Positions 1 through 64,000 of a stretch of DNA of 64,000 nucleotides are shown piece by piece; within the stretch, counting starts at the first letter, position 1; every line of letters starts with the position of its first letter. A program made the translations under genes and the position numbers. The notes under the pieces were generated by a model that ran no database searches, had not been told where the DNA came from, and saw only the letters and a list, made by a program, of their open reading frames with translations. Source of the DNA: Nitrospira sp. (GTDB taxonomy: Bacteria; Nitrospirota; Nitrospiria; Nitrospirales; Nitrospiraceae); NCBI GenBank assembly GCA_029194535.1, contig JARFXR010000001.1:372001-436000 (forward strand), in the 5' to 3' direction.

Positions 1-644
1 TACGTTTCCGAACGATGAGGGGCGGCGAAGGCGGCGAGCAACAGTTCCATCACCAGCACGCCGACGAATACGGCGCCGGCTTGGGCGGCCACCAACTGCC
101 ACAGCGCTTTCTTCTGTCGCTCGAGCGGAGCCAGGTCGGCTTCCGGAAATTGCCTGGCAATCTTGCTTTCGAGATCATCGAAGACCGCCGAGATGGTTTT
201 GGCCAGCGCCAATCCCTCTCCGGTCCGGACATAGGCCAGAACTTCGTCCGATTCCCCGTTGGCAATCTTCGTGGCAAGCCGCCGTTTGGTCGTGATCAGC
301 TCATCAAGCCGTCGCTTGAGCACCTGGACGCTCCCCTGAAGCGCGGGGGTCTTGCCGGTCAGTCGTGTCAAGCGCTCCAGCGCCATCGGGATTTCTTCCT
401 CGGCCATGACCATGGGCGCAAGGAAGTATGGTTGCCGCATTAAGACGTACCCGCGAAACCCGTTGTCGATATCCGCCGTCCAACGACGCAGGATGAGCAC
501 CTCTTCGCGGATCGCACTGCGCTGCTGCTGCGAGACCAGGCCGTCCTGCCACTGACGGAGGAGCAACATCTGCTCGACGGAAAAAATCACGATCAGGATA
601 ATTCCCGCACCGAGGTAGACCCACAGTTTGGATTTTTGTGCCAC
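1..644 (-). CDS. CHASE3-type membrane sensor protein, C-terminus cut by window edge
   Basis: At least 214 residues are visible and the gene runs off the window. It begins at a GTG (644) preceded by AAGGGA. Residues about 8-25 form a transmembrane helix. A helical extracytoplasmic region follows with a CHASE3-like core around residues 56-80 (NGFRGYVLMRQPYF). A second transmembrane helix lies at about 182-206. In known proteins CHASE3 is an input domain of histidine kinases, adenylate cyclases or chemoreceptors, and the output domain here lies outside the window. It follows nxrB in the same direction after three hairpins, so it may be transcribed with nxrAB and sense a periplasmic or membrane signal; that role is inference. 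Confidence 0.7.
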   Translation of the reverse strand, partial: MAQKSKLWVYLGAGIILIVIFSVEQMLLLRQWQDGLVSQQQRSAIREEVLILRRWTADIDNGFRGYVLMRQPYFLAPMVMAEEEIPMALERLTRLTGKTPALQGSVQVLKRRLDELITTKRRLATKIANGESDEVLAYVRTGEGLALAKTISAVFDDLESKIARQFPEADLAPLERQKKALWQLVAAQAGAVFVGVLVMELLLAAFAAPHRSET

Positions 645-667
645 GAGTCCCTTGTGGAGGCCGTCAT

Positions 668-686
668 GCCGAGGCGAGGCCTCGGC
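668..686. repeat. Perfect hairpin, 8-bp stem, downstream of nxrB
   Basis: GCCGAGGC, loop GAG, GCCTCGGC. It is the last of three hairpins met by RNA polymerase leaving nxrB and lies 24 bp before the GTG of the next gene. No U-tract follows on the minus strand. Confidence 0.6.
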
Positions 687-705
687 GCGTGGGGGGCTGA
701 TAGAC

Positions 706-741
706 GAAGGGCAGAGTCTTGCGATGCAGACTCTGCCCTTC
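706..741 (-). terminator. Strong hairpin (14-bp stem) between nxrB and the CHASE3 gene
   Basis: A perfect inverted repeat, GAAGGGCAGAGTCT (706-719) and its complement (728-741), with an 8-nt loop. It is the longest stem of the group. No run of U follows on the minus strand, so it could be an mRNA-stabilising or partial-termination structure rather than a classical intrinsic terminator. Confidence 0.55.
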
Positions 742-752
742 CGTGCTCGACC

Positions 753-776
753 GCCCGCGGACCGGAGTCCGCGGGC
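753..776 (-). terminator. Perfect 10-bp-stem hairpin just after the nxrB stop
   Basis: GCCCGCGGAC, loop CGGA, GTCCGCGGGC, starting 14 bp after the nxrB stop codon. Its very GC-rich stem and tetraloop suit a terminator or a 3'-end protection structure for the highly expressed nxr mRNA. A U-tract is absent. Confidence 0.55.
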
Positions 777-789
777 TTGCCGGGCCGGC

Positions 790-2079
790 CTACAGCCAGT
801 TCACCCGTTCGGCGGGTCTGACATAGATCGGCTCTTCGACCTGAATGCGCGCCACTTCCTTGCCCGACTTGTTGAAGCCCAGCACGGTATCGTTGTACAT
901 CTCGAACCGCTTGCCGTGAATCTGGGTCTCAAACACCTTCGGGCCCGGAATGACGTCATACCGGAAGACGATCTGCTGGCTGGCTCTCCAGAGCTGGAGG
1001 ACCGCCAACAACTCCCGGCTCGGCACCAGATACTTCTCAATGGCATTGTCCACGCCCGGGCCGAACATCTGCCGGGCATAGCCCCGCGGGCTGTGCCGCG
1101 GCGGAATGTAGTAGCCATTGGGCTCCGTGCCCCACTGCGGATACAAGGGCAGCGCCACCTGCTCCACCCGAATGGTGTAGTACAGGGGGTGCCACCGATC
1201 CTCCGCCCACAGGCCGTCCTCGCCGATGCGCACCAGGCTCTGCATGCGGATCTTCCCCACGCAGGCCGCCATACAGCGCGTTTCCATCGGCTCGCCGCCC
1301 GTCAGCGGGTCCTTCCCCTCGATCCGGGGATAGCACGCAATGCACTTCTCCGACACCCGGGTCGTCCCCCGGTACATCGGCTTCTTGAACGGACACTGCT
1401 CCACGCACTTCTTGTACCCCCGGCACCGGTTCTGGTCGATCAACACGATGCCGTCCTCCGGCCGCTTATAGATCGCCTTGCGCGGGCAGGCGGCCAAACA
1501 GCCGGGGTAGGTGCAGTGATTGCAAATCCGCTGCAGGTAGAAGAAGAACGTCTCGTGCTCCGGCAGCGAACTGCCGGACAGCCGCCACGGCTCATCGCGC
1601 GAGAACCCCGACCGATCAATGCCCTCCACCAACGAGCGCATCGAGGTCGCCGTGTCCTCGTAGATGTTCACGAAGCGCCATTCCTGGTCCGTCGGAATGT
1701 ACCCAATCGCCGCCTGGCCCACCTTGGCCCCCGCGTCAAAAATGGTCATCCCTTCGAACACCCCGTAGGGCGCATGGTGCTTGCGGCCCACCCGCACGTT
1801 CCACACCTGCCCCCCCGGGTTCACTTGCTCGATCAACTGCGTGATCTTCACGTCGTAGAACTGCGGATACCCCCCGTACGGCTTGGTCTCCACGTTGTTC
1901 CACCACATGTATTCCTGGCCCTTCGAAAACAGCCAGGTCGACTTGTCCGCCATCGAACACGTCTGACACGCCAAACACCGGTTGATATTGAACACAAAGG
2001 CAAACTGCCACTTCGGATGCCGCTCCTCATACGGATACAGCATCTTCCGTCCCAGTTGCCAGTTATAGACTTCTGGCAT
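790..2079 (-). CDS. nxrB: Nitrite oxidoreductase beta subunit, NxrB
   Basis: Iron-sulfur electron-transfer subunit of nitrite oxidoreductase, 429 residues, passing electrons from the NxrA molybdenum site towards the membrane partner and cytochrome c. Cys groups fit four clusters of the NarH/DMSO-reductase II type: C35/C38/C41, C186/C189/C194/C198, C219/C225/C229, C246/C249 and C269/C273. It has no signal peptide; in the Nitrospira enzyme the protein is thought to be exported by piggy-back on NxrA through Tat. The ATG has an AGGAGG-type site (2086-2093). It lies 83 bp downstream of nxrA in the same transcript. The sequence closely matches the Nitrospira form, a standard marker gene for the genus. 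Confidence 0.97.
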   Translation of the reverse strand: MPEVYNWQLGRKMLYPYEERHPKWQFAFVFNINRCLACQTCSMADKSTWLFSKGQEYMWWNNVETKPYGGYPQFYDVKITQLIEQVNPGGQVWNVRVGRKHHAPYGVFEGMTIFDAGAKVGQAAIGYIPTDQEWRFVNIYEDTATSMRSLVEGIDRSGFSRDEPWRLSGSSLPEHETFFFYLQRICNHCTYPGCLAACPRKAIYKRPEDGIVLIDQNRCRGYKKCVEQCPFKKPMYRGTTRVSEKCIACYPRIEGKDPLTGGEPMETRCMAACVGKIRMQSLVRIGEDGLWAEDRWHPLYYTIRVEQVALPLYPQWGTEPNGYYIPPRHSPRGYARQMFGPGVDNAIEKYLVPSRELLAVLQLWRASQQIVFRYDVIPGPKVFETQIHGKRFEMYNDTVLGFNKSGKEVARIQVEEPIYVRPAERVNWL

Positions 2080-2162
2080 TGTGAATCCTCCTTCTGGTCA
2101 TGATCAGTTGGTTACGTGGTCTCATGGGTGTCATCGCAGCGCAAGCTGCAAGTCCGTTGTCC

Positions 2163-5100
2163 TTACACCTTGATCTTGATGTGCTCACCTTTGAGCCACT
2201 TGATCATGAACTCGTTCTCCTGTCCCGGGGTGAAGCCGGTGCGAACCGGTTCCCACGGGCCCCGCGCGCCGATGCCGCCGTCTTCCGCCTTGGTGATGCG
2301 GATCAGACATTCCTTCGGCGTCGTATTGACCGCGTGGTGGTCGATCGCATAGCCCCACTTGAACTTCCAGGCAATCGCATGTTTGCCCGGGAGGGAGTCG
2401 GTCTGGTGCATCGGCATCAGCCACGACCGGGTAAAGGACTGTTGGGCCCCATACCGGAAGTTGGACTGATAGCCGGTGTCCACCGCGATGGCCCGACCGT
2501 CCGGCCGAGTCTCGTGGCCCTTCACCGACTTCGCCGTCGACACGTACGGGGCGTGCTTCGCCATCGTCACGTGGTACGGATAGGCCGGGTTGTACTTCGC
2601 CCGGATCATCAAGCGCGCGACCTTGTAGAACGGATCCGAGGGTTTCCAGCCGCGATAGGGCCGGTCCACCGGGTTGCCGTCCACATAGACGTAGTCGCCG
2701 TCGTTGATGCCGCGGTCTTTGGCCGCCTGCGGGTTGATGTGCAACTGGTGCTCGCCGACGCCCGGCGTCCGCTTGTCCATGCGGTACGGATCGCCGAAAT
2801 TCGACTCGTAAATCTGCACCCAGTCGTTCACCGACCACTGGCTGTGCACCCGGTGCCGGGTCTTCGGGGTCACGCAGTAGAACTGGTAGCCCTTCTCCCA
2901 CAACGGGTTGGCATGCCGCTTGATTTCCGACCAGGGCAGCTTGATGTTGCGCACATGCTTGTCGTCATGGTGCTGCGCCGTGATCGGAATGCCGTAGTCG
3001 TCCGGTCGGACGTACGGGTTGGTCGTGAAGATGGCGTTCGGCAGATACGGGGTCGCCTCCGGGCCTTCCCGGTGCACGATGAAGTTTTCCCCGTACTCGA
3101 TCGCCTCCGGCTCGATGCGATACGTTTCAATACGACCGCATCGCGTCCACTGCGGCTTGCTCTCGTTCGTTTCTTCCCAGAGCGGATGGCGGGGATAGGT
3201 GCGTCCCATGACCATCCAGCCCTTCTCCGACTTCAGCATCACGTCAGCGTTGTACCCGTAACAGGTCGCGCTGGCGTCGAGCGCGCGCTGGACGTACACG
3301 TCCACGCGGTTCTGATACACGAAGTGGAACACCTGACGGATCCTGACATCGCCCGTCATTTCCGTCAGTCTTGCCGCCACGGCCGCGAAAGTATCGGCGT
3401 CGTTGCGGGTGTCGTACAGCGGCCGGATGCCGCCTTTCCAGATCTGCACCCACGGATTCGACACCGTCGCCGTCATTTCCGGATAGGTGAATTCCATCCA
3501 GGAGTTGCAGGCAAAGGCGATGTCGGCGTGGTTGACGTCCGAGGTCATCTCGATGTCCTGGGTCACGATCATCTCGATGTTCGGATCCACGTTGCGCACC
3601 ATGTCATAGTGGTGCTTGGCGTTGTTCAGAATGTTCACGTTGGTCACCCACCGGACCTTGCTCGGGCTCGGCATGTGGGTCTTGCCCGTGAACACCTTGC
3701 GTCCGTACTTCGGCGTGTTGACGATCAGGGCGGTGTCCCCGTGGTTCCAATACCCGACCTCTTCGCCGTAGTAGTAGGACTTCGTCTTGATTTCCTTGCC
3801 GTGCGCATTCGGATCGAGGGTCTGGTTGAACGGATCCTCACCCGTATGCACCGCCAAGCCGGCGCCCGACCAGGGAGTGGCGTTCCAGATACCGGCCTTG
3901 TAGTTGCCGGACCAGGTATGACATCCCGTGCCGAACTTCCCCATATTGCCGGTCAAGGTCAGGACGAACGCCGCCGCCCGTCCCATTTCCGTCATATGGA
4001 AGTAGTGACAGACGCCTTCGCCGTTGTGCATCGCCGCCGGTTTCACGGTGCCTGAATCCCGACCCCAGCGGACGATCAAGTCCTTGGGCGACCGGGTAAT
4101 CTGATTGACCGTGTCCAGATCGTAGTCCTGGAGATGGACCAGGTACATCTGGTAGATCGGCGATACGTCCACTTCGCGGCCGTTCAATAGCTTGACGCGG
4201 AAAGTGCCGGTCAATGCCGGATCGATTCCGGTCTGCACGAAATGGAAACCAACCTGCTCACGATTGACATACACAGGCTGTTTCTTCGCCAGATCATACA
4301 TCATGAATCCGCCCAACCGCTCGATCTGCTCCGGCTTCAACGCCTGAATCCGGCCCGAATAACTCTTGGAGTGATCCGGGAACTTGAAATCCGCGACGAC
4401 GTCACGCGGATCCAGATACTGGAGCGTGTCCGTCCGAACCAGGATGGGAAGGTCGGTAAACTGCTTGATATAGTCGATGTCCTGCAGATTCTCGTCGAGG
4501 ATGATTTTGCAACCACCCAAGAACAGCGCCGAGTCCGTCTCCGGACGAACCGGAATCCAGTAGTCGGCCCGATAGGCCGTCGGATTGTACTCGGGCGTGA
4601 TCACCACGATGCGGCCGCCTCGCTCGATGGACTCGAGCTTCCAGTGGGCTTCCGGCATCTTGTTTTCGACGAAGTTCTTACCCCAGCTGGTATTCAGCTT
4701 GCTGAACCGCATATCGCTGAGATCGATATCGCAGTTCTGCGTGCCGTTCCACCATGGGTGCGAGGGATCCTGGTCGCCGTGCCAGGTATAGTTTGAATAA
4801 TACTTTCCACCTTGGGCCCTGTCCGCGTCCACTTTGCGGATCCAGGAATCCAGCAGCGGCAACACGCCGCCGTTGAAGCGGGTGTTCATCATCTTGCCGA
4901 TGATGCCGAGCACAGGCATGCCGGCCCGATGCTTGAAGCACCGAACTCCGGCGCCCTTCATCATCTCGATCATTTCCGGCGCGTACCCCTGCTCGCGCAG
5001 GCGTCGCGCTCCGGCTTCGCCGCTGTACCGGGTCGCGATGACGATGCAGCCTTTGGCCGCATAGGTCGCCGCCGTATCCCAGGAGACGCGCATCATGTCG

Positions 5101-5609
5101 TCGAGGAAGCGCGCGTCGAATTTATATTTCCGCTTCACATCCGGAGTGAGCTCCGGAGAACCGGCATCCATCCATTCCTTCCAGCCCTTCCGCATCAACG
5201 GTCCCTTCAAGCGATAGGGGCCGTACACGCGGCGATGAAAGGTGAATCCTTTCAGGCACATCCGGGGATTATGCGCGAAGGTCCCGCGGTTGCCGTAGAG
5301 ATCTTCGTAGGTCTGATGGTCATAGTTCTGTTCGACCCGCATCACCACGCCGTTGCGAACAAAGGCGCGAACGCGGCATCCGTGAGTGTCGTTCGGAGAA
5401 CAACACCACGTGAAAGACGAATCGTATCGATACTGGTCGTGATAGACCCGCTCCCAGGATCGATCGGGATAGTCACCCAGTGGGTTACCCACTTCGATGA
5501 CTGGCTGCAGCGCCGTCAAGGCCAGAACCTTGTCCGCTACTGCCACAGCCGCGACCGTTCCAGCTGTAATTTTGAGGAACTGCCGACGTGAGACAAGTGA
5601 TTGCTGCAT
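2163..5609 (-). CDS. nxrA: Nitrite oxidoreductase alpha subunit, NxrA (Mo-bisMGD)
   Basis: Catalytic subunit that oxidises nitrite to nitrate, 1148 residues, of the type II DMSO reductase family. The N-terminus carries a twin-arginine signal (SRRQFLK, residues 7-13) followed by a hydrophobic stretch, so the enzyme faces the periplasm as in Nitrospira. Cys69/70, Cys78 and Cys118 with the segment NDTHGC mark the N-terminal [4Fe-4S] site; the rest is the molybdopterin domain. I chose the ATG at 5609 rather than the in-frame GTG at 5618 because AGGAGG (5618-5623) sits 8 nt before the ATG. It heads an nxrA-nxrB unit. No nxrC-like gene is in the window. The upstream 470 bp carries a dense set of regulatory motifs. 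Confidence 0.97.
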   Translation of the reverse strand: MQQSLVSRRQFLKITAGTVAAVAVADKVLALTALQPVIEVGNPLGDYPDRSWERVYHDQYRYDSSFTWCCSPNDTHGCRVRAFVRNGVVMRVEQNYDHQTYEDLYGNRGTFAHNPRMCLKGFTFHRRVYGPYRLKGPLMRKGWKEWMDAGSPELTPDVKRKYKFDARFLDDMMRVSWDTAATYAAKGCIVIATRYSGEAGARRLREQGYAPEMIEMMKGAGVRCFKHRAGMPVLGIIGKMMNTRFNGGVLPLLDSWIRKVDADRAQGGKYYSNYTWHGDQDPSHPWWNGTQNCDIDLSDMRFSKLNTSWGKNFVENKMPEAHWKLESIERGGRIVVITPEYNPTAYRADYWIPVRPETDSALFLGGCKIILDENLQDIDYIKQFTDLPILVRTDTLQYLDPRDVVADFKFPDHSKSYSGRIQALKPEQIERLGGFMMYDLAKKQPVYVNREQVGFHFVQTGIDPALTGTFRVKLLNGREVDVSPIYQMYLVHLQDYDLDTVNQITRSPKDLIVRWGRDSGTVKPAAMHNGEGVCHYFHMTEMGRAAAFVLTLTGNMGKFGTGCHTWSGNYKAGIWNATPWSGAGLAVHTGEDPFNQTLDPNAHGKEIKTKSYYYGEEVGYWNHGDTALIVNTPKYGRKVFTGKTHMPSPSKVRWVTNVNILNNAKHHYDMVRNVDPNIEMIVTQDIEMTSDVNHADIAFACNSWMEFTYPEMTATVSNPWVQIWKGGIRPLYDTRNDADTFAAVAARLTEMTGDVRIRQVFHFVYQNRVDVYVQRALDASATCYGYNADVMLKSEKGWMVMGRTYPRHPLWEETNESKPQWTRCGRIETYRIEPEAIEYGENFIVHREGPEATPYLPNAIFTTNPYVRPDDYGIPITAQHHDDKHVRNIKLPWSEIKRHANPLWEKGYQFYCVTPKTRHRVHSQWSVNDWVQIYESNFGDPYRMDKRTPGVGEHQLHINPQAAKDRGINDGDYVYVDGNPVDRPYRGWKPSDPFYKVARLMIRAKYNPAYPYHVTMAKHAPYVSTAKSVKGHETRPDGRAIAVDTGYQSNFRYGAQQSFTRSWLMPMHQTDSLPGKHAIAWKFKWGYAIDHHAVNTTPKECLIRITKAEDGGIGARGPWEPVRTGFTPGQENEFMIKWLKGEHIKIKV

Positions 5610-5642
5610 CGCGAACACCTCCTACTTCAAAGACAATCTTAC

Positions 5643-5658
5643 GTAACGCTGTCGTTAC
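5643..5658. promoter_or_regulatory. Palindrome GTAACG-N4-CGTTAC in the nxrA leader
   Basis: Perfect 6-4-6 inverted repeat about 35 bp before the nxrA start codon. It lies directly downstream of a perfect TTGACA (minus strand, 5662-5667), whose matching -10 region (around TACGTA) is weak and overlaps the palindrome. The arrangement is that of an operator over a sigma-70 promoter, or of a hairpin in the leader RNA. Confidence 0.45.
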
Positions 5659-5763
5659 CTCTGTCAATTCTGAAAGGCCGACCGACCCTTCCTCTCACCC
5701 CCCTTCTCCCAGAATCGAGTCGCACGAATAAGACACTTCGTCGCTCAGTTCAGACGTATCCTG

Positions 5764-5779
5764 TACAAGCCTTGTGCCT
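5764..5779 (-). promoter_or_regulatory. Possible sigma-54 promoter for nxrAB
   Basis: The minus strand reads AGGCAC-N5-TTGTA, against the sigma-54 consensus TGGCAC-N5-TTGCA. GG of the -24 element and the 10-nt spacing are kept, but the -12 GC is GT. Transcription would start near 5752, leaving a leader of about 140 nt. It is supported by the sigma-54 activator gene immediately upstream and by the repeated sites at 5906-6071. Hand-scanning this region found no exact GG-N10-GC match. Confidence 0.35.
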
Positions 5780-5905
5780 GCTCGCTCGCATCAATACGAA
5801 GGCGCCTGTTACAAACAGGAGAGATGTTCGCACTGTAAAATCAATAACTTATTGCCGTGACGTGGGAGTCGGACTGATGGGAAAAATCCAGCGAGAGAGA
5901 AGTCT

Positions 5906-5923
5906 TGTCAGTAGAGCCTGACG
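5906..5923. promoter_or_regulatory. Activator-type inverted repeat, site 1 (TGTCAG-N6-CTGACG)
   Basis: One mismatch to the consensus TGTCAG-N6-CTGACA shared by four sites upstream of nxrA. The centre is about 160 bp upstream of the predicted sigma-54 start, a usual distance for an enhancer bound by an NtrC-type activator. Confidence 0.55.
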
Positions 5924-5938
5924 ATGAGAAGCGGAGAA

Positions 5939-5956
5939 TGTCATAAGTAACTGATT
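5939..5956. promoter_or_regulatory. Activator-type inverted repeat, site 2 (degenerate)
   Basis: TGTCAT-N6-CTGATT, 9 of 12 positions as in the consensus. Its centre is 33 bp from site 1 and 34 bp from site 3, close to three helical turns, so the three sites would lie on roughly the same DNA face. Confidence 0.4.
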
Positions 5957-5972
5957 TATTTAAGTATTTATG

Positions 5973-5990
5973 TGTCAGCGAAGACTGACA
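5973..5990. promoter_or_regulatory. Activator-type inverted repeat, site 3 (perfect TGTCAG-N6-CTGACA)
   Basis: A perfect 6-6-6 palindrome that defines the consensus for this group. It lies between the sigma-54 activator gene and nxrA. Confidence 0.6.
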
Positions 5991-6053
5991 GCATAGCAAT
6001 ATGAGCAGAAATGCTTGAAAAATGCTGAAGATAGAAGGAAAGGTGCTGCTGAG

Positions 6054-6071
6054 TGTCAGGAAACAGTGACA
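6054..6071. promoter_or_regulatory. Activator-type inverted repeat, site 4 (TGTCAG-N6-GTGACA)
   Basis: One mismatch to the consensus. It lies 7 bp beyond the stop codon of the activator gene, so the array fills the intergenic region. The centre is 81 bp from site 3. Confidence 0.5.
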
Positions 6072-6078
6072 GCTGAAA

Positions 6079-7500
6079 TTACTTATCGTCTCGAAAGTAC
6101 CGCCGCATGATTTCGTGGAAATAGGGGCGGGGGAGTCCTGCCTCTTGAGCCGCATGTGTGACATTGCCCTGGTGGTGGTCCAGCTTGGACTTGATGTAGC
6201 GGCGGCTGAAGTCCTCCAGTAACTTCTCTTTCGCTTTCGCGTAGGGAAGAGACAGGTAGTCGTCCCCTTGGCCTCTTCTCGCTTGATCGGTGAACTGCAG
6301 CAGGCCGATGACATCGTCCTGGCTGATACGATCCCCTTTGGCCAACATCACCGCTCTCTCCATGACATTGCGGAGTTCCCGTACGTTTCCGGGCCAAGGA
6401 TAGGCCACGAGTTCCGTGACGGCGGAAGGATGCAATTCATTCACATACTTGTCGAATTCCTTCGCATATCGGGCGATAAAATGCCGGGCAAGGAGCGGAA
6501 TATCCTGCGTGCGGTCGCGCAGGGGCGGCACTCTGATGGCCATGACATTGAGCCGGAAGAAGAGATCCTTGCGGAATTCATTCCGTTTTACCTTCTCGGT
6601 GAGTTCTTGGTTCGTCGCCGCAATGAAGCGTGCGCTGACTTTTTTCATCTGCACGCTCCCCACGGCCCGCATTTCTCCTTCCTCAAGGACCCGGAGCAAC
6701 TTCGCCTGTAACGGAAGCGGCAGGTCGCCGATTTCGTCGAGGAACAGCGTGCCCCCAATGCCTCGTTCGATCAACCCGAGTTTGTCTCCCACGGCGCCCG
6801 TAAAGGCGCCGCGCACGTGGCCGAAGAGTTCGCTTTCGACCGTTCCTTCCGAGAAGGTCGTGCAGTCGACGACCTGAAATGGACCGTCACGCTCGGCACT
6901 CCGTTCGTGGATGGCTCTGGCGATCAACTCCTTCCCCGTGCCTGTTTCTCCGATGATCAACGTGGTGGACTGTACGCGCGCTGCGGCTTCGATCATGGCC
7001 GTCACGTTGCGGATGGCGGGGCTCACGCCGATCAATTCTTTGAACGTCTGATGCTCTCCCTTTTGGGGCGGCTCGTAGCGGAATAAGATCTCCGAAATTC
7101 GCATCGCTCGATGAATCCTGGCCGCCAGGTCGAGCTTTTCGAACGGTTTCGTGACATAGTCGAATGCTCCGCACCGCATCGCTTCGACGGCGGTGTCCAC
7201 TGCGGCCACCCGACTGATCACGATGACCGGAATCCTGCGGTCTCTTGCCTGGATTCGCTGCAACAGCTCGATGCCGCTCATTCCCGGCAACCGGACTTCC
7301 GTGATCACCAGGTCAACCCGCCTATCTTCGAGGATCTTCATCGCACCCTCTGCGCGTGCGGCAATCACCAAGTCGACCTGCTCATCTTGCTCGCGGGGAA
7401 GTTCCGCCTCGACGGTACGCAGGAATACTTCCACGTCCCCGCCATTGTCCTCCACCAGCAGGATGGTGAAAACCTTGTCGGTCGCCGGCTTGATGCTCAT
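6079..7500 (-). CDS. Sigma-54-dependent response regulator, NtrC type, with Asp-to-Glu receiver
   Basis: 473 residues: receiver domain (about 10-130), AAA+ sigma-54 activation domain, and a FIS-type helix-turn-helix at about 440-466. The AAA+ domain is complete: Walker A GETGTGKE (184-191), GAFTGA loop (231-236), Walker B TLFLDE (251-256). In the receiver the acidic pair E17/D18 and K118 are kept, but the phospho-acceptor position in DLVITEVRLPGM is Glu68 instead of Asp, which often mimics the phosphorylated state. It lies directly upstream of nxrAB in the same direction, separated by a region full of inverted repeats, so it is the likely nxr activator (inference). The ATG has GAGGAG close by; the spacing is short. 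Confidence 0.93.
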   Translation of the reverse strand: MSIKPATDKVFTILLVEDNGGDVEVFLRTVEAELPREQDEQVDLVIAARAEGAMKILEDRRVDLVITEVRLPGMSGIELLQRIQARDRRIPVIVISRVAAVDTAVEAMRCGAFDYVTKPFEKLDLAARIHRAMRISEILFRYEPPQKGEHQTFKELIGVSPAIRNVTAMIEAAARVQSTTLIIGETGTGKELIARAIHERSAERDGPFQVVDCTTFSEGTVESELFGHVRGAFTGAVGDKLGLIERGIGGTLFLDEIGDLPLPLQAKLLRVLEEGEMRAVGSVQMKKVSARFIAATNQELTEKVKRNEFRKDLFFRLNVMAIRVPPLRDRTQDIPLLARHFIARYAKEFDKYVNELHPSAVTELVAYPWPGNVRELRNVMERAVMLAKGDRISQDDVIGLLQFTDQARRGQGDDYLSLPYAKAKEKLLEDFSRRYIKSKLDHHQGNVTHAAQEAGLPRPYFHEIMRRYFRDDK

Positions 7501-7827
7501 GGCTCCTCGTAGTTTTGGCCGTCGTCACCGCTAGGCTACCACAGGAGAGGAGCCGTCCTCCAACCACTCATGGAACGAGTGGAAGTCGGCGCGCGACCCA
7601 TGAGCAGCGTGCTCAGTTCATGCCTTTGACCGAATCATGGTAAGAGAGAGGGGGTTTCTGGGCGAGAAGATGAGGGTAGAGGTAGACGTCGGGCCTCGAC
7701 GAGCGAGAACCTTTGGTCCCGATCGGAACCATTGTGAGGTTTCGATCCGGTCGTGTGCGCGACGTCCACGCCTGCCCTGTTCAGCCGGCACGGCAAGTCG
7801 TCCGAGCCGGCCGAACCAGAACGAACC
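7501..7827. other. Intergenic region without a recognised gene
   Basis: No ORF here has a ribosome binding site or family resemblance. An imperfect hairpin (GTTC-A-GCCGGC, 7779-7789, pairing with GCCGGC-C-GAAC, 7806-7816) follows the small zinc-ribbon gene and might end its transcript. The part near 7501 should contain the activator's promoter; no clear -35/-10 pair was found. Confidence 0.4.
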
Positions 7828-7998
7828 CTACGCGGCATCGAGAATCGGTTGCTTGCCGCGACCTTTTAACGAGCGATTCTGGGTAATCAGTGGATCAAGT
7901 ACCAGACCGCAATTGATGCAACGGTGTACGGTGACGTCCGTTGAATACTCCGGCCGCCACTCCTCGATCATCAAGCCGTGACATTTTTGACAGGTCAT
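7828..7998 (-). CDS. Small zinc-ribbon protein, 56 residues
   Basis: A short ORF with two CxxC knuckles (MTCQKCHG at the N-terminus and CINCG near residue 29), a typical single zinc ribbon. The start ATG at 7998 has a good GGGAGG site 6 nt upstream. Such short double-CxxC proteins are common in Nitrospira genomes. Function unknown; binding to nucleic acid or protein is possible. It stands alone, upstream of and in the same direction as the sigma-54 activator. Confidence 0.75.
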   Translation of the reverse strand: MTCQKCHGLMIEEWRPEYSTDVTVHRCINCGLVLDPLITQNRSLKGRGKQPILDAA

Positions 7999-8289
7999 TG
8001 CCCACCTCCCGGAAACAGGTTTGCGTACGAGGGCAACAGTAGCATCAAAAGATTAACGGGGTGTTAACGGTTAGTTAAAACCCTCTAATGCGAAGCAGCG
8101 GATCCGATCATCGTAGATTTAGAGGAGAAATTCTGCTCCTCGCCAGGCAGGTCAAGATCCGATCGGATGTCCCGCCTCCCTTCAGGCGACCATCTCGATT
8201 CTTTTCTACCCTTGCGCCTTCTGGACTGTACTGATAGTTATGCGCCGATCGTCCCCAGAGCACGTTCCATTTCCCATGCGACTGCGGTC

Positions 8290-9564
8290 ATGAGCAACCA
8301 AACGGCGGACGTCGTCGTCGTCGGGGCCGGGGCGGCCGGCCTGACGGCCGCCATCTTCGCGGCTCAAGCCCGTGCGAACGACAACCGCATCGTGCTCCTC
8401 GACGGAGCGGCAACGGTCGGGGTCAAGATCCTCGTATCGGGAGGCGGACGCTGCAATGTGACTCATCACTCGGTTGCTCCGACCGACTTCTTTGGCAATC
8501 GGCGGATCATCAAGAATATTCTGGCGGGGTTTCCGGTTCCGGACACCGTTGCATGGTTCGCGTCGCTGGGCGTGGAGCTCAAACGCGAAGAAACAGGGAA
8601 GCTGTTCCCCGTCACCAACAAGGCTCGAACGGTCCTGAACGCCCTAGTCAGCGACTGTCAGGCTCACGGCGTGGAGATTCTATGCGGGCATCGCGTGAGC
8701 CGAATAGATCAAGTGCCTGGCCAGCACGATGGAAAGGCATTCACAGTGCATCATCTGCATGGAAGCCTGGTCGCCAAGAAGGTGGTGTTGGCGACGGGAG
8801 GACGCTCACTTCCGAAGTCCGGCAGCGATGGAATGGGCTATGCCATGGCCGAACGGTTGGGACATCGGATCTCGCCGACGAGCCCGGCGCTGGTTCCCCT
8901 GGTCTTGGAAGAAGGCATGTTTCATCGGCACCTCACTGGTCTCTCTCAGATCGTCCGTTTAACGACGGTCATTGAACGGAAAAGGGTCGATCAGCGGACT
9001 GGGAGTCTGCTCTGGACCCACTTCGGGGTCAGTGGTCCGGTCGTGCTGGATGCGAGCCGCTTCTGGACCCTGGCATGGTACCAGGGCAAAGGCGCGGACG
9101 TATTCGCCAATTTTCTGCCGGATTCGACACCGGAAGATGTCGATCAATGGATCGTGCAACAGGCCGTGCAGTCGCCGCATAGGAGCATTGTGAAGACCCT
9201 GTCTCAACGCGTGCCGGCACGTTTTGTCGAGGAGATCAGTCGGTATGTAGGGTGCGACCCAGTGGACCCGTTGTCCCGATGCTCCCGCCAAGACCGGCTT
9301 CGGCTTGTCGATGCGCTGATTAGATTTCGGCTGCCTATTGTGCGAGACCGCGGGTGGAACCACGCCGAGGTGACGGCCGGCGGCATTCCGTTGGAAGAGA
9401 TCGACTATCGCACGATGGAATCCAAGCTGGTTTCGGGGCTCTATCTGATCGGTGAGATGCTCGAGTGCGACGGGCGGATCGGCGGGTTTAATTTTCAATG
9501 GGCCTGGGCTACCGGGTCGCTGGCCGGCCGTGCCATCGCCAGGCAAATGGTTGCTCCGACATGA
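8290..9564 (+). CDS. BaiN/HI0933-family FAD-dependent oxidoreductase
   Basis: 424 residues from the ATG at 8290. An in-frame ATG at 8167 would add 41 residues that do not look like the family. The dinucleotide-binding motif VVVVGAGAAGL begins at about residue 7. The family signature SGGGRCNVTH and the segments ATGGRSLPKSGSDG and GRIGGFNFQWAWATG are present. This family includes BaiN and proteins annotated as NAD(P)/FAD-dependent oxidoreductases or aminoacetone oxidases; the substrate here is unknown. No clear ribosome binding site is seen before either start. It stands alone on the plus strand. Confidence 0.88.
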   Translation: MSNQTADVVVVGAGAAGLTAAIFAAQARANDNRIVLLDGAATVGVKILVSGGGRCNVTHHSVAPTDFFGNRRIIKNILAGFPVPDTVAWFASLGVELKREETGKLFPVTNKARTVLNALVSDCQAHGVEILCGHRVSRIDQVPGQHDGKAFTVHHLHGSLVAKKVVLATGGRSLPKSGSDGMGYAMAERLGHRISPTSPALVPLVLEEGMFHRHLTGLSQIVRLTTVIERKRVDQRTGSLLWTHFGVSGPVVLDASRFWTLAWYQGKGADVFANFLPDSTPEDVDQWIVQQAVQSPHRSIVKTLSQRVPARFVEEISRYVGCDPVDPLSRCSRQDRLRLVDALIRFRLPIVRDRGWNHAEVTAGGIPLEEIDYRTMESKLVSGLYLIGEMLECDGRIGGFNFQWAWATGSLAGRAIARQMVAPT

Positions 9565-9631
9565 TTGACATTTTACGCAACGACTACAACAATGAGAGAA
9601 AAAGGAAGTGAGTCTCCAATTTAACGGAGCG

Positions 9632-11083
9632 ATGGTGAAGACGTCGCAGTCGTTTCCGACCCTCCTCACGATCTGTTGTCTCGTCCTTTCCCCAGCGACC
9701 CCGACCGGTATCGTTGCCGCGGGTGAGCCTGTATCCGGGGCGGAGACTCAAAGCGCGCACGTGTCGTTGGTTACCGTGCATCCGACCGAGATCGACGACA
9801 TTCTTTACAATCCCGGCATGGGGTTCGCCGATTTTCATTTCGGCTTTGACCATCCTCCCTCGTTGAGTCAATACCCTCGATCAACCGTGGCCTATTTCCG
9901 TTGGTCTTGGGCCGACCTTGAGCCGGCCGAGGGTGTTTATAACTTCGAGTTCGTCGATCAGGTGATCGAGCAGGCTAAGGCCAAAGGGGAGACCCTCGCG
10001 TTTCGGATCATGACAGAGTTCGAACGCGGATCGCCTCAATGGCTGCTGGATAAGGGCGTCGAGAGCGTCAAGGAGAGCGATGGAATTTTTCCGGATTTTA
10101 ACAATCCCGTCTTTCTCGACTATCACGAGAGGCTGCTCGCCGCCTTCGGGGCTCGCTATGGGCGGTCGCCCGATATCGATCACGTGGACATTGGCTCAGT
10201 CGGTTGCTGGGGCGAATGGAATATGGCCTGCTGTCAAGGAGTAGAGGCGCAATGCAAGAAGTATTTCCCGACCGAGGCCAATCAGCTGAAGATCACGGAC
10301 TGGTATTTTGACCACTTTCCCGACCGACCTCTCGTCATGCTGGCCGGCGGTCAACTCAAGTACGCCGTCTCCCGAGGCGCAGGTTGGCGCGGGGACTGTT
10401 TTGGAGATTACGGCTACTTCGGGCCCGATTGGAACCACATGGAGCACGGTTATGCCCGCAAACTACGGGATCCGGCCGTCGCGGAGGCGTGGAAGCGCGG
10501 CCCCGTACAATTCGAGGTGTGCGGCGTCATGCAGGATTGGGTCGAGAAAGGCTTCGATCTCGACATGATTCTGCAGAAAGGATTGGAGTGGCATGTCACG
10601 GTACTGAACGCCAAGTCCTCGCCGATTCCAGAGGCCTGGCGCCCGCGCATCGATGAGTTTCAAAAGCGGCTCGGATATCGGCTCGTGCTTCGCGAATTGA
10701 CGCATACCGCCGAAAGTATTCCAGGCGGCGTCGTGGCCGTCGAATCACGATGGGACAACGTCGGAGTGGCTCCGATGTATCATGACCGCCCGCTGGCCTA
10801 TCGCTTGAGGTCAGAGCAGGACGAAGTGGCGGCACAATGGCTGAGCCGCGCCCGTCTCATGAACTGGTTGCCCGGCTCACCGATCCTGGTCCAGGACGTG
10901 CAGACTTTGGCGAAAGACCTTCCGACCGGGCGTTATCATCTTGACGTGGCCATCTTGAGCGAGGACGGAGAGACGGCGGCCGTGGAGTTGGCGATTGCCG
11001 GGAAGCGCGCGGACCGCTGGTATCCGGTCTCGACGCTGACGATCCGCAACGAGGAGGTGAGGCAGGGAGCCTCGTCACCGTGA
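9632..11083 (+). CDS. Secreted DUF4832 glycoside-hydrolase-like protein
   Basis: 483 residues from the ATG at 9632 (an in-frame GTG at 9608 is possible). An N-terminal hydrophobic signal is followed by a segment resembling the (beta/alpha)8 fold of GH42-like enzymes: NPGMGFADF, then AYFRWSWADLEPAEGVYNF and VGCWGEWN. The C-terminal part contains WDNVGVAPMYHD, typical of DUF4832. Such proteins are predicted to act on extracellular or envelope polysaccharides, though no activity is established. It ends 10 bp before sdhC, so the two may be co-transcribed by chance. Confidence 0.75.
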   Translation: MVKTSQSFPTLLTICCLVLSPATPTGIVAAGEPVSGAETQSAHVSLVTVHPTEIDDILYNPGMGFADFHFGFDHPPSLSQYPRSTVAYFRWSWADLEPAEGVYNFEFVDQVIEQAKAKGETLAFRIMTEFERGSPQWLLDKGVESVKESDGIFPDFNNPVFLDYHERLLAAFGARYGRSPDIDHVDIGSVGCWGEWNMACCQGVEAQCKKYFPTEANQLKITDWYFDHFPDRPLVMLAGGQLKYAVSRGAGWRGDCFGDYGYFGPDWNHMEHGYARKLRDPAVAEAWKRGPVQFEVCGVMQDWVEKGFDLDMILQKGLEWHVTVLNAKSSPIPEAWRPRIDEFQKRLGYRLVLRELTHTAESIPGGVVAVESRWDNVGVAPMYHDRPLAYRLRSEQDEVAAQWLSRARLMNWLPGSPILVQDVQTLAKDLPTGRYHLDVAILSEDGETAAVELAIAGKRADRWYPVSTLTIRNEEVRQGASSP

Positions 11084-11093
11084 GGACTCGACG

Positions 11094-11771
11094 ATGACGC
11101 GGTTCTTCACCATCTTCTGCACCTCGCTCGGCAGTAAGGTCGTGGCGGCGCTGACGGGTCTGACGCTCACCGGATTTGTCGTGTTCCATATGCTCGGCAA
11201 TCTGCAGGTTTTCGAAGGCCGGGAGTCGCTCAACACCTACGCGGCCTTTCTTCGGGAGATGCCCATCTTGCTCTGGTCCTACAGGATCGGATTGCTGTCG
11301 GCCGCGGCGTTGCACATCGGATTGACGATCCAACTGGCGATACGAAACCGTCGGGCTCGCCCCGTAGCCTATGCAAGCCGGATCTACCGTCAGGCATCGA
11401 TCTCCTCCCGCTCGATGGCCTTAACCGGAAGCCTTCTACTGGTATTCATTGTGTTTCATCTGCTGCATTTCACGGCCGGGGTCGTCGACACCTCGTTCAT
11501 GGATAGGCTCGATCCCAGGGGCCACCGGGACGTCTACGGCCGAATGATCCACACCTTTCAGATTCCGTGGTTCGTGCTGCTCTATCTCCTCGCGCAGGGA
11601 GTGCTGGCGGTGCATCTGAGTCACGGTGTGTCCAGCAGCCTGCAAACATTGGGATTGGAGCATCCGATCCTCAATCGAGTCTTCAGAGTTGCCGGTCCGT
11701 TCGTGGCCGGAACCGTAGTGCTGGGCAATTCGGCGATCGTCCTGGCGATCGCACTGGGGGTTCTGCGTTGA
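11094..11771 (+). CDS. sdhC: Succinate dehydrogenase/fumarate reductase cytochrome b subunit
   Basis: 225 residues, five predicted membrane helices, of the single-subunit di-haem cytochrome b558 type (Bacillus/Wolinella-like). His residues that could bind haem lie in the helices ([29 protein letters not shown]). It anchors SdhAB and exchanges electrons with quinone. The stop codon overlaps the sdhA ATG by one base, showing tight coupling. In an organism using the reductive TCA cycle, as Nitrospira does, the complex could also run as a fumarate reductase. Confidence 0.88.
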
Positions 11772-13684
11772 TGATCCGTCTCGACTCCAAGGTGCCGTCG
11801 GGCCCATTGGAAACAAAATGGGACCGGCACCGGTTTACCGAAAAACTGGTCAGTCCCAACAACAAGCAGGCCATCAAGGTCATCGTCGTCGGAACCGGGC
11901 TCGCGGGTGCCAGCGCCGCCTCCACACTGGGCCAACTCGGCTACCACGTCGACTGTTTCTGCTTCCACGACAGTCCGCGCCGCGCCCACAGCATCGCCGC
12001 CCAGGGCGGCATCAACGCGGCCAAGAATTACCAGGACGACGGTGACAGCATCGCCCGCCTGTTCTACGACACCATCAAAGGCGGCGACTTCCGTTCCCGC
12101 GAAGCGAACGTGTATCGGCTCGCGCAGGTCAGCACGCAGATCATCGACCAATGCGTGGCGTTGGGCGTCCCCTTCGCACGCGAATACGGAGGGCAGTTGG
12201 CCAATCGCTCATTTGGGGGCGTGCAGGTCTCGCGTACCTTCTACTGTCGAGGGCAAACGGGCCAGCAATTGTTGCTGGGTGCGTATTCGGCGCTCTGTTG
12301 GCAAATCGAACGCGGCCAGGTCGTCATGCACCCGCGAACCGAAATGCTGGATCTGATCGTCGTCGACGGTCACGCCCAAGGGATCGTGGTTCGCGACCTC
12401 ATCTCCGGCCGGCTCAGCGTGCATGTGGCACAGGCTGTCATCCTCGCGACCGGAGGCTACAGCAATATCTTCTATCTTTCGACAAATGCCACCGGCTGCA
12501 ACGTCACCGCGACCTATCGGGCCTGGAGGCAAGGGGCCGCGTTTGCCAATCCGTGCTTTACGCAGATCCACCCGACCGCCATTCCGCCGAGCGAGGAGCA
12601 CCAGGCCAAGCTGACGCTGATGTCCGAATCGCTTCGCAACGACGGCCGAATTTGGGTGCCTAAACGGGCGGGGGATGCGCGTGCTCCGGAGGACATTCCC
12701 GAGTCCGAGCGGGACTATTTTCTCGAGCGGCGTTACCCGCGGTTCGGCAATCTCGTGCCTCGTGACGTAGCGTCACGCGCGGTGAAGGTCGTCTGCGACG
12801 AGGGATGCGGGGTCGGGCCGGGCGGTCATGGAGTGTATCTCGATTTTGCCGAGGTGATCGAGCGGGAGGGCCTTGGACTAGTTCGGGAACGTTACGGGAA
12901 TCTGTTCGAGATGTATCAGCGCATCACGGGAGAAGATGCCTACAAAGCTCCGATGCGGATCTATCCCGCGCCGCACTACACGATGGGGGGCCTGTGGGTG
13001 GATTACAATCTCATGAGCACCGTTCCGGGTCTCTTTGTCGTCGGTGAGGCCAACTTCGCCGATCACGGAGCCAATCGATTGGGAGCCAGCTCATTGATGC
13101 AGGGGTTGGCCGACGGCTACTTTATTCTGCCGTATACGATTGGACACTATCTGGCCACGACCAAGAACGAGCCGATTGCACCCGACCATCCGGACGCTCG
13201 CGCGGCGATGGATCGGGTAGTTGCCCGTACCACGAAGCTGCTCGAGGGCAACGGCAAGCGCACGGCGGCCTCGTTTCATCGCGCGCTCGGCCACATCATG
13301 TGGAACGCGTGCGGCATGGCACGCCATCGCTCCGGGCTGCATCACGCCCTGCAGACCATCCCGCCGCTACGGCACGATTTCTGGTGCCAGGTGGCCGTCC
13401 CCGGTTCGGGCGAGACGTTCAATCAGCAATTGGAGTATGCGGGCAGGGTGGCGGACTTCCTGGACTTCGCGGAGTTGCTGTGTCATGACGCGTTGCACCG
13501 CGAGGAATCCTGTGGCGCGCATTTCCGCGAGGAGCACCAAACCGCCGACGGAGAGCCGATTCGTGACGACGAACGGTTCGCCTTTGTCGCCGCGTGGGAA
13601 TATCAGCCCAATGGGACGCCGATCCTGCACAAGGAGCCGCTGAGCTTTGAGTTCGTCCAACCGGCCATGCGGAGTTATCAATAG
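11771..13684 (+). CDS. sdhA: Succinate dehydrogenase/fumarate reductase flavoprotein subunit
   Basis: 637 residues from the ATG overlapping the sdhC stop. The FAD-binding Rossmann motif [10 protein letters not shown] is at 41-50. The covalent-FAD segment HSIAAQGG is at 73-80. Substrate-site and C-terminal regions ([33 protein letters not shown]) are intact. Catalyses interconversion of succinate and fumarate at the cytoplasmic face. The order sdhC-sdhA-sdhB is that of the three-subunit (type B) complexes. Confidence 0.95.
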
Positions 13685-13712
13685 AGGAGCCCGAGGCAGG
13701 AACGCGCAGACC

Positions 13713-14504
13713 ATGCACTTTACATTGAATGTGTGGCGGCAACGGGGTCCGGACGACAAGGGTGCGTTCATGACGTATCCGGCCGCTGATATCAGTCCCG
13801 CGATGTCGTTCCTCGAAATGCTGGACGTGGTCAATCAGCGGCTGATCCTGAACGGCGAGGAGCCGATCGCCTTTGAATCGGATTGCCGCGAAGGCATCTG
13901 TGGGGCCTGCTCTCTCGTCATCAACGGCATACCTCACGGTCCCGACCGGGGCGTCGCCACCTGCCAACTCTACATGCGCCGGTTCGCCGACGAGACGGTC
14001 CTCACCATCGAACCCTGGCGCGCCAAGGCTTTCCCCGTGATCAGGGATCTGATCGTGGATCGTCGGGCTTTGGATCGCATCATGCAGGCGGGCGGTTATA
14101 TTTCTTCGAACACCGGAGGCGCAGTCGACGGTAATACCGTTCTCATCGGCAAGGATCGGGCGGAAACGGCGATGGATGCCGCCTCCTGCATCGGTTGCGG
14201 CGCCTGCGTGGCCGGCTGTCGGAATGCATCAGCTATGTTGTTCGTCGCGGCAAAGGTATCCCACTTGGCTCATCTGCCCCAGGGCGAACCGGAACGGGTC
14301 AGGCGCGCCGATGCGATGATGAAGGCCATGGATCGGGAGGGATTCGGTTCCTGCGGCAACCAATACGAGTGCGAGGCCGTCTGTCCGAAATCGATCAGTG
14401 TGCATTTCATCGCCACGTTCAATCGCGAATTCCTCCGATCGACGATCGCCGAACCTGGTCCCCTCACCGGTGCGCCGGCCGACCCTCACGCGGAGTTTCG
14501 CTAG
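13713..14504 (+). CDS. sdhB: Succinate dehydrogenase/fumarate reductase iron-sulfur subunit
   Basis: 263 residues from the ATG at 13713, preceded by GAGGCAGGA. The [2Fe-2S] ligands are C58, C63, C66 and C84. The C-terminal ferredoxin part has C159/C162/C165/C169 and C214/C220/C224 for the other clusters. Transfers electrons between the SdhA flavin and the SdhC quinone site. Third gene of the sdhCAB operon. Confidence 0.93.
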
Positions 14505-14634
14505 GCGCCGTCTCGCCGGACGGTCTCCCAGGAAAAGCGCTGTTTTGTTGACAGGACCGGGGAGTTGCCTTATCGATGGTCTCAAGACAGTCCCCGATCA
14601 ACAAGCCGGACGTGGATCCACATCCGACGACGCC

Positions 14635-15153
14635 ATGGCCCGTCCCCTCCAGTGCCCGCAGTGCCGTCAAGAACGCGTCTTGCGTGCGCGGCCGGTTTCG
14701 GCCGGCGAGCGGGTCGCGGCACTGTTGATGTTGTCCCCCTTCAATTGCCAGCATTGCAGTTGTCGATTCATGGCCTCACGGATCGGCCTGGCTCTCCCCG
14801 CGCGGAAGGTCGAGCGACGTCAGCATCTCCGAATTCCAGTTCGCCTCTATCTGTCGTTTTCAGGAGGCAAAGTGCGCGGAGAGGGCACGGTGATGGACCT
14901 CTCGGTCGGCGGGTGCATCATCAAGAGCAACACGCAGGTGCATGTGGACGATATCTTTTATCTGGAGATCACGACCGACCAGGACGAACCGCCGTTGGAA
15001 GTGGCGGCCATGGTCCGCTCGGTCAGCCAGAGAGGCGTTGCGTTCAAGTTTCTACGGGCTGCCCAGGAGAACAAACGCTTACTGGCGTTCGTACAATCCC
15101 GCGCCATGGAACACCACGACCGCCTCCCTCCCAAGCTGCAGGACGCCGGTTAG
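14635..15153 (+). CDS. Zinc-ribbon plus PilZ domain protein (c-di-GMP effector)
   Basis: 172 residues from the ATG at 14635; longer in-frame starts overlap sdhB and do not look like protein. The N-terminus has two Cys pairs (C7/C10 and C38/C41) forming a zinc ribbon. A PilZ domain follows, with the c-di-GMP signature RRQHLR at 61-66 and DLSVGG about 25 residues later. Both halves of the binding motif are intact, so cyclic di-GMP binding is expected. The downstream target is unknown. Zinc-ribbon/PilZ combinations are frequent in Nitrospira-like genomes. Confidence 0.82.
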   Translation: MARPLQCPQCRQERVLRARPVSAGERVAALLMLSPFNCQHCSCRFMASRIGLALPARKVERRQHLRIPVRLYLSFSGGKVRGEGTVMDLSVGGCIIKSNTQVHVDDIFYLEITTDQDEPPLEVAAMVRSVSQRGVAFKFLRAAQENKRLLAFVQSRAMEHHDRLPPKLQDAG

Positions 15154-15193
15154 GCCAAGCGGCCTGACCTCTTCACGAGGGACGCTTCACGAT

Positions 15194-15499
15194 TCAAAGC
15201 GGCTGCTCCCAGGCGGACGGTAACGGGTATTCGGCAATGAGCCGTTCGTGCTCGGCCAGATCGAACGGTTCAATCTGCAAGTCCTCCCTGACAAGCGGCT
15301 CCGCACAGGCGGCTGAGACGAGAAAGTCGATCAAGGACTGCGCCTGCAACTCGGTGGCAAATCGATAGAGACCATACTCGGGCATCCCGGAGGATGGATG
15401 CCAGAAGGCCAGTTCGATCGCGCTTCCTTGATACAAGCCGAGCAATCGATGCCGCACCTGGAATCCGCCGGGCGAACGCGTTGAGTGGTCACGTGACAT
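15194..15499 (-). CDS. Hypothetical protein, 101 residues
   Basis: A soluble protein with no recognised family. The ATG at 15499 has a well placed GAGGAG. The middle (ELAFWHPSSGMPEYGLYRFATELQAQ) suggests a small alpha/beta fold. It is divergent from the downstream LemA gene. Confidence 0.6.
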   Translation of the reverse strand: MSRDHSTRSPGGFQVRHRLLGLYQGSAIELAFWHPSSGMPEYGLYRFATELQAQSLIDFLVSAACAEPLVREDLQIEPFDLAEHERLIAEYPLPSAWEQPL

Positions 15500-15583
15500 G
15501 TCCGCTCCTCGAGGCGCGCTCTGTATTCAAGACACGGAGGCCATGATAGCATGAGCGGGCGGCTCGTCAGAAGGAGGAGGATC

Positions 15584-16177
15584 ATGGGCACCACCGTACG
15601 GAGGATCGCCGGTTGGATGATACTGGTCGCATGTTTGGGCGGGTGCGGCTATAACGACTTGCAAGGGCTGGACGAGGATACGAAGGCGGCCTGGAGCGAG
15701 GTCGTCAATCAGTACCAGCGCCGCGCCGACTTGATTCCCAATCTGGTGGCGACCGTGAAGGGGTACGCAGCCCATGAAAAGGATACTCTTGAAGGTGTCG
15801 TAAAGGCTCGGGCGCAAGCCACGGGGATTCACGTCACGGCGGAGCTGTTGAAAGACCCGGCCGCCTTCGAGAAATTTCAACAAGCGCAGGCCGGCCTGAC
15901 GTCGGCGCTGGGAAGATTAATCGCAATCGCCGAAAACTACCCTAATCTGAAAGCCGATCAGAATTTTCGAGATCTACAGAGCCAGTTGGAAGGCACGGAG
16001 AATCGCATCGCCGTCGCCCGCAAGCGCTACATCGACCGGGTTGCGGAGTTCAACAAGATGGTCCGTTTCTTCCCGACGAATCTGACCGCCAAGTTCCTCC
16101 TCCATTTGGAAGAGAAGCCGAACTTCACCGTCGCCGACGAGAAAGCCGCGGCCAAGCCGCCGGAGGTCAAGTTCTGA
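15584..16177 (+). CDS. lemA: LemA family lipoprotein
   Basis: 197 residues from the ATG at 15584, which has a strong AGGAGGAGG site; the longer reading from 15551 lacks one. The N-terminal signal ends in a lipobox LGGC (Cys20), so it is probably a lipoprotein. The rest is helical with the family core QYQRRADLIPNLVATVKGYAAHEK. LemA proteins are envelope proteins of unclear role, often encoded next to TPM-domain proteins, as here. Confidence 0.9.
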   Translation: MGTTVRRIAGWMILVACLGGCGYNDLQGLDEDTKAAWSEVVNQYQRRADLIPNLVATVKGYAAHEKDTLEGVVKARAQATGIHVTAELLKDPAAFEKFQQAQAGLTSALGRLIAIAENYPNLKADQNFRDLQSQLEGTENRIAVARKRYIDRVAEFNKMVRFFPTNLTAKFLLHLEEKPNFTVADEKAAAKPPEVKF

Positions 16178-16210
16178 AGACAGGTTGAGGCTGAGGTCGA
16201 GGTTGAGCTG

Positions 16211-17104
16211 GTGGAGCGAAGAAGATCTCTTGGGATTGTCGGCCGGTGCCTTGTCGTCTCAAGCGTAGCCTTCGTCTTAACCTCTCCGACATGGGCCCTC
16301 GACGTGCCTCCCCTCGCCGGCCGCCTCGTCGATCTCGCGCGCGTCCTATCCATAAACGAAGCCGACTCACTCTCGGCGACCCTCAAGGCTCACGAAGATA
16401 CAACCGGCAATCAGGTCGCCGTCCTCATCGTACCGACGCTCGCGGGCGAGGTGCTGGAGGAGTATGCGCATCGCGTCGCGACTTCCTGGAAGCTGGGCCA
16501 GCGGGGCACCGACAACGGCGTGTTGCTCCTGGTTGCGGTGAAGGAACGTCGGCTGCGTATCGAAGTCGGCTACGGTCTGGAAGGGACGCTCACCGATCTC
16601 CGTTCCGCGCATATTATCCGCGAGGAGATCGTACCGCGATTCCGGGCCGGCGATATGCCGGGAGGTGTACGTGCGGGGATCGAAGCCATCCTCAAGACCA
16701 TCGAAGGGACGTACGAAGCCAAGGACCAGGCTGTCGCTCAGAGGGGCCGAGGTCCAGAGTCAGACGCTCTGCAACTGGTCTTCATCGGGGTCGTCGTCGG
16801 GTTTCTGGCCGGTATCGTGCTCAGCCAGGGACTGCGCCGCACCAGAGCCCTCTTCGGAAGCCTGCTGGCGTATCTCGTGGCGCAGTCTGCGAGCATGACC
16901 CTGGGATTCGTTGCAGCCGGAATGACAGCGCTTCTGCTCTGGCTGGTGCTCTGGACCAATCGTGGAAGTCGAAGCCGAAGGACGTACGACGACTGGACCT
17001 GGTACAGCAGCCGGGGCGATGGATGGAGCGGGGGCTCGTCCGACAGCGGGTTCAGCGGCGGCGGGGGCGATTTCGGAGGCGGAGGGGCCAGTGGCAATTG
17101 GTAA
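16211..17104 (+). CDS. TPM-domain membrane protein, YgcG-like
   Basis: 297 residues from a GTG. Signal peptide, TPM domain (about 35-165; SWKLGQRGTDNGVLLLVAVKERRLRIEVGYGLEG), two membrane segments (about 180-250), and a Gly/Ser-rich tail ending in GGGG repeats, exactly as in YgcG-type proteins. TPM domains have been described in proteins with phosphatase or photosystem-repair roles; in bacteria they appear with LemA at the envelope. It overlaps the next gene by 14 bp. Confidence 0.85.
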   Translation: MERRRSLGIVGRCLVVSSVAFVLTSPTWALDVPPLAGRLVDLARVLSINEADSLSATLKAHEDTTGNQVAVLIVPTLAGEVLEEYAHRVATSWKLGQRGTDNGVLLLVAVKERRLRIEVGYGLEGTLTDLRSAHIIREEIVPRFRAGDMPGGVRAGIEAILKTIEGTYEAKDQAVAQRGRGPESDALQLVFIGVVVGFLAGIVLSQGLRRTRALFGSLLAYLVAQSASMTLGFVAAGMTALLLWLVLWTNRGSRSRRTYDDWTWYSSRGDGWSGGSSDSGFSGGGGDFGGGGASGNW

Positions 17105-17753
17105 GGCAGGCGGATTGACCGAACAGGATCGGACTTGCATCAGCCAAGCGGTCCAAACGGCTGAACGACAGACTGCGGCCGAGATCGTCCCCATGGTCGT
17201 CGGACGATCCGGTCTCTATCGTGACGCGCAACATCGAGCCGGCCTGATCCTGGCATTGGTCGCGCTGGCCGGCGGTCTGACACTCGAACCGGCGTGGCTG
17301 CCTTGGGGTTGGCACGCGGGGAACGCAGCCTGGCTGCTCATCGCAACCCTGTCGGCTTACGCGGTCGGAGCCTGGCTCGGCCGCTTAGGCCCGGTCATCC
17401 GGGCCGTTACCTCCGCGGAGCGGATGAAGCAGAAAGTCCGGTTGAAGGCCGAACGGGCCTTTGCTCAGCATGGAGTTTCCCAGACGAGGGACCGGACCGG
17501 CGTCCTCATCATGCTCTCGCTGTTGGAACGCCAGATCTATGTGCTGCCTGACCGAGATCTCGGTCAGCGCGTGCATCCTGACGACTGGATAGCGCCTGTA
17601 CGAGTGGCAGTCGAGCGATTGAAGCAGGACGACATTGCGGGAGGACTCTGCGCAGCCGTCGAGCAAAGCGGAACGCTCTTGGCGCGGGTCTGTCCAGTCA
17701 AGCCGGGCGACAATCCGAACGAGATTTCCGACCGGGTGATCGAAGAGCCGTGA
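17091..17753 (+). CDS. Second TPM-domain membrane protein
   Basis: 220 residues from the GTG at 17091, which has GGAGGGG just upstream and overlaps the previous gene. A TPM-like domain split around two membrane helices (about 45-95) is seen: AAEIVPMVVGRSGLYRD, then RTGVLIMLSLLERQIYVLPDRDLGQRVHPDDW. Together with lemA and the YgcG-like gene it forms a three-gene envelope cluster seen in many bacteria. Function not established. Confidence 0.75.
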   Translation: MAIGKAGGLTEQDRTCISQAVQTAERQTAAEIVPMVVGRSGLYRDAQHRAGLILALVALAGGLTLEPAWLPWGWHAGNAAWLLIATLSAYAVGAWLGRLGPVIRAVTSAERMKQKVRLKAERAFAQHGVSQTRDRTGVLIMLSLLERQIYVLPDRDLGQRVHPDDWIAPVRVAVERLKQDDIAGGLCAAVEQSGTLLARVCPVKPGDNPNEISDRVIEEP

Positions 17754-17768
17754 ATATCGGACGATCTG

Positions 17769-18203
17769 TCAGGCGAGATCCTGAGTGACAAGCACTTCTT
17801 CACCGAGCATGTCGATGATTTTCACAGCCACGATCGTCTTGCCGTTCAGTGCCGGGAGTTCATAACGGTCTGCCACGCGGTCAGTTTTCTTTTCCGGTAC
17901 ATCGGACAAAGCCACGTTGAAGACCTTCCCATCGTACACCGGGTCGATCATCACGCAATCCACCATCGCCCGCCAATCGTCGATCTTAGGTGACAGCAGG
18001 CCCGCTTGCTGCTGCAAGCGGGTTATGATCGTCGGAGAAATGAAATCTTCGATCTGCACGGTGAGCTTCCCGTTCTTGCGAGCAACCGTCACCTTCGCGC
18101 GCGCCGCCTCGTGCTTGATGAACGTGCCGTACTTGGGATCAGTACGCAGTTCGATGACGGCGATCCGATTCACCGCCTCCTTGCCCTTGCGCAGGCGGTT
18201 TCA
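17769..18203 (-). pseudogene. C-terminal fragment of the methyltransferase after the nonsense codon
   Basis: About 144 codons in the same frame as the main fragment beyond its TGA. The internal ATG at 18173 opens a 134-residue ORF with no ribosome binding site. The content (AVIELRTDPKYGTFIKHEAARAKVTVA...) reads as the ordinary continuation of the methyltransferase C-terminal domain. Confidence 0.65.
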
Positions 18204-19646
18204 GTCTTCGATCCAGGCCTTCGCGGCCAGCTCCATGCCGAGGCAGACCAGCGTGGTGGGCCGGTCTTCATCCGGGCGGGCATCCAGCTCCCGTTTCAGT
18301 TCTTCCAGATCGAGCGGCGTGAGCGGGTGGCCGAAGGGCACGATCTTGACGAGTGACTTGCCGAGCGTACCGTCGAAATAGGCATCCGTACGGGTTCGCT
18401 GAATGCCGATATGCTCACAAGCGAGATTGATCGCTTCATTGTGCTGAATAGCCAAATCGTAGTCGTTCACGCGCCAGACGGTGAAGGCGAGTTGCGCGGG
18501 GACAGGCTCCGCGTCTTGGGGACTGGCTCCGGCGGAGCCGGTGCCTGTCCCCGTTAGCGGAAGCGCAAGGGGGCGTTGCTTGTCCATCTCGATCTGTTCC
18601 TGGGTGATCGTCTGCAGCCGCTTGGCCGTAGTCTGAATCGCGCCTTTGTTGATATCGCAGCCGATCCAGCGGCGGCCGAGCTTTTGGGCGATTGCTCCTG
18701 TCGTACCGGAGCCGATGAAGCAGTCGAGGATGAGGTCGCCAGAGTCAGACGCCACTTCAATTATTCTCTCTAGGAGGCTCACTGACTTTTCCGTTGGATA
18801 ATCACTTTCTTTTTCTGTATCTGCCACGTCATACCAGATGCTCTGAAGCTTGTCGCCCTCTGGATTCGGGCGGACCTTACGGCGAGGGATATTTCCTGGA
18901 GCTATCTGGACAACCTCACCTTCTTTGTACTTACGAAGCATTTCTTCTTCGGTCCACTTCCAGGTTCTGGTGAACCCGCAGAATTCATAGGTCAGGTTGG
19001 GCCTCGAAACCTTGAAATTGGTGCAATCCGCAAGAGCATACCTACCGATCTCGTCTTCAAGCGGATATCGTTCAAGAAGAACTCGCTCGGGTATCTCCCG
19101 TCGAACCTCATTCCATGTAATCTTCTCACCCTTTGAGAAGTGCAACAGTGTGTCATGAATAGAGCCGACTGCCAGGTTAGCGTGATGCTTACCACGTCTC
19201 TGCTTTTCCCGAATGACCTCGTTGCGAAAATTGTCGGACCCAAACACCTCGTCCAGCAAACAGCGGAGAAAATGAGATCGATGCGCATCACAATGAAGCC
19301 AAATACTCCCTTCCTCTGCGAGCAATTCTTTGAGCAGCATCAGCCGCTCATACATGAACTGGAGATAATTGTCGTTCGCCCAGATGTCGGTGTACTGGAT
19401 CTGCTCGCCCAACGTATAGCTCTCGCCGTCGAGCTTGGCTGTGCCCTTCGCGCCGCGGAGCGACACCTTCCGCACATAATCGGCTCCTGAATCGAACGGC
19501 GGGTCGATGTAGATCAGGTTCACCTTGCCACGAAAGCCATTGGCGAGCAGATGGGCCAGCACCTCTTTGTTGTCACCATGAAACAAGAGGCCGCCTTTGG
19601 GATAAATGGTAGGCCAGTCGTTCCGGGTGTCAGCGGGGGGGGGCAC
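18201..19646 (-). CDS. Main methyltransferase fragment (N6-adenine/N4-cytosine, beta class)
   Basis: 481-residue open piece of the broken mod gene that keeps the whole catalytic core. The catalytic motif IV IDPPF is at about residue 48, followed much later by the AdoMet motif LDCFIGSGTTG, the order of beta-class methyltransferases as in type III Mod proteins. It could be translated alone from the GTG at 19646, which is made by the start of the C9 tract, but no ribosome binding site is obvious. Around residue 370 a Thr/Gly/Ser-rich stretch comes from a palindromic repeat (18498-18552). Confidence 0.65.
   Translation of the reverse strand: MPPPADTRNDWPTIYPKGGLLFHGDNKEVLAHLLANGFRGKVNLIYIDPPFDSGADYVRKVSLRGAKGTAKLDGESYTLGEQIQYTDIWANDNYLQFMYERLMLLKELLAEEGSIWLHCDAHRSHFLRCLLDEVFGSDNFRNEVIREKQRRGKHHANLAVGSIHDTLLHFSKGEKITWNEVRREIPERVLLERYPLEDEIGRYALADCTNFKVSRPNLTYEFCGFTRTWKWTEEEMLRKYKEGEVVQIAPGNIPRRKVRPNPEGDKLQSIWYDVADTEKESDYPTEKSVSLLERIIEVASDSGDLILDCFIGSGTTGAIAQKLGRRWIGCDINKGAIQTTAKRLQTITQEQIEMDKQRPLALPLTGTGTGSAGASPQDAEPVPAQLAFTVWRVNDYDLAIQHNEAINLACEHIGIQRTRTDAYFDGTLGKSLVKIVPFGHPLTPLDLEELKRELDARPDEDRPTTLVCLGMELAAKAWIED
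18498..18552. repeat. REP-like palindromic repeat inside the mod gene
   Basis: GGGGACAGGC (18498-18507) pairs perfectly with GCCTGTCCCC (18543-18552). Inside are a second GGGGACTGGCTCC (18518-18530) and GGCTCC-GGC-GGAGCC. Elements with GGGGAC...GTCCCC ends and GGCTCCGCCGGAGCC cores occur as dispersed palindromic repeats in many genomes. Here it sits in frame in the coding sequence. Confidence 0.5.
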
Positions 19647-19885
19647 GTACTACTAAGCGAGGTAACTGGATCGAAGGTCTCCACGTGCTGGGCCGGAAAG
19701 GCGGTGACGTGAGACAGCGGCCGTTTGCCTACCCAGGTCAGCATGGGGCGTCCCTTGGCGGCGGTGATTTTCACTTCCGTCTTCTTTGTCGGGGCAGTAC
19801 ATCGCAGGGGCCGGCTTTTGAACCGGTGTGGCAGCCGGCTTCACGGTTGAAACCTGTTTGGCCGCCTTCTTTTTCCCCGTCCTCT

Positions 19886-20392
19886 TCACTTGGCAGCCTC
19901 TCGCTGAAATCCAATGCGTCTGATCGGAGTCTTCGGTGGTGCCATGAGTTCCCGGATGGCGTCGAAGACGACTTTGAATTGCCGGTCGTACTTTTTCTCC
20001 AGTTCGTTCAGGCGCCTTGCCAGCTCCTTGTTGGACGCGACCATTTCCCGCAACCGCACGAAGGCCCTCATAATCTCGATATTGACCTGCACCGCTCGTT
20101 TGCTCTTGAGTACGCTGGACAGCATGGCCACTCCTTGCTCCGTGAAAACATAGGGCACATACCGTCGCCCGCCTCGGCCTTTTGAGGTGCCAAAATGGAA
20201 CCTCAAACCATCAATCTCGTCAGGACTCAGTTGAAACATGAAATCCTGTGGAAATCGGTCCAGGTTCCGTTTGACGGCCCTGTTCAGCTCCTTGGTCTGA
20301 ACGCCATACAGTTCCGCAAGATCGCTGTCCAGCATGACCTTGTGTCCTCGAAGCAGAAAGATTTTCTTCTCAACGTGCTCAACGGGAACCAT
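19886..20392 (-). CDS. ORF6N-domain (KilA-N-like) DNA-binding protein
   Basis: 168 residues from the ATG at 20392, which has GAAGGTGAG upstream; the longer in-frame start at 20455 would run through a palindrome. Residues about 5-90 are an ORF6N domain ([33 protein letters not shown]). A coiled-coil segment follows ([22 protein letters not shown]). The domain is known from phage anti-repressor-like and mobile-element proteins. It overlaps the broken methyltransferase by 4 bp, so the two formed an operon. Two tandem palindromes directly upstream look like its own operator. Confidence 0.85.
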
Positions 20393-20420
20393 GCCGCTCA
20401 CCTTCGTTTCTCCCCCTCTC

Positions 20421-20447
20421 TTTAAGGTCGCATTTTGCGACCTTAAA
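20421..20447. promoter_or_regulatory. Perfect 12-3-12 palindrome upstream of the ORF6N gene
   Basis: TTTAAGGTCGCA, spacer TTT, TGCGACCTTAAA, 29 bp before the predicted start. A candidate operator for autoregulation by the ORF6N protein. Confidence 0.55.
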
Positions 20448-20460
20448 CGTCCCATTGATC

Positions 20461-20487
20461 CTTGAAATCACAGATTGTGATTTCAAG
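20461..20487. promoter_or_regulatory. Second perfect 12-3-12 palindrome, exactly 40 bp further
   Basis: CTTGAAATCACA, spacer GAT, TGTGATTTCAAG. It has the same geometry as the first palindrome but a different sequence apart from a shared CTTNAA end pattern. The start-to-start distance is 40 bp. Confidence 0.55.
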
Positions 20488-20950
20488 TGTGAAGCCGCAA
20501 TGTGGTACCTCAACGTGGTCACAATCCATGACGAAGTTCATAGCCTTTGCGTCTCTGCTCCTTCGACGAAGGCCCTGGTTTCTCTCAATTGGTCCGCTGT
20601 GACCGTGTCCGTAGCGATGAAGATCATCTGGTATTGCAGGCGGTCGGGATTCAAGGCCTTCCATTTTCGAATGGCAATAGCCAAGTTGAGGCCGACGGAG
20701 GAACCGTGAATGACCTGTCTCAGGTACGTGCGCCCAATCCAAAATCTCGGCGATGGCGTGATATTTTGGGAAAGCATAACTATCTGCACGCCAGACTTCC
20801 ACACGAGCTGAGATTTGCTGATGGAGGTGGGGCTTGGGGCGGCAATGTAGCCTACAAGACGAGATGCTGCAAGGAGACGATAGAGCAAGAGCAAGAAAGA
20901 AACGCGCTAACGAAGTAGCCCTGCTCATGGACTGCCCACCGGGGTTCGGC
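20488..20950. other. Low-GC intergenic patch without a convincing gene
   Basis: Several overlapping ORFs of 84-161 codons run on both strands, none with a ribosome binding site. A minus-strand frame (20538-20894) has a plausible protein-like stretch (GSSVGLNLAIAIRKWKALNP) and may be a remnant, but it opens with TTG and matches no family I recognise. Base composition is less GC-rich than the neighbours, in line with accessory DNA. Confidence 0.35.
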
Positions 20951-20956
20951 TAGAAT
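20934..20956 (+). promoter_or_regulatory. Promoter giving a probably leaderless murJ transcript
   Basis: The -10 box TAGAAT (20951-20956) is followed by 8 nt and then the ATG of murJ. A weak -35 TGGACT-like box lies 17 nt upstream. No Shine-Dalgarno sequence precedes the ATG. Confidence 0.5.
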
Positions 20957-20964
20957 CGGCCTCC

Positions 20965-22581
20965 ATGCCTGAGCCCACCGCTGAGTCCGCCGTTCGAACA
21001 ACAGTCCAAGACGACAACCATTCGGTGGTCAAGGCGGCAGGCCTGATCGGCGTTGCGACCTTTTCCAGCCGCATTCTCGGATTTATCCGCGACATGGTGT
21101 TGGCCCGCCTGTTCGGGGCGACGCCGGCCGCCGACGCCTTCTTCGTCGCCTATCGGGTGCCCAACTTGTTACGTGAACTTTTCGCCGAAGGCTCGATGTC
21201 GTCGGCCTTCATCCCGGTCTTCACGGAGTACCAAACTCTCAAATCCAAACGCGACGCCTGGGAACTGGCGAGCGCGGTGTTTACGACCCTGTTGACCGTC
21301 GTCACCGGTATCACGATTCTCGGCATCGTCCTGGCGTCCGGCATCGTCTGGCTCTTGGCTCCCGGTTTTCACCACGATCCGTCGAAGTTGGAGATGACGA
21401 CGCTCCTGACCAGAATCATGTTTCCATATTTGCTGTTCATCAGTCTCGCGGCCCTGGCCATGGGCATTCTGAACTCGCTGCGGGCCTTCGCCGCGCCGGC
21501 GTTTTCGCCGGTGTTTTTCAATATTTTCATCATCGGCTGCGCCCTCTTTCTGTCGCCGTACCTGCCGGAGCCGATCCTCGGCGTGGCCATCGGCGTCGTG
21601 GCGGGCGGCGCGGCTCAATTCGCCATGCAGCTACCCGGGCTCAAATTGCGCGGGATGCTGTTTGGATTTCGATTCGAGCCGGGCCATCCAGGAGTGAAGC
21701 GCATCGGGCGGCTGATGGTCCCCTCGCTGTTGGGTCTCTCGGTCACCCAAATCAACATCACAGTCAGCACGATCCTGGCGTCGTTCTTCGCGGGTGGACC
21801 GACGTATTTGTTTTATGGCATGCGGTTGATCCAATTTCCGCTGGGCATCTTCGGGGTAGCGTTGGCGACGGCGATCCTCCCGACTCTGGCGGCACAGGCA
21901 GCCAGGGGCGCGCTGGAGGAATTGCGCAGCACCGTGGCCTTCGGATTGCGGATGATCTTCTTCATCATTCTGCCGGCGATGCTCGGTTTGATTTTGCTAC
22001 GGCAGCCGATCGTGCATCTGTTCTTCGAACATGGGTCTTTCACGCATGCCGATACGGTGGCCACGGCGACTGCCGTGTTCTGCTATGCAGTCGGCCTCTG
22101 GGCCTTTGCCGGGGTCCGCATCATCGTGGCGGCGTTCTATTCGCTTCAGGACACGAAAACCCCGGCCATCACCGCCGCCATTGCCGTGGTGGGGAATCTC
22201 GTGTTCTCATTGCTGCTGATGTCCCCGCTCGGTGTCTCCGGATTGGCGCTGGCGACGGCGCTTGCCGCAATGGTGAACGGCGGCATTCTGGTAGCGGTTC
22301 TCAACCGGCGATTAGGTGGAGTAGAGTGGGGGGCGGTCGGCCGGTCATCGCTGCGCGTGCTGCTCGCCTGCCTGCCGTTGGTACTGGCTTGTCTTTGGGT
22401 AGCAAGTGCGGAGGTCTGGAGCCATCAGGACGAATGGGTAGCTAAGTCGGTCATGCTGTTTGTCGCGATCGGTTTCAGCGTGAGCGGCTATCTTGGGGTG
22501 CATGTCTTGTTGGGGTCGGAAGAGTTGACGATGGTCTGGGGAATGGCCAGCAGAAAATTCGGTCGCGTTCTCGGACGTTAG
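20965..22581 (+). CDS. murJ: Lipid II flippase MurJ
   Basis: 538 residues with about 14 predicted membrane helices, of the MOP/MviN family. The N-terminal signature TFSSRILGFIRDMVLARLFGATPAADAFFVAYRVPNLLRELFAEG is complete and has the Arg residues needed for lipid II transport in MurJ. Moves the peptidoglycan precursor lipid II across the inner membrane. The start has no ribosome binding site but a -10 box 8 nt upstream. Confidence 0.95.
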   Translation: MPEPTAESAVRTTVQDDNHSVVKAAGLIGVATFSSRILGFIRDMVLARLFGATPAADAFFVAYRVPNLLRELFAEGSMSSAFIPVFTEYQTLKSKRDAWELASAVFTTLLTVVTGITILGIVLASGIVWLLAPGFHHDPSKLEMTTLLTRIMFPYLLFISLAALAMGILNSLRAFAAPAFSPVFFNIFIIGCALFLSPYLPEPILGVAIGVVAGGAAQFAMQLPGLKLRGMLFGFRFEPGHPGVKRIGRLMVPSLLGLSVTQINITVSTILASFFAGGPTYLFYGMRLIQFPLGIFGVALATAILPTLAAQAARGALEELRSTVAFGLRMIFFIILPAMLGLILLRQPIVHLFFEHGSFTHADTVATATAVFCYAVGLWAFAGVRIIVAAFYSLQDTKTPAITAAIAVVGNLVFSLLLMSPLGVSGLALATALAAMVNGGILVAVLNRRLGGVEWGAVGRSSLRVLLACLPLVLACLWVASAEVWSHQDEWVAKSVMLFVAIGFSVSGYLGVHVLLGSEELTMVWGMASRKFGRVLGR

Positions 22582-22589
22582 GAGGAGTT

Positions 22590-23183
22590 ATGAACACCCG
22601 CACATTGATCTTCAAGTCTCGGTGGGGCTGGATGGGGCTGGCGGAATCACCGGCCGGGATCGCCTCGATCGTGTTGTCGAAGCCGTCGAAGCTCGCGGTG
22701 CAATCGACCTTGGGATCGAGCAAGCTAGGCGAGCAGTCCTCGTCTCCTCGACTCCGTGCTGCAAAGAAACAGTTGATCGAGTATATGGCCGGCAAACGGA
22801 CATCCTTTACGTTCCCGCTGGATCTTTCAGATGGAACGGCGTTCCAGCGACGAGTGTGGCGGACTCTGCAATCCGTTCCGTACGGCACGCTGTCGTCGTA
22901 TCAGAACCTGGCGGCTCGAGTCGGTGGGAAGCAATACGCCAGGGCGGTCGGCGGTGCCGTCGGCTCCAATCCCTTGCCGATCGTCGTGCCGTGCCATCGG
23001 ATTGTCGCGCAGGACGGTTCGATCGGGGGATTTTCAGGCGGGCTGCCGACGAAACGGAAGCTGCTGGCTCTCGAGGGGTCGTTGTCACAGCTTGCGCGGG
23101 CAGGAGGTTCGAGGCACAAGGTTGGCGGCGGGGGGGATAGAAGCACACCCACGGCCTCCAGCCTCTCCTCTGCGCCGCGATGA
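22590..23183 (+). CDS. ogt: Methylated-DNA--protein-cysteine S-methyltransferase
   Basis: 197 residues. The catalytic PCHR motif (Cys135) and the helix-turn-helix region [25 protein letters not shown] are intact. Repairs O6-alkylguanine by suicide transfer to Cys135. The ATG has AGGAGG 5 nt upstream. Its last four bases overlap the dtd start. A C-terminal tail of about 30 residues, rich in Gly/Ser, is longer than usual. Confidence 0.92.
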
Positions 23184-23620
23184 AAGCCGTCGTCCAACGG
23201 GTCGTACGAGCACAGGTGGAAGTGAACGGACAGATCGAGGGACGAATTCGCGATGGGCTGTTGGTCCTTCTGGGAGTGGCAGATGGAGATACGGAAGCCG
23301 ACGGTCGCTCGCTGGCCGAGAAGCTACGCACGCTGCGGATATTTTCCGACGATCAGGGGAAGATGAATCGATCCCTGACGGATACCGGAGGCTCGATACT
23401 CCTCGTCTCCCAATTCACGCTGTTGGGCAACACCAGAAACGGCCGCCGTCCGAGCTTCGAGGCGGCGGCGCCGCCCGCGGAAGCGAAGCGTCTGTATGAG
23501 TACGTCATCGACGAACTGCGGGCGCGAGGGGTACCGGTGGAGACAGGGGTGTTCGCGGCCCATATGGCCGTGGATTCGGTCAACGACGGGCCTGTGACTT
23601 TCGTGTTGGAGACTCGTTGA
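23180..23620 (+). CDS. dtd: D-aminoacyl-tRNA deacylase
   Basis: 146 residues, the usual Dtd length. The catalytic segment SQFTLLG and the C-terminal NDGPVTF motif are present. Removes D-amino acids (and glycine mischarged on tRNA-Ala) from tRNA. ATGA overlap with ogt indicates translational coupling. Confidence 0.95.
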
Positions 23621-23693
23621 CCGGGTGACGACACCTTCCCGGGATGACTTCGCCCGTCGCATGAAGCAAACAGGGTGCGATAGGGGCCCACTC

Positions 23694-23702
23694 TGTTATA
23701 CT
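23694..23702 (+). promoter_or_regulatory. Extended -10 promoter element
   Basis: TGTTATACT fits the extended -10 consensus TGnTATAAT with one mismatch, 31 bp before the start of the hypothetical gene at 23734. No good -35 box is present, as is allowed for extended -10 promoters. Confidence 0.4.
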
Positions 23703-23733
23703 AGGCCAAGAAGGCCTTAGCAGGGAGGGCGCG

Positions 23734-24300
23734 ATGGGAACACAGGTTCCTCCTCGACATCCGCTTCGGCAGCTTTTCGGGGCGTTGACCGAGAAGAGCT
23801 TCACGGAGCACTTGGGCTGGCCCGACCTGAACGTGACCGCCTACCTGTCCAACCTCCTGGTCGATTTCGCAAGCACGGATCAGCTGTACAAGGTTCGCGA
23901 CCAGCAGGGCAAACCCCTCGATACCGTGGTCGAGCTCCTGTATGAGTCTGAGGTGCTGTACGGGGCGCAGTCCTTAGAGCGAGAACGGGACGTCCATCAA
24001 CATATCGGGGACTTCACTCTGTTCATGGCGGGACTCTTTCCTGAGTACCTGCGTCGCTTGAAAACCGCTGGTCTGATCTATCATCAGGACTTCCTTGTGG
24101 ATTACGTTAAGGCGGGAAAGCGCTCCTATGGCATTGTAGCAGAAATGGCTCGCGATCGAGGTCCCGACGAGCCGCCGCCGTTCAGAAAGCTCTCCGAGAA
24201 CTTTGAGCTCTGCGTGACGGGACTGGGGTTCGTGCGCTCCGATCTGGATCGACTGCGTGATCCCGCCTATTGTCACGCCCGGGACCTGCTGCTCAATTGA
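23734..24300 (+). CDS. Conserved-looking hypothetical protein, 188 residues
   Basis: A soluble, mostly helical protein with a GGGAGG site before the ATG. No motif is recognised. The N-terminal half (LRQLFGALTEKSFTEHLGWPDLNVTAYLSNLLVDFA) and GDFTLFMAGLFPEYLRR look globular and well coded, so the gene is real. The 3' end overlaps the start of the isoaspartyl peptidase, so they are probably co-transcribed. Confidence 0.75.
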   Translation: MGTQVPPRHPLRQLFGALTEKSFTEHLGWPDLNVTAYLSNLLVDFASTDQLYKVRDQQGKPLDTVVELLYESEVLYGAQSLERERDVHQHIGDFTLFMAGLFPEYLRRLKTAGLIYHQDFLVDYVKAGKRSYGIVAEMARDRGPDEPPPFRKLSENFELCVTGLGFVRSDLDRLRDPAYCHARDLLLN

Positions 24301-25181
24301 CACGTCCTCGTCCTCTTCTCCTCGTCCACGGCGGCGCGGGACGTCGTCCGATGACTCCTCAACAAGCCGACAGTCTGAGGCTGGCCCTCAAATCGGGATA
24401 TGAGATCCTCAAACGGGGAGGACCGTCCATGGTCGCCGTGGAATGTGCGATCGGCATCTTAGAGGAGAGCGGTGCGTTCAACGCCGGTCGGGGAGCCTAT
24501 CGGCAGCTCGACGGGGTGCGCCGGATGGATGCATCCATCATGGAGGGAAAGAGCTTGCGGGCAGGCGCCGTTGCGTCCGTCGAGGGTATTGTCCACCCGG
24601 TCACCGCGGCCAGGTTGGTCATGGAGGAAACGGATCATGTATTGTTGGTCGGTCCGTCGGCCACGAAGTTCGCGCGTCATTTCAAGCTGCAACGGCTTCC
24701 CCGGACGCGGGCGCATCCCCGGCTGTCGTATGGTCGCCTGCTTGCCCGCGAACTTGCGACGGGCGAGCGACACGGGACGGTCGGGGCCGTCGCGTTGGAC
24801 CGAACCGGTACGGTGTCAGCCGGAGCCTCGACCGGCGGCATTGAGCGCATGTTACCTGGCCGGGTAGGTGATACCCCGTTAATCGGTTGCGGTGTGTACG
24901 CCGACAATCGGTCCGGTGGAGTGTCGATGACGGGAATCGGCGAGGGCATCATCCGTCTCGCCGTGGCAGGGACCGTCTGTGAGCGGCTGGCCGAGGGCGA
25001 AAGTCCGACGGCGGCCGCCCGCCGGATATTGGACCAATTGGTCTCGCGGATTCATGGAGCGGGTGGTATGTTGATTGTGGCGCCGGACGGGCGGTGGGCC
25101 ATCGCCCATGTCACCCCTCGAATGGCCGCCGGGTGGTGGGGCGGCACAAGCCGGCCGGTTGTGAAGGATCGATGGGCATGA
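24297..25181 (+). CDS. Isoaspartyl peptidase / L-asparaginase (Ntn hydrolase)
   Basis: 294 residues from the TTG at 24297, which overlaps the previous stop (TTGA); a TTG at 24270 is an alternative. Plant-type asparaginase family: N-terminal LLLVHGGAG, and the self-cleavage site HGTVGAVALD with catalytic Thr161, followed by ASTGGI and GCGVYAD. Self-processing gives alpha and beta chains; the enzyme hydrolyses isoaspartyl dipeptides and asparagine in the cytoplasm. Its stop overlaps the next gene by 4 bp. Confidence 0.88.
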   Translation: MTRPRPLLLVHGGAGRRPMTPQQADSLRLALKSGYEILKRGGPSMVAVECAIGILEESGAFNAGRGAYRQLDGVRRMDASIMEGKSLRAGAVASVEGIVHPVTAARLVMEETDHVLLVGPSATKFARHFKLQRLPRTRAHPRLSYGRLLARELATGERHGTVGAVALDRTGTVSAGASTGGIERMLPGRVGDTPLIGCGVYADNRSGGVSMTGIGEGIIRLAVAGTVCERLAEGESPTAAARRILDQLVSRIHGAGGMLIVAPDGRWAIAHVTPRMAAGWWGGTSRPVVKDRWA

Positions 25182-25615
25182 ACCAAGTCCTGTTTCATCT
25201 GGCCTTTCCCGTTCACGACCGTCAGGCCGCGAAGCGGTTCTATATCGACGGGCTGGGCTGTACGCTGGGCCGCGAATCAGAGCGGGCCATGACGTTCGGG
25301 CTGGCCGGCCATCAGCTCGTGGCTCATGTGGTGGATGCGCCACAGCCGCAGCGGGGTATCTATCCACGGCATTTCGGCCTGGTCTTTCTGTCGAAGGCGC
25401 AGTGGCAGGAATTTGCGGATCGAGCCAGGTCCCGAGGACTCTCGTTCTACCAGCAGCCCCGGGTGCGATTTCCGGGAACCAGGATCGAACACCACACCTA
25501 TTTTCTCCAAGATCCCTCGGACAATCTGCTGGAGTTCAAGTACTACACGCATGAATCCGCCATCTTCGGCGAACGGGACGTGCCGGAAGTCGGGGATGCG
25601 CACGAGCCTCGGTAG
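25178..25615 (+). CDS. VOC-family (glyoxalase/dioxygenase-like) protein
   Basis: 145 residues. The ATG at 25178 overlaps the upstream stop (ATGA) and has AAGGA nearby. Vicinal-oxygen-chelate fold with metal-ligand positions in FHLAFPV near the N-terminus and LEFKYY near the C-terminus. Substrate unknown. Confidence 0.8.
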   Translation: MNQVLFHLAFPVHDRQAAKRFYIDGLGCTLGRESERAMTFGLAGHQLVAHVVDAPQPQRGIYPRHFGLVFLSKAQWQEFADRARSRGLSFYQQPRVRFPGTRIEHHTYFLQDPSDNLLEFKYYTHESAIFGERDVPEVGDAHEPR

Positions 25616-25735
25616 CCCACTGCAGTCCTTTTCTTAGCGTTTCCATCGGCGCCATACCTGATCTTCACCGATGCGGCTGATCGTGCCGTGGAGGCTGCGG
25701 GGCGGCTGAGAGCTGCGTGTCAGCTGGTCGAGGCC

Positions 25736-26467
25736 CTATCGCGTGAGCGGCCGAGTCGAGACCTTGGTCATGCGCCGCAAGATGCGCTCATGACGACGGG
25801 TCAGGACTGTGGTCTTTCTGAGCGGATCGTATCGACGCGGCGCAGGCAGCATGGCGGCGAGCCAAGCCGCTTCGTCGGCGGACAGGTCACTCGCCGTCTT
25901 CATGAAATGGTGACGGGCCGCGGCCTCGGCTCCGTAGACCCCCCTTCCCCATTCCGCCACATTCAGATACAGCTCGAGAATCCGGTCTTTGGAGAGATGT
26001 TGTTCGAGGGAACGCGTGATCAATGCCTCGTGAGCCTTCCGAAGGAGAGAACGCTCGGAGGAGAGGTAGAGGTTCTTGGCCAGCTGTTGGGTGATCGTAC
26101 TGCCCCCGCGTTTCAGCTCGCCCTTCTCCAGATCGTACAGGGCGGCGTCCTTCAGGCCTTCCCAATCGAATCCCTCGTGCGAGAAGAACGACGCGTCCTC
26201 CGCCGCGATGACGGCTTGGCGGAGATACGGCGAGATGCGAGAGAGGGGTACCCAGATCCAGTGGCGTCCGACGGAACGACCCTCCTCCTTGGCCTGAGCT
26301 TGCCGAGCCTCAATCAGGGCGGTGAGCGTCGGATTCGTCGTGCGGAGGGCGGACACGTCGGGCATGGCGGCCAGCAAAAAGAGTCCGAACGCCGCCAAGC
26401 CGATCGCGCCGCACAGGAGCAGACCCGCGATCAGCGGCATCCGTCGACGTGGTGTTGACTTCCGCAC
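25736..26467 (-). CDS. mtgA: Monofunctional peptidoglycan transglycosylase
   Basis: 243 residues from a GTG. One N-terminal membrane helix (about 11-35) and a GT51 domain. The catalytic Glu is in AAEDASFFSHEGFDW (Glu90), and the motifs RGGSTITQQLAKNLYLS and ILELYLNVAEWG are complete. Polymerises lipid II into glycan strands without a transpeptidase domain. The start is uncertain (weak ribosome site; ATG at 26440 possible). Divergent from engB with only 12 bp between start codons. Confidence 0.92.
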   Translation of the reverse strand: MRKSTPRRRMPLIAGLLLCGAIGLAAFGLFLLAAMPDVSALRTTNPTLTALIEARQAQAKEEGRSVGRHWIWVPLSRISPYLRQAVIAAEDASFFSHEGFDWEGLKDAALYDLEKGELKRGGSTITQQLAKNLYLSSERSLLRKAHEALITRSLEQHLSKDRILELYLNVAEWGRGVYGAEAAARHHFMKTASDLSADEAAWLAAMLPAPRRYDPLRKTTVLTRRHERILRRMTKVSTRPLTR

Positions 26468-26479
26468 CGGAGGCTGCCT

Positions 26480-27100
26480 ATGACGATGGTGGACAAGATG
26501 AAGATTCTAACGGCCGAGTTTATCAGAAGTTGCGTCCAACCCGAACAGTTTCCGAGCGGTGGTCTGCCGGAGATCGCCTTCGTCGGACGCTCGAACGTCG
26601 GAAAGTCCTCGCTGATCAACTCCCTCCTTCAACGGAAAAGCTTGGCGAGGGTCAGCCGAACGCCCGGCAAGACCAGGGCCGTCAACGTATTTTCCATAGT
26701 CACCGGCGACGCGCAGCTCTCCCGATTTCTGGTGGTCGACCTGCCGGGATATGGGTACGCCAAGGTCTCGAAGTCGCTCCGAGCACAATGGGGTCCGTTG
26801 ATTGAAGCGTACCTGAACGGCCGGGAGGAGTTGCGGATCGTCGTGCTCCTCGTGGAGAGCCGAGTTCCTGCCGCTCAGGATCGGCAGACGATCGAATGGC
26901 TCCTGTCCACCGGCCATCGTCCGATCGTTGTGGCAACGAAGGTGGATAAGCTCAAGCCGAGCGAGCGGGTCGCCGGTCTGCGGCGGTTGGAGACGGAACT
27001 CGGTCTCGATGACCGCACGCCGGTCATCGCGTATTCGTCGACAACGGGCGAGGGGAGGGATCGCCTCTGGGCGGTGCTGAGGGAGCAGACTCGAATTTGA
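26480..27100 (+). CDS. engB: Ribosome biogenesis GTP-binding protein EngB/YsxC
   Basis: 206 residues with GTPase motifs G1 GRSNVGKSS (36-44), G3 DLPGYGYA and G4 ATKVDKLK. Assists large ribosomal subunit assembly. GGAGG lies 6 nt before the ATG. The last 77 bp overlap the 3' end of the convergent SurA-like gene. Confidence 0.94.
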   Translation: MTMVDKMKILTAEFIRSCVQPEQFPSGGLPEIAFVGRSNVGKSSLINSLLQRKSLARVSRTPGKTRAVNVFSIVTGDAQLSRFLVVDLPGYGYAKVSKSLRAQWGPLIEAYLNGREELRIVVLLVESRVPAAQDRQTIEWLLSTGHRPIVVATKVDKLKPSERVAGLRRLETELGLDDRTPVIAYSSTTGEGRDRLWAVLREQTRI

Positions 27101-28046
27101 TCTCGATATAGGCTTTGTTTTTCAGGTCCGCCAGCCAGCTCTGGAACATGTCCTCGCCCTTCTGTTGATACACGAGGGACTGAATTTCCAACCGCACTTC
27201 ATCATACGGGCGAAACTGCTTGGGCTTCTTGTCGTCCAATCGGACGATGTGCAATCCCTCGGGAGACTGAATCACCTCGGAAATCCCGCCCGGCACCAAC
27301 TTCGAGACGCCTCGCTCGATCGCCGGCAGCAACTCTCCCTGGCGCACAAGACCCAACCGGCCGCCGCGGGAGGCGTTGGCTCCGTCCGAATAGCGGAGCG
27401 CGAGATCTTCAAAGGACTCGCCTTGCTTCAGCAGATTCACCACGGCTTGTGCCTTCTCGGTCGCATCCGACAGGTCTCCGGATGAGCGGGGCCGGATGAG
27501 AATCTGGCTGAGCGTATATTCTTCCGGGAGCGAAAAGCGGTCGCGATGTTCGTTGTAATAGCGTCTCATTTCGGGATCCGCGACCATCACGCCGCTGCGG
27601 ACCTCCCGATCCACCACCTTGAGGAGCGTCAACTGCTCCCGAACCGCCTTCATATTGGCGGGGTCCTTATCGTCCAGTTTCTCGCCTTGCTGCTTGAGCT
27701 GATGGACCGCCTGTTTCACTTCCTGGTCGGTGACTTCGACCGAACGGGCTTTGGCCTCCTGCAGTTGCAGGCGACGTTCGATCATGGCAGTCAGCGTCAT
27801 GGATTCAGCGATCGAGAGTTGCCGGATCAGCTCCGCTCCCCGGAACTGCTTCTGGATACGCTCTTTCTCCGGCTTGAGCTCGCGGTTCATATCCGACAGC
27901 ATGATGAGGTCGGAATTGACGATGGCGACGATGCGGTCTTCGACATGGGCCGCCTCCGCGGGAGGCCGATGAGGCAGCAAGGCCAGCGCGCCGCATGCGG
28001 CGCCTGCGACGAGCCAGATGATCAACGATGTCGGACGGGTCATCAC
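27024..28046 (-). CDS. SurA-like periplasmic peptidyl-prolyl isomerase
   Basis: 340 residues. Signal peptide (hydrophobic about 6-25, AEAA site), a helical chaperone segment (SurA_N-like, about 35-160), and one parvulin domain (YTLSQILIRPRS ... ALRYSDGANASRGGRLGLVRQGELLPAIE ... IHQSPEG-type end). It probably helps fold outer-membrane proteins. It ends a minus-strand run behind the second isomerase and mfd. The 3' end overlaps convergent engB by 77 bp, coding on both strands. Confidence 0.88.
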   Translation of the reverse strand: MMTRPTSLIIWLVAGAACGALALLPHRPPAEAAHVEDRIVAIVNSDLIMLSDMNRELKPEKERIQKQFRGAELIRQLSIAESMTLTAMIERRLQLQEAKARSVEVTDQEVKQAVHQLKQQGEKLDDKDPANMKAVREQLTLLKVVDREVRSGVMVADPEMRRYYNEHRDRFSLPEEYTLSQILIRPRSSGDLSDATEKAQAVVNLLKQGESFEDLALRYSDGANASRGGRLGLVRQGELLPAIERGVSKLVPGGISEVIQSPEGLHIVRLDDKKPKQFRPYDEVRLEIQSLVYQQKGEDMFQSWLADLKNKAYIEIKFESAPSAPPRGDPSPRPLSTNTR

Positions 28047-28209
28047 GTAGGAAAGGACAATGGTCTGGTTTTATACGGCCGACGAGGCGGGTGATCCCGA
28101 CCCATAATCCATCGATTCTACAGGAGACGGACCTGAATGAGGAAGGGCGGTCCGATAGACCGGGAAGCCCTCCTAATGGCGCGGAGACGGCGAAGGATAT
28201 CGGCGTACG

Positions 28210-29112
28210 TCAGCGGTTGGCCAAATCGCCGGCGCCGAATCGGGAGACATCGGCGATCTTGACGACCGCCTTGGCGCGAATGTCGGCGATGACATCGTCA
28301 AAACGCTTCTGGCGTTTTTCGTTCAACAGTTCTTGCCGGAGGCGTTCCCTGGTCGCCAAATCCGCCTGGATGATCTCGGGGTCGAGCGCCGTAATCCTGA
28401 CGAGATAATAGCCGGCTTCGGTCTTGATCGGAGCGCTCGTCATGCCCGGTTTCAGCTGATGAATGACTTCGTCGACTTCCGGCGAAACCAGATCCTTGCG
28501 ATAGGGCCCCAGGTCCCCGCCGTTGGCTTTGGTCTTGGCGTCGATTGAGTAGCGTTGAGCGAACTTGCCGAAATCGCCGCCTAAATTCACTTGCTTCTCG
28601 AGATCCTTCGCGGCGGGATAGTTCGGGAGCAGCATCACGGCCACCCGCATTTTCAATGGGGTCAGGAGTTGGCGCGCGTGCTTGTCATAGTAGGCGTCCA
28701 ATTCTTCCTTGGTGAGTTCGATCTTGGTCTTGATGCGGTCTTTCAGCAGCTCGTCCAGCATCAACCGTTCCTTGTACCGGCGGGCCCGGTCCCTGATCTG
28801 ATCATTTTGATCCAGGCCCTGCCTGCGTGCCTCTTGCAGCAAGAGTTCCCGAGTAATCACTTCGCTGAGTAGGCGCGACTTGCCTCCTTCTTTCTCATAT
28901 CGCGCGCGGGTCGCCTCCGGGAGTTCGCTCCATTCGGCTTCGAACTCCATCTGCGAGATCGGTCTTCCATTGACGAAGGCCACGATCCGCTCCTCAGAGG
29001 GCGGCGGAGTGCAACTCGCCAGCAGCAACAACAGGCCGCCGCACGCCAGGCGCAATCGGTGGTCAAACGGGGATACGAACGGACCGGCGGAACGATTGGA
29101 TCGGGAAACCAT
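28210..29112 (-). CDS. Parvulin-type peptidyl-prolyl isomerase lipoprotein
   Basis: 300 residues with a lipobox (LLASC) after a hydrophobic signal, a SurA_N-type helical domain, and a PpiC/parvulin domain (SIDAKTKANGGDLGPYRKDLVSPEVDEVI). Likely anchored at the periplasmic face and acting with the SurA-like protein encoded next to it. The start lies 33 bp behind the mfd stop codon. Confidence 0.88.
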   Translation of the reverse strand: MVSRSNRSAGPFVSPFDHRLRLACGGLLLLLASCTPPPSEERIVAFVNGRPISQMEFEAEWSELPEATRARYEKEGGKSRLLSEVITRELLLQEARRQGLDQNDQIRDRARRYKERLMLDELLKDRIKTKIELTKEELDAYYDKHARQLLTPLKMRVAVMLLPNYPAAKDLEKQVNLGGDFGKFAQRYSIDAKTKANGGDLGPYRKDLVSPEVDEVIHQLKPGMTSAPIKTEAGYYLVRITALDPEIIQADLATRERLRQELLNEKRQKRFDDVIADIRAKAVVKIADVSRFGAGDLANR

Positions 29113-29145
29113 GCGTGGATGAACCCCTCGCTGCGTCGTTGAGAA

Positions 29146-32100
29146 TCATACCTTCGTTGAAGTGGTGGTATCACAGACTTCCAGGCTTTGCAACATTGCG
29201 GCGAGTTCTCGAAAGATGGAAGGCCAGTCCTGGTGCGACATTTGGAGTTCGAAGGACGTCGGCGAGAGAAAACGGACGCGGTTCATGTACCGATCCATCA
29301 GCTGCCGGACGGCCGGCGGGCTGATCCGGCTCTTCGCCCCCCAGACCACCACGACCGACTGGGCCTTCAGTTCGATCGAGTCGAGGCGCAGCAGCTTGGC
29401 GTGGAGGCGGATCTGCATGACTTCGAACAGCCGCTCGACGGGATCAGCGGGAAGTCCATAGCGATCCTGGAGCTCTCCATGAAGCAAGGCCAACTCGCCC
29501 ACCTGCTGGCAGGAGGAGAGCCGCTTGTAGAACGACAAGCGCTGGTGTGGATCCACGATATACTCTTCGGGAATGTAGGCGGACACATTCAAGCGAAGCG
29601 TGGGATCGGGCTCCTCTTCCACGACGAGGCCTTTGAGCCGCTGCACCGCCTGCTCGACCATCTGCATATAGAGGTCGAGACCGATGGCGGCGATATGGCC
29701 GGACTGTTGCTTGCCGAGCAGGTTTCCAGCGCCTCTGATCTCGAGATCGGCCGCGGCGATGCGAAAACCGGATCCCAGCTCTGTGAACTGCTGAATGGCG
29801 ATCAACCGCTTCTGGGCGTCGCCGGTCAAGGTGCCTTCATCGGGAATCAAAAAATAGGCATAGGCCTGATCCCCGCCGCGCCCGACTCGTCCGCGCAGCT
29901 GATAGAGTTGCGCCAGGCCGAACGTATCGGCCCGATTGACGATGATGGTATTGGCGTTCGGCACGTCCAATCCCGATTGAATGATCGCTGAGGCGATCAG
30001 TACGTCCGCCTCCCGGTGGAAGAACTTCAGCATCACGGCTTCCAGCGGCTTGGCATCCATCTGACCGTGGGCCATGACGATGCGCGCTTCCGGGACGATC
30101 TGTTGCAGCCAGGCTCCGGTTCGCTCCATGGTCTCGACGCGATTGTGGACGAAATAGACCTGCCCGCCGCGTCCCAACTCGCGGAGGATGGCTTCACGGA
30201 TCAGCTTGTCGCTGCCGCGGACGACTTGCGTGCGGATCGACAGCCGGCCGGCCGGCGGCGTGTCGATGATCGACAGGTCGCGCACGCTGGCCATGGCCAT
30301 TTGCAGGGTCCGAGGAATCGGCGTGGCGGTGAGCGTCAGGACGTCCACCTGTGTGCGCAGCGTTTTGAGCCGTTCCTTGTGTTTGACGCCGAACCATTGC
30401 TCTTCGTCGATGATGACCAAGCCGAGGTTCCTGAACGTCACATCCCTCTGCAAGAGGCGATGGGTGCCGATGACCACGTCGACGATGCCCGCCGCCACGT
30501 CTTTCAAGATGGTCTTGGATTCCTTGGGAGACTGGAATCGTGACAGCAATGCCACCTTGGTCGGGAAGGGGGCGAATCGCTCCGCGAAATTGTCATAGTG
30601 CTGATGCGCCAAGAGCGTCGTCGGCACCAACACGGCCACCTGACGATTGTCCTCCACGGCCTTGAACGCCGCCCGCATGGCCACCTCGGTCTTGCCGTAG
30701 CCGACATCGCCGCAGACCAGCCGATCCATCGGCCTGCTCGATTCCATATCGCGGGTGATGTCTTCGATCGCCTTGAGCTGATCGGGCGTCTCTTCAAATT
30801 CGAACGCCGCCTGGAATTCATGGTACAGCGTGCTGTCCGATCCGTAGGCATGGCGCGTGGCGAGCTCCCGATTGGCATACAGGTCGATCAGGTCTTGAGC
30901 CATTTCCTCGATGTCCTTCTTGACGCGCGCCGTGGTCTTGGCCCAGGCCGCACCGCCCAAGCGGTCCAGCCGGGGCACGTGTCCATCGGCGCCGCTGTAG
31001 CGCTGCACCTGATTGAGCCGGTCGAGCGGCACGTAGAGCTTGTCTCCGCCGAAAAACTCCAGGATCAGATAATCACTGTCGAACTCCGTGACCGTCAGAC
31101 GTTTGAGCCCATGGTACTTGGCGATACCGTGCTGGACGTGCACGACATAGTCGCCCACGTTGAGATCTTCGAGCGACGAAAGGAAGGTTGCGGCTTTGCT
31201 CTTGGCCTGCGGCTTATGGCGCGTTCCCTTGGCGAATAGTTCCTCTTCCGTCAAGACGGTCAGTCGCAGTTCCGGGGAGAGGAGTCCGGCCGAGAGGTCT
31301 CCTTGCAGGACGTAGAACGGCGCTTTGGCCTGGCCGGCCCCTCTCCACTGTGCGGCGGTCCATTCGACGGCTGGGACATCGTGCTCGCGCAGCAGAGCTA
31401 GGAGACGTTCCACTTGGCCGCGACTCCTCGCGACGAGCGCCACCCGGCAAGCCTCGCGAAGGCGATCCAAGATGGTCAGGGTTTGGGTGAACGAGGTGCC
31501 CCGCACGCCGAGCCCGGCGCTGGCCGGGAGTTGTGCCGGAAACGCCTGAACCGGATCCCACGACGGATCGCCCGCCGCCAGCGGTTCCAACGCGAGTTGG
31601 GACCAGTCCGTCATGGCTGCGATCACGTCCTGCCAAGTCAGGAACAATCGTTCCGGCGAGGGATAGGGGGACGAGGTTTCGCGTTCGCTGTTGCGCAGGT
31701 ATCCGTCGTCGATCCGCTCCCAGAGGTCGGCGGCGGAACGCGCCAGGACGGCGGGCTGATCCAGGACCAACAGCGGCGATGCGGAAAAATAATCGGAGAG
31801 CGTATCCATGCGGGGATAGAGATCCGGCGCACGCCACTCCGCATCGGCCTGAATCGGAGCGAGGGCCTCGGCTGCCGCATCAAGCCGCACATATTCACGC
31901 GCCGGCAGGACGACGGCACGATCCAGCTTCCGGGTCGATTTCTGGGTGGACGGATCGAAGAGGCGCAGCGAGTCGATGGTCTCGCCGAGGAACTCCGCGC
32001 GCAACGGATCGCCGTAGGCGGTGGAGAAGATGTCGATGATGCCGCCGCGAATGCTGAATTCACCGGGAATTTCCACCACGGACACCCGCCGGTAGCCCAG

Positions 32101-32604
32101 CCGCAACAATCCCCCCGTCAGAGCGTCGCGTTCGATGGACCCGCCGACGTCGAGCCGGAGCAGCGAGTGGACGAAGGTCTCCACCGGCATCAGACGCTGA
32201 ATCAATGCGGCGACCGAGGTCACGACCCGCGCGGCTGATGCGCCGTGGATCCGGTGAAGCGCGTTCATACGGCGAGCGACCAACCCGACGTGGGGTGCGG
32301 TCGCTTCATAGGGCAAGGTTTCCCATCGGGGAAAGAGCGTGAGCGAGTCGGTCGCACGACCGGTCAGCCGGTGAAAAAACAGGAGATCGTCGTAGAGACG
32401 CTCGGCGGCCTCATCGGTGCCGGCGACGATCAACCACGGCTTGCCGGAAAGCGAGCCGGCTCCGGACTGCAACAGCTCCGTCAAGGCGAACCCCGATGCC
32501 GAGCCGTGTAGACCGGTCAAGCAGGCGCGGCCCTGGAGACCGGCTAAGGCCGTCGCGACCGGGGTGATCCATTGAGCGGCTGAGGATATGGACGGATTCG
32601 ACAA
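29146..32604 (-). CDS. mfd: Transcription-repair coupling factor Mfd
   Basis: 1152 residues, normal length. UvrB-like N-terminal domains; RNA-polymerase-interacting CarD-like domain at about 485-545 (VGDYVVHVQHGIAKYHGL); Walker A GDVGYGKT at about 630; DEEQ box at about 735; LTATPIPRTL; helicase motif VI GRVGRGG; TRCF domain near 1000-1100. Removes RNA polymerase stalled at lesions and recruits UvrA. First of the mfd-isomerase-isomerase set. Confidence 0.97.
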   Translation of the reverse strand: MSNPSISSAAQWITPVATALAGLQGRACLTGLHGSASGFALTELLQSGAGSLSGKPWLIVAGTDEAAERLYDDLLFFHRLTGRATDSLTLFPRWETLPYEATAPHVGLVARRMNALHRIHGASAARVVTSVAALIQRLMPVETFVHSLLRLDVGGSIERDALTGGLLRLGYRRVSVVEIPGEFSIRGGIIDIFSTAYGDPLRAEFLGETIDSLRLFDPSTQKSTRKLDRAVVLPAREYVRLDAAAEALAPIQADAEWRAPDLYPRMDTLSDYFSASPLLVLDQPAVLARSAADLWERIDDGYLRNSERETSSPYPSPERLFLTWQDVIAAMTDWSQLALEPLAAGDPSWDPVQAFPAQLPASAGLGVRGTSFTQTLTILDRLREACRVALVARSRGQVERLLALLREHDVPAVEWTAAQWRGAGQAKAPFYVLQGDLSAGLLSPELRLTVLTEEELFAKGTRHKPQAKSKAATFLSSLEDLNVGDYVVHVQHGIAKYHGLKRLTVTEFDSDYLILEFFGGDKLYVPLDRLNQVQRYSGADGHVPRLDRLGGAAWAKTTARVKKDIEEMAQDLIDLYANRELATRHAYGSDSTLYHEFQAAFEFEETPDQLKAIEDITRDMESSRPMDRLVCGDVGYGKTEVAMRAAFKAVEDNRQVAVLVPTTLLAHQHYDNFAERFAPFPTKVALLSRFQSPKESKTILKDVAAGIVDVVIGTHRLLQRDVTFRNLGLVIIDEEQWFGVKHKERLKTLRTQVDVLTLTATPIPRTLQMAMASVRDLSIIDTPPAGRLSIRTQVVRGSDKLIREAILRELGRGGQVYFVHNRVETMERTGAWLQQIVPEARIVMAHGQMDAKPLEAVMLKFFHREADVLIASAIIQSGLDVPNANTIIVNRADTFGLAQLYQLRGRVGRGGDQAYAYFLIPDEGTLTGDAQKRLIAIQQFTELGSGFRIAAADLEIRGAGNLLGKQQSGHIAAIGLDLYMQMVEQAVQRLKGLVVEEEPDPTLRLNVSAYIPEEYIVDPHQRLSFYKRLSSCQQVGELALLHGELQDRYGLPADPVERLFEVMQIRLHAKLLRLDSIELKAQSVVVVWGAKSRISPPAVRQLMDRYMNRVRFLSPTSFELQMSHQDWPSIFRELAAMLQSLEVCDTTTSTKV

Positions 32605-32801
32605 GGTTCTGATTCCTCGATCGTCAGGACCGCTGCTGAAACGGCGGGGTCATGTTCCTGGGTCTGTAGGGGGCCGGAGTGGAACCGGAGCGAACCCGGC
32701 AAGATCGGCGAGATTTGATGGGTCGGTCCTCTCGCGATGATGAGTCGGCTTGGCGTTCGCAGATCATGCAGCTCGGCGGTTTCGTGGTCCAGACCGTTTA
32801 G

Positions 32802-33293
32802 TTAACTGGAGCGGATCCGCTCAATGAGTGAGGTTGTCGAGGCGCCGGGAACCAGCGGAATGGTTTTCACCACTCCGCCGTGTCGCTCCACAACGTCGCG
32901 GCCGATGATGCGATCGAGCGCCCAGTCACCGCCTTTGACCAGGATGTCTGGTTGCACCGCCGTGATCAGATTCAGCGGGTCCGGTTCGCTGAAGATGACC
33001 ACATAGTCGACCGACTCCAGGGCGGCCAGGACTTCGGCCCGTTGCGCGTCCCGGACCACCGGACGCCCGGGTGCTTTCTTCAACGCGCGCACGGACTCGT
33101 CGCTGTTGACGCCGACGACCAACAGGTCCCCGAGCTGCTTGGCCGACGCCAGATAGCGGGTGTGGCCGATGTGCATGAGGTCGAAGCAGCCGTTCGTGAA
33201 GACGATACGCTTGTTCTCGGCGCGGGCGCGCTGCAGGATGGGAACCAGTTCGCGTGCGGTCAGCACTTTCGTGGGCGACATGGAGTCCATCAT
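32802..33293 (-). CDS. rfaE2: D-glycero-beta-D-manno-heptose 1-phosphate adenylyltransferase
   Basis: 163 residues, the separate nucleotidyltransferase half of HldE. FTNGCFDLMHIGH carries the HxGH active site. Adds AMP to heptose 1-phosphate for ADP-heptose, the LPS inner-core precursor. gmhA is encoded 3 kb upstream in the same direction. The start could be either of two adjacent ATGs. Confidence 0.93.
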   Translation of the reverse strand: MMDSMSPTKVLTARELVPILQRARAENKRIVFTNGCFDLMHIGHTRYLASAKQLGDLLVVGVNSDESVRALKKAPGRPVVRDAQRAEVLAALESVDYVVIFSEPDPLNLITAVQPDILVKGGDWALDRIIGRDVVERHGGVVKTIPLVPGASTTSLIERIRSS

Positions 33294-33326
33294 ACCGGCT
33301 CCGTCTCCCGGATGGAACCGGCTTGG

Positions 33327-34484
33327 TTATTCATCGTCGGATCGGGTGACCCCGCCCAGTCCCATCACGCCCGCTCCATGCCGGGCAATGATGGCATCCA
33401 TCGCTTCGATGGCCCTACTGCGGCGGCCGTCGAAGAGGCCCGATGGCGCAGGAATCAGCGAGGTCACGGCCAGCCCGGCCAAACGATAGACGCCTCCGGG
33501 TTTCATCAGTTCGTTCAGCGCGCCTCTGATGGTGAGCCACATGTCGGGATCGTAGTTGAGCGGGCGGGGGAACCGGCGGTGCTTCGTCGTCACGGCGAAC
33601 CGCGCGTCCTTGAGCTTGACGGTCACGGAGGCTGCCGCCAAGGCCTCCTGCCGCAGTTCTCGCGCGAGGGTGGTCAGGAAACCGCGCAGCACGCGCTCGA
33701 TATAGGCCCGGTCCCCGGTGTCCTGCTCGAACGTCGTCTCATGGCTCAGGCTCTTCGACTCCCGGTCCGGCATGACCGGCTCGTGATCGATGCCCTGTGC
33801 GAGTTCCTGCACCCAATGGAACCGTGAGCCGAACAGCGAGCGAAGCGAGGCGTGCCATCGCGGATCCAGCAGATCGGCGATCCTGCGCAGTCCGATGACC
33901 TGCAGCCGCTCCTCGGTCTTGGGACCGACGCCCGGCAGCGCTCGGAGCGGCCGATCTGCCAAAAACCCCGCTTCGGACCCCGGAAGGACGATGAAAAGGC
34001 CGTCGGGTTTGGCCGAGTCCGCCGCGATCTTGGCCGTCACCTTGCCGGTGGCCGCTCCGACCGTGCAGCAGAGGCCGGTGTCATCGAAGATGACCTGCTT
34101 GATCTGCCGGCCCAATGCCGCAGGATCGGGGTGCAGGCGTTGAAGGTCCGTCGTGTCGACGTAGAATTCGTCGATGCTGCTCCACTCCACCGTGGGAAAG
34201 AGGCGCTCGGTGACGCGCTGCATTCGGTCGTGGAGCTCACGGTAGAGCGGACGATCGGGAGGCACCACAACGAGATGGGGACAGAGACGGATCGCCGTGA
34301 CTGTCGGCATGGCGGAACGGACGCCGAATGCCCGTGCCGCATAACTGGCGGCGGCGATGATGCCTCTGGGGGCCGGTCCGCCGACAGCCACCGGCTTGCC
34401 GGATAGCTCAGGGTCCTTGAGGATCGCGGCGGAGGCGAACATGGCGTCCACGTCGCCGAAGAAAATCTGCCGCGGCCATCGCAT
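33327..34484 (-). CDS. dinB: DNA polymerase IV (Y family)
   Basis: 385 residues from the ATG at 34484 (GGAG 7 nt upstream). Y-family palm residues GDVDAMFASA at the N-terminus and SSIDEFYVD. Little-finger domain in the C-terminal third (SLSHETTFEQDTGD). Translesion synthesis. Encoded between rfaE2 and the SprT-like gene. Confidence 0.93.
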   Translation of the reverse strand: MRWPRQIFFGDVDAMFASAAILKDPELSGKPVAVGGPAPRGIIAAASYAARAFGVRSAMPTVTAIRLCPHLVVVPPDRPLYRELHDRMQRVTERLFPTVEWSSIDEFYVDTTDLQRLHPDPAALGRQIKQVIFDDTGLCCTVGAATGKVTAKIAADSAKPDGLFIVLPGSEAGFLADRPLRALPGVGPKTEERLQVIGLRRIADLLDPRWHASLRSLFGSRFHWVQELAQGIDHEPVMPDRESKSLSHETTFEQDTGDRAYIERVLRGFLTTLARELRQEALAAASVTVKLKDARFAVTTKHRRFPRPLNYDPDMWLTIRGALNELMKPGGVYRLAGLAVTSLIPAPSGLFDGRRSRAIEAMDAIIARHGAGVMGLGGVTRSDDE

Positions 34485-34501
34485 GGGAGACTCCGCTACC
34501 G

Positions 34502-35137
34502 CTAGAAAGGCAAGGAGAGCTGCGCGCGTTTCGTGGACGCGGGAGCCGCGCCGCTGGCGGCCCGGACCCGGCGTACGGTGCCCAGCTCCTGCAGCGCGCC
34601 CCGGCAACTGCCGCAATGGTGGCGGCGCGGTTGTATCGTCCGCCGTTGGCGGCGATAGATGCGACCGCATTGCCGGCAGCGCCAGGCGAAGCGCGCCAAG
34701 GCGAGAACCTCCTGTTGCAGCGAATGGTACAGGGTGATGGCGAGAGAGCCGTCGCGGTTCAACTCGGTCATCTTCCGCAGGAAGTCGGGGCCATGACTGG
34801 GGCGTCGCTTGAGGATGTCGTATTGCCATTGATGGATCATCTCATGGGCTACCGTGCTCAGCAGCTCGTTGAAGCCGTGCGGCGATCGGGCCAGCAGCGG
34901 CGTGAGGAGCGGCAGGGACAGCCGGATTTCCCTGCGTGGCTGCTTGGAGGCCGCCGTCTCGCTCCACGACGATCTGGGTCCGCCGCGGCTCACGAACATG
35001 CCGATCGAGGAGGTGAGCCGCCGGCTCCAGACCAAATCGATGGGAGGCAGGGCCCCGTCGAAATATCGCACATTGAGGTCGAACCAGATCGCGGCAAGCT
35101 CGTCCCGCGTCAGAGGAGGCGTGGGGGAAGAAGCCAT
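34502..35137 (-). CDS. SprT-like zinc metalloprotease
   Basis: 211 residues. The active-site motif HEMIHQW (98-104) lies in a SprT-like domain. A C-terminal zinc ribbon (CRQCGRIY ... CGSC) and a basic tail follow. SprT/Spartan relatives cut DNA-protein crosslinks in eukaryotes; the bacterial role is not settled. It directly precedes dinB, which fits DNA damage tolerance (inference). Confidence 0.85.
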   Translation of the reverse strand: MASSPTPPLTRDELAAIWFDLNVRYFDGALPPIDLVWSRRLTSSIGMFVSRGGPRSSWSETAASKQPRREIRLSLPLLTPLLARSPHGFNELLSTVAHEMIHQWQYDILKRRPSHGPDFLRKMTELNRDGSLAITLYHSLQQEVLALARFAWRCRQCGRIYRRQRRTIQPRRHHCGSCRGALQELGTVRRVRAASGAAPASTKRAQLSLPF

Positions 35138-35143
35138 GATGAA

Positions 35144-36136
35144 TTACCCCAGTTCTTCGTAAATGGCCGCCGCGAGCAGCGGCACCATGATTTCATGATG
35201 ACCGATGAGCGCATAGCCTCGGCCGCCCTTCTGCGTGGGTCGGCGCACGACGTTGGTCAAGGGACGGTAGTGCGACAGGAAGTCCATGTTGACGGTAGTG
35301 ATCTGCGTTAGGGCATGGCCGAGGTTCCGCGCGAGCGACACGGTCTTGAGGAAGACTTCCGGTAGGACCACGGCCGAGCCCATGTTGAGATAGACCCCGC
35401 CTTCCATCCCCGAAACCACGGCCGTCAGCCGTCGAAAATCGAACAGGGACGTGGCGCCGATCGCCGCGCCGTCGGCCGATGGATGCATGTGAATGATGTC
35501 GGTCCCGACCGCGACGTGCACGGTCACCGGGATACCGAGTCTCACGCCGGCCGCCAGGATGCTCGTCTCGTGGTTTTGAAACACGCCGCGGGAGCGATCG
35601 ATATACCGTCCCACGGCCTCGCCGAGTCCGCGCCGCTCTTGCGCGCCCTGAACGATCGCCTCGTTGAGCATGCGGCCGGTTTCTTCGGCCATGCCGAAAC
35701 GGCCTTGGTCGATCTCGGCGTCCACCTCCTCCGACGTGTGGCCCATGAGCGCCAGCTCGAAGTCGTGAATGATGCCGGCCCCGTTCATGGCCACGGCCGA
35801 CACGATGCCGCGGTTCATGAGGTCCACGAAGATGGGCGTCAGTCCAACCTTGACGACGTGGGCGCCGATACCCACGATCACGGGCCTGCGCCTACGATGG
35901 GCCGCGGCGACCGAGGCAGCCACGGCTCGAAGTGTCTTCACGCCGAGGATGTCCGGCAAGGACCGGTAGAATCGGGCGAAGCTGTCTCCTCGACGCCACG
36001 GTTTGGCGAAATCGGACACGCGCACCTTGCTGTGGCGCTTTTTCAGGGGATACGTCTTCAAGTCCGATACATTGATCGGCGGGATCAACGCGCGAGCCGC
36101 GCGAAGCGGGACCTTCCGGTCAGGAGACTTTGCCAA
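35144..36136 (-). CDS. Deoxyhypusine-synthase-like protein
   Basis: 330 residues related to the deoxyhypusine synthase family: Rossmann-type segments VIVGIGAHVVKVGLTPIFVDLMNRG, MNGAGIIHDFELALMGHTSEEVD, and GGVYLNMGSAVVLPEVFLK. Bacteria lack eIF5A, so a hypusine role is not expected; relatives act on polyamines (for example homospermidine formation). It overlaps gmhA by 17 bp and is followed closely by the SprT-like gene. The substrate is unknown. Confidence 0.65.
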   Translation of the reverse strand: MAKSPDRKVPLRAARALIPPINVSDLKTYPLKKRHSKVRVSDFAKPWRRGDSFARFYRSLPDILGVKTLRAVAASVAAAHRRRRPVIVGIGAHVVKVGLTPIFVDLMNRGIVSAVAMNGAGIIHDFELALMGHTSEEVDAEIDQGRFGMAEETGRMLNEAIVQGAQERRGLGEAVGRYIDRSRGVFQNHETSILAAGVRLGIPVTVHVAVGTDIIHMHPSADGAAIGATSLFDFRRLTAVVSGMEGGVYLNMGSAVVLPEVFLKTVSLARNLGHALTQITTVNMDFLSHYRPLTNVVRRPTQKGGRGYALIGHHEIMVPLLAAAIYEELG

Positions 36137-36698
36137 GGAGATGGTCCTCGATCAATTCACATATCACGTGGCCCATCGTGATATGGCATTCCTGGATGCG
36201 GGCGGTGACGGTTGACGGGACTACGAAGGGAAATTCCACGACGCCGGCCAGCTTGCCGCCGTTTCCGCCGGTCCAGGCGATGGTGGTGAGCCCGCACGCC
36301 TTGGCGGCCTCCGCACCCTTCAGGACATTGGGAGAGTTGCCGCTGGTGCTGATCGCAATCGCGATGTCGCCCGGCCTGCCGTGGGCGCGAATCTGGCGCG
36401 CGAACAGCTCGTCGTATCCGTAGTCGTTGGCGATGCAAGTGATGGCGGCGATGTCGGTCGCCAAGGCGATCGCCGGCAGCGGGGCGCGCTCTCGCCGGTA
36501 GCGGCCCACGAATTCGGCGGCGATATGGGCCGCGTCGGTGGCGCTGCCTCCGTTGCCGAAGAGCAATACCTTATGTCCCTTTGCGAGGGCGGACGCCGTC
36601 AGTTCCGCCACGCGCACGATTCGGTCGGCCTGCTCGCGCACGAATTGTTGTTTGACGGCCGCGCTTTCCGCGAACGCGTTGAGTACCACATCTTTCAT
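36120..36698 (-). CDS. gmhA: Sedoheptulose-7-phosphate isomerase (SIS domain)
   Basis: 192 residues, a SIS-domain protein with LLFGNGGSATDAAHIAAEFVGRY, IAISTSGNSPNV, and the catalytic ECHITMGHVICE. First step of ADP-heptose synthesis; works with RfaE2 encoded downstream. No Shine-Dalgarno is present; the -10 box of a good promoter lies 8 nt from the ATG. Confidence 0.94.
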   Translation of the reverse strand: MKDVVLNAFAESAAVKQQFVREQADRIVRVAELTASALAKGHKVLLFGNGGSATDAAHIAAEFVGRYRRERAPLPAIALATDIAAITCIANDYGYDELFARQIRAHGRPGDIAIAISTSGNSPNVLKGAEAAKACGLTTIAWTGGNGGKLAGVVEFPFVVPSTVTARIQECHITMGHVICELIEDHLLGKVS

Positions 36699-36706
36699 CG
36701 CGCGCG

Positions 36707-36736
36707 ATTCTAGGGGTCGGGCAACCGTCCTGTCAA
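36707..36736 (-). promoter_or_regulatory. gmhA promoter, probably leaderless
   Basis: On the minus strand: TTGACA (36731-36736), an 18-nt spacer, TAGAAT (36707-36712), then CGCGCGCG and the ATG. Transcription would begin at or next to the start codon. Confidence 0.65.
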
Positions 36737-36791
36737 ACGCGCGCGGCGGCAGGGTAGCGGGTCAGTTTGCCATCCAGACGCACTGAAGTTA

Positions 36792-36883
36792 GTCATTCCC
36801 GCGGAAGCGGGAATCCAGTCGAGGACTTTCCCCCAGCTGTTCGTCTTGATCGAGGAGTGGATGCCCGCTTTCGCGAGCATGAC
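36792..36883. repeat. REP/MITE-like element with 26-bp imperfect inverted ends
   Basis: Left end 36792-36817 (GTCATTCCCGCGGAAGCGGG...) and right end 36858-36883 (ending GCATGAC) match at about 22 of 26 positions when one is reversed. Each end is itself a small hairpin. Read in one frame it encodes the WIPASAGMT-type peptide typical of this widespread dispersed repeat. Confidence 0.7.
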
Positions 36884-36912
36884 ACAAGGAAGCTGACCCA
36901 CTACCGCCGGCG

Positions 36913-37851
36913 TTACGACTTGGCGTGCGGCGGCCCCGGGGTCTGGCGGACGGCGCTCATCGCCAGGGCGATCATGGAGCCGACGTCGGACACGCTGGCT
37001 GGGAGCACGAGCGTCGTGCCCGCTTTCGCCAACTCGCCGAACTTGGCTATGTACTGTTCGGCGACCCGCAGTTGCACCGCTTCCTGGCCTCCGGGAATGC
37101 GAATGGTGTCGGCGACCTTGTGCAGCCCCTCCGCGGTCGCCTGCGCGATGGCGAGGATTGCAGCCGCCGCGCCTTCCGCTTCGTTGATCTGCTGCTGCTT
37201 CCTCGCCTCCGACGCCTTGATGACTTGCTGCTTTCCCCCTTCGGCCTGGTTGATGGCGGCGTCGCGCTCGCCCTCGGAGGTCAGAATCAGGGCGCGCTTC
37301 TCGCGCTCGGCGCGCATCTGCTTTTCCATCGCGTTGAGCACGTCCTTGGGCGGCGTGATGTTCTTGATCTCGTAGCGCAACACTTTCACCCCCCAGGGCT
37401 CGGAGGCCTTGTCCAGTTCATTGACGACCTGGGTGTTGATATTCGTCCGCTCTTCGAACGTACGATCGAGTTCGATCTTTCCGATTTCACTGCGGAGCGT
37501 CGTCTGAGCGAGCTGCGAGAGCGCAAAGTGATAATCGCTGATCCCGTAGGACGCCCGCTCCGGGTTCAACACTTTGAGATAGAGCACGCCGTCCACGGAG
37601 ACTTGCACGTTGTCGCGGGTGATGCAGACCTGCTCGGGAATGTCGATGGCGACTTCCTTCAACGAATGCCTGTATCGGATGGTGTCGATGAACGGGAGCA
37701 GGATGTGAAACCCGGCGTTCAGAGTGGCGGAATACTTGCCCAGCCGCTCCACCACGTAGGCGCTCTGCTGGGGCACGACCACCGCCGTCTTGGCGATCAC
37801 GTAGAGGACGAGCAACGCCAGAATGAGCACGACGAGAGTTCCCGATGCCAT
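36913..37851 (-). CDS. Stomatin/prohibitin-like (SPFH) protein, QmcA type
   Basis: 312 residues. One N-terminal membrane helix (about 5-25), an SPFH domain (about 30-200), and a charged helical region (EKRALILTSEGERDAAINQAEGGKQQ) that oligomerises in relatives. Membrane-domain organiser. A GAGGAGG site precedes the ATG. It follows the nfeD-like gene, the conserved partner of slipin/QmcA proteins. Confidence 0.92.
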   Translation of the reverse strand: MASGTLVVLILALLVLYVIAKTAVVVPQQSAYVVERLGKYSATLNAGFHILLPFIDTIRYRHSLKEVAIDIPEQVCITRDNVQVSVDGVLYLKVLNPERASYGISDYHFALSQLAQTTLRSEIGKIELDRTFEERTNINTQVVNELDKASEPWGVKVLRYEIKNITPPKDVLNAMEKQMRAEREKRALILTSEGERDAAINQAEGGKQQVIKASEARKQQQINEAEGAAAAILAIAQATAEGLHKVADTIRIPGGQEAVQLRVAEQYIAKFGELAKAGTTLVLPASVSDVGSMIALAMSAVRQTPGPPHAKS

Positions 37852-37893
37852 GCGACCTCCTCACCCCAAGGTAATAATTAATAAGTGGAGCGG

Positions 37894-38331
37894 CTATTCG
37901 TTGGTGATCCAGATCGTCAATCCTTCGACGCGGGTCACTTTGCCCCGCTGGCCTTTGCGGAGCGGCTCGGAGCCCACGTTCTTGGCCGTCCATGTCGTCC
38001 CCCGCAGTTCCGCTTTTCCTGTCTCCCCGGTCGCCAGCGGCTCGAGCGGAATGGCGGTTTCTCCGACCATCGAATCGATGTCCGGCTCGCCGCGCGGTCC
38101 GTGAGGACTCAACTTCGCCAGGAGCGGGCCCCGGAAGCCCAAGAGAGACCCCACGGCCACGAGGGAAAACAGCAGCCATTGGATCCAGTCGGTCTGGACG
38201 ATCCCGGTTCCGGCCGCGGTGCCGACGATCAAGGCGGCCAGGCCGAAAAAGAGAATGTAGAATCCGCCCGGCGTCGCCATTTCGGCTCCGAGCAGCGCCA
38301 AACCCAACACCATCCAGTACCACCAGACCAT
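37894..38331 (-). CDS. NfeD family membrane protein
   Basis: 145 residues. Two to three membrane helices (about 5-75) and a C-terminal OB-fold NfeD domain (DSMVGETAIPLEPLATGETGKAELRG...). Encoded just upstream of the SPFH gene, as in most bacteria. Short NfeD form without a protease domain. Confidence 0.88.
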   Translation of the reverse strand: MVWWYWMVLGLALLGAEMATPGGFYILFFGLAALIVGTAAGTGIVQTDWIQWLLFSLVAVGSLLGFRGPLLAKLSPHGPRGEPDIDSMVGETAIPLEPLATGETGKAELRGTTWTAKNVGSEPLRKGQRGKVTRVEGLTIWITNE

Positions 38332-38444
38332 CGGGAAGCCTTCCGAGGGGGACGCGATGCGGAGAGAGGATGCTGCGCGTCGCCGCGAAGTCTAAGCGTG
38401 TTGCGGGATGTCGTCAAGCGGAAGTGGGGCGCTGCTCGTGTCAA

Positions 38445-38473
38445 TTGATCACCGTCCGGACCGATGCTATAGT
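38445..38473 (+). promoter_or_regulatory. Promoter of the CARF gene, probably leaderless
   Basis: TTGATC (38445-38450), a 17-nt spacer, TATAGT (38468-38473), then 9 nt including CGCGCGCG before the ATG at 38483. No Shine-Dalgarno sequence. Confidence 0.6.
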
Positions 38474-38482
38474 CCGCGCGCG

Positions 38483-39742
38483 ATGGCACAAGAACAGCCG
38501 GTTCAAGCATTGGTCGTGGCCCTGACGAAGGAGGTTGCGAGCGCGGTCTATTCTCTCAACCGTTTGCGACCTGACGCCGCCTGCTTCGTCCTTCCCGAAT
38601 CGGCGAAACCGTTGGTCGAACATGATCTGCAGCCCAGGTTGTCCCAGATCCCGCGACGCTGGGACTGGATCGTCGTGCCCGATGTCGAGAGTTTCCCGGC
38701 CTGTTACGTAACGATCGCCCGATCGCTGCCGACACTGCTCGAAACCTGGGGGGTCGAACCGGGGACGCTCGTGGTGGACCTGTCGGGCGCCACGACCGCG
38801 ATGGCGGCGGGCTTGACGCTGGCGGCCATGCCGCATGCGTCCCGGGTGGTCTCCATCATCGGCGCGCACGAGGGACGGGACGGGGAGACGGTCACGCTCG
38901 ACGGGATCGAGCGGCAATGGGTCCAGGCCAATCCCTGGGACGAGGCTGCCAGGGGCATGAGGCGAGAAGGATGTGCCCTGTTCAATCGCGGCGCCATGAC
39001 TGCGGCTGCCGTGATCTTTCGTCAAATCGAGCATCGGGTGAGCGGGGGGCTGAAACCGTTGTATCGCGCGCTCGTCGACCTGGCCGACGGCTATGATTTG
39101 TGGGAGCGGTTTCAGCATCGTCAGGCCTGGGAGAAGCTGAAAGCCTCGATCAAGGCGCTGGAGATGGCGACCCTGTTCGGCGGCCCGGCCGAAGTGAAGG
39201 CATGCCTGCCGGCGATCAAAGCCAATTCGGGGTTTCTCGAGAAGCTCGTGCTCGACCCGGCTGAGGTGAAAGAGGCCCTTGCTCTGGACTTGCTGGCTCA
39301 TGCAGGTCGCAGGCTCCGCGTGGCGCAGGACCCTGAGGCGGCGATGCAGTCGCTCCTGAGGGCCCTCGAAGCTTTCGCGCAGCGACAACTCTTCAAACAG
39401 TACAGGATCAGAACCTGGGACCTTCAGCCGGAGCAGTTGCCGGAGGCGCTTCGCCACATCTGCCGGACCTGTTACCTGGAGGACATCGACGGGAAGTACA
39501 AGCTGCCGCTGCAGGCACAATTCCGCGCACTCGCCGGACTGGGCGATCAATCCGGACAGGCGTTCCTCAAAGAGTGGCCGGCCATGAAGCCGCTGCTTGA
39601 TGCAGCGAACCATGCGGTGCTCGGCCACGGATTCGAAGCGGTGAAGGCCGAGCGGGTGCAGCAGCTGTACGAGGCTGTGATCAAGTTAGCGGGTGTGGCC
39701 GAGTCATCGCTCCCTCAATTTCCAAAGCTACATCTCCCGTGA
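38483..39742 (+). CDS. Orphan CARF protein, CRISPR-associated TIGR02710-like
   Basis: 419 residues from the ATG at 38483. The N-terminal Rossmann-like part has the CARF hallmark VVDLSGATTAMAAGLTLAA (97-115), the segment that binds cyclic oligoadenylate in Csm6/Csx1 relatives. A helical middle and C-terminus follow. Near 373-386 the segment AANHAVLGHGFEAV resembles the HEPN RNase motif RNxSxLAHG, but the Arg is replaced by Ala375; His382 is kept. No cas genes or CRISPR array are in the window. It may respond to cyclic nucleotides made elsewhere, or act as a non-cutting sensor. Confidence 0.75.
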   Translation: MAQEQPVQALVVALTKEVASAVYSLNRLRPDAACFVLPESAKPLVEHDLQPRLSQIPRRWDWIVVPDVESFPACYVTIARSLPTLLETWGVEPGTLVVDLSGATTAMAAGLTLAAMPHASRVVSIIGAHEGRDGETVTLDGIERQWVQANPWDEAARGMRREGCALFNRGAMTAAAVIFRQIEHRVSGGLKPLYRALVDLADGYDLWERFQHRQAWEKLKASIKALEMATLFGGPAEVKACLPAIKANSGFLEKLVLDPAEVKEALALDLLAHAGRRLRVAQDPEAAMQSLLRALEAFAQRQLFKQYRIRTWDLQPEQLPEALRHICRTCYLEDIDGKYKLPLQAQFRALAGLGDQSGQAFLKEWPAMKPLLDAANHAVLGHGFEAVKAERVQQLYEAVIKLAGVAESSLPQFPKLHLP

Positions 39743-39763
39743 CGCATATCTCACAAGATACGT

Positions 39764-40165
39764 ATGGACATCCGCATCTACTATGAGGACACCGATTGCG
39801 GGGGCGTCGTCTACTACGCGAATTATCTCAAGTATTTCGAACGGGCGCGGACGCAATTTCTTGAGGAACGAGGAGTGTCGGTAGCAGGGTTGGTGACTGA
39901 AGGCACGAAGTTCCTCGCCGTGCACGCCGAACTCGATTATCGCTCGCCGGCCCGCTACGGTGAGACGTTGACGATCACGACCAAACTAGCCGCGATCGGA
40001 AACGCCTCGCTCACATTCACCCACGTGATCCGTGAGCGGACCAGTCATCGTATTGTGGTGGAGGGTTCAGCCAAACTCGTCACCGTTGATCTGAACGGCA
40101 AGGTGAAACGCCTCGACAAGACGCTCGTCGCCGCGCTACAGTCCGGTACGAAAGGGAACGGCTGA
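39764..40165 (+). CDS. ybgC: Acyl-CoA thioesterase YbgC
   Basis: 133 residues, hot-dog fold of the 4HBT family. YYEDTDCGGVVYYANYLKYFERAR holds the catalytic Asp and the family signature. YbgC hydrolyses acyl-CoA or acyl-ACP thioesters and is usually encoded with tol-pal, which is not here. It overlaps the following small gene by one base. Confidence 0.92.
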   Translation: MDIRIYYEDTDCGGVVYYANYLKYFERARTQFLEERGVSVAGLVTEGTKFLAVHAELDYRSPARYGETLTITTKLAAIGNASLTFTHVIRERTSHRIVVEGSAKLVTVDLNGKVKRLDKTLVAALQSGTKGNG

Positions 40166-40272
40166 TGGATAAAATCGGGACCTGGCTGGCCATTGGAGGT
40201 GTGGTGATCGGCTTCATCGTGCTCGGCTGGCTGCTGTTCTCAGAAAATCCATCCGACAAGAAAAAAAAGTAA
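40165..40272 (+). CDS. Small single-helix membrane protein, 35 residues
   Basis: The ATG overlaps the ybgC stop (TGATG) and AAAGGGAA precedes it. One membrane helix (about 7-26: WLAIGGVVIGFIVLGWLLF) is followed by a lysine-rich tail. Function unknown; translational coupling to ybgC supports it being real. Confidence 0.6.
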   Translation: MDKIGTWLAIGGVVIGFIVLGWLLFSENPSDKKKK

Positions 40273-40311
40273 TCGCGGGACGCTCATCAAGACAGGAGAC
40301 ACCTATCCGCG

Positions 40312-41142
40312 TCAGCGCCGATCGGAGAATCCGGCCGTGAGCCAAGCTTCGCCGTTCTTGAAGGCAATGCGCTCGGCGACCTCCGTAGGCAACTCGGCCA
40401 GCCAGGCCCGCGCCGATTCCGCATTCGAACGGACGTGATTCCAGCGCTCGGGGCTGTGGGTGTCGGTGCCGACCATGAAGCGATCAGAAAACTCCAGCAG
40501 GATGGTCCGCCAGTCTGTCGAAAGCCGGCCGTTCAGGACGAGATCGTCGCGGGACGAGAGTTCGACCCACAAGTTCCTGTGGCGGTGCAGCATCTCCCGT
40601 ATCCTCGAAACCTTCTCATAACCACCGTGGGCCCACAGAATCCGAGCGCCGGAATCCTGCCGGAACAGACGTTCCACGGCGTCGGCATCGGAATGCGCGT
40701 GCAACATCAGGCGGTGGTCCTTCGCGAGTTGCACGATGGCTCGGACAACCGGTAGCTCGGCATTCTCGCCGCTCACGTGAAACTCCCCGATTGCAACGTA
40801 GGAGTGCAGGCTCAGGCGCTTCCGGAGATACTCAACCACCGACTCATCGAAAAACCAGCTGCCGGTCTCGCCGTTCCGACGGTACGGTCTTAGCTCCGGA
40901 ACGATCAGGTCGCGCGCTTCCGCCAGCAATTTCTGCGTGCCCTCGTCGCTGGAACTTGAAACGAGCGCGCGCCTGACTCCGGCCTTGCGCAATCGCGCGA
41001 TCGCTTCTCTCGGCGGAATCGATCCCCAGACGTCGTGATTGTAGTGGATGTGGGCGTCAAAGAGCGGAAGCTCAGTCGCCAGTGCGGACGCATCGGTACA
41101 AAGCAGCAGGACAAGCGGAAAAGTTAGAAAAAAACGGCTCAT
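40312..41142 (-). CDS. Secreted metal-dependent hydrolase (amidohydrolase/TatD-like)
   Basis: 276 residues from the ATG at 41142 (AGGA 8 nt upstream). The signal peptide probably ends after residue 22. Metal-ligand motifs of a TIM-barrel hydrolase: FDAHIHYNHD, GEFHVSGE, LHAHSD, LWAHGGYEK and GTDTHSPERW. The substrate is unknown; the export signal is unusual for TatD itself and points to a periplasmic amidohydrolase-2-like enzyme. Confidence 0.8.
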   Translation of the reverse strand: MSRFFLTFPLVLLLCTDASALATELPLFDAHIHYNHDVWGSIPPREAIARLRKAGVRRALVSSSSDEGTQKLLAEARDLIVPELRPYRRNGETGSWFFDESVVEYLRKRLSLHSYVAIGEFHVSGENAELPVVRAIVQLAKDHRLMLHAHSDADAVERLFRQDSGARILWAHGGYEKVSRIREMLHRHRNLWVELSSRDDLVLNGRLSTDWRTILLEFSDRFMVGTDTHSPERWNHVRSNAESARAWLAELPTEVAERIAFKNGEAWLTAGFSDRR

Positions 41143-41566
41143 TGGGTGGATCCTGCAGTCTTCACTTTCTCCGAATTTAGTCGGCCAGGACCGGCGCCGC
41201 AACGGCCTTATCGTCCTCGGTCAGCCGCTCCTTTCGGAAGGACCGACGGACAAGAACAAGAGCCAGTCGTATTCCAACCGCAGGCGGTCTGCTCCAGCCT
41301 GCTGTTAGGCAGTGAATTATTGGCATGGTCATCAGAGGGTTTGTCAACCCCAATTCTTAAAATCATCGACCTGGGTGTGCGCCGCAGCGGGTGGTGCGGC
41401 AATCGGGCGCCCATCTTACCCACTTACCTGCCGCCCCGACCGCGTCAAGACGCGGTCTCTACCCGAAGCGCGCAGCGGAAGGAGTTCTCCACGAGAGGAT
41501 AGGCGGAGGGGCACGGTGGGGCTGTCGCCGCGCGAGGACTCGCTGCGACGGCCCTCGACTGAGGAA
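41143..41566. other. Intergenic stretch with no convincing gene
   Basis: Short ORFs on both strands overlap one another and have no ribosome sites. A small hairpin GACCGCG-N6-CGCGGTC is at 41438-41457. Nothing else is recognised. Confidence 0.4.
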
Positions 41567-41947
41567 CTATTTTCGGCTTGAGCACAACACACTGCTCGTT
41601 TCCGGTTCTTCCCTCACCCCGTCATTCGGAGTGAACGTCCGGCGCGGCAAGGTCGATTTCATAGCCTGCTCCGGCGACGAGTGTCTGCGGCTCGATTGCT
41701 TTCGAGGATGTGGCCCCTTGTCTCGCTTGAGTCGGTGCGGCCGCAGATCGCTCCCCGATCGTCGTTCCGGCTTTCTGCAGAGGTCGCAAGACGGGCGAAG
41801 GTCCGATTCCGTCGGCTCCGCAGTCAGTGCGGTGGTGGAGAGGGATGAAGGCGGCGCGGTCGATGGTTGTGCCGGTCCCTGGTGAGGAACGGCGAGGATC
41901 AATCCCATGGCAATAAGCGCGCCGAACGTGATTCGATCGTACGTCAT
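41567..41947 (-). CDS. Possible small exported hypothetical protein
   Basis: 126 residues from the ATG at 41947. An N-terminal hydrophobic segment (ITFGALIAMGLILAVP) followed by a possible cleavage site suggests export. The rest is rich in Arg, Ser and Pro and of low complexity. No ribosome binding site and no family, so it may be non-coding. Confidence 0.35.
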   Translation of the reverse strand: MTYDRITFGALIAMGLILAVPHQGPAQPSTAPPSSLSTTALTAEPTESDLRPSCDLCRKPERRSGSDLRPHRLKRDKGPHPRKQSSRRHSSPEQAMKSTLPRRTFTPNDGVREEPETSSVLCSSRK

Positions 41948-42104
41948 GATGCCGGCGGGTACGCACAGTCCATGCCACAGCGTTACGGTTGACAATCGAG
42001 AAAACCGCATGCTGGAATAGCGCACAACAGTTTCAAGAGCATGTCGCGTATAGCTTTATGGTACGAACTTCGGATTCGTAAAAATTTGGTTGCGGCATTT
42101 TTGG

Positions 42105-42138
42105 TTTCTGCCATACGCCATCAGCCATAAGCTCTTGA
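42105..42138. repeat. 34-bp repeat copy A, upstream of the 76-residue gene
   Basis: Matches copy B (42578-42611) at 29 of 34 positions in direct orientation. It contains GCCATAAGCTCTTGA. Confidence 0.6.
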
Positions 42139-42160
42139 TCTCGCATCGCGGAGGCACGTC

Positions 42161-42391
42161 ATGGAAATGTTCGGCCGGGTCGGACTCGTCGAGATTCCCA
42201 TTCTGATCGCACCGGATCAGAAGGTATGGATGGATAAGATGATCAAGGAGGGCAAGATTGCGATCCCTCCGGGCGGGACTCTGGAAAAAGGTTCATTGTA
42301 TTCGATGTTTATCCGCATGTTGTTGCACAACGCCATGGAAGAGCAGAAGCGTCAGGAAGCCATGGATGCGGATGACGAGGACGACGAGTAG
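42161..42391 (+). CDS. Hypothetical protein, 76 residues, acidic tail
   Basis: GGAGG lies 8 nt before the ATG. A compact N-terminus (MFGRVGLVEIPILIAPDQKVWMDKMIKEGK) is followed by a helix and a very acidic end (DADDEDDE). It resembles nothing I know. It is flanked by two copies of a 34-bp repeat. Confidence 0.65.
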   Translation: MEMFGRVGLVEIPILIAPDQKVWMDKMIKEGKIAIPPGGTLEKGSLYSMFIRMLLHNAMEEQKRQEAMDADDEDDE

Positions 42392-42392
42392 A

Positions 42393-42517
42393 GCAGAATG
42401 TTGAAAGCGTCTGCCAGCTTCGTTCTCGTTTCGCTCAAGGCTTCGACGTACGGCAAAGAGTACGACTCAGCCTTTCGCTCACTGCGGCCTTGCTGACAGC
42501 CCCTTTGAACATTCTGC
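42393..42517. mobile_element. MITE-like element, 125 bp, GCAGAATGTT ends
   Basis: Perfect 10-bp inverted ends: GCAGAATGTT (42393-42402) and AACATTCTGC (42508-42517). The centre has GCTCAAGGCTTCGACGTACGGC, closely similar to GCTCAGAGGCTCAACGTACGGC in the element at 56017-56239, so both belong to one family. It begins two bases after a stop codon. No ORF. Confidence 0.65.
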
Positions 42518-42577
42518 AACGCTGTATCAGAAGCGATGCGATCGGATATGAATGAAGATACAGCCGAAGGCTTCCGG

Positions 42578-42611
42578 CTTCTGCCATAAGCTGTCAGCTA
42601 TAAGCTCTTGA
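42578..42611. repeat. 34-bp repeat copy B, overlapping the hemL 3' end
   Basis: Direct copy of the repeat at 42105-42138 (29 of 34 identical). Its last 14 bases include the stop codon and last codons of hemL. Confidence 0.6.
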
Positions 42612-43881
42612 AGGCTGACTGTGCCGCACGGACAGTCTTCTCGATGTCGGCTGACGTGTGAGCGGTGGAAAGAAACGCGGCTTCGAATTGGGATGGCGCA
42701 AGATAAATGCCCTGTTCGAGCATCTTGTGGAAGAACCGACCGTATCGCTGCGTATCAGATCGCTTGACCGTCGTCCAATCGGTCACCGGGCCTGGGGTGA
42801 AGAACGCAGTCAGCATGGAGCCCGCCCGCGTCTGCGTGAGCGGAATGCCCGCCTTTTTGGCCGCAGCGCCCATTCCCGTCGCGACCGCCTCAGCTCGGGC
42901 TTCAAGCCCCGTATAGACGCCCCGGCCCTTGAGTTTCGTGAGCGTGACGATCCCAGCCGTCACGGCCAGCGGATTTCCCGACAATGTCCCGGCTTGATAG
43001 ACCGGCCCAGAAGGCGCGATAAGATCCATGATGTCCCGCCTTCCTCCGTAGGCGCCCACCGGCAGCCCTCCGCCGATGATCTTTCCCAGCACCGTCAAGT
43101 CGGGCGTCACTCCATAGAGGTTCTGTGCGCCGCCGTAGGCGACCCGAAATCCCGTGATCACTTCGTCGAAAATCAGCAGCATGTCGTGCTCGAGCGTCAG
43201 TTTCCGCAGATCAGCCAGGAAGTCCGGAGCGGGAGGCACCACGCCCATGTTACCGGCGATCGGCTCCAGAATGATGCAGGCGAGGCGGCCGCGATGTTCC
43301 TCGACCAGACGGCGAACCGCGCCGATGTCGTTATAAGGGGCGGTGACGGTGTGCTTGGCAAAGTCTTCCGGGACGCCGGGTGAATCCGGGATGCCCAACG
43401 TGGCGAGGCCGGACCCTGCTTTCGCGAGCAGATAGTCGCTGTGGCCGTGGTAGCAACCCTCGAATTTCAGGATCGTGTCGCGCTTGGTGAATCCGCGCGC
43501 GACCCGAATCGCGCTCATCACCGCCTCGGTGCCTGAACTCACCAACCGGATCTTTTCCATGGAGGGGAACGCCTCCCGAATCATCGCGGCCAGCGTGACC
43601 TCCAACTCGGTTGGTGCGCCGAAACTCGTCCCGCGTCCGGCCGCCTTCCTGAGGGCTGTGACCACCGAAGGCGCCGCGTGCCCGAGGATCATCGGACCCC
43701 AGGACAATACGTAGTCGATGTAGGCGTTACCGTCGACGTCATAGAGACGTGACCCCTTCGCTCGACTGATGAAACGGGGTTGGCCTCCGACCGAGCGAAA
43801 GGCCCGTACTGGGCTGTTGACGCCGCCTGGGATCAACTGCTGGGCCCGTTCGAAGAGTTTGGCTGAGCGCGTCGTTTTCAT
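42598..43881 (-). CDS. hemL: Glutamate-1-semialdehyde 2,1-aminomutase
   Basis: 427 residues from the ATG at 43881, the usual length; an ATG at 43902 is also in frame. PLP-enzyme motifs: LIFDEVITGFRVAYGG, LTVLGKIIGGGLPVGAYGG (Schiff-base Lys) and YQAGTLSGNPLAVTAG. Last step of C5-pathway 5-aminolevulinate synthesis, needed for haem (and haem d1 or cytochromes abundant in nitrifiers). Confidence 0.96.
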   Translation of the reverse strand: MKTTRSAKLFERAQQLIPGGVNSPVRAFRSVGGQPRFISRAKGSRLYDVDGNAYIDYVLSWGPMILGHAAPSVVTALRKAAGRGTSFGAPTELEVTLAAMIREAFPSMEKIRLVSSGTEAVMSAIRVARGFTKRDTILKFEGCYHGHSDYLLAKAGSGLATLGIPDSPGVPEDFAKHTVTAPYNDIGAVRRLVEEHRGRLACIILEPIAGNMGVVPPAPDFLADLRKLTLEHDMLLIFDEVITGFRVAYGGAQNLYGVTPDLTVLGKIIGGGLPVGAYGGRRDIMDLIAPSGPVYQAGTLSGNPLAVTAGIVTLTKLKGRGVYTGLEARAEAVATGMGAAAKKAGIPLTQTRAGSMLTAFFTPGPVTDWTTVKRSDTQRYGRFFHKMLEQGIYLAPSQFEAAFLSTAHTSADIEKTVRAAQSAFKSL

Positions 43882-44139
43882 GGCGGGGGCGCAACCTATC
43901 ATGGTCGGCGAGAACCGGTCAAGGAAGCTGACGACCTCGATCCCGCTCGAATGTGGTCGGGGATGCCAAAGAATTGGCGACTTCGATCCACAGGCGATTC
44001 ATTTTTGATTCAGTCGTGTCTCGATGGTCTCCACACGCGGGTTGCGATTTACTTAGGAAATACCGCACTCGTCGGGCACACTGGGCGTCGGTCTGGATCT
44101 TGCGTTATCCACAGACAGGATCTGAGGAAGGCGCTGCAT

Positions 44140-44355
44140 ATGAAGGTCGTGTGTTCCTGGTGCCGGTACGAGGGAAAGAACAACGATGTGGTGGGGGAGA
44201 AGCCTCCCTTCGACGATGTGCGGGAAACACACGGTATTTGCGTGATACACCGCGATGAAGTCCAGGCCAGATGGCGGGCGTCCCGTGCCCGTGACGGAGA
44301 CGCGGCAGCCGACGGGCCGCTGTCTCGTGGACTCTTCCGGTGGAAGCGGCGGTGA
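44140..44355 (+). CDS. Small zinc-binding protein, 71 residues
   Basis: CSWC at 5-8 and a second half-site HGICVIH near residue 32 suggest one zinc ion. AGGAAG precedes the ATG. Similar short proteins with CxxC...HGxC are frequent in Nitrospira. Function unknown. Confidence 0.6.
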   Translation: MKVVCSWCRYEGKNNDVVGEKPPFDDVRETHGICVIHRDEVQARWRASRARDGDAAADGPLSRGLFRWKRR

Positions 44356-44470
44356 ATGACCGGAACCGCTGCCCCATCAAGCGTACTCTTTTGCCCCAGC
44401 TATCCCTTCATCGATCCGACCTTACGCAGAGCGTCCGGTGCCGCGTGTACTGCCGGCGGCGGTACCGGAT

Positions 44471-45016
44471 TCATGTTCCGGCGGAAGGACGCTTTCGAAC
44501 TGTCTTCGGCAGGCGTCGCCGTACATCCGCACCCAACTCGACCTCAGGGATCGCCCAGTGCGCTCGTTTGAGCCGCTGCGGTTCGGACACGGTCAGGATC
44601 ACATGAAAGGGCCGCCGAGATCCGGAGCCGGCCTGGCCTGTCGCCCAGGCCTCACCCGCGTCGCTCAACACCTCGAGAAACGTGCTGTAGTCTTCTTCCT
44701 CCTGCGTGAGCACCTGCTCCGCTTCCGTGACGGCCAGCACGTAGCCTTTGGCGGGCAACCATTCCAGATCCGCGAGGCACTCCTCCAAGGCATCCCAGTT
44801 GTGTCCGAAATAGTCGGGAAACTTCAACGTGCGGGCGAATTCCTGGAACAACCCGGCGCCCGTGCGGCACTTGGCTCCGCGGAGCACCTGCAGACTGAAC
44901 CCGTCCGGGATATGGAAGATTCTCTCGACGTGATCTCCCGGGTTGAGCACGAGCAGCATGACCCAGGGTGCCTTCAGCGACTGGATGACGGAGGAGAGGG
45001 GCGTCTGGTGCGACAT
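44471..45016 (-). CDS. Barstar-family RNase inhibitor
   Basis: 181 residues. The barstar core is seen at about 55-90: LFQEFARTLKFPDYFGHNWDALEECLADL, with the acidic inhibitory helix. Cytoplasmic (no signal), longer than Bacillus barstar (about 90). It starts 5 bp after the stop of the barnase-like gene, with AGGTAAGG as ribosome site, so the two are made from one mRNA. Expected to block that RNase. Confidence 0.85.
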   Translation of the reverse strand: MSHQTPLSSVIQSLKAPWVMLLVLNPGDHVERIFHIPDGFSLQVLRGAKCRTGAGLFQEFARTLKFPDYFGHNWDALEECLADLEWLPAKGYVLAVTEAEQVLTQEEEDYSTFLEVLSDAGEAWATGQAGSGSRRPFHVILTVSEPQRLKRAHWAIPEVELGADVRRRLPKTVRKRPSAGT

Positions 45017-45021
45017 GGGCC

Positions 45022-45477
45022 TTACCTGAAAGGAACGAACGTTCGATAATGGTCGGCCGTGTAGTAAGCCCGGCCGGTCTTCTCTTCGATCACGATCCGC
45101 TCCGCGTCGCGCGGCCGGCCTTGTCGCTTGGGGTTGACATCGTACTCTCGGTATAGACCGAGCGGGAGCCGACGTTCGCGGTTCTGAAATGCACGTCCTC
45201 CCACGTAGCCGGGCGGCGGGACGCCCTGACGGTCCCGAATCGTCTGGAGGAGGTCTTTCGCCTTTTGAGGGATCTCGGTCTTCTGACTGAGGGCCGAGGT
45301 CGCCTCGTCCGTCTCCGAGGTCGGACCGTTGCTTGGGGGTGGCTGAAGCTCGGAGGAAGTCAGCCCAGGCGGGTGGGTCTGCGGATCGACGGGGCCGGTC
45401 ATCCCGAGCGTCGCGCTGAGCAGCAGCGCGAGCCCGATCAACCCCGACCAGATGGTTCGTGTGAGTGGACGCATCAT
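45022..45477 (-). CDS. Secreted barnase/RNase Sa-like ribonuclease
   Basis: 151 residues from the first of two ATGs. The signal peptide is about residues 8-26 and is followed by a Pro/Ser/Thr-rich linker. The C-terminal 80 residues are a guanyl-specific RNase domain: PPPGYVGGRAFQNRE, catalytic Glu111 in YREYDV, Arg127 in AERIV, and His143 in DHYRTF. All three catalytic residues are kept. With barstar downstream it forms an RNase-inhibitor pair; roles could be competition or nutrient RNA degradation. Confidence 0.85.
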   Translation of the reverse strand: MMRPLTRTIWSGLIGLALLLSATLGMTGPVDPQTHPPGLTSSELQPPPSNGPTSETDEATSALSQKTEIPQKAKDLLQTIRDRQGVPPPGYVGGRAFQNRERRLPLGLYREYDVNPKRQGRPRDAERIVIEEKTGRAYYTADHYRTFVPFR

Positions 45478-45554
45478 CGTCCGACGTCCCGACAGAGACC
45501 CGACGCTATCATGCACTCCGAATCGAGGTCAACGAAGCGCGGAAGCGGGTAGGG

Positions 45555-47873
45555 TCACTCCGTCGTTTCGCTGCCGTGCATCCGGGCAAAGAGCGCCCAA
45601 TTGAACGGTTTGGGTGATACGGCGTGGAGCGGAATGGTGTCGAGGGTCGCCTGATCGCGATAGGCGACCATACAGCCCACGATCGTGTCGGGCGCCTCCA
45701 CCACCCGTCTGACGGTTTCGTAGGCCAGGTGTTGGGCGATGGTCTTGTCTTCAGGCGTGGGCGGCGCGCCTCTGAGCGTGTGGCCGAGAATGGTGGCCTT
45801 GGTGGCAAGCGTCAGCGGATATTGACCGGCTTTTATCTGTCGCTGCGGCCATTGCGCGATCGTGTCGGCGATGTGGTCGACCAGACCGTGCACGCCTCCT
45901 TCCCGGTGATGGCGGTGAGGCGTGCGCTCCGCCACCACGAACAGATGACTCTTATTGGGGACGCCCAGCGTGCGCTTCAGCGTTCCCAGGATGATCTCGT
46001 CGATGTAGGCGTCCGGATCCGGGTGCTCGTTGACCAACAGACCCTCCGCCCGCGCCTGATAGGCGCATGCCAGAGCCAAATGTCCTGATCCGGCGCCCAT
46101 CACTTCGACGAAGAAAATGCTGCCCATGGCCGAACTCGTGGCCTTGAGCGACTCGATGGACTGGTTGGCGAGCGCCACGGCTGAATGAAATCCGAGCGAG
46201 GTGGTGCCGTCGATGTTGTTGTCGATGGTGCCCGGAAGTCCGATAACCTGCACGCCGAAGTTTTCGTAAATGGCCCGCGCGCCTCGCAGGCTGCCGTCGC
46301 CTCCCAGCACGACGACGACGCTGTCGTTGGCGTAGGGGGCGAGGTGTCGCATCGCCGCCTGTTGGACCCGCTCGTCCTTGAAATCTTCGAACCGGCTGCT
46401 GCCGATGGGACTGCTGGCCAGGCTGCTCATCCCCCGCGTGTCGTGTTCGGTGACGGCTTCGATCCAATTGTTCGCGAGACCGAGAAACCCGTGACGGACA
46501 AAACGCACCTCCAGCCCGAACCGGTTGCCGGTCACGCGCAATTCCTTGAGCGCGGCGCCGGCGCCGGCGAAGTCTCCTCCCGAAACGAGAGCGATGAGCC
46601 GCTTCACCTGCCGAGGCTTGAGGGTGACGTGATCTCTGCGTTCCCGCTCGACCGTCTGCCAGGCCTCCCGCGCGATCCGCTCCCGCTCGGAGAGGCCGAC
46701 CGCCGTAGAGTAGCCAGAGAGCCGTCCGTGTTCAAAGGTCAGGAGCACGACGTTGTCCTGGCTCTCTTTATAGTCGCTGAACTCCGTAAAGGCTTCGTGG
46801 AACGGCCGAGCATCCAAATAGATCATCAGCGCGCGGAGCGTCGAGCTGTGCGTATACAGGCAGGCGACCTTGCCCGGGTGTGCGGCTCCGACGCCATGGA
46901 GACCGTCGATCACGTCTACGTACAGGTCGAAGAACGAGTTGCCGCCCGGGTAGCAATAGAGGGGATCCTTGAGCAGAGACTTCGCGCTCTTCACGTCGAC
47001 GCCGAATGCTCTGGCCGCTTCCTCGGCCTCCAACGTTTTCTCCATCCCGGTGACCCACCCGAAATCCGATGACTCCAGCGCCGGCTCCAGCGCCGGCTCC
47101 GGTCTTGATCCCGAGTCCGGCACGAGGGCAGCGACGACGCGGTGGAAGAGTTGTTTGGTGTTGGGGCTGCGGCTGATGAAGTGCAGAAAGGTGTGCGGGT
47201 TGAGATAGTTGGACAGGTGAAGAAAATCGAGTTGCTGAGCCACCACGCCGACCATGCGGGCCAACGCGGCCCCGACCGAGTCCGCGCGGGAAAATCCCCG
47301 TTCCGGGTCAAGTCGGTTCATCAGGCGGCACCCGACCCGATGGGTTTTGCTCTCGATGCGGGAAACGCCATGGCGCATCGTGAACAAGAGGGTCCGGTCT
47401 GCAAGGTCACGGGGCAACAGCCAGAATCGATCGTCGCCCAGGTCTAGGACGATCCGGCCCTCGGCCAATTGGGGGGTGAGATCGACCCGGGGCACGATGG
47501 CCACGGGGCGGCGATGCATCGGTTTGGACACCGTTCGGATCGGCGCGTGCAACAGCGGCTGGAGCTCGCCCAATGCCAGACAGGTGTTCCAGGCGGCGAA
47601 GAACACCAGCGGATCGCCCGCGCAAGGGCCTGCGAGAAGCGCCCGTCTGGCCTCCCGGTAGGCGGCGGCGTCTTCGAATCCTATTTTGGCTCGGTGAACG
47701 AACGAACGGACCGCTTCGACGGCGGCCTCGGCCGACCGGCGTCGATCGGTCGCCGGCGGAGGTGGGGTAGGGAGCAGCAGATCCTCGTGCGCTTGCCGCC
47801 GCGCCAGGAGCTCTCCGTATGTCAACAGCCCGTCGATCGTTACGAAATCAAGTCGTCGGGTTGGCTGCTCCAT
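45555..47873 (-). CDS. Histidine phosphatase-phosphofructokinase fusion
   Basis: 772 residues, over twice a normal PFK. Residues about 160-395 form a phosphoglycerate-mutase-like phosphatase: MRHG (His168) with downstream Arg, and YTHSSTL (His342). Residues about 425-772 form a 6-phosphofructokinase: SGGDFAGAG, ATP-type GGDGS (524-528) and PGTIDNNI (547-554), with catalytic Asp551 kept. Two substitutions stand out: Asn553 where Mg-binding Asp is usual, and MGA instead of MGR at 592-594. GGAGG precedes the ATG. It resembles eukaryotic PFK-2/FBPase-2 in idea, with the phosphatase first. Divergent from pyruvate kinase, another glycolytic gene. Confidence 0.85.
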   Translation of the reverse strand: MEQPTRRLDFVTIDGLLTYGELLARRQAHEDLLLPTPPPPATDRRRSAEAAVEAVRSFVHRAKIGFEDAAAYREARRALLAGPCAGDPLVFFAAWNTCLALGELQPLLHAPIRTVSKPMHRRPVAIVPRVDLTPQLAEGRIVLDLGDDRFWLLPRDLADRTLLFTMRHGVSRIESKTHRVGCRLMNRLDPERGFSRADSVGAALARMVGVVAQQLDFLHLSNYLNPHTFLHFISRSPNTKQLFHRVVAALVPDSGSRPEPALEPALESSDFGWVTGMEKTLEAEEAARAFGVDVKSAKSLLKDPLYCYPGGNSFFDLYVDVIDGLHGVGAAHPGKVACLYTHSSTLRALMIYLDARPFHEAFTEFSDYKESQDNVVLLTFEHGRLSGYSTAVGLSERERIAREAWQTVERERRDHVTLKPRQVKRLIALVSGGDFAGAGAALKELRVTGNRFGLEVRFVRHGFLGLANNWIEAVTEHDTRGMSSLASSPIGSSRFEDFKDERVQQAAMRHLAPYANDSVVVVLGGDGSLRGARAIYENFGVQVIGLPGTIDNNIDGTTSLGFHSAVALANQSIESLKATSSAMGSIFFVEVMGAGSGHLALACAYQARAEGLLVNEHPDPDAYIDEIILGTLKRTLGVPNKSHLFVVAERTPHRHHREGGVHGLVDHIADTIAQWPQRQIKAGQYPLTLATKATILGHTLRGAPPTPEDKTIAQHLAYETVRRVVEAPDTIVGCMVAYRDQATLDTIPLHAVSPKPFNWALFARMHGSETTE

Positions 47874-48059
47874 GGGGCCTCCAGGTACATGCGCCAGGCT
47901 GGAAGAATCTTTGCGGCTGGAATTCTCGTTTGTTAGAATGGCCCGTCATCACGCGAGAGGAACATTTCTCCGTCCAGCTGCCTTCCGGATGCCTGCGGCG
48001 CTGGCCCAGTAAAGATATTGGGTGGCGGTTCCTGTCTTGTCAAGCACGAAGAGCGTCGT

Positions 48060-49544
48060 ATGAGAAAAGCCAAGATCGTCTGCACGATCGGTCCGGCCAC
48101 TGAGTCCGTGGCCGCGCTGGGTCGCCTCATCGAGCAGGGGATGGATGCCGCGAGACTGAATTTCTCCCACGGCACGCATGCCTCGCACGGCCGCGCCATC
48201 CAGGCTGTTCGCGAAGCCGCCGCCGGCCGTCGGGTCGCGGTCGCCATCATTCAGGACGTTCAAGGACCGCGCATCAGGGTGGACGAGATGAGCGAACAGG
48301 GTTTGGAGGTCGCAGCAGGGCAATCAGTGCGACTGCGGACGGCGCTGGCCAGGTCGGGCGGTCAACTGGCCCAATCGGGCGCTCAGGACGCTCAGATGGA
48401 TGCCGCGTCCGGGGCGAGGTCCGGGGGTCAGATCGACGTTCCCGTGACCTACCAGCACTTGGCTCGCGACGTCAGGCCGGGGGGCCGCATTCTCATCGAC
48501 GACGGCCTGATCGAGCTGACGGTCACTCGAATTGCCGGCGGCGTCGTCGAGTGCTTGGTCGTCACCGGCGGGCGCATCCTCTCGCACAAAGGCATCAATC
48601 TGCCCGGGACGAACGTCAGTGCCCCCACGCTGACGGAGAAGGATCGCGAGGACATCCGGTTCGGAGTCGCGGCGGGTGTGGATTATATTGCACTGTCGTT
48701 TGTCCGCGGACCGGAGGACATCGAGGCCGCGAAGCAGTTGGTCGCCGGCTGCGGGCGGGACGTGCCGATCATCGCCAAGATCGAACGCGTCGAGGCTGTG
48801 AACGCCTTGCCCGCCATTCTGGACGCCGCGGACGGCGTCATGATCGCGCGCGGCGACCTGGGTGTCGAGATGGGGGCCGAAGCCGTGCCGGTCCTACAGA
48901 AGCGTATTATTGCCGAGGCCAACCGCCGTCGACGGCTGGTCATTACGGCGACCCAGATGTTGGAATCCATGACCCAGCGTGCCAGTCCGACCAGAGCCGA
49001 AGCCTCCGATGTCGCCAACGCGGTGTTCGACGGCACCGATGCCGTGATGCTGTCGGCGGAAACCGCCATCGGACGCTACCCGGTCGAAACGGTTCGGGTC
49101 ATGGATCGGATCATCCGAGCCGCGGAGGAAGGGATTGAGCCCTCAGCCCTGCGCCGGCGTGACGCCGACGGCGACGCGCGGTCCTGTTCGGAGGCGATCT
49201 GCACCGCGGCATCCACGGCCGCCTGGGCCATCACGGCCAGCGCGATCGTGGCCTTCAGCGAGTTGGGCGCGACGGCGCGGTTGATCTCCAAGCAGCGGCC
49301 TGCGGCTCCGATCGTCGCCTTCACCCCGTTCGAGCTCGTTCGTCAGCGGATGGCGCTCTATTGGGGCGTGATCCCGCATTGCATGCACCAGATTGCGCAA
49401 ACGGACGAGCGGGTTCACGAAGCGGAACGTCGCTTGAAGGCGGAGGGGTTCGTGAAACCGGGCGAACGGATCGTCATCCTGTCCGGGACGCAGATCGGAC
49501 AGCCGGGAGGCACGAATCTCATGAAGTTGCACGAGGTCCCATGA
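48060..49544 (+). CDS. pyk: Pyruvate kinase
   Basis: 494 residues from the ATG at 48060. The TIM-barrel motifs are complete: ARLNFSHG, ALSFVRGPEDI, IIAKIERVEA, ARGDLGVEM, ATQMLESM and VFDGTDAVMLSAETAIG. Converts PEP and ADP to pyruvate and ATP. A Gln/Ala/Ser/Gly-rich insertion of about 28 residues (97-124) sits in the B domain. First gene of a five-gene coupled operon (4-bp overlap with the next). Confidence 0.95.
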   Translation: MRKAKIVCTIGPATESVAALGRLIEQGMDAARLNFSHGTHASHGRAIQAVREAAAGRRVAVAIIQDVQGPRIRVDEMSEQGLEVAAGQSVRLRTALARSGGQLAQSGAQDAQMDAASGARSGGQIDVPVTYQHLARDVRPGGRILIDDGLIELTVTRIAGGVVECLVVTGGRILSHKGINLPGTNVSAPTLTEKDREDIRFGVAAGVDYIALSFVRGPEDIEAAKQLVAGCGRDVPIIAKIERVEAVNALPAILDAADGVMIARGDLGVEMGAEAVPVLQKRIIAEANRRRRLVITATQMLESMTQRASPTRAEASDVANAVFDGTDAVMLSAETAIGRYPVETVRVMDRIIRAAEEGIEPSALRRRDADGDARSCSEAICTAASTAAWAITASAIVAFSELGATARLISKQRPAAPIVAFTPFELVRQRMALYWGVIPHCMHQIAQTDERVHEAERRLKAEGFVKPGERIVILSGTQIGQPGGTNLMKLHEVP

Positions 49545-50098
49545 GGCGTCGGCCTTGTCGGTCGGTGCCGGCCCTCCTGAGTCTGCTGGGGCTGTTGTTG
49601 TTGAGCGGCACGGCGGCCGGACAAACCGGCGCCCTTCAGCATTCGCCGGCCGAGATCGTGAAAAAGTATTTCCTGCTCGATCAAAAGGGCGCGCGCCTGG
49701 ACTCTCTGTCGTTCGAAGCGGTTGCGCCGTTTACCGACTGGCGGGACGAGCCGACCTGGGGGCGCATCGTGGTCATCCGCGGCTTCAGCGTGGCGGAGCA
49801 CTACACCCAGTGGGACATCATCGATCGCCTGGAAGTGGTGGTGCCGGTGGTGTTCCACATCATCGGATCCGTCTATCTTGAAACCGCGGGATTCGTTCCC
49901 GAGGCAGGAACGGAGGAAATCCGCGTCCGAGTCAAATCGGTCAAGAATCGCTGGAGAATCATCGAGCCGGTGCTGCCCCCGCATGTCGGCCAGAAGCGGA
50001 TGCTTAATTACGTGCGCGAGGCTTGGGTAAAGGAAAGCGAACCGGACAAGCGGGACCGACTCGCCGGGTTGGAAGATGAATTGCGGAAGGTGAAGTAA
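49541..50098 (+). CDS. Exported hypothetical protein, 185 residues
   Basis: Signal peptide (LLSLLGLLLLSGTAAG), then a domain starting SPAEIVKKYFLLDQKGARLDSLSFE, similar in layout to NTF2/SnoaL-like folds (cone-shaped alpha/beta), though not firmly assigned. It overlaps pyk by 4 bp and gph by one base. Confidence 0.7.
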   Translation: MRRRPCRSVPALLSLLGLLLLSGTAAGQTGALQHSPAEIVKKYFLLDQKGARLDSLSFEAVAPFTDWRDEPTWGRIVVIRGFSVAEHYTQWDIIDRLEVVVPVVFHIIGSVYLETAGFVPEAGTEEIRVRVKSVKNRWRIIEPVLPPHVGQKRMLNYVREAWVKESEPDKRDRLAGLEDELRKVK

Positions 50099-50745
50099 TG
50101 GGAAAAACGCCGGTCGACTTGCTGATATTCGATTTGGACGGCACGCTGATCGAATCGAAATGGGACATCGCTGCCTCCGTGAATTTGACGCTGGCGGAGC
50201 TCGGGCTGCCGGAGCGCCGTCTCGAGGAGATTTTCGGTTTCGTCGGAGATGGCGTGAAGAAGTTGCTGAGGCAGGCGGTGGGAGAGAACAATCCGGACCG
50301 TTTCGACGAGGCGCTGCGGGTCTTTCGAGGGCATTACCTGGCGCATTGCCTCGACCGCACGCGTTTTTACCCGGGCATCGAGCGGGCGTTGCAGCATTTT
50401 GGGCGCACCAGCAAGGCGGTGGCCACCAACAAGTCCATCGAATTCACCAACGTGATCCTGCAGGGCCTCGGCGCGCAGCATTTTCAGTTCGTCGTCGGCG
50501 GCGACAACGGGTTCGGCCTCAAACCGGAACCGGGCATGTTGCTGCACGTCATGGAACGCCTGCAGGCCGCGCCGGACCGGACTGTGTTGGTGGGGGACAG
50601 CACCAACGACATCAACGGCGGCCATAACGCCGGAATCCGCGTCTGCGCGGTCGGCTACGGCATGGGCAACCGGGAGCGCATGACCGCCTGCCGCCCAGAC
50701 TGGTTCATTGAACGACCGGAACAACTGATGGAGATATTCGAATGA
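50098..50745 (+). CDS. gph: HAD phosphatase, phosphoglycolate phosphatase-like
   Basis: 215 residues. HAD motif I DLDGTLIES, cap domain helix, motif II TNKS, motif III/IV LKPEPG...VGDSTNDINGG. Most similar to Gph, which removes phosphate from 2-phosphoglycolate; other substrates are possible. ATGA overlap with the following peptidase gene. Confidence 0.85.
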   Translation: MGKTPVDLLIFDLDGTLIESKWDIAASVNLTLAELGLPERRLEEIFGFVGDGVKKLLRQAVGENNPDRFDEALRVFRGHYLAHCLDRTRFYPGIERALQHFGRTSKAVATNKSIEFTNVILQGLGAQHFQFVVGGDNGFGLKPEPGMLLHVMERLQAAPDRTVLVGDSTNDINGGHNAGIRVCAVGYGMGNRERMTACRPDWFIERPEQLMEIFE

Positions 50746-52364
50746 ACAACAGGCTGAGATTGAGGTTAAGGTTCAGGGCGAGTACAAACGCAAAAATTCT
50801 CGGGATGGTGATCTTCGGCGGCGGGCTGCTCCTGAGTCTGAACCTGAACCTCAATCTGCTTTATGCCGCCGCGCCGGGCTTGGCAGAGCGGGTGATCGAG
50901 CACAAACTGGCCAACGGCTTGACGGTGCTGATGGTCGAGCGGCATCAAACGCCCATCGTCTCGATCAACATGACCTTCGCGGTCGGCGGCGTCAACGAAC
51001 AGGCCGGACAGACCGGGCTTGCGCACTTGTACGAGCACATGGCCTTCAAGGGAACAAGAACGATCGGGACCAAGGACTACGCGAAAGAGAAGCCGCTCCT
51101 CGACGAGCTGTCGCGCGCCGGTACGGAGCTCGAACAGCGACAGCGCGATGCGGCTCGGCGATCTCAGGAACGGCCCGCAGACCCGGACGAGCAAGCCGCC
51201 ATCGCCGCCCTGCAGCAGCGGGTAAAAGACCTGCAAGAACAAGCCGCCCTGTATGTGTCCGGCAACGAGATGGCGCTGCTGTACCAGCGTCATGGCGGGG
51301 TGGGACTGAACGCGGCGACCGGGAAGGATTTGACCCGGTACATGATCAACCTGCCCTCCAACCGGTTGCCGCTGTGGGCGGCGATCGAGGCCGACCGTAT
51401 GGCCAACCCGGTGCTCAGGGAATTTTATAAGGAGCGGGGCGTGGTCATGGAAGAGCGGCGACTGCGCAACGACGACAGCCCGAGCGGCCTGCTCTTCGAA
51501 ACCTTTACCTCGGCCGCCTTCCGCGCCCATCCCTATGGGGTCCCGACGATCGGGTGGGAATCCGACATTCTGTCCTTGACGCCCGCTACCACGGAGGCGT
51601 TTTTCAAGACGTATTACGGCCCGGGCCGCGCCACGATCGGCATCGTGGGCGACATCAACCCGAAGGACGTGATCGCCTTGATCGAGAAGACGTTCGGGAA
51701 GATTCCGCCCGCGCCGCCCCCGCCGCAGATCGTGACGGTCGAACCCCCGCAGCGCGGGGAGCGCCGGGTGGAAGTCGAGTTCGACGCGGAGCCTTCCTTG
51801 GCCATCGGCTTCCACAAGCCGGGCCTCGGACATCCGGACGATTACGTGTTCGACGTGATCGACGAGATCCTGACGGATGGATTGACGTCGCGTTTGTATA
51901 CCAAACTGGTGCTGGGCGGCAGGCTCGCCTCCTCGGTCAACTCGGACGCCAACTATCCGGGCGTGCGCGCCCCCAATCTGTTCGTGCTGCAGGCGACGCC
52001 GCTGGCGCCTCATACGACGGCGGAGGTCGAAGCCGCGATACTGGCCGAGTTGGAGCGGCTCAAGAGCGAGCCGGTCACCGCGAAGGAATTGGAGAAGGTG
52101 CTCAATAATTTGGATGCGGATCTGGTCCGGGCGCTGCGTTCCAACAGCGGGCTCGCCTCTCAGCTCGCCCTCTATCAGACCGTGGCCGGGGATTGGCGGT
52201 ACATGCTCAATGCGCGAGACAAAATTGCGGCGGTCACGCCGGCGGACATTCAACGCGTGGCCTCGGAATACTTCACCAAATCAAATCGAACCGTGGCGAC
52301 GTTGGTCAAGAAGGTCGCAGTGAAACAGGCGGCCGCGGCGCCGGCCGGTGAGGTGACTCGATGA
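50742..52364 (+). CDS. M16 zinc peptidase, catalytic subunit
   Basis: 540 residues. Hydrophobic N-terminal segment (about 18-42) for export. The inverted zinc motif HLYEH (95-99) is intact. An insertion of roughly 50 residues (112-165), rich in Glu/Gln and likely coiled coil, follows it. Pitrilysin family, B-type two-subunit arrangement with the next gene (4-bp overlap). Confidence 0.9.
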   Translation: MNNRLRLRLRFRASTNAKILGMVIFGGGLLLSLNLNLNLLYAAAPGLAERVIEHKLANGLTVLMVERHQTPIVSINMTFAVGGVNEQAGQTGLAHLYEHMAFKGTRTIGTKDYAKEKPLLDELSRAGTELEQRQRDAARRSQERPADPDEQAAIAALQQRVKDLQEQAALYVSGNEMALLYQRHGGVGLNAATGKDLTRYMINLPSNRLPLWAAIEADRMANPVLREFYKERGVVMEERRLRNDDSPSGLLFETFTSAAFRAHPYGVPTIGWESDILSLTPATTEAFFKTYYGPGRATIGIVGDINPKDVIALIEKTFGKIPPAPPPPQIVTVEPPQRGERRVEVEFDAEPSLAIGFHKPGLGHPDDYVFDVIDEILTDGLTSRLYTKLVLGGRLASSVNSDANYPGVRAPNLFVLQATPLAPHTTAEVEAAILAELERLKSEPVTAKELEKVLNNLDADLVRALRSNSGLASQLALYQTVAGDWRYMLNARDKIAAVTPADIQRVASEYFTKSNRTVATLVKKVAVKQAAAAPAGEVTR

Positions 52365-53833
52365 ATGTCGTGAACCTTGTACGATCGACTAGTCCGCGAA
52401 CCGGCTTGGCCTCAGGGATGGCCGCCTTCGCGTTGCTGTTTCCGTTGATGGTCGCCGCGGGCGACGACGCGACGACCGCCGATCCGAGGGCGATGAAGTT
52501 CGATCCGGTCGAATTCACTCCGCCCGAACCAGACCGGGTGGTGCTCGAGAACGGGATGGTGGTCTATCTTCTTGAGGACCACGAACTGCCCTTGATCACC
52601 CTGTCCGCGACCCTGCGCACGGGAGCCTGGCTTGATCCGGCGGAGAAAGTCGGTCTGGCCGCGATCACCGGTACGGCCATGCGCACCGGCGGCGGCGGCA
52701 CACGCTCGGCCGAGCAGGTGGATCAGGAACTCGAGCAGTTCGCCGCCGACGTCGGCATCGCGATCGGGCGGTTGTCCGGTTCCGCCTCGCTCGACGTCCT
52801 GAGCAAGGATTTCAAGCGCGGCCTCGACATCTTCGCCGGACTGCTCCGCTCCCCCTCCTTCGAGCCGGCTCGGCTGGAGCTCGCCAAGCTTCAGGCGATC
52901 GAGAGCATCCGGCGGCGACAGGACAATCCCGGTTCCATCGTCAGCCGCGAGTTTCTGAAGCAGCTGTACGGTTCCGACCATCCGAGCGCCAGGGAGAGCA
53001 CGGTCGAGTCCATCCGGCGGATCACGCGCGCGGACCTGGTGGCCTTCCACGGGAAGACCGTGTATCCGAACGGCATGATCCTGGGGGTGACCGGCGACTT
53101 TCGGAAGGACGAGATGCTGGCGATGCTGCGGGAGGCCTTCGGGGACTGGAAGAAGGGGGAGGTGCCGGATCTGAAGATCCCCGATGCCAGGGGGTCGGCG
53201 GCCTCGGCGCCGGTGATCCGGTTCGTCGGCAAGGAAACGAGCCAGACGCATCTTCGGGTCGGCCATTTGTCCATCAAGGAGACCGATCCAGACTATCCGG
53301 CCCTCGCGTTGGCCAACGACATTCTCGGAGGCAGTTCGTTCCGGAGCCGCCTCTTCAACGATGTCCGGACCAAACGGGGATTGGCCTACTCGGTCGGGAG
53401 CCGCCTCACGGCGGGGGTGCACGATCAGGGCGTCTGGCTGATGCGGGCTGAAACGAAGCTGCCGTCCACACAGGAAGTGATCACCCGGTTTGTGGCCAAC
53501 CTCGAGCGCATTCGCACCGATGTGGTGTCGGAGGAGGAACTGGCGGAGGCCAAGGAAGCGTATGTGAACTCCTTCGTCTTTTCGTTTCCGAATTCCGCCG
53601 CCGTCGTCAATCGGTTGATCGAACTTGAGTATGACGGGCTGCCGAAGGACTTCTTACAGCAACTGCGCGCCCGCGTCGTCGCGCTCAAGCGGGAGGAGCT
53701 GCTTGCCGCGGCGCAGAAACACCTGCATCCCGACCGGTTGACGATTGTGGCCGTCGGGCCGGGTGGCGCATTGCCGAAGATGTTGTCTGGATTCGGGGAG
53801 GTCAAGGAAATCAGGCTTGAGCCAGAAAGCTAG
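52361..53833 (+). CDS. M16 peptidase partner subunit, zinc motif lost
   Basis: 490 residues. Signal peptide and M16 fold (LENGMVVYLLEDHELPLITLSATLRTGAW). Where the partner has HxxEH this protein has AAITGT, so it cannot bind zinc. It keeps the substrate-binding R/Y-type region near the C-terminus (RGLAYSVGSRL). It probably forms the non-catalytic half of a heterodimer with the preceding gene product in the periplasm. Confidence 0.88.
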   Translation: MNVVNLVRSTSPRTGLASGMAAFALLFPLMVAAGDDATTADPRAMKFDPVEFTPPEPDRVVLENGMVVYLLEDHELPLITLSATLRTGAWLDPAEKVGLAAITGTAMRTGGGGTRSAEQVDQELEQFAADVGIAIGRLSGSASLDVLSKDFKRGLDIFAGLLRSPSFEPARLELAKLQAIESIRRRQDNPGSIVSREFLKQLYGSDHPSARESTVESIRRITRADLVAFHGKTVYPNGMILGVTGDFRKDEMLAMLREAFGDWKKGEVPDLKIPDARGSAASAPVIRFVGKETSQTHLRVGHLSIKETDPDYPALALANDILGGSSFRSRLFNDVRTKRGLAYSVGSRLTAGVHDQGVWLMRAETKLPSTQEVITRFVANLERIRTDVVSEEELAEAKEAYVNSFVFSFPNSAAVVNRLIELEYDGLPKDFLQQLRARVVALKREELLAAAQKHLHPDRLTIVAVGPGGALPKMLSGFGEVKEIRLEPES

Positions 53834-53852
53834 GGCTGCCGGGGAGGGCGCT

Positions 53853-54146
53853 ATGGTGACCTATGTCATGCTGCTCAACTGGACGGATCAGGGCATCCGA
53901 AACGTCAAAGATTCGCCGAAGCGTTTGGACGCCGTGAAAAAGCTCGCAAAGGAGTTGGGGGGCGAGGTCAAGTCCTTCTACATGACGCTCGGAGGGTATG
54001 ATCTGGTCCTCATCCTCGACATGCCGAACAACGACAAGCAGGCCGCCTTTGCGCTCAAACTCGGCTCGTCGGGGAACGTGCGCTCGACGACGCTGAAAGC
54101 GTTTCCCGAGGAGGACTACCGCCGCATCCTTGCCGCGCTCCCCTAG
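53853..54146 (+). CDS. GYD-domain protein
   Basis: 97 residues with GGGGAGG before the ATG. The family motif GGYDLVLILDMPN gives its name. A small ferredoxin-like fold of unknown function. It lies 19 bp behind the M16 pair. Confidence 0.88.
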   Translation: MVTYVMLLNWTDQGIRNVKDSPKRLDAVKKLAKELGGEVKSFYMTLGGYDLVLILDMPNNDKQAAFALKLGSSGNVRSTTLKAFPEEDYRRILAALP

Positions 54147-54187
54147 CAGGCGGACATCGGCCGACGGCACGATGAATCAGGCATGCC

Positions 54188-55030
54188 ATGCCGCTGGAAG
54201 ACGACCTGTGCGACATCCTGAAGAAGGCACGCGGGGGGCTTGGGCTCTCGATCCGAGCGGTCGCGCGCGCGTCGGGGGTGAGCGACGCAGAAATTGCCGG
54301 ACTTGAGCGGGGGAATCGGCCGCCCGATCGCCAGACGGTTCGAGCATTGGCCGAGGCTCTGGGGCTCAGGCCCGATCCGTTGATCGGGATGGTGATCGAG
54401 AACTGGCAGCCGGCCGAACGGCATACGCCACCCTGGGTGGAGACCATCTACGGATCAGTCGGCGGCTATGGCGTGCAAGGCTACCTGCTCCATGACGGTG
54501 GAGAGGCCCTGGTGATCGATACGGGCTACAATGCGCCGGCCATGATCGCCGCACTCATCAATCGGCGCCTGCGCCTGGTCGGCATCTGCCTGACCCACGG
54601 GCACTCCGACCATGCCCGGGGGATCGACCGGTTGCTGGCTCATCGAGAGGTGCCGGTGTTCCTTGGGACGGCCGACATCACCCTGCTGGATTGGCAGCCG
54701 CAGACCGGACTCCTCACGTCGCCTCCAGATGGTATGACCATCAGGGTCGGGGATAGGACGGTCCGGTGTCTGACGACACCCGGTCACACACCGGGCGGAA
54801 TCTGCTACCGGGTGGAAGACCCAGAGCAGCCCCTCTGCTTCGTGGGTGATACGCTCTTCGCCGGCTCGATCGGGCGTTCGAATCCCGGCGCCCTCTACGA
54901 GACACACCTCGATTCGGTCCGCCGCCGTCTCCTCACGCTCTCGGCCGAGATTCGCTTGCTGCCCGGACACGGTCCGGCGACGACGGTGGCGGAGGAACGA
55001 GAGCACAACCCGTTCGTCTCCTTCGGCTGA
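54188..55030 (+). CDS. XRE helix-turn-helix fused to metallo-beta-lactamase-fold hydrolase
   Basis: 280 residues. An XRE-type DNA-binding domain spans about 8-65 (SIRAVARASGVSDAEIAGLERGNRPPDRQTVRALAEALG). A metallo-beta-lactamase domain follows with THGHSDH (136-142), TPGHTPGG, FVGDTLF and LPGHGPAT, so both zinc sites look complete. The hydrolase is glyoxalase II-like. The fusion suggests a regulator whose enzyme domain senses or removes a metabolite (inference). Confidence 0.85.
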   Translation: MPLEDDLCDILKKARGGLGLSIRAVARASGVSDAEIAGLERGNRPPDRQTVRALAEALGLRPDPLIGMVIENWQPAERHTPPWVETIYGSVGGYGVQGYLLHDGGEALVIDTGYNAPAMIAALINRRLRLVGICLTHGHSDHARGIDRLLAHREVPVFLGTADITLLDWQPQTGLLTSPPDGMTIRVGDRTVRCLTTPGHTPGGICYRVEDPEQPLCFVGDTLFAGSIGRSNPGALYETHLDSVRRRLLTLSAEIRLLPGHGPATTVAEEREHNPFVSFG

Positions 55031-55041
55031 AGAGTTGTGCT

Positions 55042-56016
55042 ATGGAGCCTGTCGAGACAAATCGTTCTCAGCCTGTAGACGAGGAAGAGGCGCGACAGAG
55101 AGCGGGTACGTCAGCGCCGCCCGCCGAGGCGGACCTCGACGATGTAGAGGAACCATCCGCGTTTTCGAAGTGGATCCTGCCCGTGGGACTGTTCTGTCTT
55201 ACGATCTTCACGACCTTGTGGGCCGGCGCGTATCAAGCCTACGGCGGTACGGTGAGGGGGCCGGTCGATTTTCTCCTCGCGCATCCGGACAGGCTCTGGA
55301 AGGGCCTGCCGTTTGCGGGAACGCTGTTGTTCATCCTCGTCACCCACGAACTCGGCCATTATGTACTGTCACAAATTCATCGGGTGCCCGCCTCGCTGCC
55401 TCTCTTTATTCCGGGCCCGCCTCATTTCATCGGGACGTTCGGCGCCATCATCCGCATGCGGGGGCCGATCCTCAATCGTCGGGCTCTCTTCGACATCGGG
55501 GTCGCGGGCCCCTTGGCGGGCTTCATCGTCGCGGTCATCGCGTTGATCATCGGGCTACACTTGTCCACGGTGGTGGACCGGACCGCGACGTTCGGATTGC
55601 AACTGGGAGAGCCGCTCCTGCTCCAGTTTCTCTCCTGGATCGTGATCGGGGCGCTCCCGCCGCAGGCCGATGTGGTCCTGCATCCCGTGGCCTTCGCCGC
55701 GTGGTTCGGTCTCTTCGTGACGTCCTTGAATCTCATTCCCATCGGACAACTCGATGGCGGTCACGTCGCCTATGCGCTGTGGGGCTCGCGTCAGCGCACG
55801 ATGGCATTCGCCATCGTGCCGATGTTGATCGTTCTCGGATTCGTCGGATGGCCTGGTTGGTTCGTCTGGGCCTTCATGGCGGGTCTTTGGGGTCTCGGAC
55901 ATCCTCCGGTCCGGAACCCGAACATGCCGCTCGGTACCGCCAGAATGATCGTGGGATGGCTGGCCCTTGTGGTATTTGTCGTCACCTTCGCGCCGATCCC
56001 GTTCTCCTTTCACTAA
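55042..56016 (+). CDS. M50 site-2-type membrane protease
   Basis: 324 residues. Acidic N-terminal tail (1-40), then about 6-7 membrane helices. HELGH (102-106) gives two zinc ligands and LDGGH further on gives the third. Intramembrane protease family; the target is unknown. A MITE-like repeat begins directly after the stop codon. Confidence 0.9.
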   Translation: MEPVETNRSQPVDEEEARQRAGTSAPPAEADLDDVEEPSAFSKWILPVGLFCLTIFTTLWAGAYQAYGGTVRGPVDFLLAHPDRLWKGLPFAGTLLFILVTHELGHYVLSQIHRVPASLPLFIPGPPHFIGTFGAIIRMRGPILNRRALFDIGVAGPLAGFIVAVIALIIGLHLSTVVDRTATFGLQLGEPLLLQFLSWIVIGALPPQADVVLHPVAFAAWFGLFVTSLNLIPIGQLDGGHVAYALWGSRQRTMAFAIVPMLIVLGFVGWPGWFVWAFMAGLWGLGHPPVRNPNMPLGTARMIVGWLALVVFVVTFAPIPFSFH

Positions 56017-56239
56017 CAGGCTGTTGACAAAGTCCGCCAGCGGCGTAATCGCGTCGCTCAGAGGCTCAACGTACGGCCCGGGAACACGCCTGTTCCGACA
56101 GGCGGTGGGCGGGCGGGTGAGAATGGTATACGCTTCGCCTTCAAGACACTGGGCGCTCACCAACTCGCGCCCGTCCGCAGACGTAACGCTCATTATGCTT
56201 CGCGTCGCGGACCTTGCTGCGGCCTTTCTGAACAGCCTG
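56017..56239. mobile_element. MITE-like element with CAGGCTGTT ends
   Basis: CAGGCTGTT (56017-56025) and AACAGCCTG (56231-56239) are perfect 9-bp inverted ends; similarity continues inwards (AAAGTCCGCCAGC against AAAGGCCGCAGC). The centre has GCTCAGAGGCTCAACGTACGGC, shared with the element at 42393-42517. It touches the stop codon of the M50 gene. No transposase is encoded. This architecture recurs in Nitrospira genomes from memory. Confidence 0.7.
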
Positions 56240-56600
56240 CGGGGCATTCCGGTTCCGTCTGTGATCTGAGATGTCGTTCTCCTTCAGGCACGGTCGTACA
56301 GGTTGTCAACACACCGCTAGGGCGACACCGGGCCGGGGACCGGCGGGGAGGTGGAATCGCCGACGGCGCCATCGGTCCCTGTTCGACCTGTCAATCAAAC
56401 AGGCTCGGGTGGCTTGAGTACGATGATCATCCGGCCCGGATGACGCACCGCCGGGGGTGGTTGCGCTGCTCGTCGCCTGCGTCCGGGGTGCGGTGCTTCT
56501 GCGGCATCGTCATCGATGCCTTTCCCTGTGACGGTCTCACTTGCTCCTCGGTCGCGACTCTTTTACGATAGAGCCCTCCATACACGACCGGGAGGACTCG
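56240..56600. other. Intergenic region with no recognised feature
   Basis: Only overlapping short ORFs without ribosome sites. It should hold the promoter of the gene at 56601; none is clear by eye. Confidence 0.4.
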
Positions 56601-57080
56601 ATGCCCAAGAGACGACGATGTGCCGCTCTGGCGATAGCGGGAACCTGTTGCTGTCTTGCGACGGCCTCCATCGCGGCTGATCCGCCAGGCGGCCCTCGAT
56701 TCACCCTGGTCATGGACGGGGCTGGCGTGCGGGATGGCGGGACCGGTTTGATCTGGGAGCAGGAACCGGATCGTGAACATGACGTTTGGAGCCGATCGAT
56801 CGAACGCTGCAGGACGAAGGAGGTCGGGGGTCGCAAGACGTGGCGTGCCCCATCCGTCGACGAACTGAAAACCCTGATCGACCCGTCGCAGCATGATCCG
56901 GCGCTGCCGCCCGGTCATCCCTTCTCGAACATCAAATCAGAGATCTACTGGACGGCGACGCCGGATCCCAAGGACGAGATCGTCGCCTGGCAAGTCAGTT
57001 TCTTCAGCGGCGAACCGGTGACCGACCAGAAGTCCGGCACCCGCCGCATGTGGTGCGTCCTCGACGAGCCGAATCAATGA
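56601..57080 (+). CDS. Exported DUF1566 (Lcl C-terminal) protein
   Basis: 159 residues from the ATG at 56601 (GGGAGG 7 nt upstream). Signal peptide, then the DUF1566 pattern VRDGGTGLIWEQEPD, WRAPSVDELKTLID, IYWTATPDPKDEI and RRMWCVL. The family is related to C-type-lectin-like folds and is found in exported proteins; function unknown. Confidence 0.82.
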   Translation: MPKRRRCAALAIAGTCCCLATASIAADPPGGPRFTLVMDGAGVRDGGTGLIWEQEPDREHDVWSRSIERCRTKEVGGRKTWRAPSVDELKTLIDPSQHDPALPPGHPFSNIKSEIYWTATPDPKDEIVAWQVSFFSGEPVTDQKSGTRRMWCVLDEPNQ

Positions 57081-57160
57081 CGCGCCGTTCCTCGCTCTTC
57101 CGACCTTCCCACCCCCAGACCGAAAGCTGATCGCCCGGCTTCGGCACCTTTGACTCTTCC

Positions 57161-57224
57161 CCCACGCTCCCACTGGATTTTTGACACCGTTTTTATACGG
57201 TGTTTGGTAGCGTTTGAGCGTGGG
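57161..57224. promoter_or_regulatory. Concentric inverted repeats at the kdp promoter
   Basis: Outer arms CCCACGCTC (57161-57169) and GAGCGTGGG (57216-57224); inner arms ACACCGT (57184-57190) and ACGGTGT (57197-57203). The centres differ by one base. A perfect -35 TTGACA (57181-57186) lies inside; the -10 17 nt on (TTGGTA) is weak, as expected for an activated promoter. Likely operator for KdpE or another regulator. Confidence 0.5.
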
Positions 57225-57241
57225 ATGAGACGAGGTGACGG

Positions 57242-57322
57242 ATGGATGTGCTCATACTCAGTTTGACGATCGGGTTTTTCGTCCTGTCGGTCTGGCTCGT
57301 CACGGCGCTGGATCGACTGTAG
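57242..57322 (+). CDS. 26-residue membrane peptide upstream of kdpF
   Basis: One membrane helix (LILSLTIGFFVLSVWLVTAL) ending in DRL. GAGGTGA precedes the ATG. Similar tiny ORFs precede kdpF in other genomes, from memory. It may be a further small subunit or leader peptide of the Kdp complex. Confidence 0.6.
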   Translation: MDVLILSLTIGFFVLSVWLVTALDRL

Positions 57323-57333
57323 GGGAGACGCCT

Positions 57334-57423
57334 ATGAACGTGATGTACTGGTTCGGCGCCGCGCTTTCCGTGAGCCTCCTGATCTATCTCCTGGTGGCAT
57401 TGCTCAAGCCGGAGAAGTTCTGA
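57334..57423 (+). CDS. kdpF: Potassium-transporting ATPase subunit KdpF
   Basis: 29 residues, one helix with the KdpF signature YLLVALLKPEKF. GGGGAG lies before the ATG. Stabilises the KdpABC complex. Stop and kdpA start overlap (TGATG). Confidence 0.85.
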   Translation: MNVMYWFGAALSVSLLIYLLVALLKPEKF

Positions 57424-59228
57424 TGACGATCAACGGGATTGCCCAAATTGCCCTCTATTTCGTCGTGTTGTTGGGATTGGCCAAGCCGTTGGGCTGGTTC
57501 ATGGCGCGAGTGTATGAAGGTAAGCCGTGCGGATTGGACCGGTTGCTCGGTCCTGTTGAACGGGCCATGTATCGGCTCTGCGGGATTCGTTCCACCGACG
57601 AAATGGATTGGAAAACCTACGGCATCGCCATGTTGTTCTTCAATGCCGCAGGTCTCCTGTTCCTGTACGGACTGCAGCGGCTGCAGCATCTCCTGCCGTT
57701 GAACCCAGCCGGCCTCGGGGCCGTCTCACCGGATCTGGCGTTCAACACCGCCGCGAGCTTCGCAACGAACACGAATTGGCAGGCCTATGGAGGCGAAACG
57801 ACATTGAGTTACCTGACGCAGATGTTGGGCCTGACGGTTCAAAACTTCGTGTCGGCGGCGACGGGCATGGCTATTCTCGTCGCCTTGATTCGTGGCTTGT
57901 CGCGCCGCAGTTCGACGACGATCGGGAATTTTTGGGTCGATATGGTCCGGAGCACGCTGTACATTCTTCTTCCCCTCTCGCTGCTCCTCTCCCTTCTCTT
58001 GGTGTCTCAAGGCGTCGTGCAGACATTCGATGCCTCTCGGACGGCGACGCTGGTGCAGCCGGCCGGCTACGACAAGCCTGTCACGGATTCGAATGGTCGG
58101 CCTGTGCTCGATGAACAGGGGAAACCAAAAGTAGAATCCGTCACGGTCAGCGAACAGGTGCTTGCAGTAGGACCCGCGGCGTCACAGATCGCCATCAAAC
58201 AACTCGGCACCAACGGCGGAGGATTTTTCAGCGTGAATAGCGCGCATCCGTTCGAGAATCCGACGCCATGGTCCAATTTTCTCGAGGTCTTGGCGATCGT
58301 CCTGATCCCCGCTTCGCTGTGCCACACCTTCGGCGTCATGATTGGAGATACGCGCCAAGGCTGGGCCATCCTCGCCGCGATGGCGATCCTTCTTTTCTGT
58401 TTCATCCCGGTCGGGCTGTGGGCTGAACAGAGAGGGAATCCCTGGCTGACGAGCGCCGGCATGGATCAGCAGGCATCCGAGGATCAGGCCGGGGGCAACA
58501 TGGAAGGCAAGGAACTGCGTTTCGGTATCACCGGTTCGGTCCTCTGGTCTGCGGCGACCACCGCGGCGTCCAACGGGTCGGTGAACTCGATGCATGATTC
58601 CTATACTCCGCTGGGCGGATTGGTCCCGCTGTTCCTCATGCAATTCGGTGAAGTGGTCTTCGGCGGGGCGGGGTCAGGGCTGTACGGCATGATCGTGTTC
58701 GCCATCGTCGCCGTGTTCGTTGCCGGATTGATGGTGGGGCGGACACCGGAATATCTTGGAAAGAAAATCGAACCCTATGAAATGAAACTGGCGTCATTGC
58801 TCATTCTGATCATGCCGCTGATCGTGCTTGGCTGTACGGCACTCGCGGTCAGCACGAGCGCCGGCACGTCGTCCGTGTTGAATCCCGGAGCCCATGGATT
58901 CAGTGAGATGTTGTACGCCTTTACGTCCCAGGCCAACAACAATGGCAGTGCGTTCGCCGGCCTGAACGTCAATACACCGTTCTATAATCTCGTGGGAAGT
59001 TTTGCGATGTTGATCTCCCGGTTTTGGCTGGCCATTCCGACTCTGGCGCTGGCAGGCGCCCTGGCCAGGAAAAGACCGGTACCGGCCGGACCCGGAACGT
59101 TGCCGACCCACACCGCCTTGTTTGTCGTCCTTCTTATCGGCGTGGTCATCATGGTCGGGGCGTTGACATTTCTGCCGGCCCTGGCGCTGGGGCCCGTGGT
59201 CGAACACCTGTTGATGCAAGGGCGGTAA
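57423..59228 (+). CDS. kdpA: Potassium-transporting ATPase subunit KdpA
   Basis: 601 residues, about ten membrane helices, the potassium-binding channel-like subunit. Selectivity-loop regions such as [35 protein letters not shown] and [13 protein letters not shown] are intact. High-affinity K+ uptake when external potassium is low. Confidence 0.97.
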
Positions 59229-59239
59229 CGAGGAGTCAC

Positions 59240-61357
59240 ATGATGGCTACGTCCGATACACCGCGATCCCTGTTCGATGCACCGGTCGTGCGTCACGCGA
59301 TGCTCGATGCCGTCTTCAAACTTTATCCTCGTCATCAGATCAAGAATCCCGTGATGTTCGTCGTCTGGGTCGGCTGTCTCGTCGCGACCGTCCTGTTTGT
59401 GCAGGCACTCGGGGGCGCCGGAGAAGCGCCGACTTGGTTCATTTTCTCGATCACAGTCTGGCTCTGGATTACCGTGTTCTTAGCGAATTTCGCCGAGGCC
59501 ATGGCGGAAGGCAGGGGCAAAGCGCAAGCCGACTCCCTCCGACGTTCCCGCCTGGAATTGACAGCCAAAAAACTCGGAAGCATCGAATCCGGTCGCGAAC
59601 ACCATGCAGGATGGCGCCATAAATTCCAGCGGTGCGATACGTTCAGCGCGGTTCAGGCAAATCTTCTCAAGAAAGACGATGTGGTGCTCGTAGAGGCGGG
59701 AGATTATGTTCCGTTGGACGGTGACGTCATCGACGGTGTGGCGTCGGTAGATGAGAGCGCCATTACCGGCGAGAGCGCTCCCGTGATCAGAGAAAGCGGC
59801 GGTGACCGATGCGCGGTGACCGGAGGGACGAAGGTCCTGTCCGATTGGCTCATCGTTCAGGTCACGACCAATCCGGGTGAAAGCTTTCTCGACCGGATGA
59901 TCGCCATGGTCGAGGGGGCTGCACGTCAGAAAACGCCCAATGAACTCGCCCTCAATATCCTTCTCGCGGCGCTGACGATCGTGTTTTTACTGGCGACGGT
60001 CACCCTCCTTCCCTTCTCTCTTTATAGCGTGACGGCAGCGGGACAAGGATCTCCGGTGACGGTCACGGTGCTCGTGGCGCTCTTGGTCTGTTTGATTCCC
60101 ACGACCATCGGGGCACTCCTCTCGGCTATCGGGATTGCCGGGATGGATCGGATGGTGCAGGCCAACGTCGTCGCCATGTCCGGAAAAGCCGTGGAGGCGG
60201 CGGGCGATGTCGATGTGCTGCTGCTCGACAAGACCGGCACCATCACGTTGGGCAATCGTCAGGCGACCGCCTTCGTTCCGGCTGAAGGGGTGAGCGAGCA
60301 GGCATTGGCCGATGCGTGTCAATTGGCCTCTTTGGCGGACGAAACGCCGGAGGGCCGCAGCATCGTCGTGCTGGCCAAAGAGAAGTACGGACTGCGGGCG
60401 CGAGACATTCATGAGCTGGGCGCCACCTTTATTCCGTTTACCGCGCAGGCACGCATGAGCGGAGTGGATCTCCAGGGTCGCGAAATCCGTAAAGGATCGG
60501 CCGAGGCGATGGAATCCTACGTGGCGGCGCGTGGAGGACGATTCTCTCCATTCGTGCGCGCTCAAGTGGAAACCATCGCCAAGCGGGGCGGGACGCCCCT
60601 GACGGTAGCGGAGAGCGGCAAGGTCCTCGGAGTCATCGCACTTCAAGATATCGTCAAGGGCGGGATCAGGGAGCGGTTCGGCGAGCTGCGACGGATGGGC
60701 ATCAAAACCGTCATGATCACCGGCGACAATCCTCAAACGGCTGCCGCGGTGGCGGCGGAGGCAGGGGTCGACGATTTCCTGGCGCAGGCCACACCCGAAG
60801 CCAAGTTGAGGCTCATCCGTGACCTTCAAGCTGAAGGGCGTCTCGTCGCCATGACGGGAGACGGCACCAACGATGCGCCGGCATTGGCGCAGGCCGACGT
60901 GGCTGTGGCGATGAACACCGGGACCCAAGCTGCGAAGGAAGCGGGCAACCTGGTTGATCTGGATTCCAACCCGACGAAACTCATCGAAATCGTCGAAATC
61001 GGCAAGCAGTTGCTCATGACCCGCGGAGCCTTGACGACGTTCAGTATCGCGAACGACGTGGCAAAGTACTTTGCGATTATTCCGGCCGCCTTTGCGACGA
61101 CCTATCCAGCCCTCAACGCGCTCAACGTGATGGGATTGGCCACTCCCCAAAGCGCGGTGTTGTCGGCGGTCATCTTCAACGCCTTGATCATCGTCGCGTT
61201 GATTCCGTTGGCTTTGAAAGGCATCACCTATCGGTCGATCGGAGCCGGGCCGCTGCTCCGACGTCATTTGGGCATTTACGGATTGGGCGGCGTGGTCGTG
61301 CCCTTTGTCGGAATCAAGTTCATCGACATGATCTTAACCATGCTCCATCTCGTGTAA
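59240..61357 (+). CDS. kdpB: Potassium-transporting ATPase subunit KdpB
   Basis: 705 residues, a P-type ATPase. Phosphorylation site DKTGTIT, actuator loop ITGESAPV, and hinge [17 protein letters not shown] precedes the ATG at 59240. Powers KdpA transport. Confidence 0.97.
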
Positions 61358-61364
61358 GGACGTT

Positions 61365-61937
61365 ATGAACGATCACATCAGGCCGGCGTTGACGATGTTG
61401 CTGATTCTGACGGTGCTGACCGGCTTGGTCTACCCTCTGACGGTGACCGGTCTGGCGCAACTGTTCTATCCGCACCAAGCCGATGGCAGCCTGATCGCTC
61501 GTGACGGTCGAGTCATCGGGTCTGAGTTGATCGGACAGCACTTCGACAAACCGGAATATTTTTGGAGCCGTCCATCGGCGACCTCGCCGGCTCCCTACAA
61601 TGCCGCGGCGTCGAGCGGATCGAATCTGAGTCCGACCAATCCGGTCCTGATCGAAGCGGTGAAAGCGAGAATCGCCGCCCTCCGAGCCTCCGATCCCGGC
61701 AACGACGCGCCCATTCCAGTCGACTTGGTCACGGCGTCCGGAAGCGGGCTCGATCCCCACATCAGCCCGGCCGCAGCACTCTACCAAGTGAAGCGGGTCG
61801 CGCGTGTCCGAGGGATAGAAGAGCAGTCGGTGAAGGCCCTGGTGATCCGGCATCGGGAAGAGCGCCAGTTTGGATTGCTGGGAGAGCGGCGGGTCAACCT
61901 GTTGAGGTTGAATATGGCGCTTGATCAGATCCGTTGA
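61365..61937 (+). CDS. kdpC: Potassium-transporting ATPase subunit KdpC
   Basis: 190 residues with one N-terminal membrane helix. Family segments GSELIGQHFDKPEYFWSRPSAT and NPVLIEAVKARI...PIPVDLVTASGSGLDPHISPAAA are complete. Last subunit of the pump, 8 bp behind kdpB. Confidence 0.96.
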   Translation: MNDHIRPALTMLLILTVLTGLVYPLTVTGLAQLFYPHQADGSLIARDGRVIGSELIGQHFDKPEYFWSRPSATSPAPYNAAASSGSNLSPTNPVLIEAVKARIAALRASDPGNDAPIPVDLVTASGSGLDPHISPAAALYQVKRVARVRGIEEQSVKALVIRHREERQFGLLGERRVNLLRLNMALDQIR

Positions 61938-62015
61938 TCTCGAGTGTGTGAGCAGCTGATCATACCGGTCGGCGCGATTCCCGGCGTCGGGCCGCACCGG
62001 ATGTACGACGTCTCA

Positions 62016-62044
62016 TTGACGGCCTGTTCGCCCTCCCCTAGAAT
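62016..62044 (+). promoter_or_regulatory. Separate promoter for kdpD
   Basis: TTGACG (62016-62021), a 17-nt spacer, TAGAAT (62039-62044), about 50 bp before the kdpD ATG. It would give a leader of about 45 nt containing GGGAGG. Confidence 0.6.
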
Positions 62045-62095
62045 TCAAGCGGACTTTCCGCTCCACGCCACGTCTCGCGACGGGAGGCTCCTCTC

Positions 62096-64000
62096 ATGAG
62101 CCAGGAACGACCGAATCCCGACGCACTCCTTGAACGGGTTCGCGCCGAGGAAGCCAGACGGTCGGAAGGCAAACTGAAAGTCTTCTTCGGAGCCAATCCC
62201 GGTGTGGGGAAAACCTATGCCATGTTGGAAGCGGCCCAGGAGCAACGGCGCGATGGCACGGACGTGGTCATCGGCCTCGTGGAAACGCACGGGCGTCCAG
62301 ATACCGACGCGCTGGTGAACGGCCTTGAAGTCTTGCCTCGCCGCGCGGTCGATTACCGCGGCACCGTACTTCATGAGTTCGATCTCGATGGAGCCCTGGC
62401 GCGACGTCCCACCGTGATCCTACTCGATGAGCTGGCTCACACCAATGCCCCAGGACTCCGTCATGAGAAACGATGGCGGGATGTTCAGGAGCTCCTGAAG
62501 GCCGGCATCACCGTCTACACGACGGTGAACGTGCAGCACCTCGAGAGCTTGAACGACGTGGTGGCGCAGATCACCGGGGTGCGCGTGCGCGAGACGGTGC
62601 CGGACTCCGTGTTGGAGCGGGCCGATGACGTAGAGCTCATCGATTTGCCTCCCGATGATCTGTTGCAACGACTCAGGGACGGCAAGGTGTATGTTCCTGA
62701 ACAGATCCAGCATGCCATTCAGAATTTCTTCACGAAAGGGAACCTGATCGCACTCAGGGAACTTGCCTTGCGGCGCACCGCCGAGCGCGTCGACCAGCAG
62801 ATGGAAGTCTATCGCCGCGACCACGCGGTGATCCGAACCTGGCCGGCGGCGGAAACCATTATGGTGTGCGTCAACATGAAACCCCGCGGCCCGCGACTGA
62901 TCAGATCCGCGCGTCAGATGGCCGCCGGACTGCACGCCAAATGGATCGCCGTGTACGTTCAGATTCCCCGACATCTTCGCTTGCCGCAGCGAGAACGAGA
63001 ACGTCTGTCGCAGACCATGCGACTGGCGGAGCAGCTCGGCGCCGAAACGGCGACCTTGACCGGCGAGAATGTGGCGCAGGAACTGTTGAGTTACGCGCGT
63101 CGCCGCAACGTCACCAAGATCATCGTAGGCAAGCCGGTACGGTCGTCGTGGAAGGAGTGGGTCTTCGGCTCCGTCGTATCGGACCTCGTCCATCAGAGCG
63201 GGGACATCGATATCTATGTGATCACGGGGGAAGCCGGGGAAGGTCAGCCTCTGGCCCGGCGGAGTTTTCAGCGAACCAGCGATCTGTCGGGATACGGATA
63301 CGCATCCTTAGGAGTGCTGGGCGCGACCGCGATCGCCTGGGCGATGTTTCCGTATTTCGGATCCGCCAATCTCATCATGATGTATCTCATCGCCGTGGTC
63401 GTCGTGGCGATCCGCTGCGGCCGCGGCCCGTCGGTGCTCGCTTCCTTTCTGAGCGTCGGGGCGTTCGACGTCTTTTTCGTTCCGCCGTACTTCTCCTTCG
63501 CGGTTTCGGACATTCAATACCTGTTGACCTTCGGCGTGATGCTGGTTGTCGCGCTGGTCATCAGCAATCTCGCCATCCGGATTCGACAGCAAGCCGAGTT
63601 GGCGAGGGCCAGGGAACAGCGGACGAGCGTACTCTACGCGATGAGTCGGGATCTCGCGACCCACCGAGGGACGGGAGTGTTGACGCGGCTCGCAGTGCAA
63701 CACCTGCGTGAGGTGTTCGACAGTCAGGTGGCGATCTTCCTGGCCGACTCAGACAAGCGGGTCCGGCTTCAACTGGGTGAACACCTGTATTTCGAGTTCG
63801 ACCCCAAAGAATCCGGCGTGGCTCAGTGGGTGTTCGACCACAACGAGCCTGCCGGCCTCGGAACCGATACGCTGCCCGGGGCCAACGGACTCTATCTACC
63901 CTTGGTGGCGTCGACGGGACCGATCGGAGTGGTGGCCGTACGGCCGAAGGCTCCCGGTCCCTTGCTTGACTCCGACGCGTTGCACTTGCTCGAATCGCTT
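62096..64000 (+). CDS. kdpD: Sensor histidine kinase KdpD, 3' end beyond window
   Basis: 635 codons are visible and the frame is open to the end. Order: KdpD domain with Walker A GANPGVGKT (32-40) and DELAHTNAPGLRHEKRW; a UspA-like domain at about 250-380; four membrane helices at about 400-500; then the start of a GAF domain. The kinase core lies outside the window. It senses potassium limitation or turgor and controls kdpFABC through KdpE, which should follow. Confidence 0.95.
   Translation, partial: MSQERPNPDALLERVRAEEARRSEGKLKVFFGANPGVGKTYAMLEAAQEQRRDGTDVVIGLVETHGRPDTDALVNGLEVLPRRAVDYRGTVLHEFDLDGALARRPTVILLDELAHTNAPGLRHEKRWRDVQELLKAGITVYTTVNVQHLESLNDVVAQITGVRVRETVPDSVLERADDVELIDLPPDDLLQRLRDGKVYVPEQIQHAIQNFFTKGNLIALRELALRRTAERVDQQMEVYRRDHAVIRTWPAAETIMVCVNMKPRGPRLIRSARQMAAGLHAKWIAVYVQIPRHLRLPQRERERLSQTMRLAEQLGAETATLTGENVAQELLSYARRRNVTKIIVGKPVRSSWKEWVFGSVVSDLVHQSGDIDIYVITGEAGEGQPLARRSFQRTSDLSGYGYASLGVLGATAIAWAMFPYFGSANLIMMYLIAVVVVAIRCGRGPSVLASFLSVGAFDVFFVPPYFSFAVSDIQYLLTFGVMLVVALVISNLAIRIRQQAELARAREQRTSVLYAMSRDLATHRGTGVLTRLAVQHLREVFDSQVAIFLADSDKRVRLQLGEHLYFEFDPKESGVAQWVFDHNEPAGLGTDTLPGANGLYLPLVASTGPIGVVAVRPKAPGPLLDSDALHLLESL

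Follow-up and report, generated by a model that had tools for sequence, protein, structure and literature searches.

A probable three-site sigma-54 enhancer upstream of the nitrite oxidoreductase genes nxrAB in Nitrospira and its coupling to an adjacent activator

Introduction

The closest described counterpart of the locus considered here is the IHF-looped sigma-54 enhancer, in whose general scheme (PMC7057263) an activator composed of receiver, AAA+ and Fis-type domains and carrying a GAFTGA motif is combined with multiple dyads ahead of the promoter, intervening IHF sites, a -24 GG at the correct spacing and an rpoN gene. The -12 element in this scheme is TTGC (GG-N10-GC), and the -12 GC of sigma-54 promoters has been described as conserved (PMC3844500). 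In Nitrospira, sigma-54-dependent regulators encoded beside nxrAB have been published on the basis of gene neighbourhood and expression (PMC6606698 and PMC7522533, citing Lucker 2010 and Koch 2015), and the idea that the nxr paralogues are controlled differently has also been put forward already. RNA-seq of N. moscoviensis gave 13,027 RPKM for nxrA_5 (NITMOv2_4538) versus 19-486 in the other measured copies, with a low transcript level of the activator and high expression of a nearby NifA-like regulator gene (PMC6606698). No published operator, IHF sites or promoter were found in the open literature, in a search without Lucker 2010 and Koch 2015; an earlier mention is possible.

In this study, we analyse a stretch of 64,000 nucleotides from Nitrospira sp. 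(the window; contig JARFXR010000001.1, positions 372,001 to 436,000), in which a gene for an NtrC-type activator is followed by an array of inverted repeats and by nxrAB. All elements of the scheme outlined above have a counterpart at this locus, which differs from it in a TTGTA element (GG-N10-GT) instead of TTGC, in three dyads at the fixed spacings 81/67, and in IHF-like sites that are also located between the dyads. The array is very probably a three-site upstream sigma-54 enhancer of the nxrAB promoter, served by the adjacent activator.

Organization of the locus and rarity of the dyads

The features of the locus are listed in Table 1. Both the activator gene and nxrA are located on the minus strand, so that the order of transcription is activator, array, nxrA. 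The intergenic region of about 466 bp has a G+C content of 46%, compared with 61% for the window.

Table 1 Features of the activator-nxrAB locus (window coordinates; offsets are counted from the activator stop codon)
Feature	Position	Strand	Offset (bp)	Remarks
Activator gene	6079..7500	-		NtrC-type, 473 aa; Pfam PF00072, PF00158, PF25601, PF02954
Dyad site A	6054..6071		+8	1 mismatch; conserved across clade A
Dyad site B	5973..5990		+89	Perfect; 81 bp from A
Dyad copy with 3 mismatches	5939..5956		+123	
IHF-like site AATCAG-N4-TTA	5944..5956	-		Between B and C; 1 mismatch to WATCAA-N4-TTR
Dyad site C	5906..5923		+156	1 mismatch; 67 bp from B, 148 bp from A
IHF-like site TAAGTTATTGATT	5839..5851	-	+228	Between site C and promoter; exact YAA-N4-TTGATW match
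Sigma-54-like promoter AGGCACAAGGCTTGTA	5764..5779	-	+300	-24 GG; -12 GT replacing GC
Shine-Dalgarno sequence AGGAGGTG	5616..5623	-		nxrA start ATG at 5609
nxrA	2163..5609	-	~+470	Nitrite oxidoreductase catalytic subunit; 92% identity to N. defluvii nxrA
nxrB	790..2079	-		Iron-sulfur subunit; next in operon after nxrA

The first-pass annotation of this DNA had described a four-copy array of TGTCAG-N6-CTGACA downstream of an NtrC-type activator gene and upstream of nxrA, and both this position and the four matches, which have 1, 3, 0 and 1 mismatches in ascending order of their coordinates, were recovered. Only three of them (5906, 5973 and 6054) are conserved dyads, whereas the copy at 5939 lacks dyad conservation, and the proposed spacing of 33-34 bp, or three helical turns, is no conserved feature because it hinges on that copy. 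Sites A and C are separated by about 14 helical turns, with site B off phase. When up to three mismatches are allowed, the entire window contains 19 matches versus 21 in shuffled sequences, so that single weak matches mean nothing and the signal resides in the cluster of strong ones. The complete genome (3,979,322 bases) contains one perfect site and four sites with one mismatch. Of these five, three are located within 166 bp at this locus; the remaining two (L004, L005) are isolated and lie within or overlap coding sequence. Given this background of 2 sites in 3.98 Mb, one would expect about 0.0002 sites in the 466 bp between the two genes. It had been recognised from the start that the motif might be equally frequent elsewhere; in seven closed genomes encoding an activator of the same clade (clade A, see below), the counts of sites with at most one mismatch are mostly close to those of a reversed-pattern control, and any clustering occurs at the nxrA array and not away from it. 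A wider regulon was considered and rejected on the grounds of these near-control counts.

Coupling of dyad type and activator clade

Related organisms were compared by means of 79 nxrA loci, all from named genomes, and of 74 activator relatives, which came from 175 genomes belonging to the family. In the activator tree, one fully supported branch separates two clades: clade A consists of 40 proteins including that of the window, which are 65-100% identical, and clade B is 49-57% identical. The motif search upstream of other nxrA copies that had been suggested for this array revealed that the dyad follows the activator clade: it is present with at most two mismatches in 39 of the 39 clade A loci with enough sequence, compared with two of 33 clade B loci and 1.5% of shuffled regions, and it is essentially absent without an adjacent activator, the clade A matrix giving a single weak hit among the nxrA loci that lack both activators. 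The spacing 81/67 recurs exactly at 25 loci, and in an alignment-free analysis of the 22 of these that are less than 85% identical, the dyad arms reach 1.77 bits per column versus 0.62 for the background. The arrays do vary: site B is degenerate in the N. defluvii group (CGTCCG-N6-CAGACA), and two long-branch cassettes of N. moscoviensis carry weaker arrays.

Cassettes of clade B contain a different dyad of the TGTTTC/TGTTAC type with spacings of 62-66, 73-75 or 83-84 bp, which correspond to helical steps; the nominal p value of about 1e-9 for these spacings overstates the case, as the loci are related, and the position matrix of this dyad is loose and also matches many nxrA loci that have no activator gene beside them. 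The dyads of the two clades have the outer TGT...ACA in common and differ in the inner bases, and the recognition helices of the activators read RSYFHEIMRR in clade A and RQHFSLLMKR in clade B; the difference in the helices probably corresponds to that in the inner bases. Several genomes harbour both clades. In three of them, N. moscoviensis (G054), G014 and G131, nxrA genes from A and B cassettes share up to 90-96% identity and resemble each other more closely than those of the corresponding cassette type from other species. This pattern points to gene conversion, and each cassette nevertheless retains the dyad and the promoter of its own activator type. The fact that the dyad type follows the activator despite homogenised nxrA genes argues that it is the adjacent activator to which the dyads respond. 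The coupling is derived mainly from one deep split, that between A and B, but with nxrA genes converted between cassettes, simple linkage becomes a less likely cause.

These data also bear on the question whether the dyads are bound by a factor encoded elsewhere, such as a CRP/FNR-type NnrR or another two-component regulator, with the neighbouring activator working in some other way. Nitrospira does possess CRP/FNR homologues including NnrR (PMC8510549), and binding of the neighbouring activator is deduced from sequence. We nevertheless regard such a factor as improbable, since the dyad sequence changes with the activator clade next to it, even within genomes with homogenised nxrA, and since nxrA loci without a clade A activator essentially lack the clade A dyad. 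Furthermore, the sites of CRP and FNR are 16 and 14 bp long, respectively, and the 18-bp TGT-N12-ACA layout is unlike the spacing of either.

The activator protein

The putative enhancer-binding protein encoded next to the array is composed of a receiver domain, a sigma-54 AAA+ domain with the Walker A motif GETGTGKE and a GAFTGA loop, and a Fis-type helix-turn-helix domain. The AAA+ domain is recognised by PF00158 with an E value of 3.8e-61, and the GAFTGA motif occurs in 74 of the 74 relatives. The match of the helix-turn-helix to PF02954 (E 0.0004, 20.5 bits) is just under the cut-off of 22, but its assignment to the Fis type is backed by a conserved C-terminal alignment. With NtrC, AtoC and NtrX the protein shares the domain order and the overall similarity (best NCBIfam scores), but it is set apart from them by scores far under the equivalog cut-offs, including that for NtrC (369.3 bits versus 558.6), and by the replacement of the receiver aspartate in this species; it also falls below the cut-off for NifA. 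To our knowledge, TGTCAG-N6-CTGACA is not the NtrC site.

The phosphosite aspartate of the receiver domain is retained in 34 of the 40 clade A proteins and in all 34 clade B proteins. In the window activator (motif TEVRLPG) and four clade A relatives it is replaced by glutamate, so that the window protein does not qualify as a phosphorylation-controlled response regulator, and further key receiver residues are altered in several clade A proteins. These substitutions suggest that control by phosphorylation may have been lost in places. No histidine kinase gene was noticed beside the activator gene, and together with the glutamate at the phosphosite this indicates that the activator may act without phosphorylation in this species, being permanently primed or controlled otherwise.

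IHF-like sites and the sigma-54-like promoter

The dyad copy with three mismatches overlaps an IHF-like site, and in a set of 22 non-redundant loci the other genomes keep the columns resembling WATCAA-N4-TTR and lose the second arm of the dyad. IHF sites with one mismatch of such a kind have been reported elsewhere (PMC5963220). In the clade A regions, 106 IHF-type matches were found versus 15 expected, a seven-fold excess concentrated at three fixed places, and the clade B regions show a five-fold excess at two places. In 34 of 37 loci, 69-72 bp separate the promoter-proximal IHF-like site from dyad C, and the distance of this site to the promoter is mostly 59-61 or 70-72 bp, with 51 bp at one locus, i.e. 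it changes in steps of about one helical turn. IHF alpha is encoded in the genome with a score above the cut-off and IHF beta with a near-cutoff score (111.5 versus 115); the locus thus combines a predicted IHF site between enhancer and promoter with the IHF genes, as an IHF-assisted enhancer would.

Between the array and nxrA, the sequence NGGCA-N6-TTGT is present in 39 of the 40 clade A loci and is always followed by A. Among these 39 promoters GGCA-N6-TTGTA is invariant, although the set was chosen by that very pattern, and the element of the clade A region can be written as NGGCAY-N5-TTGTA. The -24 GG has the correct spacing to the -12 element, whereas the -12 GC (TTGCW) is replaced by GT in clade A, for which reason we designate the element a sigma-54-like variant and not a canonical member; the clade B promoters (TGGCA-N6-TTGCT/A) contain the -12 GC. 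Genome-wide, the TTGTA promoter pattern has six matches, about the same number as the control, so that the element alone is not diagnostic. No sigma-70 promoter was found in the intergenic region. The gene rpoN is represented by one PF04552 copy in each of eight genomes checked, including that of the window, and on account of this single copy it was rejected that the TTGTA variant is due to the existence of several sigma-54 factors.

The location of the promoter is relevant for two further readings of the repeats. That the sites chiefly autoregulate the activator gene or block its read-through, and do not drive nxrA, might be supposed from their position directly after the activator stop codon, but this is very unlikely, because the sigma-54-like promoter lies toward nxrA at approximately the usual distance of 100-150 bp and neither a dyad nor a convincing sigma-54 element is present near the activator start. 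A function as RNA, with hairpins (terminator, attenuator or riboswitch) in the leader of nxrA or at the 3' end of the activator mRNA, is likewise very unlikely. The minus strand does fold somewhat more stably than shuffled sequences (z -2.2), as any palindromes would. However, the region contains no terminator-like site and no credible Rfam match, changes in the arms are uncompensated (TGTCAG with ATGACA), all sites are upstream of the putative promoter and hence outside the nxrA mRNA, and the fixed spacings and helical steps suit DNA binding.

A model for the control of nxrAB

The interpretation of the array as an enhancer, already proposed in the first-pass annotation, appears to be right in substance, with three dyads instead of four. 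The sites, their conserved spacing, the clade coupling, the promoter-like element and the IHF-like sites are directly visible in the sequences compared; the protein-DNA contacts in the following model are predictions from them. The adjacent activator would bind the 18-bp dyads A, B and C as dimers and assemble there, and IHF would bind its sites and bend the DNA in the interval between B and C and in that between C and the promoter. Through this bending the AAA+ ring would reach the sigma-54 RNA polymerase, presumably held in the closed state at GGCAC-N5-TTGTA, and ATP hydrolysis would then open the promoter and lead to transcription of nxrAB.

The regulators concerned are those published for the Nitrospira nxrAB genes (PMC6606698, PMC7522533), the homologue NITMOv2_4539 belonging to clade A. 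According to the coordinates in N. moscoviensis, a clade A activator gene is located directly upstream of the highly expressed nxrA_5 on the same strand, and by gene order it probably is NITMOv2_4539. A cassette of the clade A type can hence be the main nxrA in use. The NifA-like gene, which was called 'upstream' (PMC6606698), lies downstream of the nxrAB cassettes according to the coordinates; its product could contribute to the expression of nxrA_5.

Other types of nxrA control

The view that the array constitutes a control system for nitrite oxidation probably holds for the nxrAB operon that it precedes, but does not hold for every nxrA, as the second copy of the organism lacks the array and other lineages carry other dyads. 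This second nxrA (L101, C1:485263-488691) is 89% identical to the window copy, and neither of the two dyad types and neither of the two promoter types was found upstream of it; its control differs from that of the window copy. Judged from the operator sequences, at least two types of predicted operator serve nxrA in the family.

Most of the nxrA loci without an adjacent activator (L021, L023-L026, L032-L083) have a TGYTAC-N6-GTAACR dyad, usually a single one, at about -260 to -550 upstream of nxrA, and several possess a TGGYCCGAATATTGCT-like element (GG-N10-GC) closer to the gene, which suggests that sigma-54 may control these loci through a regulator located outside them. One conserved sigma-54 response regulator, with the helix-turn-helix GNQTKAAERL-LQRTYLARLIKQQK, is encoded in genomes without clades A and B (L183, L185, L186, L194) and also in the genome of the window (L091, C1:1010310-1011638), and is a candidate for acting on the TGTTAC dyads. 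In a third arrangement, a gene for a NifA-like protein (GAF-AAA+-Fis) directly precedes nxrA (L014, L039, L040, L042, L045, L052, L087), and a TGGCAY-N6-GTGCA-like promoter element is located some 250 bp ahead of nxrA.

Significance for Nitrospira

A tentative idea, for which the chances are somewhat short of even, is that near-identical, gene-converted nxrA copies form insulated channels, in which dyad and -12 element have evolved together with the activator clade that they belong to and the copies are switched separately by one sigma-54. If this is true, the TTGTA promoters may be poorly used by other activators. By oxidising nitrite, Nitrospira carries out a main step in the global nitrogen cycle as well as in wastewater treatment. 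These bacteria are not readily manipulated, and a defined set of operator, activator and promoter makes the switching of nxr open to in vitro and reporter tests; in uncultured genomes, the sequence signature would tell which nxrA copy answers to which regulator.
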